The notes under the pieces: model-generated
What the model was told of the DNA's origin: nothing
Database searches by the model: none
What the model saw: the letters and a program-made list of their open reading frames with translations, nothing else
IMG/VR virus record: IMGVR_UViG_3300025889_000277
Span: 1-40,659 of that record
DNA: 40,659 nucleotides
From: a virus
Direction: 5' to 3' (one strand)
Shown: positions 1 through 40,659 of the stretch, piece after piece
How positions within the stretch are numbered: position 1 is the first letter of the stretch
Layout: every line of letters starts with the position of its first letter
Program-made: the position numbers and the translations under genes

Positions 1-251
1 CCGACGTTGACCCCGACATTGGCCCCTTGTTTCAACATATTTGCTGCAAATTGAATTCCAAGAGGGCTATCAAGAAAAACAATGTATTTAGGCTTTTCTA
101 ATTTCGAGAATTCATAGAGCCAGTTAATGCTATCAATGGCCTTTTTCTTGTTGAATTTTAATCGTTTTTCATTGGAAAAAATTTTTGTCATCCATTCGTC
201 ACGGACGACTTTCATGAGCTTTTCCTGCTCTTTGGTGAGTGTTTCTAGCAT
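1..251 (-). CDS. DUF6745-like protein, N-terminal part (cut by window edge)
   Basis: The leftward ATG at 249-251 opens a frame with no stop down to base 1. After circular joining it continues in frame into the gene ending at 39636, giving a protein of about 376 residues. This N-terminal piece holds about 76 residues of unique sequence, including a 'FLDSPLG' motif at residues 60-65, before the tetrapeptide repeats begin. SPL-type motifs here and an 'IQFSDGYEMY' region further on are what I associate with DUF6745, a family of unknown function. The leader is A/T-rich with no Shine-Dalgarno sequence. A 104-aa gene lies just upstream on the same strand. The assignment rests on remembered family features, not a search. 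Confidence 0.75.
   Translation of the reverse strand, partial: MLETLTKEQEKLMKVVRDEWMTKIFSNEKRLKFNKKKAIDSINWLYEFSKLEKPKYIVFLDSPLGIQFAANMLKQGANVGVNV
19..144. repeat. Left copy of 126-bp terminal overlap
   Basis: Bases 19-144 are identical to 40534-40659. The next 18 bases outward (1-18 against 40516-40533) differ at only three positions: 2, 10 and 18. This is the usual signature of a circular or circularly permuted contig. The breakpoint falls inside the tandem repeat array of the DUF6745-like gene. Confidence 0.95.
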
Positions 252-268
252 AGGGGTAAATAAAAGAA

Positions 269-583
269 TTAATCGCGGACCTGACGGATTCCTTCTAAAA
301 AGTAGTCGTACTCACGCTCTTGGTGCATCTTGTATTTCCCAGGTGGGAATACGATGGTGTGGTGTTCTTGGTGAGTCAGCTCCGTCTCTTGTTTAAGTTC
401 GAAGAACACAGTGCCGTCAGAGTCTCTCCCAACACTTGAAGCCAATTGGAGTTGATGGAGGTGTCCCGTGTGTTCGCCACGAGCAAGAATTGCCTTTTTC
501 TCCTGCTTCATTTCGACAGGAATGGAATCAATGCGCTCGAATACAAGATCTCCTTGTCGAGCAAATTTTTGAGAGAATTTCAT
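269..583 (-). CDS. Conserved phage protein with GEHTGHLH motif
   Basis: 104 aa, soluble and predicted beta-rich. It reads as a small domain starting with 'RQGDLVFERI' and carrying 'ILARGEHTGHLH' (about residues 33-44), then 'ELTHQEHHTIVFPPGKY' and 'QREYDY'. I recognise this pattern from many phage and bacterial genomes as a conserved protein of unknown function. The many His residues (GHLH, HQEHH) could bind metal, but this is inference. It lies 17 bp upstream of the DUF6745-like gene on the same strand, so the two are probably co-transcribed. The ATG at 583 follows an A/T-rich leader without a Shine-Dalgarno sequence. Confidence 0.75.
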   Translation of the reverse strand: MKFSQKFARQGDLVFERIDSIPVEMKQEKKAILARGEHTGHLHQLQLASSVGRDSDGTVFFELKQETELTHQEHHTIVFPPGKYKMHQEREYDYFLEGIRQVRD

Positions 584-677
584 AGGATCGGATAAAGATT
601 AAAAATTACTAGAATCTTGATGGGTTCAAACCAGAGCTGCTTTGTGTCTGGTAACCCATCAAGGTTTCAGGAATTTT

Positions 678-872
678 TTAGTTGTATTCCTTGTAAGAAC
701 ACGGATCACAAAGGGATGAATATACTTGCTCGTCTTCCATCCATTCCGCATGACCATCAAGAAATTCTTTTTTCAGATAGGCTTCACACTCTTCCTTTGT
801 CCCTTCAAACATTTCGTTGAATCGGTCGTTGCATCTCCAACAGAGGATCTTGACCAGGGTTGTTGTTGTCAT
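678..872 (-). CDS. Small zinc-ribbon-like protein
   Basis: 64 aa. A CxxC pair near the N-terminus (CWRC, residues 11-14) and a second near the C-terminus (CDPC, 55-58) bracket a charged helix, which suggests a four-Cys zinc site. I chose the ATG at 872. An upstream in-frame GTG at 938 would add 22 residues but runs into a hairpin at 938-956. The leader shows the same A-rich, Shine-Dalgarno-free pattern as other genes here. Function is unknown; it is one of about ten small Cys-pair proteins in this genome. Confidence 0.6.
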   Translation of the reverse strand: MTTTTLVKILCWRCNDRFNEMFEGTKEECEAYLKKEFLDGHAEWMEDEQVYSSLCDPCSYKEYN

Positions 873-956
873 AGTGTTTTTGGTTAGTTCACTGGAATCA
901 CTGGTGCTGATGCAATCGAGAATCATGAGTATTCGCACTTCGCTAGCTAGGCGAAG

Positions 957-1350
957 ATTTTAAGGCGAGGAACCTGTTGAATCTCTATAGAGATGAGCAA
1001 TTGCCTGCCCGTACCCTTACCACCTTGGCCAGAGGTCGTCTCCCATCTGATTCGTGGTGAGGCCTTAGCTAACGCCTCATTCAGCACCGGTGATTTCAAT
1101 GGACTGGTTCACTGACTGCTCGGTACTGAGTGAGGATTTGACGAGAGCTGAGCGTTATAGACCTCTACGGATTCAGCCTTTCATTAGTCCATTGCTCGTA
1201 TAGTCACCTCACATGGAGAAGCTTTTTGACGCACAGTCACGCCCTAGTCTCCTCCTTAGAAATTGTGGCTAAGCCACCCTGTGTTAAGCGTCTACCTATT
1301 CCGCCATCAGTACCGATGAGTCAATGAACTGGGGCTGTATCGCCAGCCCC
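957..1350 (-). ncRNA. Non-coding structured region of about 400 bp
   Basis: No open frame of note exists on either strand between two leftward genes. The region looks more GC-rich than its flanks and is full of inverted repeats. Seen directly: GGGGCTG/CAGCCCC at 1331-1337/1344-1350; GTGGC/GCCAC at 1265-1269/1273-1277; TGAGGC/GCCTCA at 1058-1063/1074-1079; a 9-bp long-range match 1097-1105/1186-1194; an 8-bp match 1122-1129/1307-1314; and GTGAGG/CCTCAC at 1130-1135/1207-1212. A further hairpin (938-956) closes the downstream side. Strand is inferred from the neighbours. Single helices of 8-9 bp can occur by chance in 400 nt; the tRNA-like core listed separately is stronger. No family such as RNase P RNA could be matched. 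Confidence 0.5.
1122..1314 (-). ncRNA. tRNA-Leu-like element, two halves split by an insert
   Basis: On the minus strand, bases 1306-1288 read TGGCGGAATAGGTAGACGC, nearly identical to the position 8-25 segment of bacterial tRNA-Leu (D-arm GCG/CGC). The seven bases before it, GTACTGA, pair perfectly with TCAGTAC at 1129-1123, exactly where a 3' acceptor strand should be. That strand is preceded by TCAAATCCTCAC, resembling a T-loop and 3' T-stem. A matching 5' T-stem strand, GTGAGG, sits at 1212-1207. Between the halves are far more bases than a tRNA needs, and I could not fold a canonical anticodon arm. It may be a tRNA with an insertion, a decayed tRNA, or a tRNA-mimic in a larger RNA. No CCA is encoded. 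Confidence 0.4.
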
Positions 1351-1356
1351 TAGCGA

Positions 1357-1983
1357 TTAAAATGGGAGATCTTCTATATTGATTTTATCCTCATCTGAAA
1401 ACTTCTCTCTACCAGCAAGCCAGTCTTTCATTTGCTCGTAGAACTCTCTTGATAACTCCTTAGCAACATTGACTACTCTTTTAGAGTCATAGACTCCGCT
1501 TTTTTGATATTCAGCCTCGAATTTATTGTTTTGTGAAATGAGAACACATGCGTTGTTAAAACACATTCCCCTGATAATTCTATCTTGTGTGTTGTCTTGT
1601 CCTGGTGGTGGTTCGGGTAAGGGTGCTTTTCGGTTGTCCTCATTCTTTGCGTCGTTCTGTTGCTTTATTGCCTTCACATTCTGTTCTTGTGCCATGATGT
1701 CGTCGGGGTGGAGGACTTCGACACCTTTCTTCCCTTTTGAAAACCAGATATTGAGCGACACATCACCAGAGTCCAGCAGTGCCTTATTCTTCTCATTTCC
1801 AAACAGGGAGTAGTACTTGTCTCCGTACTTCACATCATAGAGATACCACTTCCCATATTGCCCCTCCCCACTCTTGTGTGACCCCTCAATACGCTTGTTA
1901 TTTTCCCACTCGGGGGTTTTGTAGACCTTTACACGATAGGTTCCTACAGAGAAAGCGTCTTTAAATGCTTGTTTATCAGCCAT
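1357..1983 (-). CDS. SSB-like single-stranded DNA-binding protein
   Basis: 208 aa. The N-terminal ~95 residues look like a beta-rich OB-type domain with many aromatics ('GKWYLYDVKYGDKYYSLFG'). A Pro/Asn/Gln-rich linker follows (about 100-130), then a helical segment with 'RIIRGMCFNNACVLI' that I have seen in phage SSB-like proteins. The tail is acidic and ends 'DEDKINIEDLPF', closely resembling the DDIPF-type C-terminal tip by which bacterial SSBs recruit replication and repair partners. It probably coats phage ssDNA and recruits host enzymes; no phage polymerase was recognised. The sequence lacks clear similarity to classical SSB, so the call rests on tail and architecture. Confidence 0.6.
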   Translation of the reverse strand: MADKQAFKDAFSVGTYRVKVYKTPEWENNKRIEGSHKSGEGQYGKWYLYDVKYGDKYYSLFGNEKNKALLDSGDVSLNIWFSKGKKGVEVLHPDDIMAQEQNVKAIKQQNDAKNEDNRKAPLPEPPPGQDNTQDRIIRGMCFNNACVLISQNNKFEAEYQKSGVYDSKRVVNVAKELSREFYEQMKDWLAGREKFSDEDKINIEDLPF

Positions 1984-1992
1984 AAGAATAAA

Positions 1993-2154
1993 TTAAAGAT
2001 TATAAGCCCCCAGGTCTTCTGGGGTTGGTTCAAAGGTTATCTCATCTTCCAGTTCAAAGTCACGGGCTTCATCTACTGGATCATACAGGGGTGTTTGACA
2101 AGAAGGTTTTAATCCGTCCTCAAACACTTTTCCATGTGGGCAATTTGTTATCAT
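1993..2154 (-). CDS. Small acidic protein
   Basis: 53 aa beginning 'MITNCPHGKVFEDG' and ending 'EPTPEDLGAYNL'. The second half is strongly acidic; the first holds two Cys and one His. It fills the gap between the SSB-like gene and a zinc-ribbon gene on the same strand. The ATG follows an A/T-rich leader ending AATACTT, typical of this genome. I do not recognise it. An N-terminal CPHG with one more Cys could bind metal, but there are too few ligands to be sure. Confidence 0.55.
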   Translation of the reverse strand: MITNCPHGKVFEDGLKPSCQTPLYDPVDEARDFELEDEITFEPTPEDLGAYNL

Positions 2155-2163
2155 AAGTATTGA

Positions 2164-2349
2164 TTAAATGTTACATCGAGCACACTCGTCGCTGCACCAC
2201 CTAGACCCTTCGGGGTAGACTCTCTTGAGGTGAAACGTCTCAGGGAAGAACTTGTTACACACCTTACACTTGAGAATTCGCCCTGTTTGGTCGGTGATGC
2301 TTTTGCGTAGATCACAGTAGGAGTCTACGACTTCGGTAAAGATGTTCAT
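2164..2349 (-). CDS. Zinc-finger protein (CKVC / CSDECARC)
   Basis: 61 aa. An N-terminal helix ('VVDSYCDLRKSITDQ') is followed by CKVC (residues 28-31) and a C-terminal CSDECARC cluster, a layout expected for a four-Cys zinc ribbon. The start ATG overlaps the stop of the upstream 57-aa gene (ATGA), indicating translational coupling. Small zinc ribbons in phage early operons often bind nucleic acid or host protein, but nothing here shows the target. Confidence 0.6.
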   Translation of the reverse strand: MNIFTEVVDSYCDLRKSITDQTGRILKCKVCNKFFPETFHLKRVYPEGSRWCSDECARCNI

Positions 2350-2519
2350 AGTGAGCCTTTAGCAAGGGAGGTAAGAAGTTCAGCGTGTTCCTTGTGGACT
2401 CGTTGGAAGTCAGCAAGGAGTTTCTTGATCTCTAAGATGTGTTTAGATGACCTCAGAGAAGATTTTTCAAGCTGTCGGCCTATCTGCCCAATTGTGAGAG
2501 AAAGTTCGTCCTGAGTCAT
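2346..2519 (-). CDS. Small helical (coiled-coil) protein
   Basis: 57 aa, 'MTQDELSLTIGQIGRQLEKS...', almost entirely predicted helix with Leu/Ile spacing suitable for a coiled coil. It has no Cys or membrane segment. Its stop TGA overlaps the next ATG by 4 bp (2346-2349), so it is the upstream partner of a coupled pair with the zinc-finger gene. I do not recognise a family. Confidence 0.55.
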   Translation of the reverse strand: MTQDELSLTIGQIGRQLEKSSLRSSKHILEIKKLLADFQRVHKEHAELLTSLAKGSL

Positions 2520-2528
2520 TGTAGTGAG

Positions 2529-2606
2529 TTATATGATAATACTGAGAATGGAGGCGAGGAACCACACACCTAGTGTGAGATACCCCACGAAAAAATACGA
2601 GTCCAT
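2529..2606 (-). CDS. Possible 25-aa single-span membrane peptide
   Basis: A short frame, 'MDSYFFVGYLTLGVWFLAS...', is almost entirely one hydrophobic helix ending SIII. It lies 9 bp upstream of the 57-aa gene on the same strand with no other gene in the gap, and its leader (TCAATCCTTTCCT) is T-rich like other starts. Such peptides occur in phage early regions, but a 25-codon frame can arise by chance, so confidence is low. Confidence 0.35.
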   Translation of the reverse strand: MDSYFFVGYLTLGVWFLASILSIII

Positions 2607-2673
2607 AGGAAAGGATTGAAAGGATATTAAGAGGGGTGTATCATGGTGGAGAGATAAGAAAGTAAAAGAGAAG

Positions 2674-2699
2674 GCGTGATCTTGGCGGACACGCTTTTT
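2674..2699. terminator. Hairpin terminator after the RHH gene
   Basis: GCGTG (2674-2678) pairs with CACGC (2690-2694). On the plus strand it is followed by TTTTT (2695-2699), a good intrinsic terminator shape. On the minus strand it lies directly after the RHH stop codon and is followed by CTTCTCTTTTAC, a weaker tail. It is probably bidirectional, ending the RHH transcript and blocking rightward read-through towards the divergent promoters. Confidence 0.55.
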
Positions 2700-2831
2700 C
2701 TATTTCATAGCGTCTTCGAGAATCACTTCTACCATGTTAGTCCTTGTTCGCTTTTCACTGGCAGCACGCTTGTCAATTCTTTCAAGCATGTCAGGGTCAA
2801 GGCGAATGAGGACTTTTGTACGTTCTTTCAT
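2700..2831 (-). CDS. Ribbon-helix-helix transcriptional regulator
   Basis: 43 aa. 'TKVLIRLDPDMLERIDKRAASE' is a textbook RHH (Arc/CopG/MetJ) beginning: a short beta strand with alternating residues, then helix A; 'TRTNMVEVILEDAMK' gives helix B. These proteins dimerise, and the paired strands read short tandem or inverted operator sites. The ATG at 2831 was chosen because the longer frame to 3194 overlaps a divergent gene and two promoters and has no RHH character. A TTGACA-17-TATCCT promoter drives it from 2854-2882, beside repeated TGAC sites, so autorepression and control of the divergent rightward genes are likely. Confidence 0.85.
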   Translation of the reverse strand: MKERTKVLIRLDPDMLERIDKRAASEKRTRTNMVEVILEDAMK

Positions 2832-2853
2832 GTGAAAATTTAAGGCTGTCTCT

Positions 2854-2882
2854 AGGATAGCGTATGACAAAGTAAATGTCAA
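2854..2882 (-). promoter_or_regulatory. Leftward promoter for the RHH gene
   Basis: On the minus strand TTGACA (2882-2877), 17-nt spacer, TATCCT (2859-2854). The predicted start is about 15 nt before the RHH ATG. An inverted repeat TGACA/TGTCA (2864-2868/2876-2880 region) overlaps it. Confidence 0.7.
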
Positions 2883-2907
2883 ATAATAAATGATTGACGC
2901 ATTGACG
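2864..2907. promoter_or_regulatory. Candidate RHH operator cluster
   Basis: Four TGAC-type half-sites crowd between the divergent promoters: the inverted pair TGACA...TGTCA (starting 2864 and 2876) and the tandem pair ATTGACGC/ATTGACGT (2893-2900, 2901-2908). RHH repressors typically bind such short repeats spaced about one helical turn or less. Some of these are also -35 boxes, so the repeats may partly reflect promoter sequence. Confidence 0.45.
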
Positions 2908-2920
2908 TGTGTGGTATAGT
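2894..2920 (+). promoter_or_regulatory. Rightward promoter with extended -10
   Basis: TTGACG (2894-2899) and TATAGT (2915-2920) with TG one base upstream of the -10, an extended -10 arrangement that tolerates the short 15-nt spacer. The ATG at 2929 is 8 nt after the -10, so the mRNA would be leaderless or nearly so. Confidence 0.6.
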
Positions 2921-2928
2921 CGCACTTG

Positions 2929-3174
2929 ATGAAATCTGAAATAACAGATCGCTTTCGGGATTCCCTCATGCAAACCCTTAAAGGACTATGTGATAAGTTT
3001 GAAGAGGAGACGGGAGAACAGATCCTTATCGGGGTGGGATTCACGAATGGAGAAGAAATGGAAGAGTGTGTAGTGTCTTCTAATAGAATTGAGTATGGGG
3101 ATGCTTGCAAGATGGTGGTGGGGATAACCAGTATCGTGAGTGATGGTTTTTCTTGTGGGGAGGAGAAATGGTAA
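2929..3174 (+). CDS. Unknown 81-aa protein, first rightward gene of the divergent pair
   Basis: 81 aa: a charged N-terminal helix ('SEITDRFRDSLMQTLKGLCDKFEEETGEQ') followed by a mixed alpha/beta half with 'ILIGVGFTNGEEMEECVVS'. No membrane segment. It is read from an extended -10 promoter that also faces the RHH gene, so it is probably controlled by that repressor. An in-frame TTG at 2926 is a possible alternative start. I do not recognise a family. Confidence 0.6.
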   Translation: MKSEITDRFRDSLMQTLKGLCDKFEEETGEQILIGVGFTNGEEMEECVVSSNRIEYGDACKMVVGITSIVSDGFSCGEEKW

Positions 3175-3205
3175 CAAATGTTTAAAAGATTCAAGCTTTG
3201 TTGCT

Positions 3206-3234
3206 TTGACTGTTTTTAATCATGTGTATATTTG
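3206..3234 (+). promoter_or_regulatory. Rightward promoter before the replication gene
   Basis: TTGACT at 3206-3211, 17-nt spacer, TATTTG at 3229-3234 (or TATATT at 3227-3232 with 15 nt). Transcription would begin near 3240, just before the structured leader at 3247-3336, giving a leader of about 110 nt. Confidence 0.5.
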
Positions 3235-3246
3235 TGCTGTTCTTTA

Positions 3247-3336
3247 CTTGCGAGCAATGAATAATTCTCTACTGATCCCGCACTTAAACCCCTTACATGC
3301 TCGCAAGGTATCTTTGGTGTTTAAGGCGGGGTCAGT
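3247..3336 (+). promoter_or_regulatory. Pseudoknot-like leader or replication-linked inverted repeats
   Basis: Two interlocked inverted repeats occupy the gap. A perfect 10-bp pair joins CTTGCGAGCA (3247-3256) and TGCTCGCAAG (3298-3307). An imperfect ~20-bp pair joins ACTGATCCCGCACTTAAACC (from 3271) and GGTGTTTAAGGCGGGGTCAG (from 3316). Their order makes an H-type pseudoknot topology in RNA, or nested protein-binding sites in DNA. It lies between a promoter and the ATG at 3351 of a replication-type gene, so it could be a translational regulator or part of an origin. About 175 bp here (3175-3350) hold no credible gene. Confidence 0.55.
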
Positions 3337-3350
3337 GGAGATTTATTGTT

Positions 3351-4076
3351 ATGAATGAAGGTTGGATAAGTATTCATCGGCAAATAGAAGATTGGAAATG
3401 GTATTTTTCTGAACCATTTACAAAAACCCAGGCGTGGATAGATATGCTTTTATTAGCTAATCATACCCCTGGTTTTTTTTCTATTCGGGGTCAAACAATA
3501 AGTGTGGAAAGAGGTCAAATTGGATGGTCGGAAGAGTCACTAGCAAAAAGATGGAGATGGTCGCGAGGTAAGGTGCGCCGATTTTTGAAAACACTCGAAA
3601 ACGAACATCAAATAGTACAACAGAAATCGACAGTATTAGGCGTAATAACCATTTTAAACTACGATAAGTTTCAACAGCGGACACAAAACGGTACAACAGA
3701 CAGTACAACAGAAAGACAACAGACAGTACAACAGACGGACACAAACAATAATGATAATAATAAAAACAATGAAAATAATATTTCTTCTAAAGAAGAAAGT
3801 AGTCACGTTGTCTCTCCTGTTGAAAAAAAAAGTTATGGGAACGAAGATGTAAATAAAATGCTTGATGCTTTACGGAAGATTGTGGAGTGTGACGACTTTA
3901 GGGAATCACAAAAACAACAAAGGGTTTGGGCTTCCAATCTGGTACGCCTGAAAGAAAAGATTGGGCTGGAAGAATTTAAGCACCGCCTTTCAACGGTTTT
4001 GTCTGACGATTTTAAAAGGAGAAACGCAGCGTCTTTACAATATTTGTACAGGGAAATTAAATCATTTATTTCTTAA
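3351..4076 (+). CDS. Replisome-organiser-like winged-helix replication protein
   Basis: 241 aa. The start 'EGWISIHRQIEDWKWYFSE' followed by 'AWIDMLLLANH', 'RGQTISVERGQIGWSEESLAKR', 'RGKVRRFLKTLE' and 'VITILNYDKFQ' is the classic N-terminal winged helix of phage replisome organisers (residues about 1-110). A low-complexity Asn/Thr/Gln linker follows (about 115-150), then a charged C-terminal helical domain. Family members bind the phage origin and recruit the host helicase loader. The ATG at 3351 is preferred over 3297 because family similarity begins there and the inverted repeats lie upstream. Its own gene or leader is therefore a candidate origin. Confidence 0.8.
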   Translation: MNEGWISIHRQIEDWKWYFSEPFTKTQAWIDMLLLANHTPGFFSIRGQTISVERGQIGWSEESLAKRWRWSRGKVRRFLKTLENEHQIVQQKSTVLGVITILNYDKFQQRTQNGTTDSTTERQQTVQQTDTNNNDNNKNNENNISSKEESSHVVSPVEKKSYGNEDVNKMLDALRKIVECDDFRESQKQQRVWASNLVRLKEKIGLEEFKHRLSTVLSDDFKRRNAASLQYLYREIKSFIS

Positions 4077-4080
4077 TTTT

Positions 4081-4509
4081 ATGTTTATGGTTATTTCTAC
4101 TCCTGCTGGTAAAATTCCTCAATCTCTTTTGGGTGCAGCATGTAAAGCCCTTTCAATGAGGTACGAAGAGCCTATAGGTATTCTTAATTGGTTTATAATA
4201 TCTGATTCTCCTGAGGAGTCGGAAAAATACCGAGATTTAATTAATGCAGAATCAACGGGGCAAACAACCGCATTGAAACATCTGGTGGAGTGTGCGGTTT
4301 TAAGTGGCTATCAAAAGTTCTACAAAGACCCAGAAAAAGCTACAGATTGCTATCTTAAAAACACCAACCCAGCTATAAGGATCGGAGTTATCGGGGATAT
4401 GCACAAGGAAAACACTATGACAAAAAACCTTGCAATGAACGAGAAGCAGGTAAAGGCAGAAAAAGCAAAAAAGGCATTTAATAAAAAAATGAATTATCTT
4501 AATTCGTAA
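4081..4509 (+). CDS. Unknown protein downstream of the replication gene
   Basis: 142 aa starting 'MFMVISTPAGKIPQSLLGA', 4 bp after the replication protein stop, with a TTAATTTT leader. The N-terminal half is mildly hydrophobic with 'IGILNWFIISDSPEESEKYRDL'; the C-terminus is Lys/Asn/Met-rich and helical. Cys residues are scattered and not paired. Position suggests a replication accessory such as a helicase-loader-like partner, but no ATPase motif is present, so function is unknown. Confidence 0.6.
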   Translation: MFMVISTPAGKIPQSLLGAACKALSMRYEEPIGILNWFIISDSPEESEKYRDLINAESTGQTTALKHLVECAVLSGYQKFYKDPEKATDCYLKNTNPAIRIGVIGDMHKENTMTKNLAMNEKQVKAEKAKKAFNKKMNYLNS

Positions 4510-4586
4510 CAAATTTTTATGGACAACTTTGAAAAAGTTAGATCAGAAGTAATGCGCCATAAGCGAGAATAAGGAGAAAATATTTA

Positions 4587-4614
4587 AAACCCCCCTGAAT
4601 AAACAAGGGGGTTT
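4587..4614. terminator. Bidirectional terminator between convergent genes
   Basis: AAACCCCC (from 4588) pairs with GGGGGTTT (4607-4614) across an AT-rich loop. It separates the rightward replication operon from the leftward cell-wall module. On the minus strand the stem is followed by TTTTAAATATTTT, a better tail than the plus-side TTTGCTAC. Confidence 0.75.
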
Positions 4615-4618
4615 GCTA

Positions 4619-4777
4619 CTACACGAGATAGAGAAACGAAACAACGATGGTGAGAATTCCCCATAAAGGGTTTAAGCGTCTTGGTTTCTGTTTCGCTCTC
4701 TGAGCCTTGAAATACCGTCTAATCTCTTCTGTCTGTTGGACTTCGCAGCTATTGAGGAATTGTTTGATGTTATTCAT
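4619..4777 (-). CDS. Small protein with C-terminal membrane segment
   Basis: 52 aa. Residues 1-36 are basic and helical ('EEIRRYFKAQRAKQKPRR'); residues 38-52 ('LWGILTIVVSFLYLV') form a C-terminal membrane anchor with positive charges just before it, predicting a cytoplasmic N-terminus. The start overlaps the end of the lysozyme-like gene by 8 bp, so it belongs to the same leftward cell-wall module. It may be a holin-like or regulatory partner of that enzyme; this is inference from position. Confidence 0.6.
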   Translation of the reverse strand: MNNIKQFLNSCEVQQTEEIRRYFKAQRAKQKPRRLNPLWGILTIVVSFLYLV

Positions 4778-5186
4778 AGTAGTGTTGTTTAACGGTTGCG
4801 AGCCACCCCCACGTATTATCCCCTCCAGTGTATCTGTCTGCTAAAGGGTAGTCTGGGAATCGCTTGTAGTAGGTTGACCATATTCTCATACAGTCTAAAG
4901 TACTTTCTTCTTTGGAGGTGTATGTCTTTCCCTCTCGAAACCCACGATCCCAAGTCATGATATTGTGGCAGTTGTTAGGAGCTATAGTGTCAGTACAGCT
5001 TCGAGTTTCGTGGACAGCTATCGCATCACACAACTTCCGTACGTCCGTTCCATCACTTAACAAGTTAGTTTTTTTTATTGGGGCTTCAACTATTCCCGAA
5101 GAAAACCCCTGCCGTCCATCATCTTGCCATTCTGTTTTACCTCCGCTTTGATGTAATTGATCTGGTCCAGGGATCGTTGTAAACAC
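4770..5186 (-). CDS. Lysozyme/glucosaminidase-like cell-wall hydrolase (probably made by frameshift)
   Basis: The frame has 138 codons, but only about the last 100 look like protein: 'KLCDAIAVHETRSCTD', 'APNNCHNIMTW', 'SKEESTLDCMRIWSTYYKRFP', 'ADRYTGGDNTWGWLATV'. This resembles a lysozyme-like peptidoglycan hydrolase group common, in my recollection, in Patescibacteria, with Glu of 'VHET' as the probable catalytic acid. Cys residues could form disulphides outside the cytoplasm. The frame has no signal peptide. Its first ~97 nt overlap the 86-aa membrane-anchor gene, and a -1 slippery heptamer at 5102-5108 would fuse them into a 193-aa anchored enzyme. The ATG at 5186 is the formal alternative start. 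Confidence 0.65.
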   Translation of the reverse strand: MFTTIPGPDQLHQSGGKTEWQDDGRQGFSSGIVEAPIKKTNLLSDGTDVRKLCDAIAVHETRSCTDTIAPNNCHNIMTWDRGFREGKTYTSKEESTLDCMRIWSTYYKRFPDYPLADRYTGGDNTWGWLATVKQHYYE

Positions 5187-5350
5187 TCGCCCACTTCATG
5201 AGCTGTATCGTGAATAACTGACTGACTTCTGCGAACCTTTCCCAAAATATCTTCAGATGCTTCCGCTACACGGAAACCAAGAAAGAAAACCGAAGAAATA
5301 AAAACCCCAACCAAAAACGAAACGCCGATATGTTTTATTTTTGTATCCAT
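5090..5350 (-). CDS. Membrane anchor / signal-peptide protein upstream of hydrolase
   Basis: 86 aa. Residues 8-27 ('IGVSFLVGVFISSVFFLGF') form a membrane helix after a short basic N-terminus; 'VAEAS' (28-32) could be a signal-peptidase site. Residues 33-80 form a charged extracytoplasmic helix. Alone it resembles an inner-membrane spanin or signal-anchor stub. It ends 12 nt after a GGGTTTT heptamer set in the correct phase for -1 slippage into the hydrolase frame. It is driven by a strong leftward promoter at 5409-5437, apart from the late lysis genes, so it might act in entry, superinfection exclusion or early cell-wall remodelling. Confidence 0.7.
   Translation of the reverse strand: MDTKIKHIGVSFLVGVFISSVFFLGFRVAEASEDILGKVRRSQSVIHDTAHEVGECLQRSLDQINYIKAEVKQNGKMMDGRGFLRE
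5102..5108 (-). other. Candidate -1 programmed frameshift site GGGTTTT
   Basis: On the minus strand the zero-frame reads G GGT TTT, the X XXY YYZ form used for -1 frameshifting. The zero frame stops three codons later (CTT CGG GAA TAG). Slipping back one base continues as TCT TCG GGA ATA GTT in the hydrolase frame. A weak CTTC/GAAG helix and GGG/CCC pairing lie just downstream. Confidence 0.5.
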
Positions 5351-5408
5351 AAAAGGATTGAAAAAAGAATAAATGAATCTTTGACCCTAGAAATCATCGA
5401 TTCATAAA

Positions 5409-5437
5409 ATAATAGCAGAATGAGTGACTAAAGTCAA
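5409..5437 (-). promoter_or_regulatory. Leftward promoter of the cell-wall module
   Basis: Minus strand TTGACT (5437-5432), exactly 17 nt, TATTAT (5414-5409). This is one of the best sigma70-like promoters in the window and leaves a leader of about 50 nt before the ATG at 5350. The -35 lies in a TGACTAAAGTCA palindrome. Confidence 0.75.
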
Positions 5438-5469
5438 TAGTTTCTTATCGAAAATACCTTTCAGGAGCG

Positions 5470-5475
5470 TATAAT
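5470..5475 (+). promoter_or_regulatory. Rightward -10 box giving a leaderless mRNA
   Basis: Consensus TATAAT at 5470-5475, 7 nt before the ATG at 5483, so transcription would start at or next to the start codon. No good -35 is seen (TTATCG at 5445-5450 with a 19-nt spacer). The palindrome TGACTAAAGTCA about 35 bp upstream could be an activator or repressor site. Confidence 0.6.
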
Positions 5476-5482
5476 CAGTTCA

Positions 5483-5677
5483 ATGAAAAATGAACCCGTC
5501 ATTATCCCTAAAAACTTCCCTCCTCAGAACAACTACCTTGTTCGATTGGTTATTGAGGATCGTGTAAAGGCTTATACAGAAGAGGAGGCCATCAAAAAAA
5601 TCAGCAACCAAACCTGGAACGATAAACTGGGTAACTTGCCAGGTGGAAGAATGGAAGTTGATTTAATAGACGATTAG
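5483..5677 (+). CDS. Unknown 64-aa protein, start of rightward block
   Basis: 64 aa: 'NYLVRLVIEDRVKAYTEEEAIKKI' predicts a beta strand followed by a helix, and the C-terminus is acidic (MEVDLIDD). The ATG lies 7 nt after a consensus TATAAT. I do not recognise it. As the first gene of the rightward middle/late block it may be regulatory, but nothing in the sequence shows this. Confidence 0.6.
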   Translation: MKNEPVIIPKNFPPQNNYLVRLVIEDRVKAYTEEEAIKKISNQTWNDKLGNLPGGRMEVDLIDD

Positions 5678-5718
5678 ATTTGTTGTGATATCCTTGTTTT
5701 GTAATTTTTTCTTTTTTT

Positions 5719-6159
5719 ATGAAGCTTGTAGGAACATACGCTGACTTCGATAGATTTATTATTCTCCATGACTCTTTCACCCCGAAGGCGTTTTTGTCGG
5801 GTGATGCACGAAGAGCCTTTTATCGTAGCTTTAAATCTCTCGAAAAATTCCTCTTTGATCATGAGCATACAAAAAAAATTCAAGACATGCAGAAGCGCAT
5901 CGATTCTTTCACTACGTCATTCACAGAAGAACTGCGTAATGACCCAGAACGAAAAAAAGTCCAAGATGATCTCAACAAAGAAATTGTCACCATGAACGAG
6001 CTAAAAGACGAAATTATTATTGAGCATGAATTTGATGACTTTGCCTGGGACTCCTTCAAAAAAGCCTTCGAGCTAGAAGGGGAGACTATCTACCCCAAAG
6101 CCAAATCACTCGCCATTATTGAGGACTGGATAGCTAAGGTAGACGAAGATAATAAATAA
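5719..6159 (+). CDS. Unknown acidic helical protein
   Basis: 146 aa, start after a run of T (TTTTTCTTTTTTT), typical of this genome. The N-terminus is folded-looking ('VGTYADFDRFIILHDSFTPKAFLSGDARRAFYRSFKSLEKFL'); residues about 50-110 are a long charged helix likely to form a coiled coil; the end is acidic. No catalytic motif. It precedes the terminase genes and could be a packaging accessory, but this is only positional. Confidence 0.6.
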   Translation: MKLVGTYADFDRFIILHDSFTPKAFLSGDARRAFYRSFKSLEKFLFDHEHTKKIQDMQKRIDSFTTSFTEELRNDPERKKVQDDLNKEIVTMNELKDEIIIEHEFDDFAWDSFKKAFELEGETIYPKAKSLAIIEDWIAKVDEDNK

Positions 6160-6163
6160 AACT

Positions 6164-6343
6164 ATGGAACTAACAATGTACGATGACATCACCGAATTAT
6201 CATCCGACCAGCTTCAAAAAGCCACCATTCAACTAGAGGACTTTAAAAGTGCTCAAGAGAAAAATGGATACTGGTATGCTGTCGGAACAAAGATGATTCC
6301 TAAACAAACCCCGTTAGGTGACGAAGTGGTTTTCATTGCTTGA
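6164..6343 (+). CDS. Unknown 59-aa protein
   Basis: 59 aa, 'MELTMYDDITELSSDQLQKATIQ...', starting 4 bp after the preceding stop. The middle is helical and the C-terminal half ('GYWYAVGTKMIPKQTP...VVFIA') looks like short beta strands. The stop codon TGA lies within the TTGACT at 6340-6345. No family recognised. Confidence 0.55.
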   Translation: MELTMYDDITELSSDQLQKATIQLEDFKSAQEKNGYWYAVGTKMIPKQTPLGDEVVFIA

Positions 6344-6367
6344 CTTTTCTCGTAAATGAGAACAGGA

Positions 6368-6373
6368 TATAAT
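6368..6373 (+). promoter_or_regulatory. Late-operon -10 box
   Basis: TATAAT at 6368-6373, 24 nt before the small-terminase ATG. TTGACT at 6340-6345 is 22 nt upstream, too far for a standard -35. It forms an inverted repeat with AGTCAA near 6377, so an activator-dependent late promoter is possible. Confidence 0.45.
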
Positions 6374-6397
6374 TGTAGTCAATTGTAAAATACTGTT

Positions 6398-6739
6398 ATG
6401 GGATTCAAAAAAGGCATTGGGGGAAATCCAAACGGAAGACCGAAGGGAAGACCAAACTTCGCTTCGCTCGAAAAGAAGCAACTTATAAACTTCCTTAAAG
6501 AAGAGGGTGCACAGAGGTTTATTCAAGAACTTATGACTTTAGAAGGGAAAGATTATTGTCAGGCCTATATTCCAGTTATAGAGGTTGCCTTCCCTAAACT
6601 TTCACGAGTAGAGACTTCAGTTGATCAAAACGTCACCTTTACTCAATACGAAAAACATAATGACGCAGAACTTCAGGCTGAAATTACTCGCCTTAGTAAC
6701 AGCCTTAGCGGAAAAGAACAGGCGGCGAGCGAAGGATGA
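6398..6739 (+). CDS. terS: Terminase small subunit-like (DUF5681 type)
   Basis: 113 aa. The N-terminus 'FKKGIGGNPNGRPKGRPN' is the basic GNPxGRPKG signature of DUF5681-type proteins, often annotated as phage small terminase components; residues 25-60 are helical. It sits directly before the large terminase and overlaps it, as expected for the subunit that recognises phage DNA and loads the motor. The acidic, Ser-rich C-terminus runs on in a frame that overlaps the large-subunit start by about 80 bp. Function is supported by the motif and position, not by a search. Confidence 0.75.
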   Translation: MGFKKGIGGNPNGRPKGRPNFASLEKKQLINFLKEEGAQRFIQELMTLEGKDYCQAYIPVIEVAFPKLSRVETSVDQNVTFTQYEKHNDAELQAEITRLSNSLSGKEQAASEG

Positions 6740-8156
6740 TTTAATCTGTTTCGCCCATCACACTCTTCCGTACTATGAAGCTAACTGGCATCACCGAGAG
6801 ATTGCCCGTCATTTAGAAATGGTTGAGAGAGGAGAGATCACGAGACTAATGATCTTTATGCCTCCACGACATGGAAAGTCAGAACTAGCCTCAAAGCTTT
6901 TTCCTGCTTGGTATATTGGGAAAAACCCTTCAAGTAAGATTATGGTTGCTTCTTACTCAAGCACTCTAGCTTCACATTTTGGGTATGAGGTCAGAAACCT
7001 TGTTCGTGAAGAGAAATACAAGCAAGTATTTAACACGCAACTTAAAGAAGACTCGCAAGCTAAAGCTATGTGGAGGACGACCGCTGGGGGTATTTATCTT
7101 TCTGATGGTGTTGGGGGGAGTTTTACGGGGCATGGTTCAGATATCCTGCTAATTGATGATCCAGTAAAGAATAGGGAGGAAGCAAACTCGAAAACGGTCC
7201 AAGAAAAGAATTATAGTTGGTATACGTCCACTGCTCGCACACGTCTTTCTGAACGTGGTGCCATAGTCCTGATTACCACTCGTTGGAGTGACGCAGATCT
7301 TGCTGGAATGATTTTAAAAAACAATCCCGATAAATGGACGATCCTTTCTTTTCCTGCCATTGCGACTGAAGATGAGAAATTTCGTATGGAAGGTGAGGCT
7401 TTATGGCCTCAGAAGTTTTCACTTGAAAACCTTTTAGAAACGAAATCAGAACTAGGAGCCGATTGGTCAGCACTCTATCAGCAAGACCCCATCGATGAAG
7501 AGTCTGCTCAGTTTAAACGCTCTATGTTTCGGTACTACGATAAAGACTCTCTTCCAGACCTTAAAAATATGTGGATCGTTACGGGGGTAGATCCAGCTAT
7601 CTCAAAGAAAGAAACGGCTGATTATTCAGCTGTTATTACTCTAGGCGTCACCCGTTCAATGGCCGATAGGAACATTATCGGAAGAATTTACGTTCTTGAC
7701 TACGTAAACCGCAGAATGAACCCATCAGAGCTAATTGATGAGATCTTTCTTCAAAAAACAAAGTGGGACACCGATGTTTTCGCTATTGAGACAGTGGCTT
7801 ATCAAGCTGCGCTTGTTCACTTCCTTCGTGACGCAATGCTGAGAAGACAGGTCATGCTTCGAGTGGAAGAGGTTAAATCGACCTTAGCCAAAGAAAAAAG
7901 AATTAATGGTTTAATCCCATACTACCAGAACAACGTAGTCGAGCACGCTCCATGGATGACCGACCTTGAAGAACAGCTGCTCCGATTTCCTGTTGGGGCG
8001 CACGATGATCTAATAGACAGTTTCGGTCATTGTCTTCCTTTCATGATTCCTCCATCCCCAAAAAAACCACATCAAGAAAGAGGCAGAACAACACAACAAG
8101 TCTTGCGACAAGAAGAAAGCATTGCCTATCAACCAATTGATTTGACTTCTTTTTAA
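6660..8156 (+). CDS. terL: Terminase large subunit
   Basis: 498 aa from the ATG at 6660 (6621 is an alternative). It is the ATP-driven DNA-packaging motor and nuclease. Seen in order: HxxIAxxLE entry region; Walker A 'PPRHGKSE' (68-75); Walker B 'LLIDDP' (163-168); coupling motif TTRW (206-209); RNase H-like nuclease with 'VDPAISKKETADYSA' (Asp about 311), Glu in 'FAIET' (about 377) and 'HDDLIDSF' (448-455). Length and motif order are complete, so the protein should be active. The Pro-rich tail after residue 460 is typical. The class fits headful or P22-like packagers, in line with a circularly permuted genome. Confidence 0.95.
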   Translation: MTQNFRLKLLALVTALAEKNRRRAKDDLICFAHHTLPYYEANWHHREIARHLEMVERGEITRLMIFMPPRHGKSELASKLFPAWYIGKNPSSKIMVASYSSTLASHFGYEVRNLVREEKYKQVFNTQLKEDSQAKAMWRTTAGGIYLSDGVGGSFTGHGSDILLIDDPVKNREEANSKTVQEKNYSWYTSTARTRLSERGAIVLITTRWSDADLAGMILKNNPDKWTILSFPAIATEDEKFRMEGEALWPQKFSLENLLETKSELGADWSALYQQDPIDEESAQFKRSMFRYYDKDSLPDLKNMWIVTGVDPAISKKETADYSAVITLGVTRSMADRNIIGRIYVLDYVNRRMNPSELIDEIFLQKTKWDTDVFAIETVAYQAALVHFLRDAMLRRQVMLRVEEVKSTLAKEKRINGLIPYYQNNVVEHAPWMTDLEEQLLRFPVGAHDDLIDSFGHCLPFMIPPSPKKPHQERGRTTQQVLRQEESIAYQPIDLTSF

Positions 8157-8187
8157 TCAAAGGTATTTTTTATTTGTCATTTTTTTT

Positions 8188-8331
8188 ATGGAAGAACTCG
8201 GAAAAAATCTCCCAAAAATAGACAAGGGGTTAAAGATGCAAGAACAAGATGTTTTAGGGCAATCAGAGCAGCCACAATCTTACAATGTTCCTCCTCCTAT
8301 CGCTATTACTCAGAACAATGGACGTAGCTGA
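8188..8331 (+). CDS. Small unknown protein between terminase and portal
   Basis: 47 aa, start after TTTTTTT. The first half is Lys-rich and helical; the second is Gln/Pro-rich and disordered ('VPPPIAITQNNGRS'). It overlaps the next gene by 14 bp. No recognisable domain. Confidence 0.5.
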   Translation: MEELGKNLPKIDKGLKMQEQDVLGQSEQPQSYNVPPPIAITQNNGRS

Positions 8332-8629
8332 TTACCAAGAACGACTTAATCAAGGCTTCGAGGTGGCGAAGGTTCAAGTATGGCTTGTTAAACCCTCTCA
8401 GGTTTTAAATGATCAAGAAGTTCTAAAAGCTGGGTGTAAAACGGTGGCGGAGTATATTGGAATGCTTGAAAAGGAAGGTCTAAAATCGATGGGCAAAAGA
8501 ATACGTGGTGGATACACTGACCTACCGCTTGTTTCTTTTGGTAAGATAGAGGGTGGACAAAAGTCTCTCTTTGCGGTAATGAACGAAGTTCCAGATAATC
8601 TAAAAGTAACATATCAAGGTATTGAGTGA
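8318..8629 (+). CDS. Unknown 103-aa protein upstream of portal
   Basis: 103 aa from the ATG at 8318; an earlier in-frame start at 8285 would overlap most of the previous gene's end. 'MDVADYQERLNQGFEVAKVQVWLVKP' and 'GCKTVAEYIGMLEKEGLKSMGKRIRGGY' predict helices. The stop overlaps the portal start (TTGAGTGA), suggesting coupling. Its place between terminase and portal hints at a packaging or connector accessory; no motif confirms this. Confidence 0.6.
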   Translation: MDVADYQERLNQGFEVAKVQVWLVKPSQVLNDQEVLKAGCKTVAEYIGMLEKEGLKSMGKRIRGGYTDLPLVSFGKIEGGQKSLFAVMNEVPDNLKVTYQGIE

Positions 8630-10466
8630 TTATATTTCTCTTAGCGACCCCAACCTTACGGCTGAGGGTGTTCAGAGTGTCTGGAGTAATCGTAGGAGCA
8701 GAATGAAGCAGAGAAGAATGTACTACGAAACATTATGGAGAAGCGCACTCACCAATTTTTATATTGGTATCTTCCCTGACTCCGCTGTTGGTGCAAAGCC
8801 GCTTTATAATCCAATCTACGAGCAGTACGACATGTCTCTGTACTCGAAAGATGGGTTTCGATTCCTTCGTATGAGGCTGCCCATGATGCACTCTATTGTC
8901 ATTCGTAAGATGGCAGCAGAGATGCCAAACAGGCCAAAGGTGAACTTTGTGGCTATGGGAGATAACGATCCAGCAAAAGCCGTTGCTTTCAAGCATTGGT
9001 TTGCCCAGTTTTTGTACGACATGGACGCTGATCAAGAGGATTTTGAAACGTTTTTATGGAAAGACATACTGGGCACCGCGGCAGTTATGGTCATCACGAA
9101 AGAATATGATGTGACAGTAAAGGATGAAAACGGGACAAGAGAAACACGAACGAAAAAGAGAACGGAATATAAGAGTATCGACCTGAGACGATTATGGCTT
9201 GATGAGCACTGCCAAAAATCTAACTTGGAAGACTGTAATTACTGTCAAATTGATGAGTATTTATCGAAAGATGAAGCCCTTCAGGTGTATTCAAATAAAG
9301 AGAAGTATAATCAAGAAGTTTTAAGTAAGGCGGTAGAAATTACCATGGAAACAGACGATGGTGATACTAACTATGGTGATCTTTTCGGTCTTCAAGAGGT
9401 TCAATTTGTGCGAGTCACACATTGTTTTGATAAAATTCACGACTGTTATCATGTTTTGATTAATGATCTTGTCATAAATACGGATCTTCAAAACCCAATC
9501 CCAAGAATGGCAAAGGCAACAGGTAAGGATCTGCCCATAGCTTTAGCGGTTGACTTCAAGATGCCTGGATCGCCGTATGGGTACTCCTCAGCTCATGTGT
9601 CTGCTATTTTCTTCCGAATTAAAAACCTCATTCGACAAATCTTATTTGAGGTAACAGAAAAACAAGCAAAACCTCTTTTGGCTGTTGATCCTTTATCGGG
9701 GTTCGACGAAGAGACTTTTGAGTGGGGTCAAGAATTCATGAGGATTAAACCAGGTGACGTGTCGCCTATTCAAATTAATTTTGATACGAATACATTGTAC
9801 AACATGGATAAAACCACGGATAACGATGTTATTAGTGCCACTGGTATCAATTTTAACGATACAACAAATATGGACGCTGGTGAAACAGCACGAAAAACAA
9901 TTATTAGAAGGGAGAGCCAAAATGCAATCGTGGAAATGGGGATGAATTACAATTCAAGTGTGTACTTTAAACGTCTCTACGAACTCTTAAAAGATGAAAT
10001 TCTTTATCAGTGGCGAGATCAGATTGGTAAAAGCTTACGGGTGAGAACAAAGAATGTTCAAATTGGAAGGAATAAGAAGGGTGAATTGGTAGAAGATGAC
10101 CAAGCTATAAATGGATTTAGGTACTTTGATTTAAAAAGGAATGATCTAGCCGAGGATTATGAGCTGTATCTTGAGCTTGCAAACATGGCTTCGAGCAAAG
10201 AACTTGAAAAGGCTATTGTCGCCGAGCAGCTTCAAGCTATTGCGCCCTTCCTTCAAACTTTTGATGCGCAGGGTCTTGCGACATACCTCAAAGATACCTT
10301 TGTTATGCCTGATTCGGTTCTTCCTCAATCAAAAGAGTCATCACAGTCCCCAGAAGAAATAGCAAAAGAAAACATTCCACCTGAATTCCTGCCTCAGCTC
10401 GAACAGCAAAAACTTTCCGAAATGGCACCAGTCCCTAATCAACCGCCAAATGCTCCAATGGTTTAA
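8622..10466 (+). CDS. Portal protein
   Basis: 614 aa, starting at TTG 8622, which overlaps the preceding stop; no nearby ATG covers the conserved N-terminus. The dodecameric portal sits at the capsid vertex, docks the terminase and connects to the tail. Seen: helical start 'WSNRRSRMKQRRMYYETLW', 'MPMMHSIVIRKMAAEMPNR'-type core, long stem-like helices ('AIFFRIKNLIRQILFEVTEKQAKPLL'), a 'SATGINFNDTTNMDAGETARKT' region typical of podoviral portals near the tunnel loop, and a Gln/Pro-rich tail. Length and place after the terminase fit. Identification is by architecture; the exact portal subfamily is not certain. Confidence 0.85.
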   Translation: MSDYISLSDPNLTAEGVQSVWSNRRSRMKQRRMYYETLWRSALTNFYIGIFPDSAVGAKPLYNPIYEQYDMSLYSKDGFRFLRMRLPMMHSIVIRKMAAEMPNRPKVNFVAMGDNDPAKAVAFKHWFAQFLYDMDADQEDFETFLWKDILGTAAVMVITKEYDVTVKDENGTRETRTKKRTEYKSIDLRRLWLDEHCQKSNLEDCNYCQIDEYLSKDEALQVYSNKEKYNQEVLSKAVEITMETDDGDTNYGDLFGLQEVQFVRVTHCFDKIHDCYHVLINDLVINTDLQNPIPRMAKATGKDLPIALAVDFKMPGSPYGYSSAHVSAIFFRIKNLIRQILFEVTEKQAKPLLAVDPLSGFDEETFEWGQEFMRIKPGDVSPIQINFDTNTLYNMDKTTDNDVISATGINFNDTTNMDAGETARKTIIRRESQNAIVEMGMNYNSSVYFKRLYELLKDEILYQWRDQIGKSLRVRTKNVQIGRNKKGELVEDDQAINGFRYFDLKRNDLAEDYELYLELANMASSKELEKAIVAEQLQAIAPFLQTFDAQGLATYLKDTFVMPDSVLPQSKESSQSPEEIAKENIPPEFLPQLEQQKLSEMAPVPNQPPNAPMV

Positions 10467-10470
10467 AAAA

Positions 10471-10851
10471 ATGAAGGAAGCATCAGTTCTTTTGAGGCTC
10501 CTTGAAAATAACAAATATTTTTTCAACGAAAAAGAGTTAACAATAGAAGATAAAAAGAATCTGTCAAACCTTTATGTTGATCCAAAATTCAAATCTCTTT
10601 TGAAATTGTGGGGTTTGCAAGTATCCTTGATTCGTGAAGAAGCTCTAACAGAGAAATCTGGGGTAGCAGAGATAAAGACTTATCTTTGGACAAAAAAGCT
10701 TTTTACACTCCTTCAGTCAACTGTTTATCATTATCATAAACACTATGCCAACCCGCAAAAATGGCAAACCAGCTCCATTGAAAGTCTTGTCGAAGACCTC
10801 CAAGCCCTCCAAACAATTGCGAAGGCCGAATCCTCCGAAGGCGGTATCTAA
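10471..10851 (+). CDS. Unknown head-region protein
   Basis: 126 aa from the ATG at 10471, 4 bp after the portal stop. Mostly helical ('EASVLLRLLENNKYFF...', 'PKFKSLLKLWGLQVSLIREEAL'), with a 'YHYHKHYAN' patch near residue 90. Many portal operons carry a helical gene of about this size here, but I cannot name it. The last ~107 bp overlap a basic 65-aa frame. Confidence 0.6.
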   Translation: MKEASVLLRLLENNKYFFNEKELTIEDKKNLSNLYVDPKFKSLLKLWGLQVSLIREEALTEKSGVAEIKTYLWTKKLFTLLQSTVYHYHKHYANPQKWQTSSIESLVEDLQALQTIAKAESSEGGI

Positions 10852-10942
10852 AGGGGGGAATACGGGTAGGACAAGAGCGGTAAATAATACTGCTCAGATG
10901 ACAGATGTGTACGGGGTTAGAGCACCTAAGAAGCAAAAATAA
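10745..10942 (+). CDS. Small basic protein overlapping the previous gene
   Basis: 65 aa, very rich in Lys, Arg, Pro and Ser ('TRKNGKPAPLKVLSKTSKPSKQL...', ending 'YGVRAPKKQK'), predicted disordered. It overlaps the 126-aa gene by about 107 bp in another frame but runs 90 bp beyond it, where no other gene exists. A DNA-binding or capsid-inside role would fit its charge. The composition could also arise from an out-of-frame shadow, so confidence is moderate. Confidence 0.5.
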   Translation: MPTRKNGKPAPLKVLSKTSKPSKQLRRPNPPKAVSKGGNTGRTRAVNNTAQMTDVYGVRAPKKQK

Positions 10943-10959
10943 GCACCTTTAAACATCCA

Positions 10960-11027
10960 TACGGCTAGAGAAGTGTCTTTTTATAAAGATACTTCGGACT
11001 TTCCTAGCCGTAAGTTCGCAGTATCTT
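10960..11027 (+). promoter_or_regulatory. Two-state hairpin (attenuator-like) before the scaffold gene
   Basis: A perfect 9-bp stem, TACGGCTAG/CTAGCCGTA (10960-10968/11004-11012), encloses a 10-bp stem AAGTGTCTTT/AAAGATACTT (10971-10980/10985-10994, one GU). The AAGATACT arm can instead pair with AGTATCTT (11020-11027), which would break the first structure. An intrinsic terminator follows at 11033. Mutually exclusive helices ahead of a terminator are the hallmark of attenuation. Confidence 0.6.
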
Positions 11028-11032
11028 GATAT

Positions 11033-11058
11033 AAGGACACAATTCGTGTTCTTTTTTT
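11033..11058 (+). terminator. Intrinsic terminator between portal and capsid genes
   Basis: AAGGACAC (11033-11040) pairs with GTGTTCTT (11046-11053, one GU), followed directly by TTTTT. The T-tract also forms the T-rich leader of the next gene (ATG 11076). Partial read-through here could set the ratio of portal to scaffold and capsid. Confidence 0.75.
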
Positions 11059-11075
11059 GTTATTTTCCATATCGT

Positions 11076-11840
11076 ATGTCACAAACGACCCCTGCTGATG
11101 ATCAACTTGATCCAGTAAGTCCCGCTCCTGATGTTACTGACGTAACCCCTGAGGAACCAATAGAAGACCAAAAGGAACCAGAAAATCTGGATGCCCCTGC
11201 TCCATCTGAGGATGAGCAAGCAACCCTTAAAAAAAGATTATCTGGTGCTCTGCAGGAGAATGAAAAGAAAGGTGAGGAACTTCGCAAGGCTCTTCGTATC
11301 CAGGCGGAAATGGTTAGGGAAAGTCCCAACTATATCCATCGCATTGCTCAGGAAGACCCGTCTATGGCTAATAAAGTCATTCAGGAGGTCTGGGGCAATG
11401 AGGGCATAAGGTCGTATAAACAACTTCAGGAGCATATTAAGCTTCAAGAGGTAAAAGATACAGACCCAGAGGCCTACGAAACGAAAAAAGAGTTACTCGA
11501 AGTAAAGTCTAAACTCGAAGCCAAAGAGCAGAGAGAAAAGACTCGCCTACAGAAACGGTTTCTGAAAGAAAAGGGGTTCTCTGATAATTCATACGATCCC
11601 ACTTACCAGAAATTGGAAGAAGCTCTTTCATTCCTGAATCCTAAAGTTGTTCAAGACGATTATGAGGAAGCTTTGAAGCTCGCCTGGAATATCGTCACTA
11701 ATGACTCACCTATTCAACCACCTTCTCCAAAGCCTTCGTTCTCGGCTGGTGGAGGGGTGCCTGCAACGCCACCTATTAATCCTTCTAACGGTAAAAGCGA
11801 GTTTAGTTGGGCATATGACATGTGGAAAAAACAGAAATAA
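11076..11840 (+). CDS. Scaffolding-like protein
   Basis: 254 aa from the ATG at 11076 (the longer GTG frame lies within the terminator). The N-terminal 60 residues are acidic and Pro/Glu-rich; residues 60-190 are long charged helices ('LKKRLSGALQENEKKGEELRK', 'KKELLEVKSKLEAKEQREK') typical of scaffold proteins that guide capsid assembly and then leave. The C-terminus has a Ser/Pro/Gly linker and a short aromatic end ('SEFSWAYDMWKKQK') that could be the capsid-binding tip. Place between portal and capsid genes supports this. Confidence 0.7.
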   Translation: MSQTTPADDQLDPVSPAPDVTDVTPEEPIEDQKEPENLDAPAPSEDEQATLKKRLSGALQENEKKGEELRKALRIQAEMVRESPNYIHRIAQEDPSMANKVIQEVWGNEGIRSYKQLQEHIKLQEVKDTDPEAYETKKELLEVKSKLEAKEQREKTRLQKRFLKEKGFSDNSYDPTYQKLEEALSFLNPKVVQDDYEEALKLAWNIVTNDSPIQPPSPKPSFSAGGGVPATPPINPSNGKSEFSWAYDMWKKQK

Positions 11841-11861
11841 TTATTCTGTAATCCATTTTAT

Positions 11862-12326
11862 ATGTCAGGTATACGAGTTGTTCAGGAGCCTAATCCATAC
11901 AACTACCAGTCTTGCATTCTTGCAAACTCGGCTCATCTTGATCCAGATGACCCTGTTTACATCGATTCAAGCGGGTTTTTGAATAAGGCTACCACGAGTT
12001 CTAAGGTTCAAGGCTATTACGTAGGGGCTTCTGTTACTGCTACTTCTGATAACCAGACAGTGGCTCTTCAAGAAGGAACCTACCAGCCAGTCATGGCAGG
12101 AGGTGGAACGGTGTTTGAGGGAACAGCAGATCAGGCATGCACTCAAACAGATATTGGTGCGTACGCAGATTTTGCCATCAACACCAACGCCTTCACGATC
12201 AATCTCGCAGCAGGTGCAAGTGGTCAGGTGGAAATTATTGATTTCGACCCGAATAACGATGGGACAACCACCCTCGTTCGGTTTGTGATTGCCGAACCTC
12301 AAGCTCTTGCTTTTGCTCAGGCTTAA
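11862..12326 (+). CDS. Head decoration/stabilisation-like protein
   Basis: 154 aa, predicted all-beta. It starts 'MSGIRVVQEPNPYNYQSCILANS' and holds a 'GASVTATSDNQTVALQEGTYQPVMAGG' stretch like DUF2190 or decoration domains, then a Thr/Asn-rich beta region and a hydrophobic end 'VRFVIAEPQALAFAQA'. A gene of this size directly before the major capsid protein is usually a decoration or cement protein on the capsid surface. The call is based on position and beta-rich content. Confidence 0.6.
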   Translation: MSGIRVVQEPNPYNYQSCILANSAHLDPDDPVYIDSSGFLNKATTSSKVQGYYVGASVTATSDNQTVALQEGTYQPVMAGGGTVFEGTADQACTQTDIGAYADFAINTNAFTINLAAGASGQVEIIDFDPNNDGTTTLVRFVIAEPQALAFAQA

Positions 12327-12349
12327 TTTCTATTCTTTAAAACTTATTT

Positions 12350-13348
12350 ATGGCAGGTCCAGCTTCTACAATGAGTTTGTCACAGGTTGTTGATCCAGCG
12401 TTGATTAAAATGTTCGACGAATCACGGGATCAACTTGCGACAGAAGCTCAATATACAATGTTCCCTTTTACGGAACGACAAATTGAGGCGGAAAACGAAA
12501 AGATTTCCCGTCTCTCTGGTTATGGTCTTGGTGGATTGACCGTTGAAGGTCAGCTTTACCAGGTCACAACTAAAGTTCAAGGGTTTGAAAAGACGCTTGT
12601 TCTTCGTAAATACACCCAAAACGCTCCATTTACAGAGGAACTTGACTACTTCCTCAAGAAGCGGTCATCCATGGGGGTTCTCCAAGTTTCATCCATGATG
12701 ACGGGTATGGCTAGCTCTCTCGTCCAAAACTGGGATACTGATTGGGCTAAGATGTTCTATCTTGGTTTCGGTACAACCTTTATTACTGGTGGTGATGGTT
12801 TGTCGCTCATCAATGCGGCTCATCCTTCTGGTACGGCTGGTGCGCCAACACAAACCAATATTATCACTGTTGGGGCGACGGCAAACGTAGCACTGAACGC
12901 AACTTCTCTTCAGGCTGCTTGTGTTCAATTGGATCGTTTCAGAGACAACGCTAATACTTTGATGGTTCCAGGAAAAAACAAAGCTCTTATCACCTCTCGT
13001 CAAGGACTTGAGGGGGCATTCCGATTAAAGATTTCTGAATACGGCCCTGATACGGCAAACCTTGGCTTTGGGATCGTTTCTCCTACTATTTCTCAAGCGG
13101 TGGGGTACTCCATCAAGGTTTTCCCTCTCCATTACATGCCTGATGCCTTCCAAAACTACTGGTTCGTAGTTGATTTGGATCGAATGAAGCAGATGGTGTT
13201 CATGGCGTACATGTGGAAACCACGGGTTTCTGAAAAGATGGTTCAGTTGAACGGTATAGATAATATCCTGGCCTCTACAATCTTCGGCCCAAATCCTACT
13301 GATTGGAGATGGATTGTTGGATCAACAGGAGTTAACGCTGTTCCTTAA
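12350..13348 (+). CDS. Major capsid protein
   Basis: 332 aa. It shows the expected pattern of an HK97-fold capsid: an N-terminal arm ('LSQVVDPALIKMFDESRDQL'), 'LVLRKYTQNAPFTEELDYFLKKRSSM' like an E-loop/spine-helix region, a Gly/Ala/Thr-rich middle with 'LSLINAAHP', and a C-terminal A-domain 'FPLHYMPDAFQNYWFVVDLDRMKQMVF'. It follows scaffold and decoration genes and is followed by a strong terminator, which fits high, separate expression. Related to Mu gpT-like capsids in the sense of similar motifs; the subfamily is uncertain. No obvious cleavage site or fused protease is seen. Confidence 0.8.
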   Translation: MAGPASTMSLSQVVDPALIKMFDESRDQLATEAQYTMFPFTERQIEAENEKISRLSGYGLGGLTVEGQLYQVTTKVQGFEKTLVLRKYTQNAPFTEELDYFLKKRSSMGVLQVSSMMTGMASSLVQNWDTDWAKMFYLGFGTTFITGGDGLSLINAAHPSGTAGAPTQTNIITVGATANVALNATSLQAACVQLDRFRDNANTLMVPGKNKALITSRQGLEGAFRLKISEYGPDTANLGFGIVSPTISQAVGYSIKVFPLHYMPDAFQNYWFVVDLDRMKQMVFMAYMWKPRVSEKMVQLNGIDNILASTIFGPNPTDWRWIVGSTGVNAVP

Positions 13349-13355
13349 TGAGTTA

Positions 13356-13380
13356 GGGGGGTAACTCCCCCTCTCTTTTA
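13356..13380 (+). terminator. Intrinsic terminator after the capsid gene
   Basis: GGGGG(G) and CCCCC (13367-13371) around a TAACT loop, followed by TCTCTTTTATTTATTTTATTT. A strong terminator placed 8 bp after the capsid stop. Genes beyond need read-through or a further promoter. Confidence 0.85.
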
Positions 13381-13399
13381 TTTATTTTATTTAGAAAGT

Positions 13400-14296
13400 A
13401 TGTCTTTAACCACAAACGGAACGACACTAGAAGCTCTTCCTGGTCAGGATATACGCCCAGTGCAAAAAAACAATTCTGGACTTATTACTGAAGTCAATTT
13501 GTATGGAGCCACCGCACCAGGTTCAGCTCTTACACAAGCAGATATTTTTGCTCACGGGTGTCTATGCCGATGGGTTGGATCAGGGAGTGGTAATAGTGCG
13601 CTATATGAAAACACAGGAACGGAGGCGGTGCCTTCATGGAACCTTATAGGCGCAGTGTCTCCTGGTGAAATTACCCTAGCGGAAGGGAATATCCTTATTG
13701 GTAATAACTCAGGAGTTGCCACGTCTTTAGATCTCGGAAATACGAATGCTGGTATCCCAATTGGGAATGGAACAACGGCGACGATTAATGCTTTGTCAGG
13801 GGATGTAACGATGACAAATGCGGGGGTTGTTACCGTTGCTAACGGTGCCATAACGAACGCTAAAGTTGCCGACTCTGCTGGTACTGGTACGCTCGCCGTT
13901 ATGAAGTCAGCTCTGGTGGTCTATGACTTCGCAGTTGACGGTGGTGCTCAGGGTGCCATAGCCCTTACGGGTAGCCCAACTATCCCTGACAATGCCTTTG
14001 TCTGGTGTGATTCGTATGAAGTGCTCACTACTTGCACTTCTAATGGTGCTGATGCTGGTACGATCACCCTTGGATTTCCAACAGATGGTGATTTGTTTGC
14101 TGCAATTGCAATCAGTGACGCTTCTAATCCTTGGGACGCAGGTAACTTCGTTCAAGGGTTGGGCGCACTCGTGGTTGCTTCTCAAACACCTAAAAAACTC
14201 ACAGGCGCAAGGACTTTCCAGATCACAGTTGCGGGAGGAAATGACCTTACGGCTGGAAAAATCGTCTTTCACGTCAATTATTGGGTTTCTCAATAA
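13400..14296 (+). CDS. Fibre/appendage-like virion protein
   Basis: 298 aa, Gly/Ala/Thr/Asn-rich and beta-predicted. Residues about 90-165 have the loose repeats of phage fibre shafts ('GNILIGNNSGVATSLDLGN', 'GDVTMTNAGVVTVANG', 'AITNAKVADSAG'). The C-terminal ~130 residues form a jelly-roll-like domain ('TIPDNAFVWCDSYEVLT', 'ARTFQITVAGGNDLTAGKIVFHVNYWV'). It directly follows the capsid gene, so it may be a head fibre or large decoration protein as easily as a tail part. Start ATG 13400 follows the terminator's T-rich tail. Confidence 0.65.
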   Translation: MSLTTNGTTLEALPGQDIRPVQKNNSGLITEVNLYGATAPGSALTQADIFAHGCLCRWVGSGSGNSALYENTGTEAVPSWNLIGAVSPGEITLAEGNILIGNNSGVATSLDLGNTNAGIPIGNGTTATINALSGDVTMTNAGVVTVANGAITNAKVADSAGTGTLAVMKSALVVYDFAVDGGAQGAIALTGSPTIPDNAFVWCDSYEVLTTCTSNGADAGTITLGFPTDGDLFAAIAISDASNPWDAGNFVQGLGALVVASQTPKKLTGARTFQITVAGGNDLTAGKIVFHVNYWVSQ

Positions 14297-14355
14297 GCTG
14301 CTAGGCCTCACTCTTTTTGGGTGGGGCTTGTGGAGTTTATTACTAAATTTATTCT

Positions 14356-14910
14356 ATGGTTATTGATATCCCAGGAGTACCGCAAGTTAATTGGAATGTT
14401 TTTGATGAGTATGAAATCAAGCTTATTAAGGCACTCCTCCAAAGGAATCAATATGAAAACCTAGCTGCCGCCATTAATGATATGAGTCCCGAAAAAGAGC
14501 GTGTTATTTCCGATATCCAGTCGGCTCTCAGGCCAAAGTCATTTGTGTTTGAGTCACGTGCTCAAAGGGAATTTGAAATTTGGCTAGCACAAAACAATGG
14601 TGAGATTACGCCCGAAATCGAAAGGGAATGGCAACAAAAGATAGATGCGGAAAGAAATGAATATCTTTCAATGATTTCTGGAAATAACGCCATCGAAAAA
14701 GTAGAAATAACGGCTCGTGGTGGATCTGGTAAAGAATCTACTGTTGTGTCAAATAACCTTTCCGATCTTGCCGATCTTCCAGAACCTTCGAGGAATAAGC
14801 TCAATGAAAAAGGTGTCTTCACCATTGAGGAATTCAAAAAGGTTTCTTATGAAGAAAAACAAAAAATTCTTGGGAATAAGGTTGCGTCACGATTTAAAGA
14901 CTTTAATTAA
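14356..14910 (+). CDS. Unknown protein with C-terminal HhH-like helices
   Basis: 184 aa. The N-terminal two thirds are charged helices ('DEYEIKLIKALLQRNQYENLAAAIND'); the C-terminus 'LSDLADLPEPSRNKLNEKGVFTIEEFKKV' looks like a helix-hairpin-helix or short SAP-like element, as in small phage head-completion proteins. It lies between capsid and fibre genes. A hairpin (about 14303-14329) sits in its 60-bp leader. No firm family. Confidence 0.55.
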   Translation: MVIDIPGVPQVNWNVFDEYEIKLIKALLQRNQYENLAAAINDMSPEKERVISDIQSALRPKSFVFESRAQREFEIWLAQNNGEITPEIEREWQQKIDAERNEYLSMISGNNAIEKVEITARGGSGKESTVVSNNLSDLADLPEPSRNKLNEKGVFTIEEFKKVSYEEKQKILGNKVASRFKDFN

Positions 14911-14912
14911 CT

Positions 14913-15338
14913 ATGGAAACCCAAAGGGATATATTTCCAAAAGCCAACTCAAACCAGTCAAAGCCTGGGTACGCTCTGCCGATCTTTAATCAAGTAGGGG
15001 CTGTAAGAACACAGGCGAGCTTAACGGCGGGTTCTGATTTTACGATCCCGGCGGGTAATGCTGGTGATTCCGCTACTATTTCTCTCCCAATTGCGCCTAT
15101 TTTGGGGGTTTTTGGTAGAACTGGATCTTTTGGTAATTCATCTTTTGCGTTCGGTGGAGCAGCGGCGACTACTTTTGATACGGAAGTGGCTTTTATAGCT
15201 GACCAAAACAATCAAGGGGGAGATGTTTCCAGTCTTTCCAATGGAGAATATATGGTTGACTACGAAACAGGCATGATTTACGGCAAAAAAGCCGATAACG
15301 GCACCACAGGAACGTGTACATACTATTATCTCGCTTAA
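14913..15338 (+). CDS. Short paralogue of the fibre N-terminal domain
   Basis: 141 aa. It matches the first ~140 residues of the next gene almost motif for motif: '(Q)RDIFPK', 'SKPGYALPIF', 'TAGSDFTIPAGNAG', 'APILGVFGRTGSFGNSSFAFGGAAATTFDTEVAF', 'NGEYMVDYETGMIYGKKAD'. In the next gene this domain is followed by a long beta-helical fibre; here it ends. It is probably a virion-attachment domain kept as a free subunit after tandem duplication, perhaps a collar or adaptor sharing the fibre docking site. Confidence 0.7.
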   Translation: METQRDIFPKANSNQSKPGYALPIFNQVGAVRTQASLTAGSDFTIPAGNAGDSATISLPIAPILGVFGRTGSFGNSSFAFGGAAATTFDTEVAFIADQNNQGGDVSSLSNGEYMVDYETGMIYGKKADNGTTGTCTYYYLA

Positions 15339-15339
15339 T

Positions 15340-17487
15340 ATGAACATTCAAAGGGACATATTCCCGAAAAAAACCGCTACCTCACAGTCAAAACCAGACT
15401 ATGCGCTGCCAACTTTTGACCAAAGAGCATCCGAGAAAACAACCTCAACTTTTACGGCTGGAACAGATTTTACGATTCCAGCGGGAGCGGCTGGAACAGA
15501 GGTGAAAATACTCCTTTCTACAGCTCCAATACTGGGTAATTTTGGGAGAACAGGTAATTTTGGTAATTCCTCTTTCGCATGGGGGGGCGCAGCAGCAACC
15601 ACTTTTGATACAGAGGTAGCTTTTGTAGCTGATGCTAGCAATCGTGGCGGTGACGCTTCTGGTCTTGCAAATGGAGAGTACATGATTGACTACGAAGCTG
15701 GTGTGGTTTACGCAAAAAAGGCCGACGCAGGAACCACTGGGACATGTGCGTACACTTTCTTGTCTACTCTTGGAGGAGGCGGGGGTTCGGGAGATGTCGT
15801 TGGCCCTGCATCTTCTACAGACAACGCAGTAGCTCTTTTTGATGGAACCACTGGCAAGCTGCTACAAAACAGTCCCGTCATCGTTGATCCTTCTACGGGA
15901 GACACAACTGGACAAAGGGATATCACTGCTTCTCGAAATATCCTTGCGCAAGACGAACTTCAATCGGGTGTAGCTGGATCCGCAGCTGGTACGGTTCGCC
16001 TTGCCTCAGGTGATGACCCATTAGGGGGGATGACCCTTTCTGTGGGAACAACTGGTGCTACCCAGTCTCAATGGACACTTCCCGTGGCTGGTATTGGTGA
16101 AGGAACGGTTGTCGGGACGGGGGTGACTCAGACTCTGGAGAAGAAAACGCTCACAAGCCCTGTTATTGATACTCAAGTGACAGGATCGGCTGTATTAGAC
16201 GATGACACGTTTGCTACCGCTTCCGCTACAACAGTTGCCACCTCCGAGTCTATTAAGGCTTATGTAGATTCGCTTGTGTATGCCGATGCCACGGTGGGGA
16301 CTGGTGGTCAGTACGCAACTATTTCGGCAGCTTTAGCAGCCTCCAAGTCAAGACTATTAGTTGTTGGGAATGTTACTGAAAGTTCTGCTTGCGCTGTTCC
16401 TTCAAATGGATTGGTTATTTATGTGAACAAGGGAGTGAATCTTGATATGGGAGCAAACCAATTCACCTTTGCTGGGAACTATAATGCTACCGTCATTTTT
16501 CAAGCACCTTCATCTCGTTTAACGTGGGCTTTCACAGCGGCAACCAATACTCGTTTGTTCGCTACAGGAGCTAATACAGGGTCGATTGTCACCATATTAG
16601 GCCCTGGAACCCTGGATAACAATTCCACTCAATCTGGCTGTTATGTTCAGGATGTCAGCTCTATTGCCGTCTACGAAAACGTGTGGTATGAACCACCTAA
16701 TGTGGCCAACTGTGGTATTTATCTTGGCAACTCTCAATCTAGAGCAACAAATATCTGGATCACCGCTCCTGGAACAACCGCAACAGATGTGTTTAGAACA
16801 GATGCTGGTATTGGAAGAAACATCCGTCTTAGTGGAACCTTTACCAACGCCAACGATGCCGTAACTGTTGGTGGTGATGCTGGGGTAATTGACGGTATAA
16901 CCAATAATGGGAACGCAAAAATTGCTATCAGTGGTGGAAAGCTTCTGAATGTGGCGCAAGATGGAGGAACTTTGAATATCGATGTCGATAGCTCCGACCA
17001 GTCGCAAATTGTTAATCTCTTCCACACCGCAGGAACTCTAGCCATCGCAAGTGGATCAAATGATAATAGGTTTGTGAACTGTGAAATTGCCGCTATTTCA
17101 TTCGGGGCTACTTCGGCCATCGGCCAATTCACTAATTGTGAGATTGGTGGAACTATTACAGTGGCTTCTTCTGGTTCGCAATTCACGGCCACGGCTTTCT
17201 CGGGAGCCACCACCTTCTCTGGTGATGGAAATATAGCCAATGGTTGTACCTTCTCCTCAACCCTCACGATTAGTGATGGATCTGATGGGAATATCATTAA
17301 TGGAATCTTTAACGGAAATGTCTCTATTACAGGTGATCAAAACAGAATCAGCGGCAGACTTGGCACTTCTGTTACCTGTACACTCAACTCTGGTGCTGAG
17401 TACAACAATATTGATGTGACCATCGATCAAGCTGTAACCGATAGCTCTGGAAACGCTACGAACGCTATTTCTGAACTTGTTTATTAA
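15340..17487 (+). CDS. Large tail fibre/tailspike with beta-helix
   Basis: 715 aa. Residues 1-140 are the attachment-like domain shared with the gene before it. A Gly hinge ('LGGGGGSGDVVGP') follows at about 147-160, then a fibre shaft with 'GDTTGQRDITASRNI' and 'LEKKTLTSPVID' motifs common in tail fibres. From about residue 320 ('GTGGQYATISAALAASKS') the rest reads as a right-handed parallel beta-helix of Asn/Gly/Thr/Ile-rich rungs, the fold of pectate-lyase-type tailspikes. It is the best candidate for receptor binding or glycan depolymerisation; I could not place catalytic residues. Confidence 0.75.
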   Translation: MNIQRDIFPKKTATSQSKPDYALPTFDQRASEKTTSTFTAGTDFTIPAGAAGTEVKILLSTAPILGNFGRTGNFGNSSFAWGGAAATTFDTEVAFVADASNRGGDASGLANGEYMIDYEAGVVYAKKADAGTTGTCAYTFLSTLGGGGGSGDVVGPASSTDNAVALFDGTTGKLLQNSPVIVDPSTGDTTGQRDITASRNILAQDELQSGVAGSAAGTVRLASGDDPLGGMTLSVGTTGATQSQWTLPVAGIGEGTVVGTGVTQTLEKKTLTSPVIDTQVTGSAVLDDDTFATASATTVATSESIKAYVDSLVYADATVGTGGQYATISAALAASKSRLLVVGNVTESSACAVPSNGLVIYVNKGVNLDMGANQFTFAGNYNATVIFQAPSSRLTWAFTAATNTRLFATGANTGSIVTILGPGTLDNNSTQSGCYVQDVSSIAVYENVWYEPPNVANCGIYLGNSQSRATNIWITAPGTTATDVFRTDAGIGRNIRLSGTFTNANDAVTVGGDAGVIDGITNNGNAKIAISGGKLLNVAQDGGTLNIDVDSSDQSQIVNLFHTAGTLAIASGSNDNRFVNCEIAAISFGATSAIGQFTNCEIGGTITVASSGSQFTATAFSGATTFSGDGNIANGCTFSSTLTISDGSDGNIINGIFNGNVSITGDQNRISGRLGTSVTCTLNSGAEYNNIDVTIDQAVTDSSGNATNAISELVY

Positions 17488-17493
17488 TTTTCT

Positions 17494-18303
17494 ATGGCTT
17501 CAAAACTTCAAAAAAACCTTAACCTTGACGATGCTTCTGTGTCCATTGTAGACACCTCTGACCAAACAAAGGCTCTTCGGTTTGAGTGTTCTGGTATCGC
17601 TCCTGCAACTACGAGAACGCTCACAGTTCCAGACGCTAGCGGAACCATCGCTCTCACCTCTGATATCGGGGGTGGGACTCCAAGGTTTCATTTTTCAACT
17701 CTTTTTGAGGATATAGCTCGATTTAATTCTGTGGTGGCTGGATCGGGGACAAATACTTTTGGGATTTATGGGAATGCTCAGACCTCAAGCGCAACAATCA
17801 ATAATGCGGCGACTGTGGCGGCGTTGGTGGGAATAAATGATACGGATAATTCAATCTATGTTCGCAACCCCAGTGTTACTTTTGGGTGTGAGGTTACTAA
17901 TGCTGCATCTGGTGGGGGTCAATTTATCCTTTTAGGCGGAGTAGTTACGTTTAATGGCTCGGGATTTTCAGGAACAGGGAGGGATTGGTTTGGGTTTAGG
18001 GTTGTTTATACAGCTGGAACCCCTGTTTTGTACGCCACAAATGGCAACAACGGAACCGAAACCCAAACTGATGTGACCTCTGGAATTACTCTTACGAATT
18101 TTAATGAATTCTCGGCAGTAATGACTACGGGAACGGATATCAAATTTTATATCAATGGGACTTTGGTGGCCACCCACACGACAAATCTCCCTTCAGCTAC
18201 AGATGACAGTGCTTACTTCCAAACAGGGGTTTCTAATACAGGAACTGCTGATGAAGTGGCAATCAGGGTTGGTTATGCAGATTACTCACGAGACATTCTT
18301 TAA
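17494..18303 (+). CDS. Tail fibre with LamG/lectin-like C-terminus
   Basis: 269 aa. The N-terminus 'LNLDDASVSIVDTSDQTKALRFE' and 'ATTRTLTVPDASGTIALTSDI' is a widespread fibre module. The C-terminal ~190 residues resemble a concanavalin/laminin-G-like sandwich, with the characteristic 'FSAVMTTGTDIKFYINGTLVA' strand pair. Such domains often bind glycans. It lies directly after the beta-helix fibre, so the two may act together at the host surface. Confidence 0.65.
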   Translation: MASKLQKNLNLDDASVSIVDTSDQTKALRFECSGIAPATTRTLTVPDASGTIALTSDIGGGTPRFHFSTLFEDIARFNSVVAGSGTNTFGIYGNAQTSSATINNAATVAALVGINDTDNSIYVRNPSVTFGCEVTNAASGGGQFILLGGVVTFNGSGFSGTGRDWFGFRVVYTAGTPVLYATNGNNGTETQTDVTSGITLTNFNEFSAVMTTGTDIKFYINGTLVATHTTNLPSATDDSAYFQTGVSNTGTADEVAIRVGYADYSRDIL

Positions 18304-18311
18304 TCCTTTTT

Positions 18312-18653
18312 ATGGAAATCACTACACCCCGTTGGAAGTGCATGGATTGCAATTATACCCAGGACTTTGAGTCATCCACTTGTCATTGTGGAAGAGAGCT
18401 AATACAGGTGGAAGGGAAAAATATTGACTGGAACTCACCAGAAAAGAAAGCCGAAACAAAGGAGTCTTTGTTGAATAGCGACCCTGTAAAAATCTATACA
18501 GGTTTTAAAGAAATCCGCCTCGAAACAGAGGAAGAGATGCTTAAAAGAGGTGGAGAAACCCCTGTTCAAAGGGAATTCCCTATCTATCGGACAGAAACAA
18601 AAGAAGAAAGAGACATTCGCATAGCTTCTGAAATCACTAAACTGAACCTCTAA
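18312..18653 (+). CDS. Small zinc-ribbon protein within the structural operon
   Basis: 113 aa. The N-terminus 'WKCMDCNYTQDFESSTCHCGREL' has CxxC and CxC pairs (about residues 10-26) forming a likely zinc ribbon; the remainder is charged and helical ('EIRLETEEEMLKRGGE', 'ETKEERDIRIASEI'). Between fibre and adaptor genes this might be a minor virion or assembly protein. No family was recognised. Confidence 0.6.
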   Translation: MEITTPRWKCMDCNYTQDFESSTCHCGRELIQVEGKNIDWNSPEKKAETKESLLNSDPVKIYTGFKEIRLETEEEMLKRGGETPVQREFPIYRTETKEERDIRIASEITKLNL

Positions 18654-18661
18654 ACAGTAAA

Positions 18662-19534
18662 ATGGCTACCTCGTATTTTAGTTCAAACATGACTTTCGGG
18701 AATCTTCAGAACTTAGTTCTGCGGGAACTTAAAGAGCCTGAAAATACGGGTAGCGAGGCGTGCCCTATTGAGCTGGTAAAAGATAAGCTCAATGAGGTTT
18801 ATGCGGATGTTTTTAACGACATGAGAATCAAACCAAGCGCAAGAGAAGAAAGCGTTTCTTTTAATGTTGTTCCTGATGACTCTCTAGCGGCGGACGCAAG
18901 TGCTGGGGCGACGTCTCTGGTCTTGACGGACAGCTCTAATTTTCGCTCGAGTGGCAGGATTCTCTTACAAAGTGAAATAATAGATTATTCAGCAAATGAT
19001 ACAGGTACAAACACATTAACAGTCTCCCCCCTTCAAATAGACCATGATGCTGGTGAGGTGGTTCAGCAAATGTACCCTTTTTCTATCGGAACAAATTTCG
19101 ATACGCAAATGATCCAGTATCTTTCTGTCAATGGTATTCCGTATATACCAATGGATTTTGACAGAATCCTTTCGATTACTTATTACACACCGTTTATTTA
19201 TTCTGTTTATCAAGATTACTTTGTATTTGCGCGAGGAGTTGGATCTGATTCTGGCGGTGTTGTTGGTCAAGGTCTTTTGCTCTACACACAAACCGTTACT
19301 CCAATGTCGGCAGATGCAGATACACCAACGCTTGTTCCAAACCGTTTTAGAATTCCTCTTTTAGTATATGGAGCAGCAATGAGAATCGCTGCCTCAGATG
19401 CTTTTAGGACTTCTTGGGATTGGTGGGATCGCCAATACAATACAGCCCTTTCTCAGTATATCGCCCTTAAAAACACTAGGGTGAGGGATCGAAATAATAG
19501 GACTCGTCCAACTCTCTATAACAGATTTTTGTAA
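18662..19534 (+). CDS. Head-to-tail adaptor-like protein
   Basis: 290 aa. It begins 'MTFGNLQNLVLRELKEP' with 'IELVKDKLNEVYADVFNDM', the helical start usual in podoviral head-tail adaptors (P22 gp4 / T7 gp11 role). A beta insert follows ('SAGATSLVLTDSSNFRSSGRILL', an Ig-like module). The C-terminus is helical ('YGAAMRIAASDAF...WWDRQYNTALSQYIALKNTRVRDR'). Its stop overlaps the nozzle gene start (TAATG), which supports a shared complex: a ring joining portal and nozzle. Confidence 0.7.
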   Translation: MATSYFSSNMTFGNLQNLVLRELKEPENTGSEACPIELVKDKLNEVYADVFNDMRIKPSAREESVSFNVVPDDSLAADASAGATSLVLTDSSNFRSSGRILLQSEIIDYSANDTGTNTLTVSPLQIDHDAGEVVQQMYPFSIGTNFDTQMIQYLSVNGIPYIPMDFDRILSITYYTPFIYSVYQDYFVFARGVGSDSGGVVGQGLLLYTQTVTPMSADADTPTLVPNRFRIPLLVYGAAMRIAASDAFRTSWDWWDRQYNTALSQYIALKNTRVRDRNNRTRPTLYNRFL

Positions 19535-21114
19535 TGCAAAAAGGTCTTCGACCCTACAATCTCAAATTTTTTGACGGCACACAAAATTATGATGAAAATA
19601 ATTCCGTGCCTGTCAATAAGCTATACCGCACGAGAAATATTCGGTTCAACGCTCGGGTTATTACCTCCAAGCCTGGATATCAACCAGTTGGAGACTTGCT
19701 CACAGGCGGCACAAGTGGGCAAGCACTTAACCAGCTTTCATTAACGTCTGCTGGTGTCACAACAAATACCCTTGTAGGAATATACAATTCAACATTGCGA
19801 ACTTTCGATGAGGGAACTCAGACATGGAATTCAGTAGTGACGACATGGCCTAACGTAGCGGATACATTCACGGACAGTATTCAATACTATCAATCGCTTT
19901 ATTTTGTCAACCCTCTCACTTCTGGGAGCACGGGAGGTATAGGGAAATTTGATGGGTCAAGCTTTAGCGTTGTTTCTGGCAGTCCGAATGGGATTGCTAT
20001 TGAATCATGGGCAGAAAGAATTTGGATTCTTGATCCAAATTTACCCGTCGTCAGGGGGTCAAGAGCGGCCACAGCTGCAAATCCAACTTATGTAGAGGAC
20101 TGGGCAACTGGTACTATTCAAGAGCTTATAGGGAAACAGGGATTGTGTACCGCTATAAGGGTATTAGACAATCAATTATTCGTCTGGAAGGCAGATTCGA
20201 TTTACACCAATACGATTGACCGACTAGCAGGGGGTGCGTCTTCATTTTATGAGCTTTCAAGAACTGGAGGGGCCGTCAATCAAAAAAGCACTATACGGGT
20301 AGAAAACGATATCTGGTTTCTTACCCCTAATAACGAAATTCGGTCACTTGGGATCGAGCGGAATTTTCAATCGGCTAACCAGAGGACTCGTGAATTAAGT
20401 AGTGTTATTAGGAGATATATGGATCAACTGGATCCAGTCCAAGATGATCCTGTTATGACGTATAACAACAGGCTGCTAAAACTACATTTAAAAACTCGGG
20501 GGTCTGCTGTAAATAATTTTACCGTTTGTTTCGACTATGACACGGGTGGATTTACAATTGATCAAGGACAGGCGGTACATGTAGCTGGAACCTTCGATAA
20601 CAAGGTTTTTTATTGGGAAACAAACACGGGGCAACTGTATCAGGATGAGATAGGCAATTCGGCTGGTGGCCTAAGTTTTTTATCTCAAGCTGATACCCCC
20701 TTCATCGATGATAATCGACCCGACACCTCCAAGAGGGCAAGATATATTTTTTGGAGAGGGAAACAGTCCTACAACCAAGAATTAACTATCAAGCTTTATA
20801 GGGACGGCGACTATAATCTCTACTCGAGCTACAATATTCCCTCCCCTGCTGATGATGGAGTAAGTCCTATTGGATCCGATTCACAAGGCGAGTGGGGAAA
20901 TGCGGTATGGGGTGGAGAGGTTTGGGGTGGAGATGGACAAAGTGGTACTGATATTATCCTTTATCAGCGAGAAAAACTCATTTCTGTTGATAGAAGATCA
21001 AATATGTTTGCCTTGGGGACTGAGGCTCAAATCAACGGAGGAAAGGTTCAAACGGAGCAGCTTTTATTAAAAGTTATAGATGATAATGAAAATTATCGTC
21101 GTTCTAATCAATAA
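19534..21114 (+). CDS. P22 gp10-like tail nozzle / DNA stabilisation protein
   Basis: 526 aa. The start 'LFRTRNIRFNARVITSKPGYQPVG'-type region (R-x-x-N-I-R-F ... SKPGY) is characteristic of phage short-tail nozzle beta-propeller proteins. Repeated blades follow: 'TLVGIYNSTLRTFDEGTQTW', 'SIQYYQSLYFVN', 'AERIWILDP', 'ENDIWFLTPNNEIRSL'. The C-terminal part has a platform-like beta region ('KRARYIFWRGKQSYNQELTIKLY'). It would plug the portal channel below the adaptor. The protein is full length for the family. It is the clearest evidence for a short-tailed virion. Confidence 0.75.
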   Translation: MQKGLRPYNLKFFDGTQNYDENNSVPVNKLYRTRNIRFNARVITSKPGYQPVGDLLTGGTSGQALNQLSLTSAGVTTNTLVGIYNSTLRTFDEGTQTWNSVVTTWPNVADTFTDSIQYYQSLYFVNPLTSGSTGGIGKFDGSSFSVVSGSPNGIAIESWAERIWILDPNLPVVRGSRAATAANPTYVEDWATGTIQELIGKQGLCTAIRVLDNQLFVWKADSIYTNTIDRLAGGASSFYELSRTGGAVNQKSTIRVENDIWFLTPNNEIRSLGIERNFQSANQRTRELSSVIRRYMDQLDPVQDDPVMTYNNRLLKLHLKTRGSAVNNFTVCFDYDTGGFTIDQGQAVHVAGTFDNKVFYWETNTGQLYQDEIGNSAGGLSFLSQADTPFIDDNRPDTSKRARYIFWRGKQSYNQELTIKLYRDGDYNLYSSYNIPSPADDGVSPIGSDSQGEWGNAVWGGEVWGGDGQSGTDIILYQREKLISVDRRSNMFALGTEAQINGGKVQTEQLLLKVIDDNENYRRSNQ

Positions 21115-21117
21115 ACT

Positions 21118-22650
21118 ATGCAATACCCACAAACAGCCTACAATGATTCTCTTCAGTCTGGCATCACAGCTGTTGCTCTCGAAATGACTGTAACGACTGC
21201 TGCTCCCACAAGAACGGAAGGAATTTTGACGATAGGAAGAGTCGAAGGGAACCGAGAAGATGTTTTTTTTGATGGTTTAGCTGGAAATGTCATTACTCTG
21301 ACTTTGAGAGGGCTTTCACAGACGGCTCTTACGCCTACAGAGGTAGCTGGGAATAAAAAAGTCCACGTTGCCAACGAAGGAGTTGAGATGACCACTCATC
21401 ATAACTACGCCACAAACTTCGCTCGGTTAGATGAGGACAACACTTTTAGTGCCAATAATACCTTTTCAAATGCACCAAGGACACCCGGCTTAAAAGATTC
21501 CAGCGGTAATGAAACCATTGACACACCTGCTACCGCCTCAGCGGTGAATCAATTAAAAGTCACCAACTCCGCCACTACTGACCCTGTTTTATTGGGTGTC
21601 GCTGGGGATGACACTGATATAGATTTAGAACTACAAGCTAAAGGAGCTGGGATTGTGATTGTCCCTGACGGAGCGCAGACAAAAACCGATGCACCCCCAG
21701 TGAACGACAAAGATTTGGTGAATAAAAAATACGTCGATGACTCAGCGAGCTTCACGCCCGCCCAATTCCAAACAGGGGCGGCAATTTATGGAGCCTCCTC
21801 TACGGGGAATGATACCTATGTAGTCACTCTAACTCCTGCTATCACGGGGTATACAGACGGAATGACGCTAAGAATTAAACCTGATACCGCCAACACCGGT
21901 GCTGCAACGCTAAATGTTGATGGACAAGGTGCGGTAGCGATTCAAAAAGGGGTATTAGGGGCTTTCACGGCTCTCGAAACAAATGATATTGCCGCAAACG
22001 GAATATTCGAGGTGACGTACAACTCCACAGGGCCAATATGGGAGCTTAAAAACCCAGCCTCTGCGATGAGCGCTGTGGCAGCGTCAACTGTTTCTGGGGG
22101 GTCTTCTAGTAATGCCGACACATACCATACTCATTCTTTTGTTAAGAAAATTGTAAATGTGAGAACCCCCGTGACAGCAACTGCTGCCACCGAAACAACA
22201 TTATTATCTACTACTGTAGCAGGTGGTACGTTGGGAACTTCTGGGTCTCTTGATGTGCAATTGAATATTTCCGATTGTGATATTGGGAATGGTGCCACCC
22301 TTACCCTTCGGTTTAAATATGGTGGTACAACTTTCATTACTCAAACAGGGGTCAACTCGACAGGTGCAGATATTGCCGATATGGGAGGAGTTATTATTTT
22401 TAGGCTTTACGCCGATAACTCAACAGGTAATCAAACAGCCTTCGCTAGTACTAAGATGGCCGAGAAAGACATTATTACAGGCCCAGCTGTAAATGCTAAT
22501 ATTGATCAATTAAGCCTTGTTGACTCAGTTGGATCGACGGCTGTTGATTCAACAACAAATCAGACCCTGGAAATTACCGCCCAATGGAGTTCAGCAGCTG
22601 GAACGCAGACTATTACGATGCACTCGGCAACAGTAATATCAATACCATAA
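21118..22650 (+). CDS. Tail fibre protein
   Basis: 510 aa, beta-rich. The N-terminal ~90 residues ('SLQSGITAVALEMTVTTAAPTRTEGILTIG...', 'NVITLTLRGLSQT') form a virion-binding-like domain. 'NFARLDEDNTFSANNTFS' is the typical fibre-shaft repeat, and 'DLVNKKYVDD' is a common fibre hinge. The C-terminal ~170 residues ('TLLSTTVAGGTLGTSGSLDVQLNI...') look like a trimeric knob. It follows the nozzle, so it may be the tail needle/fibre attached to it. Confidence 0.7.
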   Translation: MQYPQTAYNDSLQSGITAVALEMTVTTAAPTRTEGILTIGRVEGNREDVFFDGLAGNVITLTLRGLSQTALTPTEVAGNKKVHVANEGVEMTTHHNYATNFARLDEDNTFSANNTFSNAPRTPGLKDSSGNETIDTPATASAVNQLKVTNSATTDPVLLGVAGDDTDIDLELQAKGAGIVIVPDGAQTKTDAPPVNDKDLVNKKYVDDSASFTPAQFQTGAAIYGASSTGNDTYVVTLTPAITGYTDGMTLRIKPDTANTGAATLNVDGQGAVAIQKGVLGAFTALETNDIAANGIFEVTYNSTGPIWELKNPASAMSAVAASTVSGGSSSNADTYHTHSFVKKIVNVRTPVTATAATETTLLSTTVAGGTLGTSGSLDVQLNISDCDIGNGATLTLRFKYGGTTFITQTGVNSTGADIADMGGVIIFRLYADNSTGNQTAFASTKMAEKDIITGPAVNANIDQLSLVDSVGSTAVDSTTNQTLEITAQWSSAAGTQTITMHSATVISIP

Positions 22651-22659
22651 TTTATTTTA

Positions 22660-25659
22660 ATGGCTACCGAACAATTTTTACAAAACAAAGCAAAGAGGGC
22701 TACTGAGAAAGCTTCGGCAGCTCTTGCTTCTGGCAATTCTACTGAGACGAAAAGGCTCCAAGGTATTGCTAATACTGCTAGTAGTGCTGTGGGGAGTGCC
22801 ACGCAGGTGAATAAGCCTTTAAACGATCTTCCAGGGACTACTCCAACAGGATCAAGTTCGTCTACTGGAAAATACTACAACCCTTATGGAGAAGGAGATT
22901 CCAGGAGATTGGCTTTTGAACAGGGTCAAATAGGGTCACCAAACAGAACTCTAGAGGACGCAGTTGAATTTTATCGTCAGCAAGACGCCCAGACTCCACC
23001 ACTACCAGCCGCACCCACGGCCATAACTGCTCCCACGTCTCCTGGGATGGTTTCGGCTTTGAATGCCGATCAACAAAAAAACCTCGATCAGTGGTACAAG
23101 CAAAGAGACACTTCAATGACAGCTGTTACTGATCTACAGAATAAAGCGGCAAACGCTCCTGATGAATCAATGCGTCAATTGTATCTCCAACAAGCCTCAA
23201 GTGCTCAAAAGTTGGTTGATCAATACAATACCTCCATCCAGAACTACCAGAAAATGAAGATGCAGGAGGAGGAAACAGCTGTAAAACAAATGGAGAAGGG
23301 TTCAACAGTTCAAGAGGGTGATATAACAAGTGCTGATATTGAAGCTGCTAAGGCTCAAGAGCAAGATGACTTAATGAAGGCTGATGCCCTCAAAAATGCC
23401 TCTCTTTTTTCTGAAGTAGAAGCGCGGCAGTCGTTGACGCAACTGGCTGATGAAACCTATAGCAGGCAACAAGAGGTTTATAATGCCGCACAAGAATTAT
23501 ATCAGCGGACTCTTAATCAAAGAAATGCGTCTTTGGCGGCCACGGCAGATGTACAGCGGAGAGATGCAGAAATAGAGTACCAGTCAAGCAAGTTTGAATT
23601 AGAGCAGCAAAGAAGGCGGTCTGAAAAGGCATATAATGATCAATTAACAGAACAGAAGCTCAATAATATGAGTAGGCAGCTTCAAAAAGAAAGTATGGTT
23701 GCCGCTTTGGGGGGTTTTGGATCTTTGTGGGCAAACAAAGAAATCGAAAACACTATTTTAGAAAATGAACGCATTATGAACGATATCGTCTTCGAGAAAG
23801 ACGACGCAGATCGTGAGACCTCTTTTAGAATTACTCAGCTCAACGATGCGTATCAGCAGGATTTATATCGTATTGAAGTCAACAAAGAGAATGCTATTCA
23901 GGAGAATTACACGGAATACCTTGGTTACGTGCAAGATCTAACAGAAAAGCGATCCTTATCAGCAACTGAAAGGCAAGAGGCTATTACTACTGCTACTAAT
24001 GAATACAAAAGAAATGTTTCTCAAATCAACCAGCAATCTTTTGAGCTTAAATATAGTATTTCTCAGGCCGCAAGAGAGTATGCTGATGGATTAAAGGAGC
24101 AAATTAGAGCGCAGGTCAAAGAAAAGAAAGCAGAAGCTAAGGAGAACCTTCAAACTGCCGTTGAATTGCTTACCTCAAGCCCAGAATCCCTTCTTTCTAC
24201 AGATGTAAAAAAACTGGCAGAACTCGAAGCTGCTGCTGGAATGCCTGTAGGAATGACTGCAAGGGCGGTAAGCGCAATTAAAGAAGAGTTGAAGAAGGCG
24301 AATGTGAGTATTGAGCAGTTCTCCGATGGAGAAGATGTGGTTTATGTGTCTGTAGACCGTTCAGACCCCGCAAATCCTGTTATTAAGGAAGTGGGAAGAC
24401 TAGACGGACTTGGATCGCTCTCTTCTACACTGGCACTTAAAGAACGAGAGGCTCAATTAGAAGGTGGAGTGATGGGGCCTGGAACAAGCCAAGTAGCACA
24501 GTTCTCGAGCGTATTTATGGGAAGCCCTTTAAATGCAGATGGAGTTGATTTTGCCGGACAAAAAGGATCTCCAATCACATCGTCCACTTCTGGAACGGTT
24601 GTTTTTGCTGGAAACGCTGGTGGGTGGGGGAATCAGGTAAGAATTGAAGACGACGCAGGGAATATCCACCAATTCAGCCATTTAGATTCAATCGCCGTTA
24701 AACAAGGCCAAAGAGTGACTATGGGGGTTTATTTAGGAGGGATGGGTAATACTGGGAATGTGTTAAAGTCAGATGGTACTAAGCCAACCCCTGAAGAGTT
24801 AGCTCAGGGAAGAGGGACTCATTTAGACTATACGGTTTATAAGCCTGATGGGTCTAAATACACCGTAGAAGAAGCGGCGAGATTTGCTGGGTATGCACCA
24901 GCAGAAACTGAAGCTTCTTCTATTGCCGCTGGAATAATGGAAGGCGTTTCTAACCTCACTCTTAAAGATATTCCACAAAAGATTCGTGCTGATGTTGACG
25001 CTGAATTATCTCGTCTGAAAGCACCAATTTTAGAAAGGTTTAATGAGAGAATAGCACAGGGTCTTCCTCCAGACGCCGAGGACGTCCAAGCCCTAATGAG
25101 AGCGTCAGCTGGTGGGAAGCCACCAAGTGAAGCTGAAAAAACAAAGCTTGGAAAAATTAGCATTGTTGTAGATCAAGTGGGGCAATTAAACAATGTGCTA
25201 AATTCTGGAAGTAAAACCATTACCGATCAATCGGGGAATAAGATTGATATCTCCCCCATCACAGGGTTTATTAAATCAATTAATCCTTGGAGTAATGAAG
25301 GCCAGATTGCTAAAGCTATCACCCAATCAACGATTGCAAATCTTGCCCGAGGGGTTTTTGGTGAGGTTGGGGTTTTAACTGATCATGATATTGCTCTTTA
25401 CACTCAGACGTTACCAAATTTGTCACAGCCAGAAGATATAAGGAAATCTATTACCGCCCTAACTCTCAGAACCTTACGAAACACACTGGAGTCCACTCTT
25501 ATGGATGTTGCTGCTACTGGTGGGGATGTGAGTGGGTATGTGGCGAGATACAAACAGCTTGATAATAGAATTAAGTCTATTGAAGATGAATTAGCCGCTA
25601 AAATAAGCGGTACAAGCAGTGTTGAACAAGAAGATTTAGATTTCTATAATTCTCTTTAA
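22660..25659 (+). CDS. Large ejection-type protein with degenerate M23 domain
   Basis: 999 aa. Residues 1-130 are Ala/Ser/Thr-rich and flexible; about 140-580 are long charged coiled coils; about 610-745 resemble a LytM/M23 peptidase fold ('GVDFAGQKGSPI', 'SGTVVFAGNAGGWGNQVRIED', 'FSHL', 'GTHLDYTVY'). In classical M23 the zinc ligands are His (HxGxD), Asp and the second His of HxH. Here they read Ala626, Asp630 and Asp723, with His674 and His721 kept, so activity is doubtful. A helical C-terminal ~250 residues follow. It is probably packed in the head or tail and aids wall passage during DNA entry. Confidence 0.75.
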   Translation: MATEQFLQNKAKRATEKASAALASGNSTETKRLQGIANTASSAVGSATQVNKPLNDLPGTTPTGSSSSTGKYYNPYGEGDSRRLAFEQGQIGSPNRTLEDAVEFYRQQDAQTPPLPAAPTAITAPTSPGMVSALNADQQKNLDQWYKQRDTSMTAVTDLQNKAANAPDESMRQLYLQQASSAQKLVDQYNTSIQNYQKMKMQEEETAVKQMEKGSTVQEGDITSADIEAAKAQEQDDLMKADALKNASLFSEVEARQSLTQLADETYSRQQEVYNAAQELYQRTLNQRNASLAATADVQRRDAEIEYQSSKFELEQQRRRSEKAYNDQLTEQKLNNMSRQLQKESMVAALGGFGSLWANKEIENTILENERIMNDIVFEKDDADRETSFRITQLNDAYQQDLYRIEVNKENAIQENYTEYLGYVQDLTEKRSLSATERQEAITTATNEYKRNVSQINQQSFELKYSISQAAREYADGLKEQIRAQVKEKKAEAKENLQTAVELLTSSPESLLSTDVKKLAELEAAAGMPVGMTARAVSAIKEELKKANVSIEQFSDGEDVVYVSVDRSDPANPVIKEVGRLDGLGSLSSTLALKEREAQLEGGVMGPGTSQVAQFSSVFMGSPLNADGVDFAGQKGSPITSSTSGTVVFAGNAGGWGNQVRIEDDAGNIHQFSHLDSIAVKQGQRVTMGVYLGGMGNTGNVLKSDGTKPTPEELAQGRGTHLDYTVYKPDGSKYTVEEAARFAGYAPAETEASSIAAGIMEGVSNLTLKDIPQKIRADVDAELSRLKAPILERFNERIAQGLPPDAEDVQALMRASAGGKPPSEAEKTKLGKISIVVDQVGQLNNVLNSGSKTITDQSGNKIDISPITGFIKSINPWSNEGQIAKAITQSTIANLARGVFGEVGVLTDHDIALYTQTLPNLSQPEDIRKSITALTLRTLRNTLESTLMDVAATGGDVSGYVARYKQLDNRIKSIEDELAAKISGTSSVEQEDLDFYNSL

Positions 25660-27992
25660 TGGCTATTACCAAGAATTTATCGGAAAAGGATAAAAAGTTT
25701 CTGAAGGGACTTAAAGACAAGGGTGTCCCTGCTGAAGAAGCCCTAAAAAGACTACAGGCAGTAAAAAATACCCCTGTTTCAGAGGAGCCTGGTTTCTTTT
25801 CAAAAGCTGCAGGTGTGGTTAAAAATCTCCCTTCGTATGCAGCTCAGACCGTAACGCAACCGCTGGAGCAGTTTACAAGAACGCTTCAAACGGCTTTCCC
25901 ACGAAAAATTGATGAAAGTACGAGAAAAACAGCTTTAGAAAAAGGGTATATCAAAGAAGGTGGTGTAACTCTTCCCTTCCAGGATGTTCCTATTTTTACC
26001 GATAAAGCAAATACCCCTTATTCCTCTCTTAAAGAAATGGGTTTTGGATATGGTGAGGCGGGATTGAATTTGTTATCTCTCGCTACCCTTGGTGGATCTA
26101 AGGCTTTTATGGAGGGGGGGAAACAACTTTTAAAAGGGTCTTTGAAGACTCAGGCGGGAAGACAATTTTTAAAAGAAGGGACAAAAAACGTGGCCAAAGG
26201 TCTAGCAACCGATACGGCAATAGCGGCGGGTTTTGGTGCCACTTCTGAAGGTCAGCGAGAGGGGTCTACTTTTGGGAGTATTGTTAAGAGCGGGCTTGAA
26301 ACAGCTCCTGCTGGACTCTTGCCAGTGGGGCTGGTTGGGGGCTACAAGGGAACCAAAGCTCTTTTAGGCAAAACCAAGAGTGCGTATGGGAACAGGATTG
26401 TAAGAGGTATATCAAAAGAGGTTGACGATTTCCTAAAGCCGATTTCCCGATCAAAGGCTGCGGAAAAACTTAAAGAAAAAGGCACCGACGTGAAGAAATA
26501 CATGAAAGATCCTGATGTTTATAAGGGATTAAAGGTTGATAATGGATTTGTTAATCCCGATGAGGCTATTTCGGTTTTGAGAAAAAGAATTGAGCCAGCT
26601 TTGGATACTTCCTTTAAAATGATCGATGAAAGCGAGAGGTTGTTGCCAAAAATGAAAAAGAGCGTTCTTGAGAAAAATACTATAGAAGCCATAAAAAGGC
26701 AGGGGCTTACCCTTGCAGATGAAGCGGAATTTATTAAAAAAGTAGAAAAACAGCTGAAGCCCTATGCTGATGAACTATCGACTAAGGAAATAGACGAGTT
26801 TAGGAGACGGGTTCGCAAAGGTTCAAGTAGAGCTAAGGCAACCATGAAGGACAGGAATCACTATGACGCTCTATACGAAGCTTCTGTTAAGACATTGTTT
26901 GACGCAATGGATAATTTGCCAGCATCTTCGGGTAAAAAGGAATTTGCTAATCTTCGCCAGTACATTAAGGAGATGATCGATGTTGAGAACTTTTTGCACA
27001 ATAAAATAAGGGGGCAAAAAGTAAAGGGTGGCCAGCTTGGGAAGTATGTAGGGAGACTTACAGGAGCTGTGGCTGGTTCGCCTGGAGGATTTTTTGGGAG
27101 CGTACTTGGATCTGAAGCTGGTGCGTTGGTTTCAGATATCATTATGAACAACCAGCTTGGCAGTGCTTTTAAAATGCGGTTCATTCAAAATATTACCGAC
27201 GATCCAGTTGTTTTAAAGGAGGCTCAAAGAATGCTGGGGGAAATGAGAATGTCAACCCCAATAGCTCTCCCCGCTCCAAATGCGCCAATACAGGGCGTTC
27301 GTGGTAGCTCAACCTTCAATCCATCAATTCAACCTCTGCCTTCACAATCTGCATCTACCGTTGAAGCTCGTGAGATGGCACTTTTCCCAGCGCAGCAAAA
27401 AATGAGAGAAGTGTTAAGTAACATAAAAAATCAACCGCAAGCTCTCCCAGCTCCAAGTATCAAAACGGAGGTAAATACCCCCATTATTCCTGATGTTATT
27501 ACTCCTCCTCCGCCAAGATCATTTACAAGAAGAGGGATCGAGGAGGTAACGGGTGTTCCAATGACTTTGGATATGACAATACCAGAATCTCTTACAAAAC
27601 CAAGGCCAGGTAAAAAGGTTTTATTTGATGATGTAGTGAAGCAAAGGGGAAAGTATAGAATGACCGACCTTGATGTTTTTAAGAGTTTAACAGAATCCGA
27701 AAGCGTCATTTTAGGGGACATACTTGGAGAAATGGATGTTTCACAAGCTGGTAAAAGAATTTTTGGGGAAGACGGCGTTACTGGTGTGGGTTCCACCTTT
27801 CCTGATTGGGTGCCTCAAGACTTGAGGAGTAAAAAACTTTTTAATGAGGTGGTAGAGATTATTTTTGGGGAAAGGAAAGCAAAGACAAAAAAACAAAAAG
27901 AGCTTTTAGAGGTTATTTATGAGGAAATACAAAAAAGAGATCCAGGTGTGCAGAGGACAATAAATCCACCTGAAGAGGGTCTTCCTTTCTAA
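25659..27992 (+). CDS. Large internal/ejection virion protein
   Basis: 777 aa, start overlapping the previous stop (TAATG). N-terminal helices carry a lysine-rich 'SEKDKKFLKGLKDKG' start. Between about 150 and 230, and again 460-500, Gly/Ala-rich amphipathic stretches ('AGLLPVGLVGGYKG', 'GAVAGSPGGFFGSVLGSEAGAL') could insert in membranes. The middle is helical; residues 520-660 are Pro/Ser-rich; the C-terminus is a small folded unit. This architecture resembles podoviral ejection proteins (T7 gp15/gp16, P22 gp16/gp20 roles) that make the DNA conduit. No enzyme motif was found. Confidence 0.65.
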   Translation: MAITKNLSEKDKKFLKGLKDKGVPAEEALKRLQAVKNTPVSEEPGFFSKAAGVVKNLPSYAAQTVTQPLEQFTRTLQTAFPRKIDESTRKTALEKGYIKEGGVTLPFQDVPIFTDKANTPYSSLKEMGFGYGEAGLNLLSLATLGGSKAFMEGGKQLLKGSLKTQAGRQFLKEGTKNVAKGLATDTAIAAGFGATSEGQREGSTFGSIVKSGLETAPAGLLPVGLVGGYKGTKALLGKTKSAYGNRIVRGISKEVDDFLKPISRSKAAEKLKEKGTDVKKYMKDPDVYKGLKVDNGFVNPDEAISVLRKRIEPALDTSFKMIDESERLLPKMKKSVLEKNTIEAIKRQGLTLADEAEFIKKVEKQLKPYADELSTKEIDEFRRRVRKGSSRAKATMKDRNHYDALYEASVKTLFDAMDNLPASSGKKEFANLRQYIKEMIDVENFLHNKIRGQKVKGGQLGKYVGRLTGAVAGSPGGFFGSVLGSEAGALVSDIIMNNQLGSAFKMRFIQNITDDPVVLKEAQRMLGEMRMSTPIALPAPNAPIQGVRGSSTFNPSIQPLPSQSASTVEAREMALFPAQQKMREVLSNIKNQPQALPAPSIKTEVNTPIIPDVITPPPPRSFTRRGIEEVTGVPMTLDMTIPESLTKPRPGKKVLFDDVVKQRGKYRMTDLDVFKSLTESESVILGDILGEMDVSQAGKRIFGEDGVTGVGSTFPDWVPQDLRSKKLFNEVVEIIFGERKAKTKKQKELLEVIYEEIQKRDPGVQRTINPPEEGLPF

Positions 27993-28120
27993 TCCCTACT
28001 CAAGTGATACATAAGCATCCCAACTCCTAACGCAGCTATAATCGTCTGCGGCAAAAGAAGCATTAAGCCGATAGCCCCAAGACCCAGAAGAATAACAAAA
28101 AGATTGAAAAGAAGATCCAT
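27989..28120 (-). CDS. Lone leftward two-span membrane protein
   Basis: 43 aa, nearly all hydrophobic: segment 1 about residues 3-22 ('LLFNLFVILLGLGAIGLMLL'), a Pro-Gln turn, segment 2 about 25-37, tail 'YHLSRD'. The gene runs against the late operon and overlaps the end of the ejection-protein gene by 4 bp. A good leftward promoter (28143-28170) lies 22 bp upstream. Because it can be expressed without late transcription, it may act early or in the carrier state, for example as superinfection exclusion, antiholin or immunity factor; this is inference. Confidence 0.6.
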   Translation of the reverse strand: MDLLFNLFVILLGLGAIGLMLLLPQTIIAALGVGMLMYHLSRD

Positions 28121-28142
28121 AAATAAAATTATTAGAAAACAT

Positions 28143-28170
28143 ATTATCATATTTATGTCAACAGTGTCAA
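28143..28170 (-). promoter_or_regulatory. Leftward promoter with repeated TGTCA sites
   Basis: Minus strand TTGACA (28170-28165), 16 nt, GATAAT (28148-28143). A second TTGACA lies at 28161-28156, so TGTCA occurs twice 9 bp apart on the plus strand. The spacing resembles the TGAC cluster at the RHH gene, making this a second possible RHH-controlled site. Confidence 0.6.
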
Positions 28171-28171
28171 T

Positions 28172-28327
28172 ATGAACAAATTTCTTGAAAATATGCGCGT
28201 TGGGCTTTCTCTATTGGACAAGTCTAGCGAAATCCACTCCCATTTCGCTACCTCAAATCCTCAGAAACAAGAAAGAAAGCCTCCTGAGAAACTATTAGAC
28301 ATGGAAAGCACCAAAAAACTTGTTTAA
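28172..28327 (+). CDS. Unknown 51-aa protein
   Basis: 51 aa, 'MNKFLENMRVGLSLLDKSSE...', helical first half, then Lys/Pro/Glu-rich ('KQERKPPEKLL'). It resumes the rightward late direction after the lone leftward gene. Several tailed phages carry a small gene here between ejection and lysis genes, but I do not recognise this one. Confidence 0.5.
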   Translation: MNKFLENMRVGLSLLDKSSEIHSHFATSNPQKQERKPPEKLLDMESTKKLV

Positions 28328-28341
28328 TTTTTTATTTTTCT

Positions 28342-28476
28342 ATGAAAAAACTCAACATCGCTAAAGCTATTAAGAAACCAGGCGCACTCCGTAAAGCTCT
28401 AGGCGCAAAGCCTGGAAAGCTCATCCCTAAAGCTAAAATCGCTGCTGCCGCAAAGAAAGGCGGCAAACGCTGCTAA
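28342..28476 (+). CDS. Small basic protein with KPGALRKALG motif
   Basis: 44 aa, strongly basic. 'IKKPGALRKALGAKPGKLIP' followed by 'KAKIAAAAKKGGKRC' matches a pattern I recall in many metagenomic tailed phages near virion genes (GALR/H-x-x-LG-x-x-x-G-x-x-IP). Role unknown; the charge suggests DNA or membrane contact, perhaps inside the capsid. The start follows TTTATTTTTCT, the usual leader of this genome. Confidence 0.7.
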   Translation: MKKLNIAKAIKKPGALRKALGAKPGKLIPKAKIAAAAKKGGKRC

Positions 28477-28483
28477 ATATCGG

Positions 28484-28503
28484 AGGGGCACATCCCCTTT
28501 TTT
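28484..28503 (+). terminator. Weak intrinsic terminator before the amidase
   Basis: AGGGG (28484-28488) pairs with CCCCT (28494-28498) around CACAT, followed by TTTTT. The stem is only 5 bp, so termination may be partial, which would reduce lysis-gene expression relative to virion genes. Confidence 0.5.
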
Positions 28504-28517
28504 CCTTCATTTACATC

Positions 28518-29084
28518 ATGAACAAACCACAAAATATCATCGTCCATCACACTCTCGTGTCACGGGAGAAAAACCCAAATCAATTTGAAGCGGTAAACGA
28601 TTATCATATCCGTAAAGGATGGGGAAAGATCGGCTATCATTACTTGATCGAGGCCGATGGAACGATAAAAAAAGGGAGAGAAGAAACCGAGGAAGGAGCA
28701 CACACAAAAGAAGAAAGGATGAACTACCGGAGTATTGGTATTTGTCTGACGGGAAACTTCGATGAAGAGGAACCAACGCTCGAACAATGTAAAGCCCTCC
28801 ACTCTCTTATCACCCAAACACAGAATAAATATTCCATCCCCGACTCACGTATTTACCCTCACAGGCACTTTACTACGTATAAGAGCTGCTGGGGCAATAA
28901 ATTACCTAACGACGTGCTGGGATACCTAAGAATGCGAATAAAGGGAAATGATGAATTGGAACCATGGCAAAAAGAACTCTTCGTATGGGCTTCTGAAGAC
29001 ATCAAAGACATGAAAAAACTCATGGATGGGAACATCTGGTCAATCTTGGCCCTCGTTAAAAGAAAGCTCGATAAAATTAAGTAA
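28518..29084 (+). CDS. N-acetylmuramoyl-L-alanine amidase endolysin
   Basis: 188 aa. Amidase_2/PGRP fold with 'IIVHHT' (His10/His11), 'GYHYLIEADGTI' (39-50), 'EEGAHT', 'YRSIGICLTGNFD' (70-82), 'PHRHFTTYKSCWG' with His115 and Cys124. The ligand set His, His, Cys is complete, so it should cut the amide bond between MurNAc and the stem peptide. The C-terminal ~40 residues are a helical tail ('LEPWQKELFVWASEDIKDMKKLM'), not a known wall-binding domain. No signal peptide, so export depends on the two following holin candidates. Confidence 0.92.
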   Translation: MNKPQNIIVHHTLVSREKNPNQFEAVNDYHIRKGWGKIGYHYLIEADGTIKKGREETEEGAHTKEERMNYRSIGICLTGNFDEEEPTLEQCKALHSLITQTQNKYSIPDSRIYPHRHFTTYKSCWGNKLPNDVLGYLRMRIKGNDELEPWQKELFVWASEDIKDMKKLMDGNIWSILALVKRKLDKIK

Positions 29085-29100
29085 CTATTATTAAAACATT

Positions 29101-29346
29101 ATGGAAATCTTTATCTCATCCCTTATGGGTGTTGTCGTGTCGGGTATTATTGAGTTCGGTAAAAGGAGCGGCTATAAAACAAGTGACCTTTTTATCGGGC
29201 TATCTCTTTTGTTTGGACTTATTTGGGGGTCGATAGAACTGTTTGCCCCCGTTGGACTCTCAGACAATATACTTGATTTTTCCGCTAAAATAATGGGAAC
29301 GGCTGCTATTGTCTACTCCTTCTTTGGTCGCTTCATTAAATCTTAA
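29101..29346 (+). CDS. Holin candidate with two membrane spans
   Basis: 81 aa: span 1 about residues 3-18 ('IFISSLMGVVVSGIIEF'), a basic loop 'GKRSGYKTSD', span 2 about 30-48 ('LFIGLSLLFGLIWGSIELF') and a weaker third hydrophobic segment near the C-terminus ('IMGTAAIVYSFFGRFIKS'). Size, charge and position between endolysin and the next holin gene are typical. It may be holin or antiholin. Confidence 0.65.
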   Translation: MEIFISSLMGVVVSGIIEFGKRSGYKTSDLFIGLSLLFGLIWGSIELFAPVGLSDNILDFSAKIMGTAAIVYSFFGRFIKS

Positions 29347-29361
29347 CGTACCCCTGTCATA

Positions 29362-29775
29362 ATGTACTTGTACTACCTTTCTAACCTTGTGGCTAATCCT
29401 GTAACGAAAGCCTGTGTCGCCATCATATGCACAATACTGCTCAATATTATCGGTATGAATTGGGTTGCGTATGAGGTTCTTTTGATCCTTGTGATGATGG
29501 ATACCTTACTAGGGACCATGATAGCGTACCAAGAAAAAAATATTAGCTCTCAGGGCTTTTTTCGCACAGGGAAAAAACTCATAGTGTATTTCACGTTGCT
29601 GATCTCTGCTCATCAGGTGGTAAGAATCTCTGATTTAACTGCTTGGCTTGATCCTTCCATGGCCCTCTTCTGTGCTGCCACTGAACTGATTTCTATCATC
29701 GAAAATGCTCATCGACTTGGGATTCCGGTCCCTAAAGGGATTGTCACCAAGCTTGAGCAATATCGGCGCATGTAG
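29362..29775 (+). CDS. Phage holin (toxin-secretion/holin family)
   Basis: 137 aa. It has spans at about 14-33, 38-55 and 78-96, and the family marks 'VMMDTLLGTMIAYQEKNISSQGFFRTGKKL' and a C-terminal 'ELISIIENAHRLGIPVPKGIV', both well known from Phage_holin_4 proteins (D-x-LLG ... G-x-x-x-K; SI-x-ENA-x-x-LG-x-P-x-P). It would form the membrane lesions that release the amidase. It is the last rightward gene. Confidence 0.88.
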   Translation: MYLYYLSNLVANPVTKACVAIICTILLNIIGMNWVAYEVLLILVMMDTLLGTMIAYQEKNISSQGFFRTGKKLIVYFTLLISAHQVVRISDLTAWLDPSMALFCAATELISIIENAHRLGIPVPKGIVTKLEQYRRM

Positions 29776-29952
29776 GTAGGGGTAGCTCTCAAGGAATAAA
29801 CCGCACCCTCCCCCAACCATTACTCTTGAAGGTCTTGAATTGAATCAGGGAGAGAGTGGGCTGGGAGTGAACCTTAAGCATTCACATTTTTACACTTATC
29901 CGCCAGCTCGGAATCGGAAACCTGGTCGTAAAGAGTATTCCAGGATATAAAG

Positions 29953-29985
29953 ACTCACCCTGGTACGCCATGAGGCGTGGTGAGT
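29953..29985. other. Structured convergent gap between late and early blocks
   Basis: The 220 bp from 29776 to 29996 hold no gene. The clearest structure is ACTCACC/GGTGAGT (29953-29959/29979-29985) capped by ACGCC/GGCGT (29965-29969/29974-29978) with an ATGA loop and a one-sided bulge. Upstream, CCTGG...CCAGG can also pair. Long T-tracts are absent on both strands, so if it terminates transcription it is not a classical intrinsic terminator. It could also be a small RNA. Confidence 0.5.
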
Positions 29986-29996
29986 ACTAGTCACCC

Positions 29997-30272
29997 TTAT
30001 TCTACCACATCCTCCTTTGCGAGTTCGATATGCCTTGGATTAGCATAATTAAGAACTTCCCACGCTCCTCCGTTCCATATTTTTGTCAGGCCGCCAAGTT
30101 CCTTAGATGACGTTTGCATTTCCCCTTTCTTAGGTTCTATACATCCATACTGATATCCATCAAAACACTTCCTGCTGACACACTTATGACTAGAACACTG
30201 GTGACGAGGGCCAGCACCCCCGTGGTATTCCGTGTCAAACACCAGAGAGCTATTACAATAGAAGCATTTCAT
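29997..30272 (-). CDS. Zinc-binding protein at end of early block
   Basis: 91 aa from the internal ATG at 30272. 'CFYC' (residues 3-6), then 'HQCSSHKCVSRKC' and 'GC', enough Cys/His for one or two zinc sites. The second half is folded-looking ('IWNGGAWEVLNYANPRHIEL'). I chose this start because conserved Cys begin immediately after it and the leader ACTGTAAACAC is A-rich. Function unknown. Confidence 0.6.
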   Translation of the reverse strand: MKCFYCNSSLVFDTEYHGGAGPRHQCSSHKCVSRKCFDGYQYGCIEPKKGEMQTSSKELGGLTKIWNGGAWEVLNYANPRHIELAKEDVVE

Positions 30273-30320
30273 GTGTTTACAGTAATGAAGTGGTACTATC
30301 AAAAGAATTCGGCTTTTGCT

Positions 30321-30428
30321 TTAAAGCATTATAAAGGGCGCTTCCCTCTTCAGAAAGCCATAAGAATTCTTCAGGACTTTCGTAATATAATTCCTCCATA
30401 TCTCCCATTCATAGGGTTTTTTACTCAT
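30321..30428 (-). CDS. Small 35-aa protein
   Basis: 35 aa, 'MSKKPYEWEIWRNYITKVLK...', one aromatic-rich helix, ending 'REAPFIML'. Longer in-frame starts overlap the zinc-finger gene that ends at 30442; this ATG leaves a normal 13-bp gap. Amphipathic and basic; role unknown. Confidence 0.5.
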   Translation of the reverse strand: MSKKPYEWEIWRNYITKVLKNSYGFLKREAPFIML

Positions 30429-30441
30429 GCCTTTGAAAGTG

Positions 30442-30594
30442 TTATTGGGTAGGAAGGTTTTTTCTTTTTCCATCTTCCATTGCCTCCCATAAAAAGACAA
30501 GGTGCATGGTGATATCAGCGTCACAAAGGACGCATCTGTAGTTTGCTCGCCCCCTTCTAACGTACCGATCTAAAGGGTGGTTGCAGTCTTTCAT
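30442..30594 (-). CDS. Small zinc-finger protein overlapping the nucleotidyltransferase gene
   Basis: 50 aa, 'MKDCNHPLDRYVRRGRANYR', then CVLCDADITMHLVFLWEAME. Cys4, His6, Cys21 and Cys24 could bind one zinc. Its start lies 38 bp inside the end of the nucleotidyltransferase gene in another frame, so translation is probably coupled. It fills a region that would otherwise be empty, and its leader (TTTCTAATCCAA) fits. Confidence 0.55.
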   Translation of the reverse strand: MKDCNHPLDRYVRRGRANYRCVLCDADITMHLVFLWEAMEDGKRKNLPTQ

Positions 30595-31660
30595 TTGGAT
30601 TAGAAATATGATGACAAACGTATTTTTTCTCTTTACAGACTATACAATAAAATTTTAAGGGAAAATGCTCGTAGCAATACCCCCATAATCCTCTTCTTTT
30701 GGGGGGAGGGGTTAAATAGGTTTCCATAATCCAAGCGTCCCAGAACTCTCTATCTGGAGTTTCCGGCAATGAACTTGATTCAACCGCTTTGATTGTTTCT
30801 TCCATGAGTTTTTCGAGCTTCTCTTGAATTGTGGGATAGTCCAAGGTTCCAACCTTTATTTCTGTCAAAAACTGAGCCTCTTTTAGTGGAAAAACAATCT
30901 CCCCAGTCTCTGCGAGTTCCTTCAGCTGGAAACAACACCTGAAAGCATGACTTACGGCTTTCCAATCAATCCCCTGGTTTTCCATAGCTTTTTTTGACCG
31001 ATCTCCGTATTTCGTATTGAGGTTGTTCAGAGACTCGTTTACATGGAGAACTTGTTTATTGAGCTGAAATTTCTTCCCGAGGATTTCTAAAAACTCTTCC
31101 ATAACCATTTCCCCGTTTCTCCTTGATTCCCCCTTTACCATCCTCACAAACTCAGTTTTCGAGAGATCTTCAACAAATTCTCCAACCAGCTTTTTAGGGT
31201 CTTTGTCCTTAAAAAAATCCAATACCCTATGAAGCTCTCCAAGCCGCGATCCCTTCAGTCCGTATTTTCCCGCCTGCCTTCGGCAATAACCAATATACGG
31301 TTCAACCCTTTTGGAGATGAGCTTACTTCGATTTTTTAAAATAAATTCCCATTCGGGAGAATTATCAACCCACCACTTTTCAGGAGTGAAAAGAAGGTCT
31401 AGGGCATACGTTTGCCCTGTACAGCAATCATCAATGAATTGCCGGAGTTCTTTCCATTCTACGTCTACATCCTCAGAGGTGTTTCTCTCACCAAACTCCT
31501 TTGATCGCCCCTGAACGATGCTGTCCTTCGATCTTTTTAAAAGGATATTTTCAAGAGATTCTTGAAATATTCCCTTGTAGTCCGTATCGGAGGACGGCGT
31601 ATTGGTCCCATACACATGGGAACCGAATTGAGTTTGAAAGATTTTTTTAAAAGTTTCCAT
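30557..31660 (-). CDS. RlaP/Pol-beta-like nucleotidyltransferase
   Basis: 367 aa from the ATG at 31660 (31690 is possible but lies deeper in the upstream gene). 'FGSHVYGTNTPSSDTDYKGIF' (residues 12-32) is the GS...SDxDxxG active-site strand of the Pol-beta superfamily, in the form seen in PF10127 (RlaP), predicted to act in RNA repair. 'AGKYGLKGSRLGELHRVLDFF' and 'KAVSHAFRCCFQLKELAETGEI' also fit the family. The C-terminus adds a Cys/His-rich finger ('CYEHFPLKFYCIVC...CHH'). The neighbour upstream is a Pnkp-like phosphatase, overlapping by 14 bp, which strengthens an RNA- or DNA-end repair role. No ligase is nearby. Confidence 0.8.
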   Translation of the reverse strand: METFKKIFQTQFGSHVYGTNTPSSDTDYKGIFQESLENILLKRSKDSIVQGRSKEFGERNTSEDVDVEWKELRQFIDDCCTGQTYALDLLFTPEKWWVDNSPEWEFILKNRSKLISKRVEPYIGYCRRQAGKYGLKGSRLGELHRVLDFFKDKDPKKLVGEFVEDLSKTEFVRMVKGESRRNGEMVMEEFLEILGKKFQLNKQVLHVNESLNNLNTKYGDRSKKAMENQGIDWKAVSHAFRCCFQLKELAETGEIVFPLKEAQFLTEIKVGTLDYPTIQEKLEKLMEETIKAVESSSLPETPDREFWDAWIMETYLTPPPKRRGLWGYCYEHFPLKFYCIVCKEKKYVCHHISNPNERLQPPFRSVR

Positions 31661-32066
31661 CGGCGACTTGTAAGCAAATAAGACCTTCACTTCTCCACAT
31701 CTCCACTACCTGATTCCTGTCATCCAGCACCAGCCAAACACTATACTTGTCTTTAATGTTCTCTTCGTACAGGCGTTTTTTTATAATCGAATCCTTTTCC
31801 GTGTTCCCCTCCGGTCGCATGAAAAGGTGATCGTATTTGATGTGATGGACTCTCAACCATTCTTCTGTTTCAGGGCGGCATACAGAGTCCCTGCCACTCA
31901 TGAGGATCGTCACAAGACCATCTTCGCATGATTCCTGGATACATTCGAGAAGACGTATAATTGGTACGTTTGGAAGATCCTCTCCAACTCTTTCCCAATG
32001 GAAAGGGCTTCTGTCGCCTTTGTGGGCTAGTGTTCCGTCGATATCTACGATGATGCAGGGTTTCAT
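31647..32066 (-). CDS. Polynucleotide 3'-phosphatase domain (T4 Pnkp-like HAD)
   Basis: 139 aa, HAD fold. 'IIVDIDGTLAH' with Asp8 (nucleophile) and Asp10 (acid-base); 'MSGRD' (56-60) motif II; Lys96 or Lys97 motif III; 'LVLDDRNQVVEMWR' (112-125) motif IV with paired Asp. 'DRSPFHWERVGEDLPN' and 'GLICLQVADGNF' are marks of the phosphatase half of T4 polynucleotide kinase. The kinase half is absent. It would remove 3'-phosphate or 2',3'-cyclic phosphate from broken RNA or DNA ends. It overlaps both neighbours (4 bp upstream, 14 bp downstream). Confidence 0.88.
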   Translation of the reverse strand: MKPCIIVDIDGTLAHKGDRSPFHWERVGEDLPNVPIIRLLECIQESCEDGLVTILMSGRDSVCRPETEEWLRVHHIKYDHLFMRPEGNTEKDSIIKKRLYEENIKDKYSVWLVLDDRNQVVEMWRSEGLICLQVADGNF

Positions 32067-32572
32067 TCGTCTAAGGTGTTATTGGAAAGGAAGGAGGTGA
32101 GCCACTGTTCTTCATCCTTAAAAGAGTCATATTGATTCGCCAGCTCTTCCATGTTTACAGGAGAATCGGGCAATAAAGTGGCTTCTATTATTTTTAGTCT
32201 TAAACCATAACAATTAGCTAGTCCCCTCATCGCCCTCGTTGCATCCTCCTTCCACTTTCTAAAATCTTCTTCTTTCCTTGATTCTTGGATAGCCCATATC
32301 TTATCACCGTGCTCCTTTTGTCCTTCTTCCAGTGATTCGATTTTTTGCTTAAGGGAGGCGATTTCGTCGGCTTGGGATTGGTTCGTTTCGTGGAGTTCGT
32401 CGAGGACCTGAAAAACTTGTTTATCCTGATAATTCTTCCCTTCGACGAATCGTTCAGAAGGTTTTTTTGGCATAGGGGTTTTGATTAGGGGGGTGAGGGC
32501 ATAAAGCGCCCAAACAAATAAGGGAATCTGAAGGATAAAAAATAGGACTAAAATTTTTAGGTCTTGATCCAT
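32063..32572 (-). CDS. Membrane-anchored coiled-coil protein
   Basis: 169 aa from the ATG at 32572 (2 bp after the upstream stop; ATG 32581 is an alternative). Residues 6-30 form a membrane span ('ILVLFFILQIPLFVWALYAL'). A basic linker ('KKPSERFVEGKNYQDK') leads to a long coiled coil (about 55-110, with 'IASLKQKIESLEEGQKEHGDK'). The end is an acidic folded region. The topology suggests a cytoplasmic coiled coil held at the membrane. No motif gives a function. The stop overlaps the phosphatase start. Confidence 0.6.
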   Translation of the reverse strand: MDQDLKILVLFFILQIPLFVWALYALTPLIKTPMPKKPSERFVEGKNYQDKQVFQVLDELHETNQSQADEIASLKQKIESLEEGQKEHGDKIWAIQESRKEEDFRKWKEDATRAMRGLANCYGLRLKIIEATLLPDSPVNMEELANQYDSFKDEEQWLTSFLSNNTLDE

Positions 32573-32573
32573 A

Positions 32574-32927
32574 TCATTCATTAGGAAATAAATTGAGTAA
32601 AAAATCAAATAAAGCTCTGGCGTTTTCGTCTTTGAGGCGTTCCTCCCCTTTGCAGAGAGGATCACATGGCCAATATTTGCAGTCTAGCTCCCACCCGCTC
32701 TCTGAGATAATTTGCTGTAAGCTCTTTTTAAAGCCACACTCACCCCACATTCCCGTCAATAATATCCTCATTCCCCTAGGATCTCCTTTCTTGATTTCAA
32801 GCATTCGTTCGAGCACATCTCCGAGGAGGATGGGCATTATCTGTGGCTGTGTTTTGAGGTGATCACCTGGGTGATACTGCTTTTCCGCCAGCCTCTCAAT
32901 CAGAGAGGTGACTTGGTCTTTGGTCAT
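32574..32927 (-). CDS. Unknown early protein
   Basis: 117 aa, 'MTKDQVTSLIERLAEKQYHPGDH...', with 'IMPILLGDVLERMLEIKKGD' and a middle 'WELDCKYWPCDPLCKGEE'. The 'PI-x-L-G-DVL-x-x-M' element occurs in small early proteins of many metagenomic phages as I recall; a related 'GHPITLEHCRVAL' is in the gene at 33605. The end 'DFLLNLFP' also resembles that gene's 'DFLSQYLL', so the two may be distant paralogues. Start overlaps the upstream stop by 4 bp. Confidence 0.6.
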   Translation of the reverse strand: MTKDQVTSLIERLAEKQYHPGDHLKTQPQIMPILLGDVLERMLEIKKGDPRGMRILLTGMWGECGFKKSLQQIISESGWELDCKYWPCDPLCKGEERLKDENARALFDFLLNLFPNE

Positions 32928-33214
32928 TTGGTGAGGGATAAAAACGAATAAAGATTGTATTTGTCTGCCTTATCATCCATTCGATGCTCATACCACTTAA
33001 ACAGTTTGTCTACGGGTGCGTCGAGCCTCATGGCCTCATGGATGTCTCCCATGCTCCAAAAGTAATCATTGACAGCAATCACTCCTCCCGCGTGATCCGC
33101 TACCCACCAGCAAGTGTCAGGATCATCAAAGTCAGCTGCGTCTCCATAGTACTTCTCAACGAATGCTCTAGCGAGGTTATTGGCGGCTTTTTCGTAGGCT
33201 TTGAGGGGGGTCAT
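32924..33214 (-). CDS. Unknown early protein with aromatic core
   Basis: 96 aa, 'YEKAANNLARAFVEKYYGD', then 'CWWVADHAGGVIAVNDYFWSMGDIHEAMRL'. The 'WVADxxGGVxxxNDYF' pattern is familiar from small uncharacterised phage and bacterial proteins. Soluble alpha/beta. It is coupled on both sides by ATGA overlaps. Confidence 0.6.
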   Translation of the reverse strand: MTPLKAYEKAANNLARAFVEKYYGDAADFDDPDTCWWVADHAGGVIAVNDYFWSMGDIHEAMRLDAPVDKLFKWYEHRMDDKADKYNLYSFLSLTK

Positions 33215-33363
33215 TTGGAAAAATTACGATTAAGGTATTTTAGAAGAGGTTTTAAAATGAATGTTGGGATCAGTTTCGTCCACCAGCTCATCCTTGGAGA
33301 CCATTCATCCAGTACATCGTGGTAGTAGTACGTTATTCCTATTGGAGCTTTAGGTTTCTTCAT
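33211..33363 (-). CDS. Small basic protein
   Basis: 50 aa, 'MKKPKAPIGITYYYHDVLDE', then 'WTKLIPTFILKPLLKYLNRNF'. A basic hydrophobic C-terminal half could lie on a membrane. It is fitted exactly between neighbours by ATGA overlaps at both ends, which is good evidence that it is real. Function unknown. Confidence 0.6.
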   Translation of the reverse strand: MKKPKAPIGITYYYHDVLDEWSPRMSWWTKLIPTFILKPLLKYLNRNFSK

Positions 33364-33608
33364 TTGGAGTCGCTTAAAAGGTTAGGTTTAAGGTGCTCAT
33401 CGGCAGCAAAGGATATCGGGATTCTTATTAAAACTGCAAAAGAACAGAGGCCATAAATGTATACTGCTCTACTGCCCTCGTCCCACTCACCCATCTTGCT
33501 CGGATACCAAAAATCCCACAATACAAACGCTCCAATGAGCCAAAATACAGCAATAGCAATAAACAATGAAAGAAAAATGCTAAATGGTAAGATTAAAGTT
33601 TTCTTCAT
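33360..33608 (-). CDS. Two-span membrane protein
   Basis: 82 aa. Span 1 about residues 5-31 ('LILPFSIFLSLFIAIAVFWL' onward), an acidic external loop 'YPSKMGEWDEGSRA', span 2 about 49-67 ('VYIYGLCSFAVLIRIPISF'). Coupled by ATGA overlaps at both ends within the early operon. It might modify the host envelope early in infection; no family known to me. Confidence 0.6.
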   Translation of the reverse strand: MKKTLILPFSIFLSLFIAIAVFWLIGAFVLWDFWYPSKMGEWDEGSRAVYIYGLCSFAVLIRIPISFAADEHLKPNLLSDSK

Positions 33609-34045
33609 TTGTCATTGGTTAGAAGGTATTGGGAGAGGAAATCGTGAACTTCCTTTTGCTCTTCCCAGGGTTGGAGGTCTTGCCATTTATGGCATAGATA
33701 TTCATCTGCATTGCTATAGTCCAGCTCCCAAATTACGGCTCCTTTCTCGATCTCCCTCCTCAACGCCACACGGCAGTGTTCGAGGGTGATGGGGTGGCCT
33801 AAAACCTTGTACGGAGTCCAGACATTTCCATATATAATGCGATTTGCTTCGTCTAAACATGCGAGGCTATTGCAATAGTCCACGTCATTACATCCATACT
33901 CTGAATCATGTTCTTTTTTCTGACAGTATTTTTGAGAAATAAAAGTCAGCTCACCTTTTTCTTTGTGCTTTATCCTACACCCAAAGCTCAATTCCATCAG
34001 CTCCGGCACGAGAGATTGTATTTTGGCGGTGAGTTTTTCGATCAT
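33605..34045 (-). CDS. Conserved early phage protein
   Basis: 146 aa, 'MIEKLTAKIQSLVPELMELSFGCRIKHKEKGEL...', with Cys-rich middle ('KYCQKKEHDSEYGCNDVDYCNSLACLDE') and 'YKVLGHPITLEHCRVALRREI'. 'LVPELMELxFGC' followed by 'IGHPIxLxDVL' is a recurring pattern in early proteins of metagenomic phages in my recollection. Here an extra Cys-rich insert (about residues 40-64) might bind metal. Function unknown. Confidence 0.65.
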   Translation of the reverse strand: MIEKLTAKIQSLVPELMELSFGCRIKHKEKGELTFISQKYCQKKEHDSEYGCNDVDYCNSLACLDEANRIIYGNVWTPYKVLGHPITLEHCRVALRREIEKGAVIWELDYSNADEYLCHKWQDLQPWEEQKEVHDFLSQYLLTNDK

Positions 34046-34266
34046 ATGATTTTTTTAATGGTAAAATTTCCATTGATTTTGTATCGTGCGCCGTTAAGAG
34101 TACATTCTGTTTCGGCCTTCATTTTGGTGGCATTGGCTCTTCGCATTGCTTCTCCTATTACGGCTAGTGAAACAGGGATGAATGTTGGCACATGCTTCTT
34201 TATTTCTTTAAAGAAGGCTGCTGCCATTTGATCCTTCTTCTTCCGTTCTGTCAGGGTTGGGGGCAT
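34042..34266 (-). CDS. Small basic early protein
   Basis: 74 aa. A helical first half ('ERKKKDQMAAAFFKEIKKHVPTF...', 'LAVIGEAMRRANATKM') and a short beta-like end ('ECTLNGARYKINGNFTIKKI'). Its stop overlaps the next ATG by 4 bp. No family recognised. Confidence 0.55.
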   Translation of the reverse strand: MPPTLTERKKKDQMAAAFFKEIKKHVPTFIPVSLAVIGEAMRRANATKMKAETECTLNGARYKINGNFTIKKII

Positions 34267-34276
34267 GGGGTGGGGG

Positions 34277-34534
34277 TTAGGAAAAAATATTTTTGATTTT
34301 TCTCAGCAGTCGCCATTTTAGGTGGTGCCATTTTTCTCTGCGGACATACCGCCGATAAATAGCCGCGACTGGGATCACGGTCACACCCGTATCCTGATAT
34401 GGATGTCGCTTCCTGATGTATGTTCCGTTGGCTAATGTGGCATGAGGCACGTTTCCTTCAATCTTTATTGTTCTTTCGATATCCTTCCACCAATTCAAAA
34501 CAAGATATTGATTTTCTGTTTTCATAGGTTTCAT
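34277..34534 (-). CDS. Small basic early protein
   Basis: 85 aa; 'YLVLNWWKDIERTIKIEGNVP', then a very basic end ('YRRYVRREKWHHLKWRLLRKI'). The ATG overlaps the upstream zinc-ribbon gene's stop (ATGA). The cationic Trp/Arg-rich tail could bind nucleic acid or membrane. Unknown family. Confidence 0.55.
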   Translation of the reverse strand: MKPMKTENQYLVLNWWKDIERTIKIEGNVPHATLANGTYIRKRHPYQDTGVTVIPVAAIYRRYVRREKWHHLKWRLLRKIKNIFS

Positions 34535-34686
34535 TTACGATTACAAATAAAGGTTGTTCCTGGCGGCAATTCAATCTCTTCTTCGCGAGTCCAACGGCAA
34601 CCGCATTCAGTACAAGGCGATCCACCTTTGACTTTCGTTCGAGGAATTTTGCAGAGAGCACAAATGGTTCTAGTAGGCTTTTCCAT
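34531..34686 (-). CDS. Zinc-ribbon protein
   Basis: 51 aa with CALC (residues 9-12) and CTECGC (25-30), a compact four-Cys ribbon, then 'RWTREEEIELPPGTTFICN'. Leader (rightmost part TTCGCGT) lacks a Shine-Dalgarno sequence. It overlaps the next gene by 4 bp. Ribbons of this type often bind RNA or DNA, but no partner is visible. Confidence 0.65.
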   Translation of the reverse strand: MEKPTRTICALCKIPRTKVKGGSPCTECGCRWTREEEIELPPGTTFICNRK

Positions 34687-34703
34687 ACGCGAACAATGAG
34701 GGG

Positions 34704-34910
34704 TTAGGAGGTTTTCTTTTTTCTTTTTAGTCCGACTGTTGTCGTCACGTTTGTATATGCCTGGAGGATTTCGTACTCATCGGCCTTTTCTCTTAAGTTT
34801 CGAGAGATGATGTTTTTGGCGATGTTGAACCCCTCCTCGAAGCCTCGGCGATAATCAGGATTCATGTGTTTGAAATGCTCTGCAAATTCTGGAGGATAAG
34901 AGAAAACCAT
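34704..34910 (-). CDS. Small helical early protein
   Basis: 68 aa, 'FAEHFKHMNPDYRRGFEEGF' followed by helical 'IAKNIISRNLREKADEYEILQA' and a basic Thr-rich end. The 'N-P-D-Y-x-x-G-F-x-x-G' element suggests a small helical hairpin. Unknown. Confidence 0.55.
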   Translation of the reverse strand: MVFSYPPEFAEHFKHMNPDYRRGFEEGFNIAKNIISRNLREKADEYEILQAYTNVTTTVGLKRKKKTS

Positions 34911-34934
34911 AAACCAAAAATGAAATAATAAGAG

Positions 34935-35285
34935 CTAGAGCGGATTCACCATCCGAAGAACCTCCTTCAGGGCGCAGTATTCGGGGGAGAGGAGGCATGA
35001 GCCACTAGCTAAAAAACCCACCACTCCCACAAGTATTCCAATGAAAGATACAAAAAGAAGTATGTCTGCTAGACCATCTCCAATTATGTACTTTTTTGAG
35101 GCAATCAGAGTGAGAATAAACATTGCAGCTGAAGCAACCATTATCGCTAATGAAACAATTGGGGCGAAGGACTGCACCTTCACGAACTCCGGCCAAAAGG
35201 TTTCAATGCCTGTTCCGAGCTGAGAAGCCAGGGTTTCCAGGACGACTTTCACGTCCGTGTAGATTTGTTGGGTTACGGGTTCCAT
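34935..35285 (-). CDS. Membrane protein, paralogue 1 (EFVKVQ family)
   Basis: 116 aa. An N-terminal amphipathic helix ('VLETLASQLGTGIETFWPEF' then VKVQ), span 1 about residues 42-63, span 2 about 72-95, and a C-terminal cytoplasmic tail 'CLLSPEYCALKEVLRMVNPL'. Both ends are nearly identical to those of the gene at 35501 while the spans differ. I know similar phage proteins (LAxxLGTTxEHxWxxLVxQ ... NPEYxALKEIL) of unknown function, sometimes suspected to be holin-like. Tandem arrangement with its paralogue points to a recent duplication. Confidence 0.75.
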   Translation of the reverse strand: MEPVTQQIYTDVKVVLETLASQLGTGIETFWPEFVKVQSFAPIVSLAIMVASAAMFILTLIASKKYIIGDGLADILLFVSFIGILVGVVGFLASGSCLLSPEYCALKEVLRMVNPL

Positions 35286-35313
35286 AGAAACAAGGGGTAA
35301 AAAATAATAAGAG

Positions 35314-35475
35314 CTAGAGGGGTTTTATTTCTTCCCATGAAGTCACGGGTATTCCTCCACAATAATCGCCTCGCATCATGTACTCTTTCCCATCCGCAGT
35401 AACAGCAATTAGATGAGTGTATCCATTGAGGCGATCACTTGTTTCGATATAAAGCTTGACTACTTCTGTTTTCAT
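35314..35475 (-). CDS. Small beta protein between the membrane paralogues
   Basis: 53 aa, 'VVKLYIETSDRLNGYTHLIAV' then 'GKEYMMRGDYCGGIPVTSWEEI', predicted beta meander. It separates the duplicated membrane genes on the same strand, each with its own A/T leader. No family recognised. Confidence 0.6.
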   Translation of the reverse strand: MKTEVVKLYIETSDRLNGYTHLIAVTADGKEYMMRGDYCGGIPVTSWEEIKPL

Positions 35476-35500
35476 AACCCAGTTGGTAAAAATAATAATA

Positions 35501-35851
35501 TTAAAGCGGATTCACCATCTGAAGCACCTCCTTTAGGGCGCAGTACTCAGGGGAGAATAGACAGGGGAATCCTTCCACCAAAAGAACAAGACCCAAAAGG
35601 AAAAACACGGCTGCAATAGCACCGCCAAATATGGTCAACGGAGCCTCTAGGTCTTTTTCGTAAGCAATCTTGTAAAATCGGAAGATAAAATAACTGGACA
35701 CAGAACCAGCAATAAGAAGCAATATCCCACCTATAGGCTGAGCTATTTGCACCTTCACAAACTCAGGCCAAAAGGTTTCAACTCCCGTCCCGAGTTGAGA
35801 AGCGAGAGCTTGAAGTGCGTTCTTCACGTCTTCGTAGATTTGTGTTTCCAT
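35501..35851 (-). CDS. Membrane protein, paralogue 2 (EFVKVQ family)
   Basis: 116 aa, the same length as paralogue 1. 'LASQLGTGVETFWPEFVKVQ' at residues about 17-36, span 1 about 40-60, charged loop 'RFYKIAYEKDLE', span 2 about 72-93, and tail 'CLFSPEYCALKEVLQMVNPL'. The cytoplasmic ends are constrained while spans and loops have diverged, which suggests both copies bind the same partner or each other, like holin/antiholin pairs. This is inference. Confidence 0.75.
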   Translation of the reverse strand: METQIYEDVKNALQALASQLGTGVETFWPEFVKVQIAQPIGGILLLIAGSVSSYFIFRFYKIAYEKDLEAPLTIFGGAIAAVFFLLGLVLLVEGFPCLFSPEYCALKEVLQMVNPL

Positions 35852-35879
35852 ACAAACAAAATGTAAAAATATTAGGTGA

Positions 35880-36077
35880 TTAATCTATGACTGGGAGTCC
35901 TCGTAAGAACCGATCCAAGTCATCTGGGTAGCACCCCCACTCCACACACGTTTGACCAGCCATGAACTCCCCAAACTTCTTCCACCTTCGTTTTCCCAAG
36001 GCTTGTTCAATCTGATCCCATGGGACAACTGAGATAATCTGGAAATCTTCGAGGGTGAGGTTTTTCTTGAGGGGCAT
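35880..36077 (-). CDS. Unknown 65-aa protein
   Basis: 65 aa, 'LEDFQIISVVPWDQIEQALGKRRWKKFGEFMAG', then 'CVEWGCYPDDLDRFLRGLP'. It reads as a compact helical protein with a Trp/Lys-rich centre. No recognised family. Confidence 0.55.
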   Translation of the reverse strand: MPLKKNLTLEDFQIISVVPWDQIEQALGKRRWKKFGEFMAGQTCVEWGCYPDDLDRFLRGLPVID

Positions 36078-36085
36078 ATAAAAAA

Positions 36086-36595
36086 TTAAGTCTTCAAAAG
36101 TGTTTCCTTTATTTTAGCGTTCCAGTCGTCACCTAGCGCATCAATGTTTATTTGTTTCATGAGGTCCTCCACGTCAACAATCCATCCAGCTCCATGATGC
36201 GAGCCTAAATCGGCAACCATATAACACACCCTCCACCTATTTACCCAATATAAAAGTCTTTTTCTTAATTCCTCTTTAAGAGCTTCCTTGAATATTGCTA
36301 GTTGCTTCCCGTCTCTACACCATGAACAAATTCCGCAGTCACACCTCTTAGGCTCTTCTGTTGCTTTATATTGTGCTTTAGATTCATTTCTCAAGCATCT
36401 TCCACAATATCCACTTGGACTACCGCATTTAGGATCAATACATATTTCAGGCTCCTTCCCCTCCTCGTAGGCTTCGGCAGCTGCAACTTCCATTAACACA
36501 GTCATACTTCCATGTGGCTTCCCACCTGCTTCTAAAAAATCAAAAGTTTTCTCTGCCAACTTCTCTAGGAACCGATCTTTAAATTCTGGGTGCAT
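36086..36595 (-). CDS. Cys-rich zinc-binding protein
   Basis: 169 aa. The N-terminal ~45 residues are helical. Residues about 50-95 carry CIDPKC, CGRC, and CDCGICSWC clusters, enough for two zinc sites. The C-terminal ~75 residues are helical with 'WVNRWRVCYMVADLGSHHGAGW'. Unknown function; the largest of the Cys-rich early proteins. Confidence 0.6.
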   Translation of the reverse strand: MHPEFKDRFLEKLAEKTFDFLEAGGKPHGSMTVLMEVAAAEAYEEGKEPEICIDPKCGSPSGYCGRCLRNESKAQYKATEEPKRCDCGICSWCRDGKQLAIFKEALKEELRKRLLYWVNRWRVCYMVADLGSHHGAGWIVDVEDLMKQINIDALGDDWNAKIKETLLKT

Positions 36596-36611
36596 AAGAA
36601 TTATTAGTGAA

Positions 36612-36636
36612 TGAAAGCCCCCATTCTCAGGGGGCA
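36612..36636 (-). terminator. Leftward terminator hairpin
   Basis: GCCCCC (36618-36623) pairs with GGGGGC (36631-36636) around ATTCTCA. On the minus strand the stem is followed by TTTCATTCAC, a short T-tract. It lies after the 80-aa gene and may give partial termination within the early operon. Confidence 0.5.
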
Positions 36637-36669
36637 GTCCCTACCCCCGAAGGGATAAAGACAGGGCGA

Positions 36670-36912
36670 TTAAGCAGAAACGAGAGAGTCCGTTGGGAGC
36701 ACCTGGTGAGCAGGGCAGAAGGCCATGATGGTGTCGTAGCCTTTTTTGTGCGCCGCTTCCACGTCACAGGGCATCCAGTACCCTACCGACCCCAGAGACA
36801 TGAGAGTGCAGTCTTTCCCCAGGCAGTACTTGAGGAATACCTTGTACTTACGGGGTCTTTTCCAGACACCTCCTTTACGTGGGTTAGTGTCTTTGTACGG
36901 GTCAAGAACCAT
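36670..36912 (-). CDS. Unknown Cys-rich protein with a true Shine-Dalgarno start
   Basis: 80 aa from the ATG at 36912, chosen because AAAGGAGGT lies 5 nt upstream and longer frames overlap the zinc-finger gene at 36965. The start is 'MVLDPYKDTNPRKGGVWKRP'; later 'YCLGKDC', 'PCDVEAAHKKGYD' and 'FCPAH' give a possible zinc site. The surrounding DNA looks richer in G and C than neighbouring genes. The start signal and composition suggest a different origin. Function unknown. Confidence 0.65.
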   Translation of the reverse strand: MVLDPYKDTNPRKGGVWKRPRKYKVFLKYCLGKDCTLMSLGSVGYWMPCDVEAAHKKGYDTIMAFCPAHQVLPTDSLVSA

Positions 36913-36917
36913 TGGGA

Positions 36918-36926
36918 ACCTCCTTT
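36918..36926 (-). promoter_or_regulatory. Consensus Shine-Dalgarno AAAGGAGGT
   Basis: Minus strand AAAGGAGGT at 36926-36918, 5 nt before the ATG at 36912. It is the only strong ribosome-binding site I found; almost every other start in the window lacks one. Confidence 0.75.
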
Positions 36927-36964
36927 GTAAATCGTCCCGTTCAACCCCAAAGGGCTGAGGGGGA

Positions 36965-37156
36965 TTATTTAGAAAAATACGTTTTAATGTTCCACCACAA
37001 GAGGGAAAGAAGATCACGGAGTGTTTTAGGGGAGTTATGCCCTACAAGCCACTTAACACACATAAAGCAAGCACCATAGCAATCGACACAATCATAATCG
37101 CTTTTACCAGGCTTGAAGGTATTGAAGCAGATCTGGCAGGTGTTTGGTTTGCGCAT
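36965..37156 (-). CDS. Zinc-finger protein
   Basis: 63 aa with CQIC (8-11), CVDC (23-26), C (30) and C (33), enough for a double ribbon, followed by a hydrophobic helix 'TLRDLLSLLWWNIKTYF' that may lie at the membrane. Starts 5 bp after the preceding stop in the leftward operon. Confidence 0.6.
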   Translation of the reverse strand: MRKPNTCQICFNTFKPGKSDYDCVDCYGACFMCVKWLVGHNSPKTLRDLLSLLWWNIKTYFSK

Positions 37157-37160
37157 GGTG

Positions 37161-37376
37161 TTAGTTAAATTTCATAATGGAGTTTTTGAGTTTCTGTTCA
37201 AGGAGGGTGGGTTTATATTTGTGTTTCCTGGCAAGCCTCAATACCGATTCCTTTTCTCGTAACCCTAGAGATTTATAGTTCTTTTCAAGGAACGCTCGAA
37301 CTCTTGATGGGCTTTGTAAAACCTCTGGATCGTTTATTCTGAGGTAGTCGATAATAGCAGAAGGTGAGACGGTCAT
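37161..37376 (-). CDS. Small helical protein coupled to the LexA-like gene
   Basis: 71 aa, helical throughout ('SPSAIIDYLRINDPEVLQSP', 'KYKPTLLEQKLKNSIMKF'), basic. Its ATG overlaps the stop of the LexA-like gene (ATGA), suggesting a functional pair, perhaps a DNA-binding or corepressor partner. Family unknown. Confidence 0.55.
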   Translation of the reverse strand: MTVSPSAIIDYLRINDPEVLQSPSRVRAFLEKNYKSLGLREKESVLRLARKHKYKPTLLEQKLKNSIMKFN

Positions 37377-37573
37377 TGTTTTTTCAAACGATAGGTATGG
37401 GAAGGAAACTTTTCTACTAACCCCTTTTTATGAAGTTGGTCAAGATACTGAGAAACACTTGCAGGGGATTTGAACCGAAACTCGTATTGAATAGTCTTAA
37501 AAGATGGAAATACCCCTGTAAGGTCTTGGAAGTCCACTAAGAAATCATAGACTTTTCGTTCTTTGTTGGTCAT
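37373..37573 (-). CDS. LexA-type winged-helix DNA-binding protein (no protease domain)
   Basis: 66 aa. 'TNKERKVYDFLVDFQDLTGVFPSFKTIQYEF' plus 'KSPASVSQYLDQLHKKGLVEK' is a clear LexA N-terminal winged helix (cf. 'GYPPSxxEIA ... SxxSVxxHLxxLExKG'). LexA's C-terminal autoprotease is absent, so it would not be cleaved by RecA. It is the first gene after the leftward promoter at 37593-37621 and probably regulates the phage early operon or imitates host LexA at SOS sites. Confidence 0.8.
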   Translation of the reverse strand: MTNKERKVYDFLVDFQDLTGVFPSFKTIQYEFRFKSPASVSQYLDQLHKKGLVEKFPSHTYRLKKQ

Positions 37574-37592
37574 AGTTATTGTTACGGTATAT

Positions 37593-37621
37593 ATCTTAGT
37601 TCGTATTTTTCAGTGGGTCAA
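37593..37621 (-). promoter_or_regulatory. Leftward promoter of the LexA-like gene
   Basis: Minus strand TTGACC (37621-37616), 17-nt spacer, TAAGAT (37598-37593), 19 nt before the ATG. The -35 overlaps the stop end of the upstream HNH gene. Confidence 0.65.
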
Positions 37622-38022
37622 CTCTCTCCCATTGACTCTAGTTTATTTTTATACTCCTCTATCTTTTCTTGGAGCCAGTCGGTAGTGAGTTTTACTGATA
37701 CTCTAGGCGCTTCTAAGTATTTCGATCTTTCTGGAAATTTTTCTCTGAACCACTGTCCAGATTCTAAAGGGGCTTTATGCCACCAGTTGAGGTGACAGTG
37801 GTAGCATAGGGTTTTTATGTTTTCGGGATCAAAGCGGAACTGGTTTCCTTGACTTACGGGAATAACGTGTGACCCGTGGGCATCCGATCCCTCTACCCAC
37901 TTTCCACACTTTTGACATATCCAATTGTCTCTTACCTTGCAGTAGAGTTTGACAAGATCCTCTAATTTCTTCTTTAGTTTTGTTATGGAGGGTTTTTTAG
38001 CTATTTTTTTCACTTTTTTCAT
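37618..38022 (-). CDS. NinG-like / HNH-family protein
   Basis: 134 aa. A Lys-rich helical start ('KKVKKIAKKPSITKLKKKLED'), then CQKC (36-39), 'DAHGSHVIP' (48-55) with His49/His52, 'QFRFDPENIKTLCYHCHLNWWH' region (61-82) with Cys73, Cys76 and His77. This is the layout of lambda NinG/HNH-type treble-clef proteins: zinc by four Cys and metal by His/Asn. It probably acts in phage recombination or cleaves branched or packaged DNA. It lies directly before the LexA-like gene. Confidence 0.75.
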   Translation of the reverse strand: MKKVKKIAKKPSITKLKKKLEDLVKLYCKVRDNWICQKCGKWVEGSDAHGSHVIPVSQGNQFRFDPENIKTLCYHCHLNWWHKAPLESGQWFREKFPERSKYLEAPRVSVKLTTDWLQEKIEEYKNKLESMGES

Positions 38023-38031
38023 AGTAATAAA

Positions 38032-38199
38032 TCATACATAAGGCTCTGTTAGTTTTCTGCATTCATCGCAAACTCCCCATTTTTTAGGGAGTTCAAATCT
38101 TCTCGCCCACATATTCCCAGTCCACACCTTTTCTTTTGCGAGAATAGCCGCTGAGGATTTAACGGGAGCGTGACAACATGTACTTCTAAAGTTTTTCAT
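38032..38199 (-). CDS. Small Cys-containing protein
   Basis: 55 aa from the ATG at 38199; the longer frame runs through a divergent gene and is not credible. 'STCCHAPVKSSAAILAKEKVW' and 'WGVCDECRKL' give CC...H and CxxC, a possible zinc ribbon. The -10 TATGAT lies 6 nt before the ATG, so the mRNA would be leaderless. Confidence 0.6.
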   Translation of the reverse strand: MKNFRSTCCHAPVKSSAAILAKEKVWTGNMWARRFELPKKWGVCDECRKLTEPYV

Positions 38200-38205
38200 G
38201 CTCCT

Positions 38206-38211
38206 ATCATA
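38206..38211 (-). promoter_or_regulatory. Leftward -10 box giving a leaderless mRNA
   Basis: Minus strand TATGAT (38211-38206), 6 nt before the ATG at 38199. The -35 region is weak (TTTTC-like). It lies in an 85-bp gap between divergent genes. Confidence 0.45.
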
Positions 38212-38283
38212 CGGAGTACACGATGGGAGAAAAGACGAAAAGATTGACCAGGCTGTTTTTGTGGAAAAGAAGGAAATGATTAT

Positions 38284-38541
38284 ATGGAATGGAGGGAAAA
38301 TATCTGCGATGATTGTTATAGGGCTATTTGTTCTATGATCCAATACGATAATTTCACCGCTGTCTGTCATTCCCACACCTTCACTGAAGACTCCTACATG
38401 GAACTCAGAGAGGAGTTTGGACGTAAGTTAGGAAGTAAGAAGTGTTGGGAGGAGATCCAAAAATCAGTAAGGTGGTATCAAGAAAAAGGGGTAGTTCTTA
38501 CCCCTGAAGGAGTTCGGAGATGGTTATCAAAATCACAGTAA
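38284..38541 (+). CDS. Lone rightward small protein in the early block
   Basis: 85 aa. 'CDDCYRAIC' at the start and 'CHSHTF' give possible metal ligands; the rest is helical ('SYMELREEFGRKLGSKKCWEEIQKSVRWYQEKG') with a basic end 'LTPEGVRRWLSKSQ' like a short DNA-binding helix. It is divergent from the 55-aa gene and convergent with the next (9-bp overlap). An internal ATG at 38335 is an alternative start. Unknown family. Confidence 0.55.
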   Translation: MEWRENICDDCYRAICSMIQYDNFTAVCHSHTFTEDSYMELREEFGRKLGSKKCWEEIQKSVRWYQEKGVVLTPEGVRRWLSKSQ

Positions 38542-38847
38542 ATTCATCTTCGCTCTCTCTAAAGCGTTTACTGATCGCTGGTAGTCCATTTGCATTTCAA
38601 TGCTTTTCATCTTACTCCTTCCAATCTCAGCCCTTGCTATCACATTTTCAGCTTCTCTGAGGTATTTTTGAAATTCCTCGGATCCTCTCGCCATAACCTC
38701 AGCTCTGTTTACCGCTACGCCTGTATCAAGGTATTTTAGTGTTAAAATAGCTAGTTGGGACTTGATCTTATCCTTCGCAAGCTTGCTCTTCGCAAAATCC
38801 TCAGCGTGATCTTTGGCGATTTGTTCGTATTGGGTAGAAAGATCCAT
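38533..38847 (-). CDS. Helical early phage protein
   Basis: 104 aa, all helix: 'YEQIAKDHAEDFAKSKLAKDKIKSQL', 'KYLDTGVAVNRAEVMARGSEEFQKYLREAE', 'QMDYQRSVNALERAKMNLL'. Small helical proteins with this pattern occur beside recombination genes in many phages. I cannot assign a name. It overlaps the convergent gene by 9 bp. Confidence 0.6.
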   Translation of the reverse strand: MDLSTQYEQIAKDHAEDFAKSKLAKDKIKSQLAILTLKYLDTGVAVNRAEVMARGSEEFQKYLREAENVIARAEIGRSKMKSIEMQMDYQRSVNALERAKMNLL

Positions 38848-38861
38848 GGAATTAGAGAGGG

Positions 38862-38951
38862 TTATTGTAAAAATTTAGCAATTCCTGATAATAGATAGAA
38901 TAACATGGATTGATTTTCTTTAGGATAAAGTTCATTTTGAGGAATTGTCAT
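38862..38951 (-). CDS. 29-aa peptide coupled to the winged-helix gene
   Basis: 'MTIPQNELYPKENQSMLFYL' followed by LSGIAKFLQ: a hydrophobic C-terminal helix. Its ATG overlaps the upstream stop (ATGA, 38948-38951) like real neighbours, and the gap would otherwise be empty. Low certainty because of length. Confidence 0.4.
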   Translation of the reverse strand: MTIPQNELYPKENQSMLFYLLSGIAKFLQ

Positions 38952-39379
38952 AACAATATCGCCGTTGTTTTTTGCTTGAAAACACCATTGTTTCTCATCA
39001 CAATCGCAATCTTCATCATCTGGCCATTAGTATTCTTCTTTGGGTTTGGTTCTAATTGAGTATGGTTAGAGTCGCTCTCTGCTACTACCCCCTCCGCAGA
39101 GAGCGTAATTGCGTACATGTTGGAATTGTTGCGTTGTTCTTCTTCGTTCCACCGTTTAACTTTTTTTATTCGTCCAGATTTTTCTAATTCATTTAAGTGT
39201 CGGATAACACTATCTCTACTCATTCCTGTTTCTTCTGAAAGAATTTTGATGGAAGGCCAACAAACGTCTTCATGATTCTTGTGGAACCAAAGCCACGTAA
39301 GAAGAATCTGCTGGAAAGGATGAAGGCCTTTGCACAGTTGGGCGGGGAAAATTCCGAAATCTCCTTTTTTAAGCTGCAT
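38948..39379 (-). CDS. Winged-helix replication-initiator-like protein
   Basis: 143 aa. 'GLHPFQQILLTWLWFHKN', 'VCWPSIKILSEETGMSRDSVIRHLNELEKSGRIKKV' (residues about 40-75) and 'NSNMYAI' form the HTH_36-type winged helix common at the N-terminus of phage replication initiators. The remaining ~55 residues are Asn/Gln-rich and short, so the usual C-terminal domain is missing. It may be a regulator or a minimal initiator working with the replisome organiser-like gene at 3351. Confidence 0.7.
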   Translation of the reverse strand: MQLKKGDFGIFPAQLCKGLHPFQQILLTWLWFHKNHEDVCWPSIKILSEETGMSRDSVIRHLNELEKSGRIKKVKRWNEEEQRNNSNMYAITLSAEGVVAESDSNHTQLEPNPKKNTNGQMMKIAIVMRNNGVFKQKTTAILL

Positions 39380-39403
39380 TCCTATTGATTAAATTCCTGA
39401 GGG

Positions 39404-39616
39404 TTATAAAGCGTTTGGGTTTATCTGATCTAAAAGTGAACGTGAAGGCTTATGAACCAGAAACGCCACCGACCCTACTTGCTGGAGTAACTCGTAAAAC
39501 TTTCCTATCTGGTCGGGGTGGATTTCCCCGGTGGTGAACTCAATCCGTACTGACCGATCCGCGAGGGTTTTTATTTTGGTCAATTGTGCTTCGACCTGAA
39601 CGTCTGGTTGGGACAT
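39404..39616 (-). CDS. Small conserved-looking early protein
   Basis: 70 aa from the ATG at 39616. 'LTKIKTLADRSVRIEFTTGEIHPDQIGKFYELLQQVGSVAFLV' predicts a beta-beta-alpha-beta fold. 'KIxTLADxSxRIxFxTGE' recurs in small phage early proteins near recombination genes in my memory, without a known role. It starts 20 bp after the DUF6745-like stop. Confidence 0.6.
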   Translation of the reverse strand: MSQPDVQVEAQLTKIKTLADRSVRIEFTTGEIHPDQIGKFYELLQQVGSVAFLVHKPSRSLLDQINPNAL

Positions 39617-39635
39617 AAAAGGGGGGGTAAAAAAA

Positions 39636-40659
39636 TTAAGATTCAATAACAAGTTCTTTATAATCGTTCTCCAAAATCCCTAACTTCCAAGCCATACAAG
39701 CGTCGGCTTTTTTGTTACGGGCGACAAAATTAGGATCAATACCGCTCATATAGACTCGGCCTGTAGATGGGCATGAGTATTTGAGAAAGTAAGCATCTTG
39801 AGGAAAAACACCTGACACTTTGTAGAGCTCGTTTCCTCGTTCTGATTTATCAAGTAATTCATGTTTCACTCCATAGAGAAACATTTCTGGATCCATGGCT
39901 TTCAGGGCAGCCATGCGTTGTTCCATGTTTTCAATTCCCATGACCTCTTTGAAGGTGAGCTTATTTTTTACCACCTTTTCCCAAAGATCTTTCTCAAATC
40001 GAACTCCCCACAAGCAGTACATTTCATACCCATCGGAAAATTGAATAGCAGCCTCATCAGTTGAGTGAAGTCGGACAATGCTCGACATTTCGTAAGGTAA
40101 ATCAGTCCATACCTTTGTTGGCATTCGACTGACAAAGCAAATATCTTTCAGGGTGATCATTTCGTAAATTCCTGCATTCAGTAGATCAACGAATTTATTG
40201 AAACCATCATGGTGAAAAATATTGAGCCGTTGGAAAAAGTCATAAAAGGAAACCCATCCATAGTCTTCAATTCGGCCATAATAAGAGGGGTCGAAATATT
40301 GTAATTTGGCCCTGACGTTGGCCCCGACGTTGGCCCAGACGTTGACCCCGACGTTGACCCCGACGTTGTCCCAGACGTTGTCCCCGACGTTGGCCCCGAC
40401 GTTGACCCCGACGTTGTCCCAGACGTTGGCCCTGACGTTGGCCCTGACGTTGTCCCCGACGTTGTCCCAGACGTTGGCCCCGACGTTGGCCCAGACGTTG
40501 TCCCAGACGTTGGCCCTGACGTTGTCCCCGACGTTGGCCCCTTGTTTCAACATATTTGCTGCAAATTGAATTCCAAGAGGGCTATCAAGAAAAACAATGT
40601 ATTTAGGCTTTTCTAATTTCGAGAATTCATAGAGCCAGTTAATGCTATCAATGGCCTTT
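39636..40659 (-). CDS. DUF6745-like protein with tetrapeptide repeat array (cut by window edge)
   Basis: This part continues the gene begun at 251. After joining, the protein has about 376 residues: unique N-terminus (1-76), 19 [ADV]-N-V-[GWR] repeats (about 77-152), then a ~220-aa folded domain. 'IVRLHSTDEAAIQFSDGYEMYCLWGVRFEKDLW', 'IENMEQRMAALKAMDPEMFLYGV', and 'YKELVI' near the end match my memory of DUF6745 (SP motif, DGY-x-x-Y, N-x-E-x-R, terminal 'AWxLG'). Function is unknown. No internal ATG before 40659 is needed: the frame is open to the edge. Confidence 0.75.
   Translation of the reverse strand, partial: KAIDSINWLYEFSKLEKPKYIVFLDSPLGIQFAANMLKQGANVGDNVRANVWDNVWANVGANVWDNVGDNVRANVRANVWDNVGVNVGANVGDNVWDNVGVNVGVNVWANVGANVRAKLQYFDPSYYGRIEDYGWVSFYDFFQRLNIFHHDGFNKFVDLLNAGIYEMITLKDICFVSRMPTKVWTDLPYEMSSIVRLHSTDEAAIQFSDGYEMYCLWGVRFEKDLWEKVVKNKLTFKEVMGIENMEQRMAALKAMDPEMFLYGVKHELLDKSERGNELYKVSGVFPQDAYFLKYSCPSTGRVYMSGIDPNFVARNKKADACMAWKLGILENDYKELVIES
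40311..40538. repeat. 19 x 12-bp in-frame tandem repeat array
   Basis: Plus-strand unit GACGTTGNCCCN, repeated 19 times. As read on the coding (minus) strand, Asn and Val codons (AAC, GTC) are fixed. Variation sits at two bases: the middle base of GNC (Ala, Val or Asp) and the first base of NGG (Gly, Trp or Arg). No unit shows GGC (Gly) or CGG at these positions. The other end of the window (1-20) holds different units of the same array. Confidence 0.95.
40534..40659. repeat. Right copy of 126-bp terminal overlap
   Basis: Identical to 19-144. Removing one copy gives a circle of about 40,515 bp and restores the DUF6745-like gene as one continuous frame (71 codons upstream of the ATG at 40553). 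Confidence 0.95.

Follow-up and report, generated by a model that had tools for sequence, protein, structure and literature searches.

Does a phage that carries a fragment of tRNA-Leu sequence in a non-coding region encode the relic of a tRNA, an interrupted tRNA or an RNA of another kind? The question is raised by the virus record IMGVR_UViG_3300025889_000277, whose whole sequence of 40,659 nucleotides is called here the window. The original prediction, made from the letters alone, placed there the separated halves of a tRNA-Leu-like molecule, arranged as in tmRNA or an intron-bearing tRNA, and considered a tRNA mimic, a decayed tRNA or a new chimeric RNA, with a possible link to RNA-repair enzymes encoded by the same genome. 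A tRNA mimic or chimeric RNA is what the present analysis supports; separated halves, decay, tmRNA, an intron and the link to RNA repair are not supported. The locus almost certainly encodes an intact tRNA-like RNA (TLR, a name coined in the present analysis) built on a tRNA-Leu-like frame, whose parts are collected in Table 1.

Table 1. Features of the window, with those of related loci in the last row.
Feature	Position	Strand	Description
Non-coding region	between ORFs 1357-1983 and 678-938	minus (both ORFs)	no ORF of at least 80 aa
Hairpin GGGGCTG/CAGCCCC	1331-1350	minus	strong; after the ORF 1357-1983 stop and before unit A; no T tract
Unit A	1107-1329	minus	tRNA-like RNA inside an outer helix of 11 bp, GTTCATTGACT/AGTCAGTGAAC; inverted repeat I1, fold
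TLR	1313-1122	minus	single intact unit in the R1 alignment
Acceptor stem, 5' strand GTACTGA	1307-1313	minus	pairs with 1129-1123; all pairs formed in the R1 alignment
U8 and tRNA-Leu-like D-arm TGGCGGAATAGGTAGACGC	1288-1306	minus	D-stem GCG/CGC
Cargo 1 (first variable insert)	1213-1287	minus	75 nt; replaces anticodon and variable arms; 3' end is A plus the invariant U48 (1213)
Helix P2 in cargo 1	1215-1255	minus	1255-1249 (GGAGGAG) with 1221-1215 (CTTCTCC); 3' strand stops 2 nt before the T-stem, as in relatives
T-stem, 5' strand GTGAGG	1207-1212	minus	6/6 T-stem pairs
U54-G55 of the T-loop	1206-1205	minus	
Cargo 2 (second insert)	1141-1204	minus	64 nt; in the T-loop between U54-G55 and C56; starts ACTATACGAG, ends CTCGT
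Helix P4 of the T-loop insertion	1142-1198	minus	1198-1195 (CGAG) with 1145-1142 (CTCG)
Rest of T-loop CAAAT and T-stem, 3' strand CCTCAC	1130-1140	minus	
Acceptor stem, 3' strand TCAGTAC	1123-1129	minus	
Discriminator (position 73)	1122		C in the window
Unit B	886-1105	minus	220-nt structured RNA; closing helix like that of unit A; no tRNA-like core; inverted repeat I2
RlaP nucleotidyltransferase	30557-31690	minus	member of the noted RNA-repair pair
PNKP-type phosphatase domain protein	31647-32066	minus	member of the noted RNA-repair pair
mcrA RNA (RF03010)	L011 1687-1737; L016 1780-1829		Listeria phages, shortly downstream of the TLR

The predicted D-arm is indeed present, and its 17-base core, which reads exactly GGCGGAATAGGTAGACG, has a single occurrence in the window even when up to three mismatches are allowed (0.04 expected). 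The 7-bp acceptor pairing proposed together with it is perfect (7/7 pairs), can be extended by G1314-C1122 and closes straight onto U8 and the D-arm, and on the other side U48 leads into a 6-bp T-stem next to the acceptor. The T-arm had seemed incomplete because the T-loop TG/CAAAT is split (at the slash) by 64 nt, and its 5' strand, far upstream of the loop end, had been missed. From the D-arm to TCAAATCC (1141-1134) the distance is 146 nt, and not the insert of about 100 nt first estimated; that the anticodon arm is not canonical was seen correctly, the 75-nt insert containing no such arm. A covariance model built from 60 relatives with the window excluded (R1) aligns to the TLR with 49.7 bits and an E-value of 1.8e-12 (1101 bases searched, filters off), and with default filters on the whole window it recovers the 5' part only (29.5 bits, E 1e-5). 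Moreover, none of 100 dinucleotide shuffles folds as well as the 401-nt region (z = -4.08). ARAGORN reports no tRNA or tmRNA in the window and Rfam 15 gives no match there at gathering scores, including RF00005 (tRNA) and RF00023 (tmRNA), with weak miRNA and snoRNA matches only in the region at E-values up to 10; neither program thus supports a tmRNA or an intron-bearing tRNA.

Sensitive blastn searches of the region against 50,697 phage records returned short matches around the D-arm only, many of them in unannotated DNA of Bacillota phages. Some further matches are true tRNA-Leu genes (Klebsiella BIS47, Erythrobacter XM05), called by ARAGORN and scoring 24-36 bits with R1; the same model gives 57-84 bits to the TLRs of named phages and 27.6 to an insert-less remnant in phiFL2A. 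By pattern scan, at least 120 stretches were obtained from IMG/VR and 91 from 84,980 bacterial and archaeal genomes, the latter mostly of Bacillota with a few metagenome-assembled genomes otherwise labelled. The family comprises at least 195 distinct members with an uninterrupted T-loop (type I) and about 40 with a T-loop insertion of the kind found in the window. As the pattern used to gather type I fixed the D-arm core and GGTGCAAATCC, their identity within the set is by construction, and their variability was judged from 34 model-found matches alone (model trained on the type I set), the D-arm being identical in 26 of them; at locus L305, the D-stem is changed yet still paired. In the set of 195, from which duplicates and members with less than 60 nt of flank were left out, U8 was also fixed.

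Pairing was not a selection criterion for these 195 members, and the acceptor is nevertheless complete (7/7) in 162 and the T-stem (6/6) in 182, with 119 different acceptor sequences; U48, which the pattern did not fix, is present (as T) in 195/195. In an alignment of 60 type I members preselected for full stem pairing (A1), all 7 acceptor pairs and four of the six T-stem pairs change on both sides, 241 cells show such double changes versus 58 in shuffles, and sliding the partner by one column lowers pairing from 99.9% to 37-41%. The stems covary and are not conserved in sequence, hence it is the RNA structure that is selected. Covariation of these two stems in relatives had been singled out as the point on which the original prediction could fail, and its presence supports a tRNA mimic or chimeric RNA. 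Neither separated halves nor a decayed tRNA agrees with two perfectly paired stems, a T-arm that is complete once the insertion is seen and a frame kept in more than 200 relatives. In favour of a decayed tRNA-Leu, or of a chance assembly of tRNA-like pieces, it can be said that the long insertions block recognition by ARAGORN, but this reading is hardly credible: the E-value of R1 on the window as well as the compensatory changes among relatives argue against both decay and chance.

The frame retains the acceptor stem, D-arm, T-stem and elbow residues of a tRNA, and its anticodon and variable arms are replaced by an unrelated insert. The kept residues U8, A14, A15-U48, G18, G19, U54, C56 and A58 are those of the tRNA elbow. 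TLRs thus have in common with tRNA-Leu the D-arm sequence, U8, G18-G19, A14/A15-U48, the T-loop fold and the 7-bp acceptor stem, and they depart from it by the absence of an anticodon arm, an insert of 23-152 nt (median 60 nt in the 195 type I members), G55 for U55, an inconstant position 73 and a 6-bp T-stem, which makes a 13-bp acceptor-T stack, while ordinary tRNAs have one of 12 bp. These features bear on the idea of an aminoacylated RNA, i.e., a leucine acceptor used in a tmRNA-like manner or as a non-ribosomal amino-acid donor. Such a function would agree with the tRNA-Leu D-arm and with an A at position 73, the base present there in 109 of a set of 185 type I members, and G55 recalls staphylococcal tRNA-Gly species serving cell-wall synthesis, of which a G55 T-loop is a mark. 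However, T (48), G (14) and C (14) occupy position 73 in the other members of this set, and the position shows little preference in the T-loop-inserted subtype (A15, C11, G9, T6 of 41) and is C in the window; the inserts, or cargoes, have no strong motif in common, and a stack of 13 bp is unusual. The variability of position 73 in both subtypes led us to reject a general role in leucine charging, and aminoacylation in any of these forms appears quite improbable.

The insert itself is not without order. Helix P2 recurs within it, and exactly 2 nt separate the end of its 3' strand from the T-stem (score of 12.9 versus 8.2 in shuffles, and lower at neighbouring positions, for 154 non-redundant inserts). 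No strong shared motif, Shine-Dalgarno-like or other, was found in the cargoes, GGAGG occurring in 10 of 197 versus 16.2 in shuffles. In many members a pseudoknot can be seen that joins the insert start to the P2 loop, but overall it exceeds shuffles weakly (11.2 versus 10.4) and is not claimed. With its tRNA-like ends, long insert and helix leading into the insert, tmRNA (RF00023) resembles a TLR, whereas the TLR frame is that of tRNA-Leu and not of tRNA-Ala, has an ordinary D-stem, is much shorter and gives no tmRNA match in Rfam; no tag reading frame was apparent in TLRs, whose cargoes were compared for shared motifs.

Regarding the split T-loop, a pattern for this arrangement matched 53 IMG/VR stretches, and 41 of the 51 parsed sequences (window included) have an insertion of more than 30 nt at the same site, the other 10 having none or one of 9 nt. 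The insertions mostly begin with ACTATACGAG and end with CTCG followed by G or T. For an alignment of 38 sequences of this subtype (A4), near-duplicates and sequences with fewer than 6 acceptor or fewer than 6 T-stem pairs were left out; all four pairs of helix P4 change on both sides, with 90.5% of cells paired, and over all helices 182 cells show both-side changes versus 48 in shuffles. In the window, the insertion lies after position 55, begins with ACTATAC and contains P4: its TLR is a member of a second, conserved subtype. The covariance model of this subtype (R2) gives it 104.5 bits, a score that is not independent as the window is in the training set, and a search for a close relative of the window's own T-loop insertion found none.

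An insertion point that is constant, after position 55, might be expected of an intron-bearing tRNA or of a substrate of phage RNA-repair enzymes, in which removal of the T-loop insertion would restore a tRNA, and the window does encode RlaP and a PNKP-type phosphatase, the pair to which the original prediction had drawn attention. RlaP is however encoded in 1 of 38 T-loop-inserted contigs and 1 of 45 plain-subtype contigs, some of these contigs being fragments. Furthermore, the inserted helix is conserved, and removal of the T-loop insertion would not supply the missing anticodon arm, making this reading very improbable. A tRNA carrying a group I or other intron at the place of the first insert was rejected as well, since the D-arm and T-arm flank this insert and no anticodon arm lies outside it.

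Comparison of related loci reveals what happens to the inserts. The Enterococcus phages EFDG1 and VEsP-1 both have the acceptor GTCACTG, the D-arm TGGCGGAATAGGTAGACGC (one base off in EFDG1), a 152-nt insert, the T-loop TGCAAAT and CAGTGAC; their inserts are 99.3% identical and their flanks 51%. Conversely, between EFDG1 and 21C1 or SHEF16 both flanks are 94-98% identical, with 95-98% for 21C1, and the inserts, of 152 versus 77 nt, 44%. In phage 113 the 3' flank alone is kept with respect to EFDG1, and phiFL2A, with flanks 95-97% identical to those of VEsP-1, has a 51-nt core without insert (EFP01 was left out of these comparisons). More broadly, 185 members with 150-nt flanks were compared and pairs kept if at least one flank reached 80% identity. 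Among the 31 pairs obtained, 18 have unrelated inserts (35-55%; unrelated baseline median 48%) and 13 have inserts 89-100% identical, with none between 55% and 89%. In the 18 swapped pairs, the tRNA-like frame is 94-100% identical, and in every one of them one flank is conserved (at least 80%) and the other is not; both flanks reach 80% in only three pairs, which have the same insert. Likewise, in 17 members with the acceptor GTGCTTG and the T-stem GTAGGG in common, insert length is 31-78 nt and the median similarity of the inserts is 0.43. Related loci have thus kept the frame, whereas the insert has not drifted but has been replaced wholesale.

Since conservation is limited to one flank in the 18 swapped pairs, this exchange could be recombination that uses the frame as a joint. 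Taken further, the conserved D-arm and T-arm sequences would serve as a recombination joint and nothing else, the variety of inserts being a by-product. We consider this distinctly unlikely, as the insert alone changes between EFDG1 and 21C1 or SHEF16, and as the stems covary instead of keeping their sequence. The reading towards which we lean, by a modest preponderance, is that of a natural "tRNA scaffold" with an exchangeable RNA cargo acting in trans. The TLR would be transcribed together with its neighbours, and both its ends would be trimmed by host tRNA-processing enzymes, a step that in the window may follow cleavage of the outer stem; its likeness to tRNA would confer stability. Processing by RNase P is not assured because the 13-bp acceptor-T stack (7+6) departs from the ordinary length. 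The inserts would be the working part, directed in trans at targets of the host or of competitors that differ between hosts, and they may be exchanged like other arms-race genes; an anti-defence or host-takeover RNA would be our first guess. Action in trans can only be inferred, since no target of a cargo was found and the cargoes share no strong motif.

TLRs are found in named phages of Bacillota (SPP1, phi3T and phages of Enterococcus, Listeria and lactobacilli), in prophages and in metagenomic viruses. Phages of Lactobacillus, Weissella, Listeria, Brochothrix and Bacillus (SPP1) have this frame with other stems and other inserts, and a TLR is also present in Hujiaoplasma phage zrk29-2. Using R1, TLRs were detected in 22 of 201 sampled genomes of the L. 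brevis family and in 18 of 198 of the order of Listeria. Their neighbourhood brings in the main rival of a trans-acting cargo, namely a cis-acting element in which the frame would be a processing or protection site of a polycistronic phage mRNA (an RNase P cut or an exonuclease block) and the cargo a filler. TLRs are usually collinear with their neighbours, 116 of 135 type I loci having the upstream ORF on the TLR strand, and a cis role fits too because the next ORF on this strand lies at most 60 nt beyond the TLR end in 24 of 156 loci (19/135 of type I and 5/21 of the T-loop subtype). In temperate Bacillota phages, a late transcription activator often lies upstream (upstream families phrog_36, phrog_248 and phrog_2198 count 29, 21 and 16 of 110, counts that may overlap) and downstream, HNH endonuclease and terminase small-subunit families are met most often (each at most 8/108); phiFL2A, moreover, keeps its version without insert. 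Nevertheless, the TLR lies inside a tmRNA/tRNA array in Enterococcus Schiekvirus and is apparently a separate gene in five Listeria species, P2 is conserved in the insert, where a filler would not need it, and so is the inserted helix of the T-loop subtype. A cis-acting element therefore appears unlikely to us, though less so than the other rivals.

The TLR of Listeria phages is immediately preceded by rliG or rli62 and closely followed by mcrA RNA; rliG shares 42 nt with the start of the TLR, and all three (RF02415, RF01486 and RF03010, respectively) are separate families that adjoin the TLR. In one study, rliG and rli62 are assigned to prophage A118 of strain EGD-e and rliG is placed among the sRNAs raised in macrophages (PMC3556495), which speaks for transcription close to the TLR; another lists rliG in a distribution table (PMC2996996). 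The chromosomal TLR of the five Listeria species is located between azlD and a convergent membrane-protein gene (L152, L174, L179, L187 and L209), the ORFs of L209 include no apparent phage gene, and the TLR gene apparently stands outside prophages. The azlCD genes function in branched-chain amino-acid export. By eye, TTGCAT...TATNAT is conserved upstream of these TLRs, and directly after them comes a long hairpin bearing A and T tracts; the two look like a promoter and a terminator of their own. An automated scan of the locus found neither by its criteria, we think because the first hexamer matches at 3/6 positions and the T tract lies within the stem.

A natural scaffold with an exchangeable cargo would have a counterpart in the laboratory. 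In the engineered tRNA scaffold, an RNA of interest replaces the anticodon arm to give a processed and stable RNA; in TLRs, too, the anticodon arm gives way to foreign RNA, and they differ in being natural, based on tRNA-Leu and provided with a second insertion point in the T-loop. TLRs may also be likened to the T4 stable RNAs C and D, which stem from a tRNA cluster of that phage and have no assigned function. Plant RNA viruses encode tRNA mimicry at the 3' ends of their RNA genomes, whereas TLRs are encoded in the genomes of DNA phages. In Rfam 15, no family covers a TLR save for the 42-nt overlap with rliG (window and loci L003-L006, L008-L020, L027, L070, L074, L140, L152, L209, L231, L245 and L253), TLRs are not recognised by ARAGORN, and a search of the open-access literature found no description of them. 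The TLR hence appears to be unannotated, though present in about 1 in 10 sampled genomes of two Bacillota groups and in SPP1 and phi3T. A bolder version of the carrier-and-cargo reading, which we put forward tentatively and as rather doubtful, is that in phages and some bacteria the tRNA-Leu-like shell would be a stable carrier of exchangeable RNA effectors with two cargo bays, the anticodon-arm site and the T-loop, whose cargoes phages infecting the same group of hosts would swap, using them as weapons or shields against the defences of the host or against rival phages. If TLRs do carry cargoes, they constitute an overlooked modular system of RNA effectors and the natural form of a laboratory tool; if they act in cis, they are still a new RNA element of phage operons. 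As SPP1 and phi3T infect Bacillus subtilis, the question is testable in that host.

Some further features of the window and of the family deserve mention. The non-coding region holds two tandem structured units of about 220 nt each, A and B, both closed by a similar imperfect helix of 25-30 bp, and the outer helix of unit A is possibly a processing stem. If ORF 678-938 is read from the listed GTG, its start falls within unit B; an ATG lies immediately beyond the unit. No convincing match to R1 or R2 was obtained in it and no relatives were found, a 17-base pattern retrieving 15 stretches without wider shared context; a 26-base match in L330 lies inside a 491-aa reading frame and was taken as chance. 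The protein encoded at 1357-1983 has one distant relative (L002), in which a search with R2 detected no TLR. The IMG/VR contig L027, which carries a TLR, is linked to the window by a short D-arm match only. Two or more TLRs lie close together in one phage at L095, L274, L273 and L021, L274 having one plain TLR and one with a T-loop insertion. Finally, just 3' of several TLRs (SPP1, i.e., L010 just after 1608, as well as L073, L019 and L021), there are extra tRNA-like stretches with a normal T-arm (GGTTCRANTCC) and little or no room for an anticodon arm.

Follow-up and report, generated by a model that had tools for sequence, protein, structure and literature searches.

The window analyzed here, i.e. 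the whole stretch of DNA, is an IMG/VR virus record of 40,659 nt that carries a terminase, a P22-like portal, a capsid, an M23 peptidase domain, an Amidase_2 endolysin and a holin. Based on sequence comparison, one of its genes very likely gives rise to two proteins, an anchor-only protein and a -1 frameshifted, membrane-tethered, GH73-like wall enzyme. The slip is supported by the two-frame layout, the -1 direction, the slippery tetramers of nine lineages and relatives in which the same parts are fused within a single frame; slip frequency, membrane orientation, enzyme activity and biological use we infer as components of the best explanation.

In the proposed mechanism, one phage gene would be decoded in two ways. 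Most ribosomes would halt at TAG 5092, yielding an 86-aa single-span membrane protein, and some would slip back one base, with tRNA-Phe re-pairing from U_UUU to UUU at 5104-5102, to produce a 193-aa membrane-tethered GH73-like peptidoglycan glucosaminidase whose catalytic domain would lie outside the membrane. By way of the slip, a wall enzyme with a potential for self-damage would be made in small amounts and only in tethered form, amid enzyme-free anchors.

Structure of the two-frame gene

The features of the gene in the window were as follows.

5090..5350, minus strand: anchor ORF in the zero frame, 86 aa, from ATG at 5350 to the TAG stop at 5092-5090
5273..5329, minus strand: predicted membrane span, anchor residues 8-26 (Kyte-Doolittle 19-residue mean 2.31)
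5102..5108, minus strand: putative slippery site G_GGT_TTT, of which the tetramer, here T_TTT, is the family-conserved part
4770..5102, minus strand: post-slip -1 frame with linker and hydrolase domain, 110 codons that begin with TCT and end with Glu, then TAA at 4772-4770
4773..5045, minus strand: GH73-like glucosaminidase domain, starting at the conserved Asp and running to the C-terminal residue
4773..5186, minus strand: 138-codon ORF read from GTG 5186, its N-terminal part overlapping the anchor

The anchor consists of a short basic N-terminus, one membrane span and a helical extracytoplasmic stretch with one Cys. The basic N-terminus suggests an N-in/C-out topology and, together with the span, would place the hydrolase domain at the wall. 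The 3' end of the anchor ORF reads AGG GGT TTT CTT CGG GAA TAG. The initial annotation had proposed that a -1 frameshift joins a membrane anchor and a cell-wall hydrolase into one protein, and its reading of the window was reproduced: the anchor ORF (5350-5090), the -1 ORF (GTG 5186 to TAA, 138 codons) and the heptamer (5108-5102) were recovered as described, three sense codons follow TTT before the zero-frame TAG, and the product of a -1 slip is 193 aa long. After the slip site, codon usage favours the -1 frame. The hydrolase domain shows the conserved Glu (E23 in the 101-aa domain query) and an NC..IM.W motif.

The overlap between the two frames spans 35 zero-frame codons, and the probability of finding at least one slippery tetramer in them by chance is about 0.85, so that the motif alone is weak evidence in a single sequence. 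At the sequence level it is the comparison across the family, and not the motif of the window by itself, that raises the frameshift above chance.

Relatives and their frame layout

Single-protein scans of viral and genome collections returned no relatives, and nothing was found by a terminase scan or a plasmid scan. The domain alone retrieved a single relative, UOF79930.1 of phage MW202647.1 (Manatee Spring), in which one ORF encodes a membrane span and then the domain; its 41% identity to the window covers the domain only. Other relatives were reached only once the window had been paired with MW202647, by scanning viral contigs with profiles and with degenerate DNA patterns; a last degenerate-pattern scan gave no further members. 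One candidate (L019) was discarded as a false positive, and the resulting family, which may lack cellular or prophage copies, comprised 13 distinct members, the window plus 12 relatives. The tree of the 13 domains was too weak to date gains or losses of the split.

Membrane span and glucosaminidase domain were fused in one open frame in L002, L003 and L017. Nine members were split, namely the window and eight other lineages (L006, L007, L008, L011, L012, L013 with its copies L018 and L020, L016 and L022). In all nine, the anchor ORF was offset by +1 from the frame of the domain, hence each of them needs a -1 shift, and no stop lay between the slip and the domain. The anchor of L022 was complete once more of the contig was read, and has a membrane span and two Cys. 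For L004/L005, a -1 slip at a C_CCC site had been assumed and was then withdrawn: both frames are open, the domain frame from an ATG, and codon usage favours the domain frame throughout, for which reason this member was counted as probably single-frame. Not every overlap in the family would hence be a frameshift. The proposal of a fused anchor and hydrolase is borne out to the extent that homologues are either single-frame fusions or -1 split at a slippery tetramer; moreover, homology of the hydrolase to its relatives starts past the slip site, as had been anticipated.

Not one homologue carries the N-terminal part of the 138-codon ORF, whose constant presence would have spoken against the frameshift, and GTG 5186 is therefore probably not the real start of the hydrolase gene. 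This bears on the possibility that anchor and hydrolase are two separate overlapping genes, initiated independently or by termination-reinitiation coupling. Overlapping pairs are common in phages, the window offers both this GTG and a TTG six codons ahead of the conserved Asp, and L016 has an ATG overlapping the end of the anchor. However, the N-terminus read from 5186 is not conserved. In four lineages (L007, L011, L012 and L013) the domain frame offers no ATG, GTG or TTG from its last stop up to the domain, nor any CTG, ATT, ATC or ATA in the case of L007, which makes separate initiation hard to defend. A domain started alone would also be devoid of an export signal, whereas the single-frame relatives give it a membrane span. 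Separate genes were consequently considered unlikely.

The domains of L012 and L013 were open only with translation table 25 (TGA=Gly), and the Gly residues so read fall at conserved Gly positions. The same was observed for the gene on the contigs of L012, L013, L018 and L020, open only under code 25, which suggests Gracilibacteria or Absconditabacteria as hosts. With two members on this code, the family extends to phages of the Candidate Phyla Radiation, about whose infection biology little is known.

A further possibility is that a true single-frame gene was split by a sequencing or assembly indel, or has decayed. In favour of this, G4, T4 and A8 runs lie close to the join in the window, which stems from one metagenomic contig, and single-frame relatives exist. 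Nevertheless, the same -1 layout occurs in nine divergent lineages, and random indels would not share one direction beside slippery tetramers. In addition, L013, L018 and L020, from three metagenomes, were identical at the slip region (4 mismatches in 5,037 nt and 4 in 1,316 nt), and the recurrence of this code-25 member argues against a sequencing indel; decay is at odds with intact conserved domain residues and with codon usage that is gene-like in both parts. An artefactual or degenerate split was thus judged very improbable, and a frameshift remained the preferred reading.

In the anchors of L007, L008, L011, L012, L013, L016 and L022, the helical stretch outside the membrane contains two Cys residues, while the window has one and L006 none. 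The pair suggests a disulphide hairpin or a dimer. L017 (11066-12178, plus strand) encodes in one ORF a membrane span, a two-Cys helical segment, an M23 peptidase stretch and then the glucosaminidase domain; judged from its sequence, it is a two-enzyme relative of the anchor fusion.

Slippery tetramers at the end of the anchor frame

The zero-frame contexts of the split members were, for T_TTT, GGT TTT CTT CGG GAA TAG (window), GAT TTT CAG TAG (L006), GTT TTT CCA AAG GAA CAG TAA (L007), AGT TTT TAG (L008), GGT TTT TAA (L011) and TGT TTT TAA (L016); for T_TTC, GAT TTC TGA (L022); and for A_AAG, GAA AAG TAG (L012) and GTA AAG TAG (L013). Each of the nine thus had T_TTT, T_TTC or A_AAG within the last six sense codons, compared with 21 of 152 control ORFs (P about 2e-8), the controls being other ORFs of the same phages and the six-codon limit having been chosen after seeing the data. 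The tetramer was the last sense codon in six of the nine split members and in 10 of the 152 controls (P about 6e-6). The stretch open in both frames was short, at 10-16 nt in L008, L011, L016 and L022 and at 25 nt in L007, and such a tetramer was present in all five. At the slip, the frame favoured by codon usage changed from that of the anchor to that of the domain in each of the eight split members for which a score was computed, i.e. all but L022.

The canonical heptamer emphasized in the initial annotation is present in the window as G_GGT_TTT; among the nine split members, however, the window alone has a perfect one, so that the heptamer was rejected as a family signal and the conserved element is instead a Z_ZZN tetramer.

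The joined message might alternatively arise by slippage of RNA polymerase rather than of the ribosome, given the homopolymers near the join, including the A8 run at 5076-5069. This run is located past the zero-frame stop and cannot supply the shift, and the runs at the slip sites themselves (T4, T5, A4) are only 4-5 nt long, shorter than transcriptional slippage normally needs. Moreover, slippery codons for Phe and Lys agree with the ranking of ribosomal slippage determined in Escherichia coli, A_AAG >> U_UUC > U_UUU > C_CCU = C_CCC > A_AAA (Sharma et al., PMC4066793), whose top three tetramers are those used by the split family. Transcriptional slippage would accordingly be a most improbable source of the fusion, with ribosomal slippage favoured.

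Sequences downstream of the slip site

Comparison of folding with shuffled sequence revealed no conserved downstream stimulator in the split members. Hairpins 3' of the site were found in L007 (GGAACAGU...ACUGUUCC; z -4.2 and -3.1) and in L022 (GGGGUAG...CUACCCC; z -3.1 and -1.8), and folding 3' of the site in the window was no better than in shuffles (z -0.8 and +1.4), as in most other split members. A small possible pseudoknot after the window site (CUUC/GAAG plus GGG/CCC) was not counted, since no spacer separates it from the slip site and folding there did not exceed that of shuffled sequence.

In E. coli, tetramers without a stimulator are barely above background (PMC4066793). Accordingly, three hypotheses were considered: the ribosomes of the hosts may slip more easily, the adjacent stop codon may help, or a low efficiency may be what the phage requires. 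The position of the slippery codon beside a stop raises the question of stop-assisted -1 slipping. Tentatively, and with less than even confidence, the family could represent a conserved recoding class in which a slippery tetramer abuts or closely precedes the zero-frame stop and the paused terminating ribosome slips -1 without a conserved RNA stimulator, whereby phages, some of them with TGA=Gly, would make a scarce tethered glucosaminidase amid enzyme-free anchors.

The hydrolase domain

Eighteen columns were invariant among the 13 domains, including the Glu of an AET/AES motif and NC...M.W, and the conserved, putatively catalytic Glu was kept in every member. PF01832 (Glucosaminidase) was matched at E<=1 by nine of the 13 members (best E 4.9e-6). 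The window domain by itself did not match PF01832, nor did it show any significant sequence match in Pfam, PHROG, NCBIfam or PDB. Its fold model had a mean pLDDT of 88, and the top Foldseek matches in the PDB were GH73 enzymes, with probabilities of 0.99 for LytB and 0.93 for the Thermotoga maritima glucosaminidase and weak E-values (0.23 at best). The domain was named GH73-like on the basis of the PF01832 matches of its relatives and of these fold matches, and is predicted to have glucosaminidase activity. It had been described as lysozyme-like, which holds for the fold group, though GH73 (glucosaminidase)-like is the more precise assignment.

Comparison with known systems

Well-known -1 frameshifts in phages serve mostly tail assembly, and those in bacteria serve transposases, DnaX and a few others. 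The putative frameshift described here resembles the bacterial Z_ZZN type of IS1/IS3-family elements (PMC4066793) in its tetramers, its -1 direction and its short product plus longer fusion, but it joins a membrane anchor to a wall hydrolase, with no transposase involved, has a stop directly after the slippery codon in six of nine lineages and is devoid of a conserved 3' stimulator. With the tail-assembly frameshifts (e.g. the putative site of corynephage phi16, PMC5506516) it shares a phage gene pair joined by -1 frameshifting, although the genes are unrelated and lie outside the tail module.

The enzyme part is similar to GH73 glucosaminidases (PF01832; LytB 7pj3, T. maritima 4qdn, FlgJ 5dn4) in predicted fold, in the family match of most members and in the conserved Glu; in contrast with the matched LytB and FlgJ chains, the domain is shorter (about 100 aa) and mounted on a membrane span. 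SAR endolysins such as Lys of phage HP1 (PMC7312051) are likewise phage wall hydrolases with an N-terminal membrane span. HP1 Lys, however, has a muraminidase domain and belongs to a lysis cassette, whereas the glucosaminidase-like domain described here lies away from the holin-amidase pair, follows a helical linker and is joined by a putative frameshift.

The arrangement was not found in literature on frameshifting combined with endolysins, holins, peptidoglycan hydrolases or phages of Patescibacteria/Candidate Phyla Radiation, a survey that covered few subscription papers. If true, the dosing and membrane tethering of a wall hydrolase by a conserved frameshift would add a new use to those known. 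A frameshift-blind gene caller would report two unrelated hypothetical proteins, or lose the enzyme altogether.

Genomic context and possible role

The amidase and the holin of the window map to 28518-29775, and the anchor-hydrolase gene, at a distance of over 23 kb, is not part of this lysis cassette; such a separation makes a classical endolysin role doubtful for the gene. As read from the sequences, with no profile involved, its downstream neighbour resembles a YqaJ-type exonuclease in L007 and L013 and a DnaB-type helicase in L003. Amidase_2 or M23 was matched separately in several of these phages, though not in L007, L011 or MW202647. Considering the distance from amidase and holin, the neighbours and the separate Amidase_2 or M23 matches of several phages, an accessory, low-dose enzyme for wall cutting or remodelling is, with moderate confidence, more likely than a main endolysin.

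A 52-aa ORF (window 4619-4777, minus strand) starts with an ATG that overlaps the 3' end of the hydrolase frame, has a hydrophobic C-terminus and is a possible partner small membrane protein. Elsewhere in the window, two paralogous 116-aa membrane proteins are encoded at 34935-35285 and 35501-35851 (minus strand), with the common motifs GTGIETFWPEF/GTGVETFWPEF and LLSPEYCALKEV/LFSPEYCALKEV, and the protein encoded at 39636-40553 (minus strand) has a degenerate short repeat at its N-terminus (GANVWDNVGDNVRANV...).
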